A DNA stretch of 32,733 nt, from positions 1-32,733 of the forward strand of contig JAADJE010000073.1 of assembly GCA_013150915.1 (NCBI GenBank), read 5' to 3'. The DNA is from Gammaproteobacteria bacterium. Its GTDB lineage: Bacteria; Pseudomonadota; Gammaproteobacteria; BMS3Bbin11. The position numbers and the translations under genes were made by a program. Of the stretch, positions 1 to 32,733 are shown one piece after another. A model generated the notes under the pieces. The model made no database searches. It was not told the origin of the DNA and saw only the letters and a program-made list of their open reading frames with translations. How positions within the stretch are numbered: position 1 is the first letter of the stretch; every line of letters begins with the position of its first letter.

Positions 1-1411
1 ATGAAATCGCTGGTGCCCTTGAAGCAGGTAGGTCATTACCCTGTTTACCGGGATGTAACTGCAAATGCTGCTGCCAGCGGTTGGCAAAAGATAATAGCTT
101 TCGATCCTGCATACAGGTACTGATAAGACTGATGCCCCAGGGTAAGCCCGTATCCAGAAAGCCTGCGGGGACTGCTATACAGGCACAATCCAGCAGATTC
201 ATAAAATTGGTATAGTATCCAAGATTGCTGTTTAGCTTTATTGGATCGGTATTTATCTCTTCTATGGTATAGATAGTGCCGGCGGTCGGTGTCATGAGAA
301 AATCGACGTCTGTCAAGAGGCGTTTCGCCAGCGACCTATGCTTCTGTAGACTGTATTCCGCCTTGAAGGCCTCTGTTGCTTTTTTGTTTTTAGCACGGCC
401 AATGATGGTTCTGATTACCGGTATTAACTCGTTTGCCTGCTGGCTAATAATATTTTCTATCGCCACATACCGTTCCGCTACCCAGGGACCTTCATACAGC
501 AATTTTGCCGCCTGAAGGAATGGCGCAAAATCTATTTCATGTTTTTTACCGCCGAGTGCCTGCATTGTACTGATACTTTTTTCAAACAGTTTCTGTGCGG
601 CGGTATTGCCAAAAAATTCCAGCTGATCCCGCTGTGGAACAGCAAAGGTGAAGGGTTCCACGGGCAAACCATACTGTCGCCCGTTATTAGAAAATGGATT
701 TTCTCTTGCATACTGATCATTAACATCGTAAACCGCAGCCTGTTCAAAGACAGTGTTGGCATCATCGGTGGTTAAGGCAAAGACACTGACACAATCCAGA
801 CTGCGGCAGGCAGGAACCACGCCACTCATACTCAACAAGCCCTTTGACGGTTTTAAGCCAATTAGATTGTTAAAAGAAGCTGGCACACGGCCGGAGCCCG
901 CTGTGTCAGTACCCAGTGAAAAACTGACCAGACCGAGTGCAACTGAAACAGACGAACCGGAACTCGAGCCACCGGAGATATAATCCTTATTAAATGAATT
1001 CTTACACGCCCCCCAGGGTGCTGGAGAGCGTGTCCCCGCCAAACCTGTGGCGAACTGGTCCATATTAGTTTTACCTACCGGTATTGCCCCTGCGTTAATC
1101 AGCTGTTCTACAATAAAGGCTGATTTTTCAGGCAGATAGCTAAAAGCCTGGCATGCGGCGGTAGTTGGTATACCGGCTAAATCGATGTTGTCTTTGATGG
1201 CAAACGGAATGCCGTACAAAGGAAATCTTTCAATACGTTTATTCAGCAGATTATCCAGGTATGGCTGTAATTCTTCCCGACTTAACAAATGTATCCATAT
1301 ATTGTGATCTACAAACTGCTCACAGGCCTGCCGGATATTTTCTAGAAGTTGTTGTGGTGTCAGTGTTTTGTTTTTATATGCGTCACGTAAATGAGAGATG
1401 CTTAGGTTCAT
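1..1411 (-). CDS. atzF: Allophanate hydrolase, N-terminal amidase part (cut by window start)
   Basis: Hydrolyses allophanate to ammonia and carbon dioxide (via N-carboxycarbamate), the last step of the guanidine or urea carboxylase route. The gene starts at 1411, one base after the carboxylase stop, and stays open through 470 codons to the window edge; the family is usually about 600 residues, so the C-terminal domain is missing from view. Amidase-signature features are visible in my translation: GIPFAIKDNID with the catalytic Lys near residue 73, the Gly/Ser loop SGGSSSGSS with the cis-Ser near 149, and TDTAGSGRVPA with the nucleophilic Ser near 173. The TDTAGSGRVPA form is typical of allophanate hydrolases. 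It is the last visible gene of the operon that begins at 9252. The family call is firm; the C-terminal part cannot be judged. Confidence 0.93.
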   Translation of the reverse strand, partial: MNLSISHLRDAYKNKTLTPQQLLENIRQACEQFVDHNIWIHLLSREELQPYLDNLLNKRIERFPLYGIPFAIKDNIDLAGIPTTAACQAFSYLPEKSAFIVEQLINAGAIPVGKTNMDQFATGLAGTRSPAPWGACKNSFNKDYISGGSSSGSSVSVALGLVSFSLGTDTAGSGRVPASFNNLIGLKPSKGLLSMSGVVPACRSLDCVSVFALTTDDANTVFEQAAVYDVNDQYARENPFSNNGRQYGLPVEPFTFAVPQRDQLEFFGNTAAQKLFEKSISTMQALGGKKHEIDFAPFLQAAKLLYEGPWVAERYVAIENIISQQANELIPVIRTIIGRAKNKKATEAFKAEYSLQKHRSLAKRLLTDVDFLMTPTAGTIYTIEEINTDPIKLNSNLGYYTNFMNLLDCACIAVPAGFLDTGLPWGISLISTCMQDRKLLSFANRWQQHLQLHPGKQGNDLPASRAPAIS

Positions 1412-1412
1412 G

Positions 1413-4400
1413 TTAAGTCTCTTGTAAAATCAATAATGCCTGTCCGGTATTGATCTGGCTTCCTTCGCTGCGGTTGATGGCATAAACAATACCGGCATGC
1501 GGTGCAACTATTTCAATTTCCATTTTCATTGATTCAAGGATAAGCATCGGCTGACCTTGTTGAATAATATCGCCCTGCTTAACCAGTATTTTCCATATAT
1601 TGCCAGCAACTGGGCTTTCAATCGCAACACACCGTTCCGGCAGTGCATCTTCTTCGCCGATGTCGCTGGCAAGATCCTGCACCGATTCATAATTAATCTG
1701 GCCTGATTCAAGCCATCTCTGGAGTTCTTCGTCAAAAGCTATTTTTCGCCTGTTTTTAAAATTTTCAATATTATTTTTATTTTGCTGAAGAAACTCCAGG
1801 TAGTCTTTTAAATTAAAGCGTGTTTCTTCGATGTCGATACTGTAACGGCCCTTGGGAAAGTCACGGCGTATCTGTTTCAGTTCTTCTGCACTGACCTCAT
1901 AGAACTTGATTTGGTCAAAGAAACGTAATAGCCAGGGCTGGCTGAATTCTCGAGTTTTATTATACCTGTTCCACATTTGCAGTGTACGGCCAACAAACTG
2001 GTAACCCCCCGGTCCTTCCATACCATAGACACAGAGATATGAGCCGCCTATACCTACCGAGTTTTCCGCCGTCCATGTACGTGCTGGATTATATTTCGTG
2101 GTAACCAGACGATGCCCTGGGTCCATCGGCGTTGCTACCGGAGCACCCAGATAAACGTCTCCCAACCCCATCACCAGATAACTGGCATCAAACACGATAT
2201 CTTTAACCTGCTGAATATCATCCAGGCCATTGATGCGTCGAATGAATTCAATATTATCCGGACACCAGGGGGCGTCTTTTCGTACGGAATGTATGTACTT
2301 CTCTATTGCCAGATGACAGGCGCTATCGTCCCAGCTAAGCGGTAAATGTACCACTCGTGCAGGAACCTCAAGGTCTTCAATATCTTCCAATGCAGAAAGC
2401 GCATTATCCAGGACAATTAATAAATCCTTCAGTGAAATAATCTGGCTATCATAATGAACCTGTAGGGATCGAATACCCGGTGTTAATTCCAGTACGCCTT
2501 CTTCTTTATTCCGCTGCAAATACAGCATTAATGCATGTACCCGGAAACGATATTCGATATCCAGTTTTAAATCACCGAACTCCACCAGTAAATATTTATC
2601 ACCAGAGTACCGATAGACAATTTGTACACCGTGTATCTGTGCAGCGATTGTTTTGATGACCGGTGTAGTAATCAAGGCGGGTAAAACCTTCGAAGGAATA
2701 TATTCCAGCTTTTCTATCGAATCTAATTGTGCTTTTTCTACCGCCACTGCATCCTGAATAGTGACCGCTATGAACTTAATTTTATCCCCTGCTTTTAGCT
2801 GTCCCAGCTTCCATAAGTCTGCTGTAATGACCGTCGCGGGGCAAACAAAACCACCTAAGGATGGGCCATCCGGGCCCAGAATAACCGGCATATCACCGGT
2901 GAAATTCACCGTGCCAATTGCATAGGCATTATCATGAATATTTGATGGATGCATGCCCGCTTCACCACCATCACTTCTTGCCCACTCCGGCTTTGGCCCG
3001 ATTAGCCTGACACCCGTGCGACTGGAGTTGTAATGTACTTCCCAGACTGATTCAAAAAAGGTTTTTATATCATTTTCCGTGAAAAAGTCAGGGGTGCCAT
3101 GTGGGCCGTATATAACCCTCAACTGCCATGTATTGCTGATTTCTGGTATTAATTCGCAGGGTAAACTAAGTTCAGCAGACTTCTCTTTTTGCTTGCTGAA
3201 ATGCAAAACATCCCCGGCACGAAGGGCTCGGCCTGCATGGCCACCAAACTGCCCCAGTGTAAAGGTGGACCGCGAACCGAGATATTCAGGGCATTTAATA
3301 CCGCCTTTGATAGACAAATAAGCCCTTGCACCGGCAGATCTTATATTACCAATATTTAAAGTCTGCTCTGCTTTAACATCGATGACTTGCCAAAACGGTA
3401 TTGCTGAACCATCTAGCTGTGCATCCATAGCAGCGCCGCTAAGAACGATCTGTGTATCACTGTTAAACCTCAGTCTCGGGCCATTAAGGGTGACTTCCAG
3501 CCCCGCAGCATTAACAGAATTATTCAGCAGTCGATTTCCTAAACTAAAACAATATTGATCAAACGGTCCTGAAGGGGGTACGCCGATATCCCAGTAACCG
3601 GTACGTGCCGGATAGTCCTGTACGGTGGTTAAGGTACCGGAACTGATAACATCGATGGTACAGGGATGGGTGACGAAACCGTTTAAATAGCGCGTGACTA
3701 TTTCACCCCGATTAAAGATATCCGTATTTAGAATTTCACGGACATAATTTATATTGGTTTCTATACCGTACAAACTTGTATCCGCTAATGCAGAATCCAG
3801 TTGCTGAATAGCACTTGATCGATTTTCTGCAGTAACAATAATTTTTGCCAACATGGGGTCAAATAAGGGGGACACCTCAATACCTGTTTCCAACCAGTGA
3901 TCAATACGCAAATATTCTTTCACTGGAAATGACACCTCACTAAGCAGGCCTGCACAAGGCTGGAAATCTTTATTCGGATCCTCAGCATAAATGCGCGCCT
4001 GAATAGCATGGCCCGATAACGTTAGCGCAGTTCCCAGTTGATCAAGATCAGGCAGTTCATTTGCAGCCAGTTTAATCATCCATTCAACCAGATCAATATT
4101 GAATACCTGCTCGGTAATACCGTGTTCAACCTGTAAGCGCGTATTTACCTCAAGAAAGTAAAATTGATCGCTACTCTGGTCATAGACAAACTCTACCGTT
4201 CCGGCATTTCGATAATTAACTGCTTTTACAAGTCGTGTAGCCGTTTGATGTAACCCGGCTCTTACTTCGGGGGTGATATTCGGTGCCGGGGTTTCTTCTA
4301 TTACTTTCTGGTTGCGGCGTTGCGTCGAACAATCACGTTCACCGATAGCGATTGCCTTTCCTTTGCCATCGCCAAACACCTGAACCTCAATATGACGAGC

Positions 4401-5012
4401 ATGCTCTACAAATTTTTCAATAAACAAGCCACTATTGGAAAAATTGTTTTTACTTAAACGCTGCACCGAATCAAAGGACTTTTCCAGTTCCTGCTGATCC
4501 CAGCAAAGTTGCATACCTATGCCGCCACCCCCGGCCGTACTTTTCAGCATGATGGGATAACCTATACGTATTGCGGCTTCCACTGCCTCATTTATACTTT
4601 CCAGTAAGTCGGTACCCGGTAACAAAGGGATCTTATTTTCTTCTGCGAGCTTTCGTGCCCTGTGCTTTAGTCCAAAGGATTTCATCTGCCCGGCAGTCGG
4701 ACCGATAAAGGTAATATTATTTTCCTCACATCTTTTTACAAATTCAGGATTTTCACTTAAAAACCCATAACCAGGATGAACTGCCTCAGCACCAGACTTT
4801 TTTATGATGTCAAAAATCTTATCCTGATCAAGGTAAGTATCCGCAGCAGGCCCTTCACCGAGAGAGTAACTTTCATCTGAAAATTGAACATGCAAAGAAT
4901 CGATATCCGCTTCGTTATAAATGGAAACGGACTGACAAGTCATTTGTTTTAAAGTACGGATAATTCGAGTGGCAATTACACCACGGTTTGCGATAAGAAC
5001 TTTACTAAACAT
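1413..5012 (-). CDS. Biotin-dependent guanidine carboxylase (urea carboxylase family)
   Basis: ATP- and bicarbonate-dependent carboxylase of 1199 residues, the usual size for bacterial urea/guanidine carboxylases. Domain order: biotin carboxylase (about 1-450, starting MFSKVLIANRGVIATRI, with the Gly-rich GGGGIGM loop and VNTRLQVEHGITEQ), carboxyltransferase halves of the KipA- and KipI-like type (about 460-1040), and a C-terminal biotinyl domain with ESMKM, biotin acceptor Lys about 1163. The family was first named for urea. Members that sit with DUF1989 proteins and ykkC-type riboswitches have been shown to carboxylate guanidine to carboxyguanidine. Here both a guanidine-I and a guanidine-II element control the operon, and a complete urease lies nearby, so guanidine is the likely substrate. 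I did not decide substrate specificity from active-site residues. The ribosome binding site is weak. Confidence 0.92.
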   Translation of the reverse strand: MFSKVLIANRGVIATRIIRTLKQMTCQSVSIYNEADIDSLHVQFSDESYSLGEGPAADTYLDQDKIFDIIKKSGAEAVHPGYGFLSENPEFVKRCEENNITFIGPTAGQMKSFGLKHRARKLAEENKIPLLPGTDLLESINEAVEAAIRIGYPIMLKSTAGGGGIGMQLCWDQQELEKSFDSVQRLSKNNFSNSGLFIEKFVEHARHIEVQVFGDGKGKAIAIGERDCSTQRRNQKVIEETPAPNITPEVRAGLHQTATRLVKAVNYRNAGTVEFVYDQSSDQFYFLEVNTRLQVEHGITEQVFNIDLVEWMIKLAANELPDLDQLGTALTLSGHAIQARIYAEDPNKDFQPCAGLLSEVSFPVKEYLRIDHWLETGIEVSPLFDPMLAKIIVTAENRSSAIQQLDSALADTSLYGIETNINYVREILNTDIFNRGEIVTRYLNGFVTHPCTIDVISSGTLTTVQDYPARTGYWDIGVPPSGPFDQYCFSLGNRLLNNSVNAAGLEVTLNGPRLRFNSDTQIVLSGAAMDAQLDGSAIPFWQVIDVKAEQTLNIGNIRSAGARAYLSIKGGIKCPEYLGSRSTFTLGQFGGHAGRALRAGDVLHFSKQKEKSAELSLPCELIPEISNTWQLRVIYGPHGTPDFFTENDIKTFFESVWEVHYNSSRTGVRLIGPKPEWARSDGGEAGMHPSNIHDNAYAIGTVNFTGDMPVILGPDGPSLGGFVCPATVITADLWKLGQLKAGDKIKFIAVTIQDAVAVEKAQLDSIEKLEYIPSKVLPALITTPVIKTIAAQIHGVQIVYRYSGDKYLLVEFGDLKLDIEYRFRVHALMLYLQRNKEEGVLELTPGIRSLQVHYDSQIISLKDLLIVLDNALSALEDIEDLEVPARVVHLPLSWDDSACHLAIEKYIHSVRKDAPWCPDNIEFIRRINGLDDIQQVKDIVFDASYLVMGLGDVYLGAPVATPMDPGHRLVTTKYNPARTWTAENSVGIGGSYLCVYGMEGPGGYQFVGRTLQMWNRYNKTREFSQPWLLRFFDQIKFYEVSAEELKQIRRDFPKGRYSIDIEETRFNLKDYLEFLQQNKNNIENFKNRRKIAFDEELQRWLESGQINYESVQDLASDIGEEDALPERCVAIESPVAGNIWKILVKQGDIIQQGQPMLILESMKMEIEIVAPHAGIVYAINRSEGSQINTGQALLILQET

Positions 5013-5048
5013 AAGATTTTTCTATTAAGGATACCACTACTGCGTATT

Positions 5049-5074
5049 GATGGAGATATCGACGGGACTCCATC
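5049..5074 (-). other. Hairpin between the guanidine-II element and the carboxylase start
   Basis: GATGGAG at 5049-5055 and CTCCATC at 5068-5074 form a 7-bp stem with a 12-base loop. It lies directly downstream of the second riboswitch hairpin and 36 bases before the carboxylase ATG. No U-run follows it, so it is not a standard terminator. It may be part of the expression platform or an RNA-stability element; this is inference. Confidence 0.45.
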
Positions 5075-5078
5075 ACGT

Positions 5079-5131
5079 GTCGCAGGCCGTCCTGCTGTCA
5101 TACATTGATCAGTCGGGTCGTCCCGGTGATC
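5079..5131 (-). promoter_or_regulatory. Guanidine-II (mini-ykkC) riboswitch, intra-operon
   Basis: On the minus strand there are two short hairpins, each capped by an ACGR tetraloop, the hallmark of the mini-ykkC / guanidine-II class. Hairpin 1 is CGGG-ACGA-CCCG (5125 to 5114), extended at its base by GATCA pairing with TGATC across a small internal loop. Hairpin 2 is GCAGG-ACGG-CCTGC (5095 to 5082). The linker between them is 18 bases. The element sits in the 132-base gap between the second deiminase gene and the carboxylase gene, about 70 bases before the latter's ATG. Known members bind guanidinium in paired ACGR loops and turn on downstream genes. It lies inside an operon whose leader already carries a guanidine-I element. 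Confidence 0.87.
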
Positions 5132-5144
5132 GCTTATACGGGGG

Positions 5145-5783
5145 CTAGTCCCAAACCAGCACTTCTATCGGTGTCGGGTTATATGCATTACAGGGGTTAT
5201 TCATCTGCGGACAATTTGATATCAGAACAATAACGTCCATCAGGGCTTTCAACTCCACATATTTCCCAGCATCCGAAATACCGTCTTCAAACGTCAACTG
5301 GCCATCAGGGGTTACCGGTACGTTCATGAAGAAATTGATGTTATGTGTAATATCCCGTTTTCCAATACCAAATTCCTCATGCTCTGCAATCGCTAGCATC
5401 CAGCTGTCTCGGCAGGCATGCATACATTTTTTCTCCAGTGCATATCGCACAGTATTGCTTTCTGTAGCACAGGCACCGCCCAGTGTGTCGTGGCGACCAC
5501 AGGTATCCGCAACAATATCGAGCATTTTATTGCATCTTGATGATAACAGGGTACTGCCAGTGGTCAGGTAAATATTCCCCTGCTCGCGAATGGTATCAAT
5601 GGCACTGTAGCGTTCAGCCGTGTCGTCGGCATTGTAGAACAATGTGTCCACCGCCTGATTCCCCTCAAGGTCAAGGATACGAAAAGTCTGCCCCCGTTTC
5701 ACAATATGGATGAAATAATCACCTGCCAGTACCGTTTGTCGAAGTTCTGCCTGAGACGGAATCCGTGTGCTTTCTTGTATCAT
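5145..5783 (-). CDS. Carboxyguanidine deiminase subunit (UAAP2, DUF1989)
   Basis: A DUF1989 protein of 212 residues, formerly 'urea carboxylase-associated protein 2'. With its partner at 5783-6508 this family forms the CgdAB deiminase, which converts carboxyguanidine to allophanate and ammonia. Visible features are HDTLGG near residues 99-104 and the C-terminal [17 protein letters not shown] segment, which carry the conserved His and Cys expected to bind metal. I chose the ATG at 5783, which overlaps the preceding stop codon by one base (TGATG), over an upstream TTG. This implies translational coupling of the two subunits. A 132-base gap with a guanidine-II element follows. Likely cgdB; the A/B naming is from memory and is therefore left out of the symbol field. 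Confidence 0.88.
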
Positions 5784-6508
5784 CAGCAACCGTACCCCAG
5801 ATTGTAGTGCTCCGTATTATTAAAACCTCGTTTATTCTCCTCGTGAGAACGCCGACATAAATCATCATTGCTTACAGGATCAGCCACTGATAGCTGATAA
5901 GCCACTGGTTTTTTTGGATAGTCTGCAGCCGGGTTCATAGGGTGAGGACAAGTATGGAGAATGACCAGGGTATCCATCTCAAAACGCAGTTCAATGGTGT
6001 CGCCGGGCTTACTGTTATTTTCAATAAAGTGCATATTGCCTGCTTCATCAACGCCTACTTTACTGAACAAATTCAGATTGGCGGCCATATCACGCTGGTT
6101 CATACCGTACTTGACCATTTCAACAAGAAAACTGTCGTGCCCGTTCAGATACCAGTCATTATGGTAGTCCTGATAATTGTGCTCACCCCATTTTTCTTCG
6201 ACACTTTTTTTGTTGCTGTTGCCTCCCACTGTATCGTGCCAACCGACGGTATCATCGATTATGGAACAAAAGATTCTTCCCATATCAGAATACAGGCAGT
6301 GTCCCCTGGTCAGCTTAAATGTATGCTGACATTTCAGGGTATCTGGCGCGTTATAACGCTCCAGGGTATTAAGTGGGTTGAAAAATAATATTCCAACATT
6401 TGCACCGCCCTGCTGATCAATCAATCGCAACACGGTACCCTTACGCGCCTGCAACGACCAATGCGCTCCACCAGGAATGCTACCTTCATCAATTATGGGA
6501 TTTGTCAT
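5783..6508 (-). CDS. Carboxyguanidine deiminase subunit (UAAP1, DUF1989)
   Basis: A DUF1989 protein of 241 residues, formerly 'urea carboxylase-associated protein 1', and the partner of the gene at 5145-5783. It opens with the IPGGAHWS motif typical of this branch, carries HDTVGG at about 91-96, and has HTCPHPMNP near the C-terminus, giving His and Cys candidates for a metal site. The two paralogues share the overall fold but differ clearly, as expected for a heteromeric enzyme. A GAAGG ribosome binding site precedes the ATG at 6508, and the ABC ATPase stop lies 15 bases upstream. It acts in the cytoplasm between the carboxylase and allophanate hydrolase. Likely cgdA. Confidence 0.88.
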
Positions 6509-6523
6509 AATAAAACCTTCGGA

Positions 6524-7315
6524 TTATTGCACCAGAAACTTCCGACTATCTTCAAGAGAATGGTCGATAGCCTGAAAAAGTGATCCTTTCGTCTGACCCA
6601 CGTCAATATCGTAAGTGATTGTAGAGCCAAAGCAATGGGGGCATTGGGGATCCAGTCGAATTTTATCAAAAACCCATAGTCTTGTTCCAAGATAAAACCC
6701 TTCTCTCAAATCATGAGTGATCATAAAAATAGTCAGGCCCGTTTCGTTCCAGAGGCCAAGAATTAAATCATGCATATCAGCACGAATGCCCGGATCCAGC
6801 GCACCAAAGGGCTCATCTAACAATAAAATTTTTGGCTTTCGTATCAGGGCCTGGGCAATAGCGAGCCGCTGCTGCATACCACCAGAAAGCTGGTGCGGAT
6901 ATTGACCCAGCACGTGGCTCAAACCCACAGATTCAAGCATTTCTTTTGCCCGCTCTTCCGCCTGTTCTTTTTTCTGACCGAATAACTTACCCAATAAACG
7001 GGATTGATGAAACTCTTCAGAAAGGAGGGTGTTCTTCAAGACGGTAAGGTGTGGAAAAACAGAATAACGTTGAAACACCACGCCGCGATCATCTCCCGGT
7101 TCAGCAGGAAAGGCTTTGCCATCTAGCAACAGCTCACCACGACTGGGCTGTTCGACACCCAGCAACATCCGTAAAAATGTTGTCTTGCCGCAACCGGAAG
7201 TACCCACAATAGTGATAAATTCACCTTTTTCAACCTGAACATTCACCTGCTCAAGTACGGTATTATCGCCGTATTCCTTCCACAAACTTTTCGCTTCTAT
7301 CTGGGCCACAGCCAT
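6524..7315 (-). CDS. ABC transporter ATPase (nitrate/taurine-type), probable guanidine importer
   Basis: A 263-residue ATPase of the NrtD/SsuB/TauB group. Walker [10 protein letters not shown] lies near residue 40, the ABC signature LSGGMQQR and Walker [12 protein letters not shown] follow, and the switch His is in MITHDLREG. The C-terminal tail with [16 protein letters not shown] is a feature I associate with the ATPases found beside urea/guanidine carboxylase genes. The ATG directly follows the permease stop (TAAATG), indicating translational coupling. It energises uptake through the permease at 7316. Family genes are often annotated as taurine, nitrate or urea transporters; the guanidine assignment here comes from the riboswitches and operon partners. 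Confidence 0.9.
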
Positions 7316-8131
7316 TTACTTTGTTGAGTGAAACCAGGGGAAAAACCGCACTGACACAGACCTTAAAATATAGTCGGTTAAAAATGCCAGAAATGTAATC
7401 CATGCAACATATGGCAATATAATATCCATTGCAAGATAGCGACGCACCAAAAAGATACGATACCCCAGACCGTCAGTTGAGGCTATTGCTTCTGCTGCAA
7501 TCAAGAATAACCAGGCGGCCCCAAGCGATAAACGTAACGCTTCAAACAATCGTGGCAATATCTGTGGCAGTACGACCCGAACAATAACCAGCCAGCTTGA
7601 AGCACCAAGCGTTTGTGCCTTGATTAACTGCTCATCTGGCAGTTCAAGTACCTTTCCCTGCAAGTCTCGTATAATAAAGGGTGTAATACCAAAGGTAATG
7701 AGTACAATCTTTGAAAGTTCACCGAGACCAAATACGATAAAAAGTATTGGCAACAGTGCCAATGGGGGAATAAGTGAAATAACGGTTATTAGGGGTGACA
7801 AATTTATACGACTGTAGGGAATCACACCGTTTAATATGCCAAAAAAGAGTCCAATGAGTGCACTGATACCAACACCGAGACCCAGACGTGTGAGACTCGC
7901 CCCCGTATCCTGCCAGAAAAGGTATTCACCTGTACGCTTGCTGGGTTGCAGGGCAAGCTTTTCCATCGCCCTGCCCATATCACTGATCGATGGCAGCAGC
8001 TTATCGTCAGGATTTTTTACCAAACGTGCATCTGACGCCACGAGATAAATAAGCAGCAGTACCACAAAAGGTAACACGCCCAGAATAATCTTCTGTGTGG
8101 TGTCTGGATGCTGGTTTAATAAACGTTTCAT
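7316..8131 (-). CDS. ABC transporter permease, probable guanidine importer
   Basis: A BPD-type inner-membrane permease with about six hydrophobic segments. The cytoplasmic coupling region is around GASSWLVIVRVVLPQILP, matching the EAA-type loop of SsuC/TauC/NrtB permeases. I list the ATG at 8131 (271 residues); a GTG four codons upstream at 8143 is also possible, and neither has a clear Shine-Dalgarno. It follows the binding-protein gene after about 60 bases and abuts the ATPase gene. Likely role: the channel of the guanidinium importer. Confidence 0.87.
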   Translation of the reverse strand: MKRLLNQHPDTTQKIILGVLPFVVLLLIYLVASDARLVKNPDDKLLPSISDMGRAMEKLALQPSKRTGEYLFWQDTGASLTRLGLGVGISALIGLFFGILNGVIPYSRINLSPLITVISLIPPLALLPILFIVFGLGELSKIVLITFGITPFIIRDLQGKVLELPDEQLIKAQTLGASSWLVIVRVVLPQILPRLFEALRLSLGAAWLFLIAAEAIASTDGLGYRIFLVRRYLAMDIILPYVAWITFLAFLTDYILRSVSVRFFPWFHSTK

Positions 8132-8190
8132 CGTCGGGTACACGGGTCTGGCAATACCAGCCAGCTTCTTCTGCGTGTCTTTATGATAAC

Positions 8191-9252
8191 TTATAGCTTG
8201 CCGTCAGCAGCCATTTGCATATAGGTGGGATCAAAGCGTAGCTTGATATTTTTCTTGTCTCCAAAAACACCCGCTGGCGATTCAATACCGATGAACCCGG
8301 CATTTGGCGCACCGTCACCAAGCAAGCCATGATCGAATGAGAAGCTGGCGACCTTAGCCATTGTGTCTTTTAGTGCAGCACTATTGGTAAACGCAACGGC
8401 GTCCGCCGCCTTGTAGAACATTTTGGTCGAAGCAAGCTGGGCATCATAACCCTTCAGGTCAGTACCGGAGGCCACCCCCATGCTGGTACGTGCCTCTATG
8501 GCCTTCGCACCGTTACCCTGCATATTCGCCATTATCTCATACCAGGCGCCTACAAGAGCTTTGGCAAGTTTGGGGCTCTTTTTCAGGGTCTTTGTATTCA
8601 CCACCAGGAGGTCGATAATCTCACCGGGGATCTTACTGGAATCAAAAACCTTATAGCTCTTTGGCATTGCCAGGATTTCACTCACCAATGGATTCCAGGT
8701 CGTAACAGCCGTCACTGAAGGGGTCGTGTAAACGGCAACCATGTCAGCATCTGAGGTATTCACGACTTTGACATCTTTTTCCACAAGCCCGATACTTTCC
8801 AGCGCCCTGGCGAGCAAATAATGTGAGACGCTCAGTTCTACCAGATTGATATTCTGGCCCTTGATGTCCTTGAGTTCTTTTTTGCCTTTCAGAATGACCG
8901 CATCATTGCCGTTAGAAAAATCCCCGACGATCAGCGCGGTACTATCAACACCGCTGGCTGCCGGAATGGTTAATGCATCCATATTGGTCATTACGGCGGC
9001 ATCAAAACCACCCGCAGTGTACTGGTTAATAGATTCTACATAATCATTAATCTGTACCAACTCAATTTCAATACCATATTTATCGGCCCATTTCTTGAGG
9101 ATTCCTGAACTGTCACCATAATCCCAGGGCATCCAGCCGACATAGATGCTCCAGGCAACCTTGAATTTGTCGCCGGCCATAGCAGGAGGTGTGGCCAGAA
9201 TTGTTGCTGGGATAATAAGAAGAATAAACAGGTTCTTGATTAGCGATTTCAT
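8191..9252 (-). CDS. ABC transporter periplasmic substrate-binding protein, probable guanidine
   Basis: A 353-residue periplasmic binding protein of the NrtA/SsuA/TauA-like group seen with carboxylase clusters. A Sec signal peptide (MKSLIKNLFILLIIPATILA, cleavage after AMA near residue 26) leads into the mature chain DKFKVAWSIYVGWMPWDYG. The reading frame stays open to 9441, but the true start is the ATG at 9252: it has a good GGAGAAAG ribosome binding site, gives a proper signal peptide, and the upstream part would run through the riboswitch. It is the first gene of the operon, directly under guanidine-I control. The ligand is inferred from the RNA elements, not from binding-site residues. 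Confidence 0.9.
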   Translation of the reverse strand: MKSLIKNLFILLIIPATILATPPAMAGDKFKVAWSIYVGWMPWDYGDSSGILKKWADKYGIEIELVQINDYVESINQYTAGGFDAAVMTNMDALTIPAASGVDSTALIVGDFSNGNDAVILKGKKELKDIKGQNINLVELSVSHYLLARALESIGLVEKDVKVVNTSDADMVAVYTTPSVTAVTTWNPLVSEILAMPKSYKVFDSSKIPGEIIDLLVVNTKTLKKSPKLAKALVGAWYEIMANMQGNGAKAIEARTSMGVASGTDLKGYDAQLASTKMFYKAADAVAFTNSAALKDTMAKVASFSFDHGLLGDGAPNAGFIGIESPAGVFGDKKNIKLRFDPTYMQMAADGKL

Positions 9253-9314
9253 ACTTTCTCCGATGGTTACACAGCAGGTTTGTTTTCGAGAGTTCAATGC
9301 GACATCAATCTGAT

Positions 9315-9431
9315 GCACACCTCCCGGGCTTTTATCCCTCCGTGTAACCTGCAGAGCAGCAACATAACGCCGGCAGGTCGACAGCTCTTGGACCAGACAT
9401 CTTTTTTTACAGACCGGAACCCTAGCCGTCT
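9315..9431 (-). promoter_or_regulatory. Guanidine-I (ykkC) riboswitch
   Basis: Read on the minus strand, all conserved blocks of the ykkC class I guanidine aptamer are present in order: CTAGGGTTCCG (from 9425), then TCCAAGAG (9392-9385), then ACACGGAGGGATAAAAGCCC (from 9345), followed by GGGAGGTGT. The aptamer ends about 65 bases before the ATG at 9252. Downstream, GTGTAACC (9272-9265) and AACCTGC (9280-9274), just before the ribosome binding site, are exact complements of GGTTACAC and GCAGGTT in the 3' part of the aptamer. That suggests a switching helix acting on translation, as there is no U-rich terminator. Known members activate genes when guanidine binds. Confidence 0.96.
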
Positions 9432-9480
9432 TATTCAGCAAATCATGACAATAACGTCATTGAACACTTGCCCAGTGTGA

Positions 9481-9496
9481 TGCAAAAACAGTGCCA
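9481..9496 (-). promoter_or_regulatory. Sigma-54 (-24/-12) promoter of the guanidine operon
   Basis: The minus strand reads TGGCAC-TGTTT-TTGCA, an exact match to the sigma-54 consensus, with GG and GC ten bases apart. Transcription would start near 9470, about 40 bases before the riboswitch. An NtrC-like dyad lies roughly 110 bases upstream. Confidence 0.87.
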
Positions 9497-9602
9497 CACT
9501 CAATACAAATAAATTAGTTAATATTAATCAACAAGTAAGGGATATGAAGTCAATAATGGTAAATAGGAAAGAGGGTCATATTAGTGCACGCATATCAATT
9601 AC

Positions 9603-9617
9603 GCACAATAAAAGTGC
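9603..9617. promoter_or_regulatory. NtrC-type enhancer site
   Basis: GCAC-N7-GTGC (GCACAATAAAAGTGC) matches the NtrC dyad arrangement. It lies about 107 bases upstream of the sigma-54 element at 9481-9496, a normal enhancer distance. The rest of 9497-9725 is A+T-rich without a convincing gene. Confidence 0.6.
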
Positions 9618-9725
9618 CTCACTAAAGGGGGCCAGACCGTTGAGTGATAATCAGCAGACCACCTGGAATCATCCTGGAATGAATGTGGCCACCGTTTTGT
9701 CAAACGGGGTTTTTAAAAGGGGTTG

Positions 9726-11018
9726 TTACTCAGGGGTTAATTCAACCTTGATACTTTCAAACTGAGGTTCAACCGCGTCCCCATCAACCACGACACAACT
9801 GCGGCCACTGTTTTTGGCCCTGTACAGCGCCTCGTCTGCCCGCTTGAAGAGGGTTTCCAGCCCACAAACACAGACTGAGACACCAAAACTGGCCGAAATG
9901 GTAAAGCTACGCTCATTGTAAACGACGGGTGTGCCCGTAATAGCGTTGAGTAGTTTCTCGGCAAGAATCTCTGCACCATCACGGTCAGAAACCTCCAGCA
10001 GTACGGCAAATTCTTCTCCACCAATTCGGGCACCAATGTCTGACTTACGAATGACTTGCTTTATCAGGCGTCCTACCTGCCGTATGGCCTCGTCGCCTCC
10101 TGCATGCCCATAGGTATCATTGATACGTTTAAAGTGGTCAATATCCAGAAGAATCAGGGCGAGTAATTTTCCGTTACGCAGGCAATATTTAACCAGCAGG
10201 CCTCCCTTTTCATAAAAAGCACGTCGATTATCGAGTCCGGATAGCTCATCCATCAATGCCAGTTCTTCTGCCTTCTCTTTCGCCAGTTTTAATTCGTGGG
10301 CAAGCATAAAACTCCGATTCAGCTTGTCAGAGAGAATTTTCCCGGAGCGAATTGATGAAAGAAAGAATATAAATCCAGCGGCAGCCATCCCCGTTAAAAG
10401 CAAATTAGCCTGCATGAAAAACCAGAATGTTGTTGGCAACAGAAGAACTGCCAGGGTTACCAGTGTCATAGTGCGATGTGCGGAGTAAACGGAAATCGCA
10501 CCACCCGACAAACCAACAAGGAAAAAATAGATCACCACCTGATGAAGGACAGAATCATCAGGCATGATAAAAACCGCACCAAACCCCCAGGTAATAGTTG
10601 CCATGGTGAGAGTAATAAAATAAGGTTTTTCCCATACCAATACCTTTTCTTCCTCCGGCGCTGCCCGCCAGTAAAAAATGAACAGAAGCATCCGCCCAAT
10701 TGCAATCACAGCAAGGATCGTTAACCATGCCAGCAATACAGACTTCCGTTGTACAGGCCATAAAATTGCACTTTGCAATATAGCGATCAGAAAACTAATG
10801 GGAATTGCCGGAAATGACTGGTTAAACAGTAACTGTAGTTTTTCTGCGCGCACTAATCTCTCTAAGTGCAAATCAGTTTTCTTTACTTCAATTATTTCAG
10901 TCTCCTGTAACACACTAAATAATATAGGAAAATATAGGGTGGCCAGGCAAAGCACCTCAGTGGCCAAATTATTTTCAGTATATCCCAGTTTTATATTGGA
11001 CCATTGTCCACTATTCAC
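9726..11018 (-). CDS. Membrane diguanylate cyclase (GGDEF)
   Basis: Makes cyclic di-GMP from two GTP. It is a 430-residue protein with a hydrophobic N-terminal half (about six spans between residues 70 and 222), a short linker helix (240-256) and a C-terminal GGDEF domain (about 257-415). The active-site GGEEF at 333-337 is intact, as is an RxxD inhibitory site (RKSD, 324-327) five residues before it, so the enzyme should be active and product-inhibited. The sensor half has no PAS or HAMP domain I can recognise. The listed start is a GTG at 11018 with a weak ribosome binding site, and residues 1-60 look less protein-like than the rest, so the true start may be further in. Tandem 21-bp repeats lie just upstream. 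No functional link to its neighbours is evident. Confidence 0.9.
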   Translation of the reverse strand: MNSGQWSNIKLGYTENNLATEVLCLATLYFPILFSVLQETEIIEVKKTDLHLERLVRAEKLQLLFNQSFPAIPISFLIAILQSAILWPVQRKSVLLAWLTILAVIAIGRMLLFIFYWRAAPEEEKVLVWEKPYFITLTMATITWGFGAVFIMPDDSVLHQVVIYFFLVGLSGGAISVYSAHRTMTLVTLAVLLLPTTFWFFMQANLLLTGMAAAGFIFFLSSIRSGKILSDKLNRSFMLAHELKLAKEKAEELALMDELSGLDNRRAFYEKGGLLVKYCLRNGKLLALILLDIDHFKRINDTYGHAGGDEAIRQVGRLIKQVIRKSDIGARIGGEEFAVLLEVSDRDGAEILAEKLLNAITGTPVVYNERSFTISASFGVSVCVCGLETLFKRADEALYRAKNSGRSCVVVDGDAVEPQFESIKVELTPE

Positions 11019-11033
11019 AAAAATTCCGTAGTT

Positions 11034-11075
11034 TTTATGTAACTTTAGAAAAAATTTATGTAACTTTAGAAAAAA
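11034..11075. repeat. Perfect 21-bp tandem direct repeat
   Basis: Two identical 21-base units lie head to tail (11034-11054 and 11055-11075), each beginning TTTATGTAACTTTAG and ending in six A residues. They begin 16 bases upstream of the diguanylate cyclase start. The 21-base period places both copies on the same face of the DNA, so they could be a duplicated operator or simply a slippage product. Confidence 0.85.
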
Positions 11076-11203
11076 ATATACCCATACAACTTGTATTCAA
11101 ATACATAAAGATGTCTAATGAAAAAAGTTATAACCGTATCTTACGGCTGGATAAGTCAAAGGCACAAATTGGCAGCTAGAAAGTAAGAATGTACATCAAT
11201 AAT

Positions 11204-11229
11204 AATTAATATAAACAATTAATATAAAC
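11204..11229. repeat. 13-bp tandem direct repeat upstream of the transporter
   Basis: AATTAATATAAAC occurs twice head to tail, followed by the small palindrome CTTAATATTAAG. This is an A+T-rich leader 44 bases before the transporter ATG at 11273. It may be a promoter-region bending or binding site; no function is demonstrated. Confidence 0.6.
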
Positions 11230-11272
11230 AATAACTTAATATTAAGTAATACAACATAAAGGAGAAACAACG

Positions 11273-12853
11273 ATGGTCTACACCAAGAAATCGCCAGCTT
11301 TGTTCATTATTGGCCTGATCATGCTGGCTATCTGGTTTCTTGCCAGCAACGGTATGATGGAAGGTTATATCGAACATCTCGCAGCCGGCAAAAAATATAA
11401 ATATTTAGGTGAACTCACCACTTTGGCGCTGTATTTTGGCGGTATTTCCGCGTTAGTCGGGGCCTGGCAATGGTTTGTTACTCCGAAGAAAGGAGACTGG
11501 GATTACTACTCGTCTACCATAGCGGGAGCAATGTTTATCCTGCTGATTGCTATGCTGGTACGTTGGTTTGTTGCACCAGAAGTTGCGTGGGTAAGTATAC
11601 AGATGGGGAAAGTCGGCGACACCGGTAAATATATCCACAAGTTACTGGGTCTGAATTATATCGTACTGGGTATCGTAGCCGGTATTATTGTAGTCAATTG
11701 GTTCAAAGTTCCAGATTGGGCTGAAAATGGAGTTCGTCTATCCCGCCTGGGCCTTAAGACTGGTGTGATTCTGCTGGGTACTCTGTACAGTGCTGCTGAG
11801 TTAGCGAACCTGGGCGGCCTTTCCATTATCATGATTGGCTTCTTCGTCCTCGGATCGGTCGGCATGGTGTTATGGATGGGCTCTTTAATGAAGATTCCAA
11901 ACTCCATGGCTGGGGTACTCTCTGCGGGTATGGGTGTTTGTGGTGTATCAGCCACAGTGGCTGCCGCACCTGTGGTGCAGGCCAAGTCGGTAGAGATTGC
12001 CTATACCATCGGCACCATCCTGCTGTGGGGCGTTGGTAGTATGTTCGTCTTCCCTGTCGTCGGCCAACTACTGGACATGAGTTATGTACAGTTCGGCGCA
12101 TGGGCAGGAACAGGTATTCTGAATTCAGCACAGGTAGCCGGTGCGGCGCTCGCCTATCAACCTGACGGCATTGAAACCCTGAAGGTGGCTGAAATTTTCA
12201 ATATCACACGCGTGCTGGTATTACCGATCATCGTGTTATGGCTAGCCATGTGGTACGTGAAACGTGAAGAACACGCTGACAAGGTCAACGTCGGTCACAT
12301 AATGATTCAGAAATTTCCGGTATTTGTCCTTGGTTTTATCCTGTTATTTGCGTTGTCTACCACAGGTGTTTTCGCTCCGGCAAAGCATTACAAAGGTAAG
12401 TACTTCGGCAATACGGTCGATACAGGATTCAAAGAGAAGAATCTTCTTAAAGAGGAGCAGATCGTATCACTCCAGGCAGAGATTGATAAGATTCAACGCG
12501 CTGATCGGAAAGACGCGGTATTACGCCTGATCGAAAACCGTAAGATTATGTCGGATACTGACGATGCTGTAATCCGCGGGGTGATCAATGCAAAAATACT
12601 CTCAAAAGATCTAAATCATGTACTGAAAAAAGCACACAAAGCGGTTCGACACCAAGCGAAAATGATCAAGGCATTCCGAAAATGGATTACCTGGCTATTT
12701 GCATTTGGTCTGGTAGGACTCGGTATGCAGATTACCTTCAGTTCAATGAAACAGGCTGGCGGAGCCCCCGCGATGATTGGCGGTGTCGTCGGGCTTACCA
12801 AGGCCATACTGTCTCTGATCGTGGTTATCTGGCTGGTTAGTGAAACTGTTTAA
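11273..12853 (+). CDS. YeiH-family ('putative sulfate exporter') membrane transporter, enlarged form
   Basis: A 526-residue multi-spanning inner-membrane protein of the YeiH / Cons_hypoth698 family. Family features: LSRLGLKTGVILLG (157-170), LSAGMGVCGVSATVAAAPVVQAK in the middle (216-238), and GLVGLGMQITFSSMKQAG near the end (479-496). It is much longer than the roughly 340-residue typical members. The extra length is two or three N-terminal spans (about 10-140) and a hydrophilic, helix-rich insertion (about 365-470, many Lys, Glu and His). A strong AAAGGAG ribosome binding site precedes the ATG. A 44-residue single-span protein follows 14 bases later, ahead of a terminator, so the two form a likely bicistron. 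The substrate is unknown: 'sulfate exporter' is a family label without firm proof. Confidence 0.88.
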   Translation: MVYTKKSPALFIIGLIMLAIWFLASNGMMEGYIEHLAAGKKYKYLGELTTLALYFGGISALVGAWQWFVTPKKGDWDYYSSTIAGAMFILLIAMLVRWFVAPEVAWVSIQMGKVGDTGKYIHKLLGLNYIVLGIVAGIIVVNWFKVPDWAENGVRLSRLGLKTGVILLGTLYSAAELANLGGLSIIMIGFFVLGSVGMVLWMGSLMKIPNSMAGVLSAGMGVCGVSATVAAAPVVQAKSVEIAYTIGTILLWGVGSMFVFPVVGQLLDMSYVQFGAWAGTGILNSAQVAGAALAYQPDGIETLKVAEIFNITRVLVLPIIVLWLAMWYVKREEHADKVNVGHIMIQKFPVFVLGFILLFALSTTGVFAPAKHYKGKYFGNTVDTGFKEKNLLKEEQIVSLQAEIDKIQRADRKDAVLRLIENRKIMSDTDDAVIRGVINAKILSKDLNHVLKKAHKAVRHQAKMIKAFRKWITWLFAFGLVGLGMQITFSSMKQAGGAPAMIGGVVGLTKAILSLIVVIWLVSETV

Positions 12854-12867
12854 AAGGAGTAATAATT

Positions 12868-13002
12868 ATGAGTGAAGAAGAAGAAGTTACACAATTTGAA
12901 CGCGGATCTGCACTGTCCATTTTTACTAGCGACCGCAGAGAAGACTATATGGCACTAACGTTTGCCCTGATCATTGCATTTTGGGTATATGTTTCAAACT
13001 AG
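12868..13002 (+). CDS. 44-residue single-span membrane protein, transporter partner
   Basis: A small ORF with a clear AAGGAGT ribosome binding site seven bases before its ATG. The protein has an acidic N-terminus (MSEEEEVTQFERG), a middle segment with SDRRED, and one C-terminal hydrophobic helix (YMALTFALIIAFWVYVSN) running to the end. It starts 14 bases after the transporter stop, and a strong terminator follows it, so the pair forms one transcript. Size, topology and position fit a stabilising or regulatory subunit, as KdpF or CydX are for their complexes. I know of no named family for it. The ribosome binding site and the flanking terminator argue that it is real. Confidence 0.8.
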   Translation: MSEEEEVTQFERGSALSIFTSDRREDYMALTFALIIAFWVYVSN

Positions 13003-13039
13003 ATATGACTAAATAGTCTATACGCAGTACAGTAGCACC

Positions 13040-13068
13040 GGTGCCCGCATCTGCGGGCGCCGTTTTTT
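13040..13068 (+). terminator. Rho-independent terminator
   Basis: GGTGCCCGC-ATCT-GCGGGCGCC (9-bp stem with one G-T pair, 4-base loop) is followed by GTTTTTT. It ends the transporter and microprotein transcript and separates it from the UspA gene. Confidence 0.9.
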
Positions 13069-13134
13069 ATCTCTTTAACACAACACATCAAACGGTTAAG
13101 CTGTGAGCCCATTCACGTATTTTTTTGTCTATCA

Positions 13135-13602
13135 ATGAATTCTCTCAATCACGTACTACTTGCAAGTCATGGCACGACAGGTGCCCAGGCAGCAGAACAA
13201 ATGGCCATACGCATGTGCACCAGTGGAGCCAAATTGCATCACCTGATTGTTGTTCCAAATCTGTGGAAAGGTATGACAGGTGATGACTGGTTGAACAATG
13301 GCTCAACACGAAACACCTACCGTCGTTATCTTGAAAGTGAACTTGGTCGAGAAGTCGATGAGCACTGTGAGCGTATCAGCAAAAACGCGGAAGAGAAAAA
13401 CCTGCAATACAGCAGTGAAATTGTGTTGGGCGAACCGGAAAAATGCCTGATCAATTCCAGCAAAAAAGCGACCTTTGACCTCGTTATCATGGGTTCACCC
13501 CGTCCAAAAGGAATAAAAGGTCTGCGTTCACGCATGAAAACCGAATCTCTGACGCACGCTCTGGAGATTCCCCTGCTCATCGTACCTTACCCACCCTCTT
13601 AG
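13135..13602 (+). CDS. Universal stress protein (UspA family)
   Basis: A single-domain 155-residue UspA protein. The N-terminal strand LNHVLLASHGTTGAQAAEQ and the nucleotide-binding segment VIMGSPRPKGIKGLRSRM, followed by THALEIPLLIVP, match the G-x2-G-x9-G-S/T pattern loosely, so ATP binding is possible but not certain. The next gene starts two bases after its stop, so the two are co-translated. It follows the transporter and microprotein pair across a terminator. UspA proteins often sit beside ion transporters and can modulate them; a link here is inference. The ribosome binding site is poor. Confidence 0.85.
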   Translation: MNSLNHVLLASHGTTGAQAAEQMAIRMCTSGAKLHHLIVVPNLWKGMTGDDWLNNGSTRNTYRRYLESELGREVDEHCERISKNAEEKNLQYSSEIVLGEPEKCLINSSKKATFDLVIMGSPRPKGIKGLRSRMKTESLTHALEIPLLIVPYPPS

Positions 13603-13604
13603 CC

Positions 13605-14234
13605 ATGAATAATCAGATACAGAACCCCGCTGCAGAGGATGCGGCATGGGTATCGATAGAGACACCCCTGGATGTGCAAAGCCTGCTATCCTTCTGTCAG
13701 GATGTTGAAAGACTGTTCCGAATCAACCCAATGCTTACCTTCAAAAAGTGGCAAGCTGTCGATGATGATGAGAACCGTTTCCAATTTTCAGGCCAGAACA
13801 TTAGCCAGGACGAACCTTTTGATTTTGATCTGACACTTCAGGTCAGAAAATTACCAGAAACTATTGAGGTCTGTTACCAGCAAGGCATTAAATCCAGTAC
13901 TATTTTCAAGGTTGAACCCTTGCCCGACGGTTCACAACGGAAATCAAAATTAACCATCACTGATACCTACGCCGGGATGTCCGAGGAGGATCGCGAAGGA
14001 CAGCTGCATACAGTAGATAGAAGCCTTTCCGTCTGGGGAAAATATTTACAACAATATTTATGTTCCTGGCACCGCTGGTCACGTTTTGCACCCTGGCGCT
14101 GGTATATGAAACGTATCTGGCAACCGATGAATCCCTCTGGGCGGCGCATTACTTATATGTTGCTCTGGATTACTGTTTTTGAGTTTGCCCTTATCGCTTT
14201 GGGTGTTGCGATTTATTACATTGAATACCGTTAG
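13605..14234 (+). CDS. SRPBCC-like protein with C-terminal membrane anchor, function unknown
   Basis: A 209-residue protein I do not recognise by name. Residues 12-130 look like an SRPBCC/polyketide-cyclase-type sheet domain: the pattern WVSIETPLDVQSLLSFCQDVERLFRINP at the start resembles the ligand-cavity proteins of that superfamily. A basic, Trp-rich stretch follows (about 146-175, with HRWSRFAPWRWYMKRIW), and one hydrophobic span lies near the C-terminus (about 184-205). The basic aromatic stretch may lie on the membrane surface, with the body in the cytoplasm. It is tightly coupled to the UspA gene, 2 bases apart. No catalytic motif is apparent. The domain call is tentative. Confidence 0.7.
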   Translation: MNNQIQNPAAEDAAWVSIETPLDVQSLLSFCQDVERLFRINPMLTFKKWQAVDDDENRFQFSGQNISQDEPFDFDLTLQVRKLPETIEVCYQQGIKSSTIFKVEPLPDGSQRKSKLTITDTYAGMSEEDREGQLHTVDRSLSVWGKYLQQYLCSWHRWSRFAPWRWYMKRIWQPMNPSGRRITYMLLWITVFEFALIALGVAIYYIEYR

Positions 14235-14461
14235 TGTAACCCTGCTCCCCTCCCTAAGCCGACCCCTTTTAGCCTCGCCAACTGGACTTATCCCCCCCTG
14301 CGCCCTAATTTACACGGCACATGGCCGGGAGTTGCTGACGTTGAACACATGATAACAGGCAGGCATCACTCTATCATCAGAGGAGATTGTTAAACTCAGC
14401 TCTAGCCCCATATCATCTGTAGGTATTTTCATTGTTTGAATAAAGGCAGGAAAAACAGTTT

Positions 14462-15412
14462 ATGGAATACAAAGATTACTACAAAATCATGGGCATCAAG
14501 CGTGATGCCACGCAAAATGAGATAAAGCGAGCCTACCGCAAGCTGGCGCGTAAGTATCATCCCGATGTCAGTAAAATATCTGATGCGGAAGAACGTTTCA
14601 AGGAAGTTGGCGAAGCCTATGAGGTGTTAAAAGACCCTGAAAAACGCGCGGCCTATGATCAGTTAGGCTCAAACTGGCAACAGGGACAGGACTTCCAGCC
14701 ACCGCCCGGATGGCAGGATGGGTTTGAGTTCAGTGGTGGCGGTTACACGGAGGCCAATTCAGCACATTTTAGTGATTTCTTTGAGGATCTGTTCGGACGT
14801 GCTGGCGGTGCGGAATTTCAGCAGGCCCGGGGGCGCCACTTTCAAATGAAAGGTGAGGATCACCATGCAAAAGTAGGGGTGTCTCTGGAGGATGCCTACC
14901 ACGGTGCCAGACGGGCCATCACACTGAAAATGCCCGAAGTCGATACCACAGGCCATCTCGTCACGCATGATCGTAAACTGAATGTAAAAATCCCGAAAGG
15001 CGTTACACAAGGCCAAAGAATTCGTCTGCGCGGACAGGGTGGCCCAGGTGTCGGTGATGCACCGGCTGGCGATCTCTATCTTGAAATTGATCTGTTACCC
15101 CACCCTATTTACACCGTAGATGGACGCGATGTATACGTAGATCTACCCGTCACCCCATGGGAGGCCGCACTGGGTGAAAAAGTTTCTATCCCAACACTGG
15201 GAGGTAAAGTTGAGATGAAAATTCCTGTGGGGTCACAGAGCGGTAGCAAGCTTCGCTTAAAAGGGCGTGGCCTACCTGGTAAGAAAAAAGGTGATCAATT
15301 TGTGGTAATTAAAATTGAAACACCCGAGGCCAAAACTGAAGAACAGAAAGAACTGTACCGCCGCATGCAGAAAGAAATGAACTTTAACCCACGCCACCGG
15401 TTGGGAGTATAA
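14462..15412 (+). CDS. cbpA: DnaJ-type co-chaperone CbpA
   Basis: A curved-DNA-binding / J-domain protein of 316 residues that stimulates DnaK. The J-domain (1-70) starts MEYKDYYKIMGIKRDATQNE and carries HPD at 33-35. A Gly/Phe-rich linker (about 72-115) follows, and then two C-terminal substrate-binding domains with no Cys-rich zinc finger. This is the CbpA rather than the DnaJ layout. The cbpM gene starts two bases after its stop, the usual arrangement. The 227-base region before it (14235-14461) holds no gene and no promoter I can name confidently. Confidence 0.95.
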   Translation: MEYKDYYKIMGIKRDATQNEIKRAYRKLARKYHPDVSKISDAEERFKEVGEAYEVLKDPEKRAAYDQLGSNWQQGQDFQPPPGWQDGFEFSGGGYTEANSAHFSDFFEDLFGRAGGAEFQQARGRHFQMKGEDHHAKVGVSLEDAYHGARRAITLKMPEVDTTGHLVTHDRKLNVKIPKGVTQGQRIRLRGQGGPGVGDAPAGDLYLEIDLLPHPIYTVDGRDVYVDLPVTPWEAALGEKVSIPTLGGKVEMKIPVGSQSGSKLRLKGRGLPGKKKGDQFVVIKIETPEAKTEEQKELYRRMQKEMNFNPRHRLGV

Positions 15413-15414
15413 AC

Positions 15415-15717
15415 ATGTCCAAGCACTCCATACACATCGAAATTATTGATGAATATTTTGAATTCAGCCTCGCCGACCTCTGTCAATGCTGTGGCGTACA
15501 GGCAGAAGCCATTATCGATATGGTAGAAGAAGGCCTGCTGACGCCTGTCGGCACTTCACCTTCCAACTGGCGCTTCACCGGCACCGCCCAGCGCAAGGTG
15601 GAAATCACATTGCATCTGCAAAGAGATTTGCGCATAAACTTGCCCGGTGCGGCGCTGGCACTGGAATTAATGGAAGAGATTGATATGCTGCGGAGTAAAC
15701 TGCAGATAAAGGGATGA
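15415..15717 (+). CDS. cbpM: Chaperone modulator CbpM
   Basis: A 100-residue protein of the CbpM/MerR-like family that binds the J-domain of CbpA and inhibits it. The sequence has the typical features: an FSLADLCQCCGVQAEAIIDM helix-turn-helix-like region, EEGLLTPVG and a C-terminal helical segment. It directly follows cbpA, and a perfect 15-bp hairpin ends the pair. Confidence 0.92.
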   Translation: MSKHSIHIEIIDEYFEFSLADLCQCCGVQAEAIIDMVEEGLLTPVGTSPSNWRFTGTAQRKVEITLHLQRDLRINLPGAALALELMEEIDMLRSKLQIKG

Positions 15718-15725
15718 AGAAGATC

Positions 15726-15760
15726 GTTTCAGGTTTTACGATTTACGTAAAACCTGAAAC
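15726..15760. terminator. Perfect 15-bp stem-loop between cbpM and the oxidase
   Basis: GTTTCAGGTTTTACG-ATTTA-CGTAAAACCTGAAAC is a perfect 15-bp stem with a 5-base loop. It lies between convergent genes, 8 bases after cbpM and 37 bases beyond the oxidase stop. No long T-run follows immediately on either side, but the position suggests a bidirectional terminator. Confidence 0.75.
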
Positions 15761-15797
15761 ATAAAACTTATAACGATTTTTCTGATGCACCCAGCCC

Positions 15798-17312
15798 CTA
15801 CGTCACCGTAAACTGTCCCATCATCCCTGCGTCCTCATGTTCCAGAATATGGCAATGGTACATGTAGGGCATTTTGGCATCTTTGTAAGGCCCGGTCGGT
15901 ACAAGTATTCTTACCTTTTCATCGGTATAGACGGTAACCGTATCTTTCAAGCCGTTCTCCCAACTGTAAGGCGGGCGACCATTGCGGTCAAGAATCCTGA
16001 ACTGGGTGTTATGCACATGTATCGGATGATGTGTGATTGACGGGTTGTGTAATTCCCATATTTCAAAAGTATTGGCTTTTGCCACTTCGTTGATGACGTT
16101 CATATCATACTCATTTTTATTGATAGCAAATCCGCCAGAACCAAACATCATCGTCGGGCCCATTTGCATATCCAGTTGTAGTCGACGGGTTGTGGCGATA
16201 TCTACATTTGACCAGTCTGGCAAGCTGACTAATTTTGTTGTGTTAAATGCCGCAACCTTACCAGCCTTACTGGCATCTATATGAAACAAATCGAAGTTAC
16301 TATCCAGGTCACTGTTACCCCCCATCATGCTCATCATCCCGGTATTGAGATTGCCATAACCTTTTTTATTTTGCAGTGACAGAGTTTTACCATCGGAGAC
16401 ATCAACAATGATGTCAGCACGCTCGGCAGGTGCAAGGTGGATATAGTTTAGGGTTTGTGGCTGCTCCAGCAATCCGCCATCGGTTGCAACAAGTTGAAAC
16501 GGCCGGTTGTCTGAAAAATGTAAATGATAAAAACGGGCATTCGAAGCATTATGTAATCTTAGGCGAATTAATGATTTTTTCGGTTTTAGCACCGAGTTGG
16601 CTGCACCGTTCACTAAAATAACATTGCCGTGCATCCCCTGCATTTTTTGCATACGGGTATTGCTGTAATAAAATGTACCGGATTTGTTAAAAGCGCGGTC
16701 GGTAATAATGACCGGGAAATCATCCACGCCATATTGATGCGGTATGCCTAACTGTGCATCACGGTCTTCATCTACAATTTGCATTTGCCCACCCAAGCCA
16801 CGCCATACCTGGTCAGCAGTATGGTTATGCGTATGTGAATGATAAAAATACGTTGCGGGTTCATTGATGACCTGCCACTCTGCAACCCAGGTGTCACCGG
16901 GTTTGATAGCCTGGTGTGGACCACCGTCCTGTGTGGCAGGCAAGACCATGCCGTGCCAGTGCAATGCGGCAGCTTCACCGAGCTTGTTAGTGACTTCCAT
17001 TCTTACTGTCTGATTCTTTTTAAAGCGCAACACCGGTGCCAGAAAATTTTGATTAATACCAATGGTCGGTGTATTTATATTGGGCAGAATGCGACTTTCG
17101 CCCGATTGCAGCACGAGTTTAAATACCTGTTTACCCTGTACCGTTGAACCTTCATCCAGTACGGGCAAAGCAAAATCCTGCAAGGCAAAAGAGGGTTGAT
17201 AATAAGCCCGTTGCCCTATCATCATCTGGCCCAGGGCAAAGGGGGCAAAGGACACCGCCGAAGCACCGGCAGTTACACCTAATCCACCGATTAAAAAATC
17301 ACGTCGTTTCAT
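15798..17312 (-). CDS. Tat-exported multicopper oxidase (CueO/CopA-like)
   Basis: A periplasmic oxidase of 504 residues that couples one-electron oxidation, here probably of Cu(I), to reduction of oxygen to water. A twin-arginine signal starts MKRRDFLIGG and ends near residue 28. All four copper motifs are present: HWHG (118-121), YHSHTHNH (157-164), HPIHVH (429-434) and HCHILEH (486-492) with a following Met as T1 axial ligand candidate. A Met-rich stretch (GMMSMMGG, about 315-330) could bind Cu(I). An AGGA ribosome binding site precedes the ATG. Upstream on the same strand is a Met/His-repeat exported protein, and divergently a two-component system with a Met/His-rich sensor. That supports copper tolerance rather than manganese oxidation or laccase activity. 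Confidence 0.92.
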   Translation of the reverse strand: MKRRDFLIGGLGVTAGASAVSFAPFALGQMMIGQRAYYQPSFALQDFALPVLDEGSTVQGKQVFKLVLQSGESRILPNINTPTIGINQNFLAPVLRFKKNQTVRMEVTNKLGEAAALHWHGMVLPATQDGGPHQAIKPGDTWVAEWQVINEPATYFYHSHTHNHTADQVWRGLGGQMQIVDEDRDAQLGIPHQYGVDDFPVIITDRAFNKSGTFYYSNTRMQKMQGMHGNVILVNGAANSVLKPKKSLIRLRLHNASNARFYHLHFSDNRPFQLVATDGGLLEQPQTLNYIHLAPAERADIIVDVSDGKTLSLQNKKGYGNLNTGMMSMMGGNSDLDSNFDLFHIDASKAGKVAAFNTTKLVSLPDWSNVDIATTRRLQLDMQMGPTMMFGSGGFAINKNEYDMNVINEVAKANTFEIWELHNPSITHHPIHVHNTQFRILDRNGRPPYSWENGLKDTVTVYTDEKVRILVPTGPYKDAKMPYMYHCHILEHEDAGMMGQFTVT

Positions 17313-17394
17313 TATAAATCCTGTATTGGGTTGTTATACGCCAGTCACGCTGTAGATTCATAAAACCATAAACTGATGCTATGCAACGGACTGT

Positions 17395-17428
17395 GAACCC
17401 GGTCAGATATATTATCCAGACCGGGTTC
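17395..17428. other. Intercistronic 10-bp hairpin
   Basis: GAACCCGGTC (17395-17404) and GACCGGGTTC (17419-17428) form a perfect 10-bp stem with a 14-base loop in the 185-base gap between the Met-rich protein gene and the oxidase gene. No U-run follows on the minus strand. It may set the relative amounts of the two products by partial termination or RNA processing. Confidence 0.6.
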
Positions 17429-17497
17429 TGTTCTGACAGTCTAGCCCCCTTATCATCGTAATCAGGGCGCCCTGTCCTTGTCGTCAGCTACCGAGTT

Positions 17498-17926
17498 TCA
17501 GCGTTTATTGATACTGTTGTGATGATCAGCCATTGTCTGCTGTGCTGTCGCGCTGTCATGCATTCCACCCTGTGTGGTCTGTGCAGATCTCTGGGGTGCT
17601 TGCCCCATCATTCCACCCTGCGTAACCTGCCCGTGCATACCACCCTGCGTGGATTTCTGGGCTGTCTGCCCCATCATTCCACCCTGTGTAGCCTGTCCGT
17701 GCATACCACCCTGCGTGGATTTCTGGGCTGTTTGCCCCATCATACCACCCTGTGTGGTCTGTCCGTACATACCACGTTGTGCGGTTTGTCCATGCATTCC
17801 ATTCTGCGTGGTTTGCTGGGATGTCTGCCCCATCATACCACCCTGTGCAAAGGCTACCGAGCCGATCGCCAGTCCGATGCCAGCAACTGTACCGATAATA
17901 TATGTAGAGACTGTTTTGTTTTTCAT
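17498..17926 (-). CDS. Exported Met/His/Gln-repeat protein, putative copper binder
   Basis: A 142-residue protein with a Sec signal peptide (residues 1-28, ending SVAFA) and a mature part made almost wholly of short repeats. The repeats are variants of TQGGMMGQTAQ and TQGGMHGQ, including a 22-residue unit present about twice in near-identical form. The C-terminus is HDSATAQQTMADHHNSINKR. It has no Cys and no fold I recognise. The regularly spaced Met and His fit a disordered periplasmic Cu(I)/Cu(II) or Ag(I) sponge. A good CAGGAG ribosome binding site supports the start. It precedes the multicopper oxidase on the same strand and is divergent from the two-component genes. Function is inferred from composition and neighbours only. 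Confidence 0.85.
   Translation of the reverse strand: MKNKTVSTYIIGTVAGIGLAIGSVAFAQGGMMGQTSQQTTQNGMHGQTAQRGMYGQTTQGGMMGQTAQKSTQGGMHGQATQGGMMGQTAQKSTQGGMHGQVTQGGMMGQAPQRSAQTTQGGMHDSATAQQTMADHHNSINKR
17643..17774. repeat. 66-bp tandem repeat inside the Met/His-repeat gene
   Basis: Two units of 66 bases (17643-17708 and 17709-17774), with only a few differences, encode the 22-residue protein unit. Shorter degenerate copies extend to about 17560 and 17860. The period is a multiple of three, so copy-number change would keep the frame. Confidence 0.85.
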
Positions 17927-18011
17927 GATACTTCTCCTGTCGTTTAAGAAAGTGATAAAAACATCCTTGTTGCTCGGTTATTATTTAAACATTTTCTTGT
18001 AACTGCCTAGT

Positions 18012-18087
18012 GTCAGTATCGGGGATTTTTGTAACACAGCTTATCCCTCTGGAGTGCTGTTACAATACGTTACAAAAATATACTGAC
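18012..18087. promoter_or_regulatory. Long inverted repeat in the copper-module divergent promoter
   Basis: GTCAGTAT (18012-18019) pairs with ATACTGAC (18080-18087). Inside it TTTTTGTAAC pairs with GTTACAAAAA, and then CAGC with GCTG, giving nested arms of about 29 bases. The right arm contains two GTTACAA boxes ten bases apart (18059 and 18069), the spacing used by OmpR-family regulators. It lies 31 bases before the response-regulator start and about 85 bases from the Met/His-repeat gene start. Confidence 0.6.
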
Positions 18088-18118
18088 TTACGAGGCACGA
18101 GGCGCTAAAAAGAAACTT

Positions 18119-18853
18119 ATGAATGACCAACAACACAAGGATCATATTCTGGTCGTCGATGACGATGCAGAGATTCGCCAATTACTAAAGGCCTATCTCG
18201 AAAAACATGGTCTACGTGCCAGTACCGCCGAAAACGGCATCGCGATGCGGGACGTACTGAGTAAATCAAACATTGATTTAATTGTGCTGGATTTAATGAT
18301 GCCCGGCGAAGATGGCCTGACCCTGTGCCGTAAACTACGTGCCGGCTCTCATACGCCAATTATTATGCTCACCGCACTGGGTGAAGAAACGGATAGAATT
18401 GTCGGCCTGGAAATGGGTGCCGATGACTACCTGGCCAAGCCCTTTAACCCACGTGAACTATTGGCACGCATCACCAGCGTATTGCGTCGGTCGCGTATGT
18501 TGCCCGACAGTGCGGTGCAATCCGAACCCAAAGGGGAATTATATTTTGCCGGCCTGACACTCGACACGGTTGCCCGTCACCTGATTTCTACCGAGGGCAT
18601 AGTTATCCCTCTAAGCGGTGGTGAATACCGCCTGTTACGCGTTTTTCTGGATCGTCCGAACCGCGTGATGAGCCGCGATCAGTTGCTGGAACTGGTCAGC
18701 GGTAAAGAAGCCGGACCCTATGACCGCAGTATTGATGTGCAGGTTGGGCGGCTACGCAAACGCCTGGGTGATGATAGCCGTGAGCCACGGTTGATTAAAA
18801 CCGTTCGCAGTGCCGGTTATGTCTTTACCGCAAACGTAGAAGAACAAAACTGA
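18119..18853 (+). CDS. OmpR-family response regulator, probably copper-responsive
   Basis: A 244-residue regulator with an N-terminal receiver domain and a C-terminal winged-helix DNA-binding domain (about 140-240, ending KTVRSAGYVFTA). The acidic pocket is in VVDDD (12-16), the phosphoacceptor Asp is near 58 in LIVLDLMMPGEDG, and the conserved Lys is in YLAKPF. The stop overlaps the kinase start by one base (TGATG). The copper role is inferred from the Met/His-rich kinase sensor and the divergent oxidase. Confidence 0.93.
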   Translation: MNDQQHKDHILVVDDDAEIRQLLKAYLEKHGLRASTAENGIAMRDVLSKSNIDLIVLDLMMPGEDGLTLCRKLRAGSHTPIIMLTALGEETDRIVGLEMGADDYLAKPFNPRELLARITSVLRRSRMLPDSAVQSEPKGELYFAGLTLDTVARHLISTEGIVIPLSGGEYRLLRVFLDRPNRVMSRDQLLELVSGKEAGPYDRSIDVQVGRLRKRLGDDSREPRLIKTVRSAGYVFTANVEEQN

Positions 18854-20244
18854 TGCGCCTGTTCCCACAATCGTTATTCGGTCGACTGGCACTTATCTTA
18901 TTGTCCGGCCTGTTGCTGGCACAATTACTAAGCACCCTGCTACAGTTCCATGATCGTGGCCAACGGCTATTTCAGGCCAGTGGCATGCAAAGTGCGGAGC
19001 GTATCGCCGAAATTGTGCGCCTGCTTGATGATGAGGGCGATGCAGAAAGGCAGCGACTGATTGCCATCCTGAATGTACCACCACTAAAGGTGTCGTTATC
19101 CGCGCCAGTTTGGCCAGACCAGAAACCCATTATTCCAGAATCACCCAGCGCTGAATTTCGTAATCGTCTACAGGCGCAGTTAGGTGAAGGGTATCCCTTA
19201 CACGTTGCCGTTAGCGATCAACCCGTGATGAATACTCTGCACGAAGATGACGGCCACATGATGCACATGGAATACATGGGGATGGGGGGGATGACTGCGC
19301 CCGAGGCGCTGGTCTTTTTCGCCCAGGTGAAATTAGGCGATGGCGTCTGGGTGACATTTGAAAACCGGATTGATGATGAAATCTTCGCAAGCTCAACTTC
19401 GCTTTTAGTAAATCTGGCCGTATTGATTATTATAGTGCTACTGGTGTCATTGATTGCTGTACGCGTGGCAACCCGGCCACTGACATTATTGGCAAAACAG
19501 GCCGACAAGCTGGGCAGCGACATTAACCAGCCGCCCATGGTAGAAACCGGATCGACCGAAATGCGCCATGCCAGCCATGCCTTCAATACCATGCAATGTC
19601 GCTTGCAACGCTTTATTGAAGATCGAAGTCGCTTGTTGACAGCTATCTCGCACGATCTGAAAACACCGATCACACGCATGCGCTTGCGTACTGAAATGCT
19701 CGATGATACAGAACAGCGCGAGAACTTCACCCGTAATCTTGATGAGATGGAGGCTATCGCGGGTGAAACACTGGATTTTTTACGCGCCGACGATGCCCGT
19801 GAAACTCTGCAGGCTGTTGATATCTGTGCACTTTTAGAAACTATAAAAGAGGATGCGGCAGAACTTGGTCAACAGGTTGAAATTGAAAAGTGCCAGTTAA
19901 GCCCCTATCCAGCGAGACCGCAGGCATTGAAACGCTGCATCGTTAATCTGGTTGAAAATGCGATAAAATATGCCGGTAATGCTGTTATAACCGCCAGTGA
20001 AAATGACAGCACGGTATTGATTAGCATTAGCGATTCCGGGCCGGGCATTCCCGAACAACAACTCGATACCGTCTTCGAACCGTTCTTTCGTCTGGAAACA
20101 TCACGTAGCCGCAAAACCGGTGGTACCGGGTTGGGTTTGAGTATTGCACGCAATATTGCCCTGTCACACGGTGGTGATTTACAACTTATCAATCGCAAGG
20201 AAGGCGGGCTTAAAGCTACCCTGACATTGCGACGTCACACTTAA
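18853..20244 (+). CDS. Sensor histidine kinase with Met/His-rich periplasmic domain
   Basis: A 463-residue EnvZ/CusS-type kinase. Span 1 is about 8-30, the periplasmic domain about 31-182, span 2 about 183-205, then HAMP (206-258), phosphoacceptor His267 in SHDLKTPITRMR, and a catalytic ATPase domain with NLVENAIKYA, SDSGPGIP and GGTGLGLSIA. The periplasmic domain carries HEDDGHMMHMEYMGMGGM (130-147), a Met/His cluster well suited to soft metals such as Cu(I) or Ag(I). It pairs with the regulator at 18119. It converges on ureG, with only 18 bases between the stops and no obvious terminator. Confidence 0.93.
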   Translation: MRLFPQSLFGRLALILLSGLLLAQLLSTLLQFHDRGQRLFQASGMQSAERIAEIVRLLDDEGDAERQRLIAILNVPPLKVSLSAPVWPDQKPIIPESPSAEFRNRLQAQLGEGYPLHVAVSDQPVMNTLHEDDGHMMHMEYMGMGGMTAPEALVFFAQVKLGDGVWVTFENRIDDEIFASSTSLLVNLAVLIIIVLLVSLIAVRVATRPLTLLAKQADKLGSDINQPPMVETGSTEMRHASHAFNTMQCRLQRFIEDRSRLLTAISHDLKTPITRMRLRTEMLDDTEQRENFTRNLDEMEAIAGETLDFLRADDARETLQAVDICALLETIKEDAAELGQQVEIEKCQLSPYPARPQALKRCIVNLVENAIKYAGNAVITASENDSTVLISISDSGPGIPEQQLDTVFEPFFRLETSRSRKTGGTGLGLSIARNIALSHGGDLQLINRKEGGLKATLTLRRHT

Positions 20245-20262
20245 GCTTACCTTTCCCCTGCC

Positions 20263-20892
20263 CTATAACATACCTTCCCTTTCGATAAACTGGATAATCT
20301 CATCCACGCCCTGTGATTTTTTTAGATTAGTCATGACATAAGGTCTCTCGCCTCGCATACGTTTGGTATCGGTCTGCATAATTTCAAGTGATGCGCCGAC
20401 ATAAGGTGCAAGATCGATTTTATTGATGACCAGTAGATCAGACTTTGTAATGCCCGGGCCACCCTTACGTGGAATTTTCTCGCCTTCTGCTACGTCAATC
20501 ACATAGATCGTCAGGTCTGCAAGTTCCGGACTGAAGGTAGCTGATAAATTATCACCGCCACTTTCTATAAAGACGACATCAAGCCGGGTGAATTTTTGAG
20601 TCAGATCATCGATAGCCGCCAGATTCATTGATGCATCTTCACGAATGGCTGTGTGTGGACACCCACCGGTCTCAACACCAATGATACGGTCCGCTTCAAG
20701 TGCCTGGCTATTAATCAGGAAATTCGCATCTTCCTTCGTGTAGATATCATTGGTCACGACAGCGATATCATAATTCTCACGCATCACCCGGCACACTTTA
20801 TCGAGCAATGCCGTTTTGCCTGAGCCAACGGGGCCACCAACGCCGACACGTAATGGATTTTGTGATGATTTTTGTCGCAACCTTTCTGCCAT
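20263..20892 (-). CDS. ureG: Urease accessory GTPase UreG
   Basis: A SIMIBI-class GTPase of 209 residues that powers nickel delivery to urease. The P-loop [16 protein letters not shown] is near residues 17-32. The metal-binding CPH motif lies in [32 protein letters not shown] follows, and [10 protein letters not shown] is the guanine-specificity motif. Length is normal. It is the last gene of the urease operon, 13 bases after ureF, with an AGGAT ribosome binding site. Confidence 0.97.
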
Positions 20893-20905
20893 GATTTATC
20901 CTATT

Positions 20906-21580
20906 TCAGGAACGGAATAAACGGGTGTACTGTGTTTCATGTTGAGCACTGGCAATGGCCAGTGCAGGGCTGGAACAGCCCACCTCATCATCGGTCAGCT
21001 GTGCAGCCCTTTCGAGGACTTTATCGACCTCACTGGAAAGATGTATCAGAATTCTCTGTCCATCTGTTTGTCCCAGCGGTACCAGTTTAACCGCCGCAAT
21101 GACCAGATTTTCCAACCAGCTCCAGACAAATCCCAGACAGGCCTGATGTGGGGGGATATCCCAGGTCACACTGGCAAACGAGAAACCGGCTGCCTGGCTG
21201 GATTTTATCAGTGATTCACAGTCAGTGGTTTTTGCTATATCCAGTGAGGACAACAGACGAAAAAGTGCATAAGCACGGTTCTTCTCTTCCATTCGTAATT
21301 CTGCTGTCTCACGACTTGCCATACTCAACTCACTCCAGCGTTGCAGTGATACTGTATCGCCATCTGACCAGGCCCGCATCATGCGTAGCAGAATAGGTAT
21401 TTCCAGATCCTGCATGCTGGTCTGCAGCAGATCAGTTAACCACCGCTCCAGACTGTCGACATCATTTAGCCAACCGGCTTCCACACACCACTCAATCCCC
21501 TGAGAATAGGTGAATGCACCAATGGGTAATGATGGGCTGATCAATTGCATCAGCCGTAGCAGTGCCCGGTCAGTGATCAT
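20906..21580 (-). CDS. ureF: Urease accessory protein UreF
   Basis: A 224-residue activator that forms the UreDFG complex on apo-urease and gates UreG. The conserved opening LLRLMQLISPSLPIGAFTYS and the following QGIEWCVE are present. I start it at the ATG at 21580, which overlaps the ureE stop (ATGATCACTGA); the frame stays open to 21688, but that part is the His-codon tail of ureE read in another frame. Confidence 0.95.
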   Translation of the reverse strand: MITDRALLRLMQLISPSLPIGAFTYSQGIEWCVEAGWLNDVDSLERWLTDLLQTSMQDLEIPILLRMMRAWSDGDTVSLQRWSELSMASRETAELRMEEKNRAYALFRLLSSLDIAKTTDCESLIKSSQAAGFSFASVTWDIPPHQACLGFVWSWLENLVIAAVKLVPLGQTDGQRILIHLSSEVDKVLERAAQLTDDEVGCSSPALAIASAQHETQYTRLFRS

Positions 21581-22073
21581 GTTCACGGTCGGACTCATGC
21601 TCGTGACTGTGGGAATGACCCTGTGCGTGGCTGTGCGAATGGCCCTGCACATGCCCATAATCGCCATAGGCCCCCGGTTCAGGTTCAAATGGTGCTTTTT
21701 CGTTGAGGACTTTCAGCCCCAGCCTCTGGCAAAGCTCATCCAGTACATGATCCGTTTGATAGCGGATAAATTTCTCTGAAATCTGCAATGTGACATGTCT
21801 GTTGCCGAGGTGATAACAGGCGCGTGCCTGTTGCAGCGCATCAGCGCAATACACGGTGCTGACGGCTTCTTTCGCGGCCTTTATCATTACCGTATCACCC
21901 TCATCTGTGGCCAGATTATCCCCTTCTCTTAGTATGATGCCACGCTCGAGAAATAGACCCGCTCCCTCACCATTATCCAGTTCTACTCGCTGGCGACTTT
22001 TCTGGCGTAATTCGTAACTCAAGGTCAGCGTAAGGTCGGAGGTACCCGTCGTTTTATGAGTAAAGCGCAGCAT
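21570..22073 (-). CDS. ureE: Urease accessory nickel metallochaperone UreE
   Basis: A 167-residue nickel-binding dimer. The N-terminal peptide-binding domain contains LFLERGIILREGDNLATDEG; the metal-binding domain contains ACYHLGNRH, with the conserved His. The C-terminal tail from about residue 140 is His-rich (GHSHSHAQGHSHSHEHE), as in the Klebsiella protein, for extra nickel storage. It overlaps ureF by 11 bases. Confidence 0.96.
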   Translation of the reverse strand: MLRFTHKTTGTSDLTLTLSYELRQKSRQRVELDNGEGAGLFLERGIILREGDNLATDEGDTVMIKAAKEAVSTVYCADALQQARACYHLGNRHVTLQISEKFIRYQTDHVLDELCQRLGLKVLNEKAPFEPEPGAYGDYGHVQGHSHSHAQGHSHSHEHESDREHDH

Positions 22074-22075
22074 GT

Positions 22076-23779
22076 CTAAAATAGAAAATAACGTTGTGCC
22101 ATTGGCAAAACCTTTGCAGGCTCACAGGTCAATAACTCACCGTCAGCCCGTACTTCATAAGTTTGCGGGTCAACCGAAATCTCTGGCAGGTAATCATTCA
22201 ACAACATGTCTTCTTTTGTTACTGAACGGCACTGTTTCACCACAGCGATCATGCTTTGCAAATTGAGTTCTTCATGCACCCCCGCGTCGTAGCCTGCCTG
22301 AGACAGGAAGGTCATCGATGTGGCAGTGCGTGCCCCGCCCAGGGCTGCAAACATGTGACGATAGTGTACCGGCTGGGGCGTTGGGATGGATGCATTCGGA
22401 TCACCCATAGGCGCAGCAACGATCATTCCGCCTTTAATTATCATGCTGGGTTTACTGCCAAAAAAGGCCGGTTTCCATAATACCAGATCAGCCAGTTTAG
22501 CGACTTCTACCGAACCGACTTCATGACTGATACCATGCGCCAGAGCCGGATTGATCGTGTATTTGGCAATATAGCGTTTGGCCCGCGCATTATCTGACTC
22601 TGCCGGGTCAGCAGCCAGACTGCCGCGCTGCACCCGCATTTTGTGAGCGGTCTGCCAGGTACGTATAATAACCTCTCCAACACGCCCCATGGCCTGCGAG
22701 TCCGACGCAATCATTGAAAAGGCACCCAGGTCATGCAGTATGTCTTCGGCCGCAATGGTCTCTCTCCTGATGCGTGATTCAGCAAAGGCCACATCTTCGG
22801 CAATATTCGGGTCAAGGTGATGACAGACCATCAGCATATCCAGATGTTCATCAATGGTGTTAATGGTGTAGGGGCGGGTCGGGTTAGTTGAAGAAGGCAA
22901 TACATTTTTATAGCCACAGGCCTTGATGATGTCCGGCGCATGGCCACCACCTGCCCCTTCTGTGTGATAGGTATGAATCGTGCGCCCTTTCATGGCGGCG
23001 AGACTGTCTTCAACAAATCCGGATTCATTCAGGGTGTCTGTATGAATCGCAACCTGCACATCGTATTCTTCGGCTACCGCCAGGCAATTATCAATGGATG
23101 CAGGGGTGGTCCCCCAGTCCTCGTGCAATTTAAGACCAATGGCCCCAGCCATGACTTGCTCCACCAGTGCCTCGGGTAAACTGGCATTCCCTTTCCCGAG
23201 ATAACCAAGATTCATGGGCAGTTCATCCGATGCCTGCAGCATTCTGTGGATATTCCAGGGGCCTGGGGTACATGTGGTGGCATTTGTCCCGGTTGCCGGA
23301 CCGGTTCCACCACCCAGCATCGTCGTCACACCCGACATCAGGGCATCATCGACCTGTTGTGGACAGATAAAATGTATATGTGAATCGACACCTCCGGCAG
23401 TCAATATCTGCCCTTCTCCGGCAATCACCTCGGTACCCGGCCCAATAATGATATTGACCGCCGCCTGGGTATCGGGGTTGCCTGCCTTGCCTATCCCCGC
23501 TATACGCCCATCCTTGATACCGACATCCGCCTTAACGATACCCCAGTAATCCAGAATCAGGGCATTGGTAATGACCACATCGACAACTTCGTCAGATATT
23601 CTTTGACTCTGCCCCATGCCATCACGAATAACCTTGCCCCCCCCAAATTTGACCTCGTCACCATAGACGGTGTGGTCATCCTCAACGGCAATCCACAAAT
23701 CCGAATCACCGAGACGTATACGGTCACCGGTACTGGGGCCATACATTTCGGCATAGGCCTGTTTACTGATTTTTGCCAT
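22076..23779 (-). CDS. ureC: Urease alpha subunit UreC
   Basis: The catalytic subunit, 567 residues, hydrolysing urea to ammonia and carbamate. Nickel ligands fall at the classical numbering: His134 and His136 in SHIHF, Lys217 (carbamylated) in GLKLHEDWG, His246 in VAIHTDT and His272 in [10 protein letters not shown]. The flap motif MVCHHLD contains the active-site Cys and His at about 320-321. Nothing is missing, so it should be active. It follows the fused ureAB gene with a 2-base gap. Confidence 0.98.
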
Positions 23780-23781
23780 TA

Positions 23782-24420
23782 TTATTCCTCTACAGCACCC
23801 ATGACGAGCCCATTGAAACCGTAAATTTTCTTATCTCCTGCATACCTGACTAAAACCACTTCGCGCGTCTGCCCTGGCTCAAAACGCACCGCCGTGCCTG
23901 CAGGGATGTCCAGCCTGAAACCCCGGCTCTTTTCACGTTCAAATATCAGACCTTTGTTTACTTCATAAAAATGATAATGTGAGCCTACCTGAATTGGTCG
24001 ATCACCGGTATTTGCAACACTAAGAGTAACAGCTTCACGATCGACATTAATCTCTCGTTCGCCTTCACCTGCGACGATCTCACCGGGTTGAAATCCATCC
24101 ACCGCCCCACCCTCTACCGGCATAATGGGGGTATGTACCGTCACCAGTTTTGTGCCATCGGGAAAGGTGGCTTCCACCTGAACATCGTGGATCATCTCAG
24201 CAATGCCATCCATCACATCTGCCATCGTCAATAAAGTGCGACCATGATCCATCAACTGTGCCACCGTCATGCCTTCACGCGCACCCTCCATGATGGCACC
24301 GCTAATATAGGCCACGGCTTCCGGGTAATTCAGTTTTAGCCCCCTGTCCTTGCGACGCTCGGCGAGCAGTGCGGCGGTAAACAGTAAAAGTTTGTCTTTT
24401 TCACGTGGGGTAAGTTCCAT
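23782..24420 (-). CDS. ureAB: Fused urease gamma-beta subunit UreAB
   Basis: One 212-residue protein carrying both small urease subunits. The gamma part (1 to about 100) starts [20 protein letters not shown] and includes [17 protein letters not shown]; the beta part (about 105-212) includes [32 protein letters not shown] in pieces, and ends near NGLVMGA. Most proteobacteria have separate ureA and ureB; fusion is best known from Helicobacter. No stop or frameshift is visible between the parts. The operon order is otherwise standard. Confidence 0.95.
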
Positions 24421-24487
24421 AATTATGTCCTGTTTATGGGGGTCGCTATGGATTCAGGATGACCATTCATGAGTCGATAGAGCCCCC

Positions 24488-25351
24488 CTATGTGTTCCAG
24501 ATTCTCGGTACACAGGCATCACGACCCAGGGCGACGGGTCTCAGTACCTGCCATAGGCCACGAAAGTATGCCTGTGCGTGTTCTGTTGAATTACCCAGGT
24601 AGCGGGCGACTATTAATTCAGATTCAACACGACTGATCCCCGCTATGCCACTTTCTGCCCGCAGAAACCGCAGTGACTTCAGCAGCGATTCATTGATCGC
24701 CCGGCTATAAATAATAAAGCTACCATATATTCGGCTTCCCCGCAGACCGCAACGTCTGGCCTGTTCCAGAGAATCAATTTTTAACCTGTCGTGTATCAAC
24801 AGCCTTCCGCCCACTCTCAACTCAGTATTCAGCAATACCTTACCCGTTATAAAATCCTCACCGTTGGCCGGTAGTCCAAAACAATGAATCTCCCAGCCAG
24901 CAAATTTAGCGTCTTCATCAAGATTAACAAGAATCTTTGACGAAAACTCTGCGGCTGGGAAATAGATATTTTCCAGTGGTAAAAACTCCAGTGCCGCATT
25001 ACCGGAAACATTGAATGTCTGCTGCAAGCTGGCCGTTTTGCCGGCACTTCTATAGAACTTGCCGGCACCGGGCATGGTAATAAGTCCCTGTGCGCCCGGT
25101 CTTACATCGATATCCAGCTTCAATTGATCTCCACCGACTACACCGCCGGGAGGATGCAATACATAGACATGGCAAACCTCTCCTTCGGGATAAAATGGGC
25201 GCTGAACAGTTAGCGGGCCAATTCTCTGCTGTGGAATTAAATAGGTCTTACCGGCGATTTTTTGTAGACTGAGTTTGAGCGCTGCCTGCCAGCCTTCATC
25301 CTGACAGCCATCTGTGGATAACACAGAGGAATCACACGTTATGGGTATCAT
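24488..25351 (-). CDS. ureD: Urease accessory protein UreD
   Basis: A 287-residue scaffold for UreF and UreG on apo-urease. Recognisable family features: RIGPLTVQRPFYPEG, HPPGGVVGGDQLKLDI, and a FLPLENIYFP segment. I start at the ATG at 25351 (MIPITCDSSVL) because it overlaps the preceding small gene by 20 bases; the frame is open to 25477, but the upstream residues are unlike the family. A weak GGAATA ribosome binding site suggests coupling to the small gene. Confidence 0.92.
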   Translation of the reverse strand: MIPITCDSSVLSTDGCQDEGWQAALKLSLQKIAGKTYLIPQQRIGPLTVQRPFYPEGEVCHVYVLHPPGGVVGGDQLKLDIDVRPGAQGLITMPGAGKFYRSAGKTASLQQTFNVSGNAALEFLPLENIYFPAAEFSSKILVNLDEDAKFAGWEIHCFGLPANGEDFITGKVLLNTELRVGGRLLIHDRLKIDSLEQARRCGLRGSRIYGSFIIYSRAINESLLKSLRFLRAESGIAGISRVESELIVARYLGNSTEHAQAYFRGLWQVLRPVALGRDACVPRIWNT

Positions 25352-25553
25352 TATTCCAATCTGGAACGACCTCAACGCGCCAGACCACAGAAAGTGCAAA
25401 CAAAACTGGCCCGAGAAAGATGAACTGTGACCCGGTGCCATTGAGTGCATACTGTGATGAGGGAAAGAAACCCTCATTTACATATCCAGGGTGTGCTAAT
25501 ACAGGTGTGGGCAACAATAATAAGGATGTTAAGAATTGCCTAATTATTTTCAT
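25332..25553 (-). CDS. Small exported or membrane protein at the head of the urease operon
   Basis: A 73-residue protein of unknown family. It has a signal peptide (MKIIRQFLTSLLLLPTPVLA) followed by HPGYVNEGFFP and one hydrophobic segment (QFIFLGPVLFALSVVW). GGAGG nine bases before the chosen ATG at 25553 supports translation; a further ATG and an earlier start upstream are poorly spaced. It overlaps ureD by 20 bases. The AHPG start after the signal recalls HupE/UreJ nickel permeases, but the rest does not match, so it may be a remnant, a nickel-related small protein, or a coupling ORF. No function assigned. Confidence 0.65.
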   Translation of the reverse strand: MKIIRQFLTSLLLLPTPVLAHPGYVNEGFFPSSQYALNGTGSQFIFLGPVLFALSVVWRVEVVPDWNNDTHNV

Positions 25554-25614
25554 TATCATATTCCTCCAAAGCAACATTGATCGGTGATAACAGTAAGCAA
25601 ACCTGTTTTAATTT

Positions 25615-25698
25615 GTCATTGCGAGGAGCCTGCACAAGGCGATCTCTTAGCAATTAGTTTTATTCGACGAGATTGTACCGCTTTCGCTCGCCATGACG
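25615..25698. repeat. REP/MITE-like inverted repeat
   Basis: The left arm begins GTCATTGCGAGGAGC and reaches GATCTC; the right arm begins GAGATTGTACCGC and ends GCTCGCCATGACG. The arms are imperfect reverse complements of about 30 bases. This matches a widely dispersed intergenic repeat type (GTCATTGCGAGC...GCTCGCAATGAC) in proteobacteria. It sits in the 176-base gap between urtE and the urease operon and could influence read-through. Confidence 0.75.
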
Positions 25699-25729
25699 GT
25701 TTTCGTTAAATAATTAGAAGTGTTGTACA

Positions 25730-26428
25730 TTATACAGTCAGATATTTGCGAATCAGCTCATCATTCAGACCCTCTATTTCTGCCGAAGCCATCCTTCGGC
25801 CACGATCAAGAATAATAAATGAATCTGCTACGCGGCGTACGAAAGGAAGTTTCTGCTCTACCAGTAAGACTGTCAAACCAATCTCACGATTCAGTTTGCA
25901 AATTACGTCACCAATCTCCTGGACGATATTGGGCTGTATGCCCTCGGTTGGCTCATCCAGTATTAACAGTTCCGGATCTACAACCAATGCCCTACCAATA
26001 GCCAGTTGCTGCTGCTGCCCTCCCGATAAATCCCCGCCACGACGACCATGCATCTCTTTTAATACAGGGAACATCTCATAAATAAACTCCGGAATAATCT
26101 TCAAACCGTCTCGTCTCGCCTGCAGGCCAATACGCAAGTTTTCTTCCACAGTAAGCAGTGGGAATATCTGTCTACCCTGTGGGACATAACCAATGCCCAT
26201 ATGCGCACGACGCTCTGCTGGCAGTGTTGTCAGCTCGTCGTTTTTATAGCGTATTGAACCCTCTCGAACAGGCAGCAGCCCCATGATACATTTTAGCAAG
26301 GTCGTCTTACCCACGCCGTTACGTCCCATCAGGCAGATACATTCCCCTTCTTTCACCTCCAGGGCCAGGTCCCACAGGATATGACTTTCACCGTAATATT
26401 GATTGATGCCTTCAAGGCTCAGCATCAA
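25730..26428 (-). CDS. urtE: Urea ABC transporter ATPase UrtE
   Basis: A LivF-like ATPase of 232 residues. Walker A is GRNGVGKTTLL, the signature is LSGGQQQQLAIGRAL, and Walker B is LLILDEPTEGIQPNIVQEI. The phrase EPTEGIQPNI is characteristic of UrtE. The start overlaps the urtD stop (ATGA). It is the last urt gene; the urease operon follows on the same strand with no clear terminator. Confidence 0.95.
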   Translation of the reverse strand: MMLSLEGINQYYGESHILWDLALEVKEGECICLMGRNGVGKTTLLKCIMGLLPVREGSIRYKNDELTTLPAERRAHMGIGYVPQGRQIFPLLTVEENLRIGLQARRDGLKIIPEFIYEMFPVLKEMHGRRGGDLSGGQQQQLAIGRALVVDPELLILDEPTEGIQPNIVQEIGDVICKLNREIGLTVLLVEQKLPFVRRVADSFIILDRGRRMASAEIEGLNDELIRKYLTV

Positions 26429-27255
26429 TGTCCTCCCAGGTAGACGTCGATCACACGTTGATCATTTTGTATGTCTTCCATCGAGCCTTCGGCCAGCACA
26501 TGTCCCTGATGCAGAACGGTGACGGGACTTTCCAGTGAGCGGACAAAATCCATGTCATGCTCCACGACGACAACAGACTGTGTACCTGCCAGCGTTCTAA
26601 GCAACTCTGCCGTACGGTCCATCTCCTGATGTGTCATGCCCGCAACCGGTTCATCTACCAGTAACAATTCTGCCTTTTGCACTAGCAGCATGCCTATCTC
26701 CAACCATTGTTTCTGACCGTGGGATAAAAACCCCGCCTCTTTTTTCACCTGCTCGTTCAAACCAATGATCCCAAGCACTTCGTCAATATGGTCACATTGT
26801 TCGCTGCTTAAGCTTGCAAACAGGGTTGGAAAAACATTTTTGTTGCTGGACATTGCCAGCTCCAGGTTTTCGAACACAGTGTGGTTTTCAAATACCGTCG
26901 GTTTCTGGAATTTTCGCCCAATACCCGCCACGGCAATCTCTGCTTCGGACATGCGTAACAGATTCATTCTTTGACCAAACCAGGCTGAGCCGGCATCCGG
27001 TTTTGTCTTTCCCGTGATAACATCCATCATAGTGGTCTTCCCTGCGCCATTGGGGCCGATTATGCAGCGGAGTTCACCGGCATCAATATATAAATTGAGA
27101 TCGTCGATGGCTTTAAACCCATCAAAACTGACGGTAATGCCTTCAAGGTAAAGAATCGTCCCGTGGCTCAGATCCAGTTCATCCGCAACGCTTGGAACCA
27201 TGAAATCATATACCTGAGTGCGATCCAGCATCGAACGCAGTGTCTGTTTAATCAT
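26425..27255 (-). CDS. urtD: Urea ABC transporter ATPase UrtD
   Basis: A LivG-like ATPase of 276 residues. Walker A is GPNGAGKTTMMD; the signature region reads LSHGQKQWLEIGMLL, and Walker B LLLVDEPVAGMTHQE. The unusual LSHGQKQWLEI and EPVAGMT wording is typical of UrtD. About 30 extra N-terminal residues precede the ATPase core. It overlaps urtC and urtE by four bases each. Confidence 0.95.
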   Translation of the reverse strand: MIKQTLRSMLDRTQVYDFMVPSVADELDLSHGTILYLEGITVSFDGFKAIDDLNLYIDAGELRCIIGPNGAGKTTMMDVITGKTKPDAGSAWFGQRMNLLRMSEAEIAVAGIGRKFQKPTVFENHTVFENLELAMSSNKNVFPTLFASLSSEQCDHIDEVLGIIGLNEQVKKEAGFLSHGQKQWLEIGMLLVQKAELLLVDEPVAGMTHQEMDRTAELLRTLAGTQSVVVVEHDMDFVRSLESPVTVLHQGHVLAEGSMEDIQNDQRVIDVYLGGH

Positions 27256-28340
27256 GAGGAAGCCCTCTGGCGTTTCAGTACCCCTACCAGGCCTTTAGGC
27301 AGATAGAGAGTAGAAAGAACAAATAGGGCACCCAGTGCAAATAACCAGACCTCCGGGAAAGCACCGGTAAAATAAGTCTTGGCATAATTTACCAGCACCG
27401 CCCCGGCAGCAGCACCATACAGGGTGCCCCTACCACCGACCGCAACCCATATAACCACTTCAATTGAATTCAGAGGTGAAAATTCTCCCGGGTTGATAAT
27501 TCCTACCTGCGGCACATACAGTGCACCAGCGATGCCGGCAAGGGCGGCTGAAAATGTAAACAGGGCCAGCTTCACATATTCGACCCGGTAGCCGATAAAA
27601 CGGGTGCGGTCTTCCGCATCACGTATCGCGACAGCCACACGTCCCAGCTTGGACTTAACGATAGCCCGACAGACAAGATAACCGAAGCCCAACGCCAAGG
27701 CTGACGCAATGAACAGTCCTATACGCGTACTATCGGCGTGCAAATCAAAACCCAGTAAATCCTTAAAATCGGTCAGGCCGTTATTACCGCCAAAACCCAT
27801 CTCGTTGCGGAAAAAAGCCAACATAAGGGCATAAGTCAGGGCCTGGGTAATAATTGACAGATAGACACCGGTCACTCTTGAACGAAATGCCAGCCAACCA
27901 AACACATATGCCAATACCCCCGGCACCAGCACAATCATAATGGTGGCCAACCAGAACATGTCGAAACCCTGCCAAAACCAGGGCAGTTCAGTATAATTCA
28001 GAAACACCATGAAGTCCGGCAACACCGGGTTGCCGTAGACACCTCGATCACCAATCTGACGCATCAGATACATACCCATTGCATAGCCGCCTAAGGCAAA
28101 AAATGCGGCGTGGCCCAGGCTCAATATGCCGAGATAGCCCCAGACCAGATCAACGGCAACAGCCAGTAATGCGTAAGTCAGGTATTTACCCAGCAAGGTA
28201 ACGCTGTAGGTGGAAAGGTGCAGCGCGCTGGATTCCGGTACCACAAGATTTAATACAGGCACCACAAGCAATGCTATCAGCAGCAAGCTCATCAAGATCT
28301 GGCCACCAGGGTCATTTTTTAGTATTCGCATGATAAACAT
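27252..28340 (-). CDS. urtC: Urea ABC transporter permease UrtC
   Basis: A LivM-like inner-membrane permease of 362 residues with about ten hydrophobic segments. Typical features are the segment LGILSLGHAAFFALGGYAMG, the AIRDAEDRTRFIGY cytoplasmic loop and VWVAVGGRGTLYGAAAGA. It lies 13 bases after urtB and overlaps urtD by four bases. Confidence 0.95.
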   Translation of the reverse strand: MFIMRILKNDPGGQILMSLLLIALLVVPVLNLVVPESSALHLSTYSVTLLGKYLTYALLAVAVDLVWGYLGILSLGHAAFFALGGYAMGMYLMRQIGDRGVYGNPVLPDFMVFLNYTELPWFWQGFDMFWLATIMIVLVPGVLAYVFGWLAFRSRVTGVYLSIITQALTYALMLAFFRNEMGFGGNNGLTDFKDLLGFDLHADSTRIGLFIASALALGFGYLVCRAIVKSKLGRVAVAIRDAEDRTRFIGYRVEYVKLALFTFSAALAGIAGALYVPQVGIINPGEFSPLNSIEVVIWVAVGGRGTLYGAAAGAVLVNYAKTYFTGAFPEVWLFALGALFVLSTLYLPKGLVGVLKRQRASS

Positions 28341-28353
28341 TACTGTTTTTCCT

Positions 28354-29961
28354 TTAACCTTCGGCCGACCGTCCTTTCTGCGGGAATAAACCGCGTGGAC
28401 GTTTCTGTATGAACAGAATGATGAAAATCAGGATGAATATTTTGGCAAGTACTGCCCCGACCCAGGGTTCAAGAAATTGATTGGCAATACCCAGGCTGAA
28501 ACCACTGATCAATGTACCCGCAAGGTTACCCACACCACCGAAAACAACGACCATGAAAGAATCCACTATATAGGCCTGACCCAGATTCGGCCCCACATTG
28601 GTCAGCTGTGACAGGGCAACACCTGCCACGCCGGCGATGCCGGAGCCAAGGCCGAAGGTCATTGCATCTACCCACGAAGAGCGGACACCCATAGCACGCG
28701 CCATTGCACGGTTTTGTGTGACAGCCCGCACCTGCAAGCCTAAGGATGTCCTCTTCAGGATTAGAAAGAGGATGACGAATACCAGTAAACAGAAAAAGAT
28801 GATGTAAAGGCGGTTATATGTCAGAGACAGGACGCTGTTTATTTCCAGGGAACCTGACATCCAGTCTGGCGTAACCACTGAACGGTTGAGTGGTGAGAAG
28901 ATACTGCGGACAGCTTGTTGTAAAATCAGGCTGATACCAAAGGTCGCCAGTAATGTTTCTAATGCGCGTCCGTATAGATGGCGAATTACGGTTTGTTCAA
29001 TCAATATACCCACCAGGCCTGAAACAATAAAGGCCGCAGGAATAGCAAAGAGTATTGAAACACCTATAAACTCCGGCATGGCCTTCTGTATCACATAGGT
29101 TGTGTAAGCACCCAGCATAATGAGCTCACCGTGTGCCATATTAATCACACCCATGACACCAAAGGTAATCGCCAGACCAATAGCGGCCAGTACCAGCACT
29201 GAACCCAGGCTTAAGCCGAAAAACAGGGTTTCAAGAAAGCTGTAAAACTGCAGTTTTGCACTGATCTTATTCAATGATTCTTTAGCTGCCACACGGACTT
29301 CTTCAATAGGATCATCAACAACAATCGACTCGAGTTTACTGCGAATGACCGGCTCCAGACTGCCAGACACCGCTGCAACCGCAGATAATCTGTCCTCTTT
29401 CTCCCCGCCTTCAAGCCGGGTGATGGCAAGGGCCAACTCCAGGATATTACGGACTTTCTGATCCCGCTCTAGTTTAAGACGATCCTGTAGTTGAGAAGTT
29501 ATGCCAACATCAGGGTTACCGAGCATTGCATTTACAGCCTGATAACGCACCGTAGGATCAACACTATTTAATTCTTTTCTCGCCAGAACTATGCGTATTT
29601 TCTTTCGAAGAGCATTATTAGAACGGATTTTTTTTATTTCACGCTTTTTAACCACACCAAGTTCGTCACCGGTCAGTGCGTCAGAAATAGAATATTGTCT
29701 ACCCTGTTTTTTAGCTATCAGTAAAAGTTTGTCGGATTTTCGATAATACAACTCACCCTCCAGAAAAGCCTTCAAAATCTCTTCTGTACGGGGGTGAGAA
29801 TGCAATGCCAGCAGAGAAACAGCCTGTGTTTTTTCAACAAAGTTATTGCTGATTAACAACACCTGAATCTGATGCAATGAATCGTCACCGGCTATTGCCA
29901 CATCAGTCTGTGTGAAAAGTAACGAGAGCAGAAGAATTAATATTTTAGGCCAGTGACGCAT
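28354..29961 (-). CDS. urtB: Urea ABC transporter permease UrtB, with periplasmic N-terminal extension
   Basis: A LivH-like permease of 535 residues. A signal peptide (residues 1-24) leads into a roughly 210-residue helical, HEAT-like periplasmic extension common in gammaproteobacterial UrtB. The permease core starts at about 240: LGSVLVLAAIGLAITFGVMG, then GVINMAHGELIMLGAYTTYV, and RAVTQNRAMARAMGVR in the coupling loop. It is separated from urtA by about 217 bases that hold a terminator and an inverted repeat. Confidence 0.94.
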   Translation of the reverse strand: MRHWPKILILLLSLLFTQTDVAIAGDDSLHQIQVLLISNNFVEKTQAVSLLALHSHPRTEEILKAFLEGELYYRKSDKLLLIAKKQGRQYSISDALTGDELGVVKKREIKKIRSNNALRKKIRIVLARKELNSVDPTVRYQAVNAMLGNPDVGITSQLQDRLKLERDQKVRNILELALAITRLEGGEKEDRLSAVAAVSGSLEPVIRSKLESIVVDDPIEEVRVAAKESLNKISAKLQFYSFLETLFFGLSLGSVLVLAAIGLAITFGVMGVINMAHGELIMLGAYTTYVIQKAMPEFIGVSILFAIPAAFIVSGLVGILIEQTVIRHLYGRALETLLATFGISLILQQAVRSIFSPLNRSVVTPDWMSGSLEINSVLSLTYNRLYIIFFCLLVFVILFLILKRTSLGLQVRAVTQNRAMARAMGVRSSWVDAMTFGLGSGIAGVAGVALSQLTNVGPNLGQAYIVDSFMVVVFGGVGNLAGTLISGFSLGIANQFLEPWVGAVLAKIFILIFIILFIQKRPRGLFPQKGRSAEG

Positions 29962-30015
29962 ATCAATCGCAGTGTCATTCGGTTAGTTTGATAGTCCTTT
30001 AGGTTCACAATGACG

Positions 30016-30058
30016 AAAAAAAATAAAACCGCTCCGATGTGAAATCAGGAGCGGTTTT
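30016..30058 (-). terminator. Rho-independent terminator between urtA and urtB
   Basis: AAAACCGCTCC (30025-30035) and GGAGCGGTTTT (30048-30058) form an 11-bp stem; read on the minus strand it is followed by a T-rich run (TTTTATTTTTTTT). It would end most transcripts after urtA, giving excess binding protein over transporter, with partial read-through to urtBCDE. Confidence 0.88.
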
Positions 30059-30091
30059 AGATCATAAATAACAGATCAAATATGGCCCAGG

Positions 30092-30177
30092 AGCCTGTCG
30101 GACTTATGATTAATCCTCTGTGGAAAAGGCATCATGTCCAGATTTTGTTCGCTACGATTACCTAAGTTCAACAGGCT
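30092..30177. repeat. MITE-like imperfect inverted repeat after urtA
   Basis: AGCCTGTCGGACTTA (30092-30106) and TAAGTTCAACAGGCT (30163-30177) are reverse complements with two mismatches, and similarity continues inward for several bases. The 86-base element ends one base beyond the urtA stop codon and holds no gene. Confidence 0.65.
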
Positions 30178-30178
30178 T

Positions 30179-31471
30179 CTAGAAGTTCTGGCCAGAACAC
30201 TTGCCAGTTTTAACATTATAGTTACCACAGGATAATGGAGCACGCCAGTCAGCGATAATATCCTTAGACCCGGGAAGATAATCTGACCATGCATCGCCGG
30301 CTACAAGGCCGGAAGTTTCCCATACGATTTCAAACTGGCCGTCTGCCTGAATTTCACCGATGAGGACTGGCTTGGTAATATGATGGTTAGGCATCATCGC
30401 TGACAGTCCACCGGATAGATTTGGCACCGCAATACCTATTATGGCCTCCTGTACAGCTGTAGCATCTGTAGTTCCCGCCTTCTTCACGGCTTCTACCCAC
30501 ATGTTGAAACCAATATAGGTGGCTTCCATTGGATCGTTAGTGACACGTTTCTTATCCTTGATATACGCATGCCATGCATCAATAAAGGCCGTATTTTCTT
30601 CGGAATCAACGCTCATAAAGTAATTCCACGCGGCCAGGTGCCCCACCAGAGGCTTGGTATCAATACCAGACAGTTCCTCCTCACCAACGGAGAATGCAAT
30701 AACTGGAATATTCTCAGCAGATACACCCTGGTTGCCCAGTTCCTTATAGAAAGGAACGTTAGCATCACCGTTTACAGTCGATACAACAGCGGTCTTCTTG
30801 CCTGCAGAGCCAAACTTCTTAATGCGTGACACTTCGGACTGCCAGTCAGAGAAACCAAAGGGTGTATAGTTAATAAGAATATCTTTCTCTGAAACACCCT
30901 TTGCTTTTAGATAGGCCTCCAGAATTTTGTTAGTCGTGCGAGGATAAACATAATCAGTCCCCTCCAACACCCAACGTTTTACACCGATGTCATTCATCAG
31001 GTAGTCCACAGCGGGGATAGCCTGCGTGTTTGGCGCGGCCCCTGTATAAAAGACGTTTTTAGACGATTCTTCACCTTCATACTGAACAGGGTAAAACAAT
31101 AAGTTGTTCAACTCTTCAAACACAGGAAGTACTGATTTTCGTGAAACAGACGTCCAGGCACCAAATACAGCAGAGACCTTTTCCTTTTCAATCAATTCAC
31201 GCGCTTTCTCAGCGAAAAGCGGCCAGTTGGAGGCCGGATCAACAACTATTGCTTCAAGCTTTTTGCCGAGCAAACCACCTTTCTTATTCTGCTCTTCGAC
31301 AAGCATTAAAACAGTATCCTTTAACGTTGTCTCACTAATCGCCATGGTTCCAGACAGAGAATGCAAAACACCCACTTTAATGGTATCGCCAGCCGCCTGG
31401 GCCGATCCTGATAATACTGCTGCGGCAGCCAGGCCGACTGCAGTTTTTTTCAGTACATTTAGAGCTAACAT
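30179..31471 (-). CDS. urtA: Urea ABC transporter substrate-binding protein UrtA
   Basis: A periplasmic urea-binding protein of 430 residues of the Leu/Ile/Val/amide type. The signal peptide (about 1-26, ending GSAQA) is followed by DTIKVGVLHSLSGTMAISE, then VVDPASNWPLFAEKARELI and WTSVSRKSVLPVFEE, all typical of UrtA. A strong TAGGAGGT ribosome binding site precedes the ATG. It is driven by a sigma-54 promoter at 31527-31542. Its own terminator follows downstream, fitting high expression of the binding protein. Confidence 0.96.
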   Translation of the reverse strand: MLALNVLKKTAVGLAAAAVLSGSAQAAGDTIKVGVLHSLSGTMAISETTLKDTVLMLVEEQNKKGGLLGKKLEAIVVDPASNWPLFAEKARELIEKEKVSAVFGAWTSVSRKSVLPVFEELNNLLFYPVQYEGEESSKNVFYTGAAPNTQAIPAVDYLMNDIGVKRWVLEGTDYVYPRTTNKILEAYLKAKGVSEKDILINYTPFGFSDWQSEVSRIKKFGSAGKKTAVVSTVNGDANVPFYKELGNQGVSAENIPVIAFSVGEEELSGIDTKPLVGHLAAWNYFMSVDSEENTAFIDAWHAYIKDKKRVTNDPMEATYIGFNMWVEAVKKAGTTDATAVQEAIIGIAVPNLSGGLSAMMPNHHITKPVLIGEIQADGQFEIVWETSGLVAGDAWSDYLPGSKDIIADWRAPLSCGNYNVKTGKCSGQNF

Positions 31472-31526
31472 ATAAACCTCCTACAGGTTTAATTTTTGAT
31501 TTAGAGTGATGCCACACCCAATCCGT

Positions 31527-31542
31527 AGCAACAAACATGCCA
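31527..31542 (-). promoter_or_regulatory. Sigma-54 (-24/-12) promoter of urtA
   Basis: The minus strand reads TGGCAT-GTTTG-TTGCT, one base off the core consensus, with GG and GC ten bases apart. Transcription would start near 31516, leaving a leader of about 45 bases. NtrC-like dyads lie 60-180 bases upstream. Confidence 0.85.
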
Positions 31543-31604
31543 CTTAATTTATTCACTATTATCAATTAGTTATGATTGTATTTTATATTTACTGTGTTTT
31601 CCCG

Positions 31605-31619
31605 GCACTACTTAGGTGC
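31605..31619. promoter_or_regulatory. NtrC-type site 1
   Basis: GCACTACTTAGGTGC has the GCAC-N7-GTGC dyad of NtrC sites. It is 63 bases upstream of the urtA sigma-54 element and about 200 bases upstream of the divergent porin promoter, so it could serve both. Confidence 0.7.
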
Positions 31620-31643
31620 GTTTTCCTCTATCAGAGATAAATC

Positions 31644-31660
31644 TGCACCATTAACGACCA
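31644..31660. promoter_or_regulatory. Weak NtrC-type half site
   Basis: TGCACCATTAACGACCA keeps a perfect left half (TGCACCA) with a poor right half. It lies between the two good dyads and could be bound cooperatively. Confidence 0.35.
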
Positions 31661-31705
31661 AAGCGGCCCTTCGAAAAGCCCCCTCTCTGATACATAGCAA
31701 TTAAA

Positions 31706-31722
31706 TGCACCAGCAAAGTGCA
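31706..31722. promoter_or_regulatory. NtrC-type site 2
   Basis: TGCACCAGCAAAGTGCA is close to the enteric NtrC consensus (TGCACC-N5-GGTGCA). It lies 96 bases upstream of the porin sigma-54 element and about 165 bases upstream of the urtA one. Confidence 0.78.
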
Positions 31723-31817
31723 GTTAAGTTCCAAGTAGGCACATTTATCGGGTAAATATTTTCATCTATACACCAACATAACCCTATATCTATTTGATTT
31801 ATATCATTAATCAATAA

Positions 31818-31834
31818 TTGGCACATATAATGCT
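31818..31834 (+). promoter_or_regulatory. Sigma-54 (-24/-12) promoter of the porin gene
   Basis: TTGGCACATATAATGCT: TGGCAC, then GC ten bases after GG, matches the -24/-12 layout. Transcription would start near 31845, giving a leader of about 85 bases. Confidence 0.8.
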
Positions 31835-31930
31835 TTTGTTTCGACTATGGCTTTGATACAACGATGTGTCTCATTGATACAACAAAATCAAATTACCCTA
31901 ATTTTTTTCTTACTAACGGAGCACTTAAAT

Positions 31931-32668
31931 ATGAAAACAGCAATTAAACCACTGGCAATCGCAACGGCCGTTTCCATGGCCAGTATGGCGGCAATGATCA
32001 CACCTGCTCAGGCTGAGTTAAGCGGTAATATCGGCATATTCTCTCAATATGTTCTTCGTGGTATCACCAATGCCCCTGAAAACGACAATGCCGCTGTACA
32101 AGGTGGCCTTGATTGGGGACATGACAGTGGTTTCTATCTCGGTTATTGGGGGTCTAGTCTGGGGTACGGTAAGGCAGGCACCAAAGGCTTTGAAAACGAC
32201 TTTTATGCAGGCTGGGGGGGTGAAGCAGGCAGCATAAGCTGGGACCTTGGCGCTACCCAATATTACTATCTGAATGTTAATGATTCCAACGCATTCGAAC
32301 CTTATGCCTACATTGGCTTCGGCCCGGCTAGCTTTGGCTTTAAATATCTGGCTCAAGACGTCGCCTGGGGAAACAAGGGAGACACCTACTGGACTCTGGA
32401 TGCCTCACAGGAAATTGGTGCCGGATTCACCCTTGGTGGTTCTCTCGGGTACTACAGCTATAAAACAGACGGTGAGTTTATTCCTAATTCTCCGGACGCC
32501 ATCAGCAGCAGCTTCCGTCACCTGAATATCGACCTGTCTCATCCAATTGGTAACACCGGAGCCGATGCCAACTTCACCTATATCATAGGCGGTGAAGACC
32601 GTTTTGGTGTTGATCAGGATAACCAGATTGTATTCTCAGTGACCTACGGTTTTGACATCGCGAAGTAA
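31931..32668 (+). CDS. TorF-family putative outer-membrane porin
   Basis: A 245-residue exported beta-barrel protein of the TorF (TIGR02001) family. The signal peptide spans residues 1-32 (ending TPAQA); the mature part has the family pattern LSGNIGIFSQYVLRGITNA and alternating aromatic/Gly strands to the end (VTYGFDIAK). The frame opens at 31847, but that codon coincides with the predicted transcription start; the ATG at 31931 has a GGAG box and a proper signal peptide. It is divergent from urtA under a sigma-54 promoter, suggesting outer-membrane passage of small nitrogen compounds. The substrate is not established. Confidence 0.88.
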   Translation: MKTAIKPLAIATAVSMASMAAMITPAQAELSGNIGIFSQYVLRGITNAPENDNAAVQGGLDWGHDSGFYLGYWGSSLGYGKAGTKGFENDFYAGWGGEAGSISWDLGATQYYYLNVNDSNAFEPYAYIGFGPASFGFKYLAQDVAWGNKGDTYWTLDASQEIGAGFTLGGSLGYYSYKTDGEFIPNSPDAISSSFRHLNIDLSHPIGNTGADANFTYIIGGEDRFGVDQDNQIVFSVTYGFDIAK

Positions 32669-32711
32669 ATAGAACACGCGTATTCACTACACAACGCGAT
32701 CATATTATTTA

Positions 32712-32728
32712 TCACTCAAGCTGAGTGA
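32712..32728. terminator. Possible start of a terminator hairpin at the window end
   Basis: TCACTCA-AGC-TGAGTGA is a perfect 7-bp stem 44 bases after the porin stop. The window ends five bases later, so a T-run cannot be checked. Confidence 0.35.
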
Positions 32729-32733
32729 AAGGG

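Follow-up and report, generated by a model that had tools for sequence, protein, structure and literature searches.

Guanidine assimilation genes in the window, by which we mean the whole 32,733-nt stretch of gammaproteobacterial DNA analyzed here, are very likely controlled by a serial gate, in which initiation at an NtrC-activated sigma-54 promoter is followed by guanidine sensing in the RNA leader and the ligand check is repeated at the carboxylase gene. Since a nitrogen-starvation promoter precedes guanidine RNA sensors, the genes should switch on only when a shortage of nitrogen coincides with the presence of guanidine. This AND logic is inferred from sequence, as are NtrC binding, the start site, the ligand response and a strict need of nitrogen starvation for transcription. 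Under nitrogen limitation, phosphorylated NtrC bound to a dyad ~140 bp upstream would touch sigma-54 RNA polymerase at 9496-9481, and DNA bending by IHF possibly assists this contact. The transcript from near 9470 would cover the genes for the importer, the carboxyguanidine deiminase, the guanidine carboxylase and the allophanate hydrolase. Without guanidine, the 3' strand of the Guanidine-I aptamer would pair with the leader stretch directly ahead of the first gene, the Shine-Dalgarno sequence being hidden. Guanidine, by stabilizing the aptamer, would expose the Shine-Dalgarno sequence and permit the importer genes to be translated, as in a translational ON switch. A Guanidine-II element before the carboxylase gene would add a second ligand check inside the operon.

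Promoter, enhancer and operon in the window

All control elements lie on the minus strand, on which the sequence-only reading that preceded this analysis was silent. The perfect sigma-54 promoter it claimed is present as TGGCACTGTTTTTGCA (9496-9481), an exact TGGCAC-N5-TTGCA with GG at -24, GC at -12 and 10 bp between them in the TGGCAC/TTGCA context. This is the sole exact copy in the window, for which shuffled sequences give a mean of 0.06 (present in 6 of 100 shuffles), and one of three copies in the 2.65 Mb genome; the genome-wide chance of exact promoters and dyads was derived from pattern counts. Counting 12 nt from the -12 C, the transcription start is predicted at 9470 (±2) on the minus strand. 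The start near this position proposed before agrees with this prediction, and the distance to the aptamer is predicted to be 34 nt rather than about 40. The dyad claimed at about 107 bases upstream of the promoter was likewise recovered: GCACTTTTATTGTGC (9617-9603) is a perfect GCAC-N7-GTGC, of which the window has three (shuffle mean 0.57), and is separated from the promoter by 106-107 bp, within the ~100-150 bp at which an NtrC enhancer is sought. It matches the TGCAC-N7-GTGCA type at 8/8 core positions, with G...G rather than T...A as flanks. Its center lies at about -140 from the predicted start, one of the positions of NtrC sites at E. coli glnAp2. Between dyad and promoter, a weak IHF-like sequence with one mismatch, AATCAACAAGTAA, can be read on the plus strand (9526-9538).

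The predicted transcript contains, all on the minus strand, a gene with PF09084 (9252-8191), an ABC permease (8143-7316; PF00528), an ABC ATPase (7315-6524; PF00005), two DUF1989 proteins assigned as carboxyguanidine deiminase subunits (6508-5783 and 5789-5145; both PF09347), a biotin-dependent guanidine (urea-type) carboxylase of 1199 aa (5012-1413; Pfam domains) and an allophanate hydrolase-type amidase whose 3' end lies outside the window (1411-2; PF01425 and reading frame). Judged by these domains, the combination of ABC importer, two DUF1989 proteins, carboxylase and amidase is the guanidine carboxylase pathway (PMC12186494; PMC12508155). Carboxylase relatives in 80 loci are 57-80% identical. 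A putative Guanidine-II (mini-ykkC) riboswitch (5129-5082, minus strand; RF01068) is located 5' of the carboxylase gene, between it and the second DUF1989 gene, and has both ACGR hairpin loops (ACGA, ACGG). With 30.7 bits it falls just below the Rfam gathering cut-off of 32 and is thus missed by a default scan, whereas elements at the same position in relatives reach 35-41 bits, above the cut-off. The dual Guanidine-I/Guanidine-II arrangement as such is already known (PMC12508155; PMC12186494).

Conservation of the promoter and probable identity of the activator

Each of these motifs alone is only mildly improbable, and the weight of the sequence argument rests on their conservation in relatives. 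The loci comprised 80 fetched by their carboxylase and a class sample of 369 genomes, in which we searched for aptamers by way of their conserved core; 118 aptamer matches, mostly from Gammaproteobacteria, were reduced to 83 by dereplication. Weights and threshold of the sigma-54 promoter score were our choice, fixed before the shuffle test and after the window site had been seen. Two doubtful aptamers (L032:4209 and L052:2976) were counted as negatives among the 83. The closest carboxylase relatives (L002-L006 and L008) stand outside the promoter test because their fetched contigs are without Guanidine-I; four of them have Guanidine-II only. A sigma-54 promoter was found within 150 nt upstream of 65 of the 83 aptamers on the coding strand, compared with a mean of 0.95 (maximum 3) in shuffles, one on the reverse strand and one in the next 150 nt upstream. 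These promoters lie 30-135 nt upstream of the Guanidine-I aptamers.

This recurrence bears on the view that the riboswitch is the sole control, that transcription is constitutive or driven by sigma-70 and that the sigma-54 match is a coincidence. One exact match in a window of such size does have a chance of ~6%. However, coincidence is hardly credible for a promoter that recurs in 65 of 83 dereplicated loci, where 0.95 are expected, confined to a single strand and a single position. Furthermore, no sigma-70 promoter was found on the coding strand in the scan, and the opposite strand has one sigma-70-like match, which does not exceed chance. A GGDEF (diguanylate cyclase) gene (11018-9726, minus strand) ends 230 bp upstream of the sigma-54 promoter on the same strand, so that read-through or a cryptic sigma-70 promoter could provide basal transcription.

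In the phylum sample, which overlaps slightly with the first set, the promoter is present at 35/36 gammaproteobacterial and 7/15 alphaproteobacterial aptamers. The alphaproteobacterial promoters (L274, L276, L281, L284, L285, L287 and L291) are positioned at -36 or -37 from the CTAGGG box in six cases and at -35 in one, and hence the predicted transcript begins almost with the first aptamer base. The distance between promoter and CTAGGG box is never below 30 nt, which places the aptamer always within the predicted transcript. Even with the promoter at -30 (L180), the predicted start precedes the xCTAGGG box by 4 nt, at the point at which the 5' strand of P1 begins. About 20% of the aptamers, including one from Nitrosomonas, are without a promoter by the strict score, and several of these loci have a near-promoter at the same place, e.g., TGGCAC-N5-TTGGA at -95 in Vibrio. 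In the ammonia oxidizer Nitrosomonas mobilis (L079), Guanidine-I precedes the carboxylase operon and the best sigma-54 score is 10.0 of 14.5; the lack of a good site would be expected if nitrogen gating is useless in an ammonia oxidizer. Some Marinobacter loci carry two Guanidine-I riboswitches ~10 kb apart (e.g., L028:8411 and 18462), both preceded by a sigma-54 promoter and a dyad of their own, and this pair apparently splits enzymes and importer into two operons. Promoter and dyad are also present in two loci recorded as Vreelandella utahensis (L044, L047).

The probable nature of the activator is indicated by the dyads. NtrC-like dyads with at most one mismatch are found upstream of 50 of the 65 promoters (shuffles 9.0, maximum 15), and perfect ones upstream of 13 (shuffles 0.44). 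IHF-like sites are mildly enriched, occurring in 18 of 64 dyad-promoter intervals compared with 5.1 in single-base shuffles. The genome of the window encodes both NtrC (TIGR01818, 704.8 bits, cut-off 558.6), on a contig shared with glnA, and RpoN (TIGR02395, 462.3 bits). Its other nitrogen genes have a similar layout: an exact promoter and a perfect dyad with a gap of 107 bp precede a nirB-like operon, as in the guanidine operon, the urt urea-transporter operon within the window has both a sigma-54 promoter and a dyad, and a perfect dyad lies upstream of glnA. Alternatively, the sigma-54 promoter might be real and have an activator different from NtrC, an enhancer-binding protein that senses, for instance, carbon or a specific substrate. 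A recognizable dyad is absent from 23% of the promoters, and the genome has a gene for a second NtrC-like regulator (C101, 355.9 bits). We regard such an activator as improbable, as NtrC-type dyads are 5.5-fold and perfect ones ~30-fold enriched at the right distance, and match those that this genome has at glnA, urt and nirB. In addition, genes for other enhancer-binding proteins are nearly absent from the neighborhoods. Conserved promoters (65/83 against 0.95), dyads (50/65), the encoded ntrC and rpoN and the like layout at other nitrogen genes are fitted best by the AND gate that the sequence-only reading had put forward.

A locus-specific enhancer-binding protein was considered as regulator and dismissed; such genes were seen in the neighborhood of just 2 of 80 carboxylase loci, and this scarcity favors a global activator. 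The divergent region 31527-31834 contains the other two perfect NtrC-type dyads of the window (31605-31619 and 31707-31721) and sigma-54-like promoters in both directions, TGGCATGTTTGTTGCT on the minus strand toward urtA and TGGCACATATAATGCT on the plus strand toward the gene of a Gcw_chp outer-membrane-type protein (31847-32668). An Rfam match to the 5' ureB sRNA (82.2 bits) at 23344-23626 on the plus strand runs antisense to the urease alpha-subunit gene and may reflect protein-coding conservation instead of an RNA.

The predicted guanidine-dependent step in the leader

The guanidine riboswitch claimed before is a Guanidine-I (ykkC) aptamer at 9436-9319 on the minus strand, matched by the RF00442 covariance model over its full length, with the conserved core and with 89.3 bits against a gathering cut-off of 63. 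In the computed ligand-free fold, an anti-aptamer strand of the leader, CUGUGUAACC (9274-9265, minus strand), pairs with GGUUACACGG of the aptamer (9349-9340), and the Shine-Dalgarno region CGGAG (9262-9258, minus strand) pairs with the aptamer segment CUCUG (9356-9352), its probability of being unpaired being ~0 in the free ensemble. The free fold has -75.7 kcal/mol (z -3.26), and forcing the aptamer reduces both pairings to weak two-pair contacts, the fold being a computed minimum without ligand or co-transcriptional kinetics. The window scan detected no intrinsic terminator after the aptamer, and the stretch from aptamer to start codon is without a T run. Since this leader shows no intrinsic terminator and its Shine-Dalgarno sequence is hidden in the fold without ligand, the Guanidine-I ligand step in this operon probably works on translation.

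Data from relatives are consistent with an exchange of this kind. Aptamer-leader complementarity reaches a score of at least 16 in 30 of 80 loci, whereas 8.5 are expected from shuffles, and the pairing shows compensating changes (GGTTAC/GTAACC, GGTCAC/GTGACTC and GCTACACGG/CCGTGTAGC). In 59 leaders without a T run, mean Shine-Dalgarno accessibility decreases from 0.43 to 0.27 once the aptamer is included (p 7e-5). Three aptamers found by regular expression looked false or misplaced (L032:4209, L052:2976 and L067:8354) and were left out of the later folding tests. In some relatives (e.g., L166, L174), a terminator is built from GCCCGGGAG, which belongs to the aptamer, and a T run, so that both platforms, termination and translation, exist. 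Intrinsic or Rho-dependent termination instead of Shine-Dalgarno hiding might hence be considered for the window as well, the more so as, according to the review literature, Guanidine-I usually acts on transcription (PMC12186494) and as Rho effects can result from poor translation. Yet, with neither a T run nor a terminator in this leader and with the Shine-Dalgarno sequence fully paired in the free ensemble, we consider termination rather unlikely here and favor the translational switch.

Assimilation, export and relation to known systems

Sampling of Guanidine-II riboswitches in the same class, with SMR-type exporters recognized by reading frame length and sequence, shows where the promoter is absent. 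None of eight Guanidine-II riboswitches before SMR exporters has a promoter at the same threshold (Fisher p 1.8e-5 against the Guanidine-I loci), suggesting that the gate tracks assimilation and not detoxification. Two desaturase-like genes directly behind Guanidine-II (L223:1305-2565 and L207) have a sigma-54 promoter 56-59 nt upstream; the protein in L223, a locus of the window's genus, belongs to the fatty-acid-desaturase family (PF00487), and a perfect NtrC-type dyad is present. The desaturase-family proteins of L223 and L207 are possibly enzymes acting on alkylguanidines. In L225, a carboxylase gene lies directly behind Guanidine-II and the promoter is at -42. The promoter likewise accompanies Guanidine-I in guanidinase-like and second-importer operons. 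As the desaturase-like genes and L225 have a promoter and the exporters do not, the gate follows gene function rather than riboswitch class. It is likely that in many Proteobacteria the riboswitches of assimilation (carboxylase, guanidinase-like, importer and Guanidine-II desaturase-like genes) are placed behind NtrC/sigma-54 promoters regardless of class and those of export are not, so that the promoter determines whether the cell handles guanidine as food or as a toxin.

A widespread riboswitch family would thereby gain a missing upstream layer, which explains how bacteria supplied with ammonium could avoid the cost of making an ATP-dependent guanidine pathway. The prediction is that guanidine alone will not induce such operons in nitrogen-rich medium, and it bears on reporter work, on the degradation of guanidine and metformin waste and on when guanidine serves as a nutrient.

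COG3665 is the DUF1989 family, i.e., genes of such guanidine operons. A computed sigma-54 regulon lists 102 sigma-54-controlled COG3665 genes in alpha-, beta- and gammaproteobacteria, 59% of them annotated as "urea carboxylase," and makes no link to guanidine or riboswitches, the word "guanidine" occurring 0 times in its text (PMC12316311). In Vreelandella boliviensis, the operon proteins are ~1000-fold more abundant, or seen only, on guanidine compared with ammonium (PMC12508155). This comparison changes nitrogen status and ligand together, and the two inputs are therefore inseparable there. Carboxylase operons with both riboswitches are described for V. boliviensis (PMC12508155) and for Raoultella, Erwinia and Klebsiella michiganensis (PMC12186494). 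They share with the window the core genes, a Guanidine-I riboswitch that heads the operon and the place of Guanidine-II before the carboxylase gene, where the window has a candidate element, but the mechanism proposed for their Guanidine-I is a terminator. The text of neither paper mentions NtrC or a sigma-54 promoter. Within the open-licence literature searched, we found no paper joining sigma-54/NtrC (RpoN) with guanidine riboswitches.

The riboswitches, the dual operon, the computed list of sigma-54-controlled COG3665 genes and nas-type logic are thus already known, and the link between sigma-54/NtrC and guanidine riboswitches is unsurprising in its logic, but conserved and quantitative. 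The closest parallel in logic is provided by the nas operons, nasFEDCBA of Klebsiella and nas of Azotobacter and Paracoccus, which combine NtrC with NasR or NasTS antitermination (PMC5424462). As proposed for the window, global nitrogen control acts at initiation and substrate-specific control in the RNA leader. The nas leader sensor, however, is an ANTAR protein acting on a terminator, whereas the leader in the window is without a terminator between aptamer and start codon and its sensor is a riboswitch, which probably acts on translation. The guanidine operon would be an example of nas-type logic in which an RNA sensor replaces the protein antiterminator.
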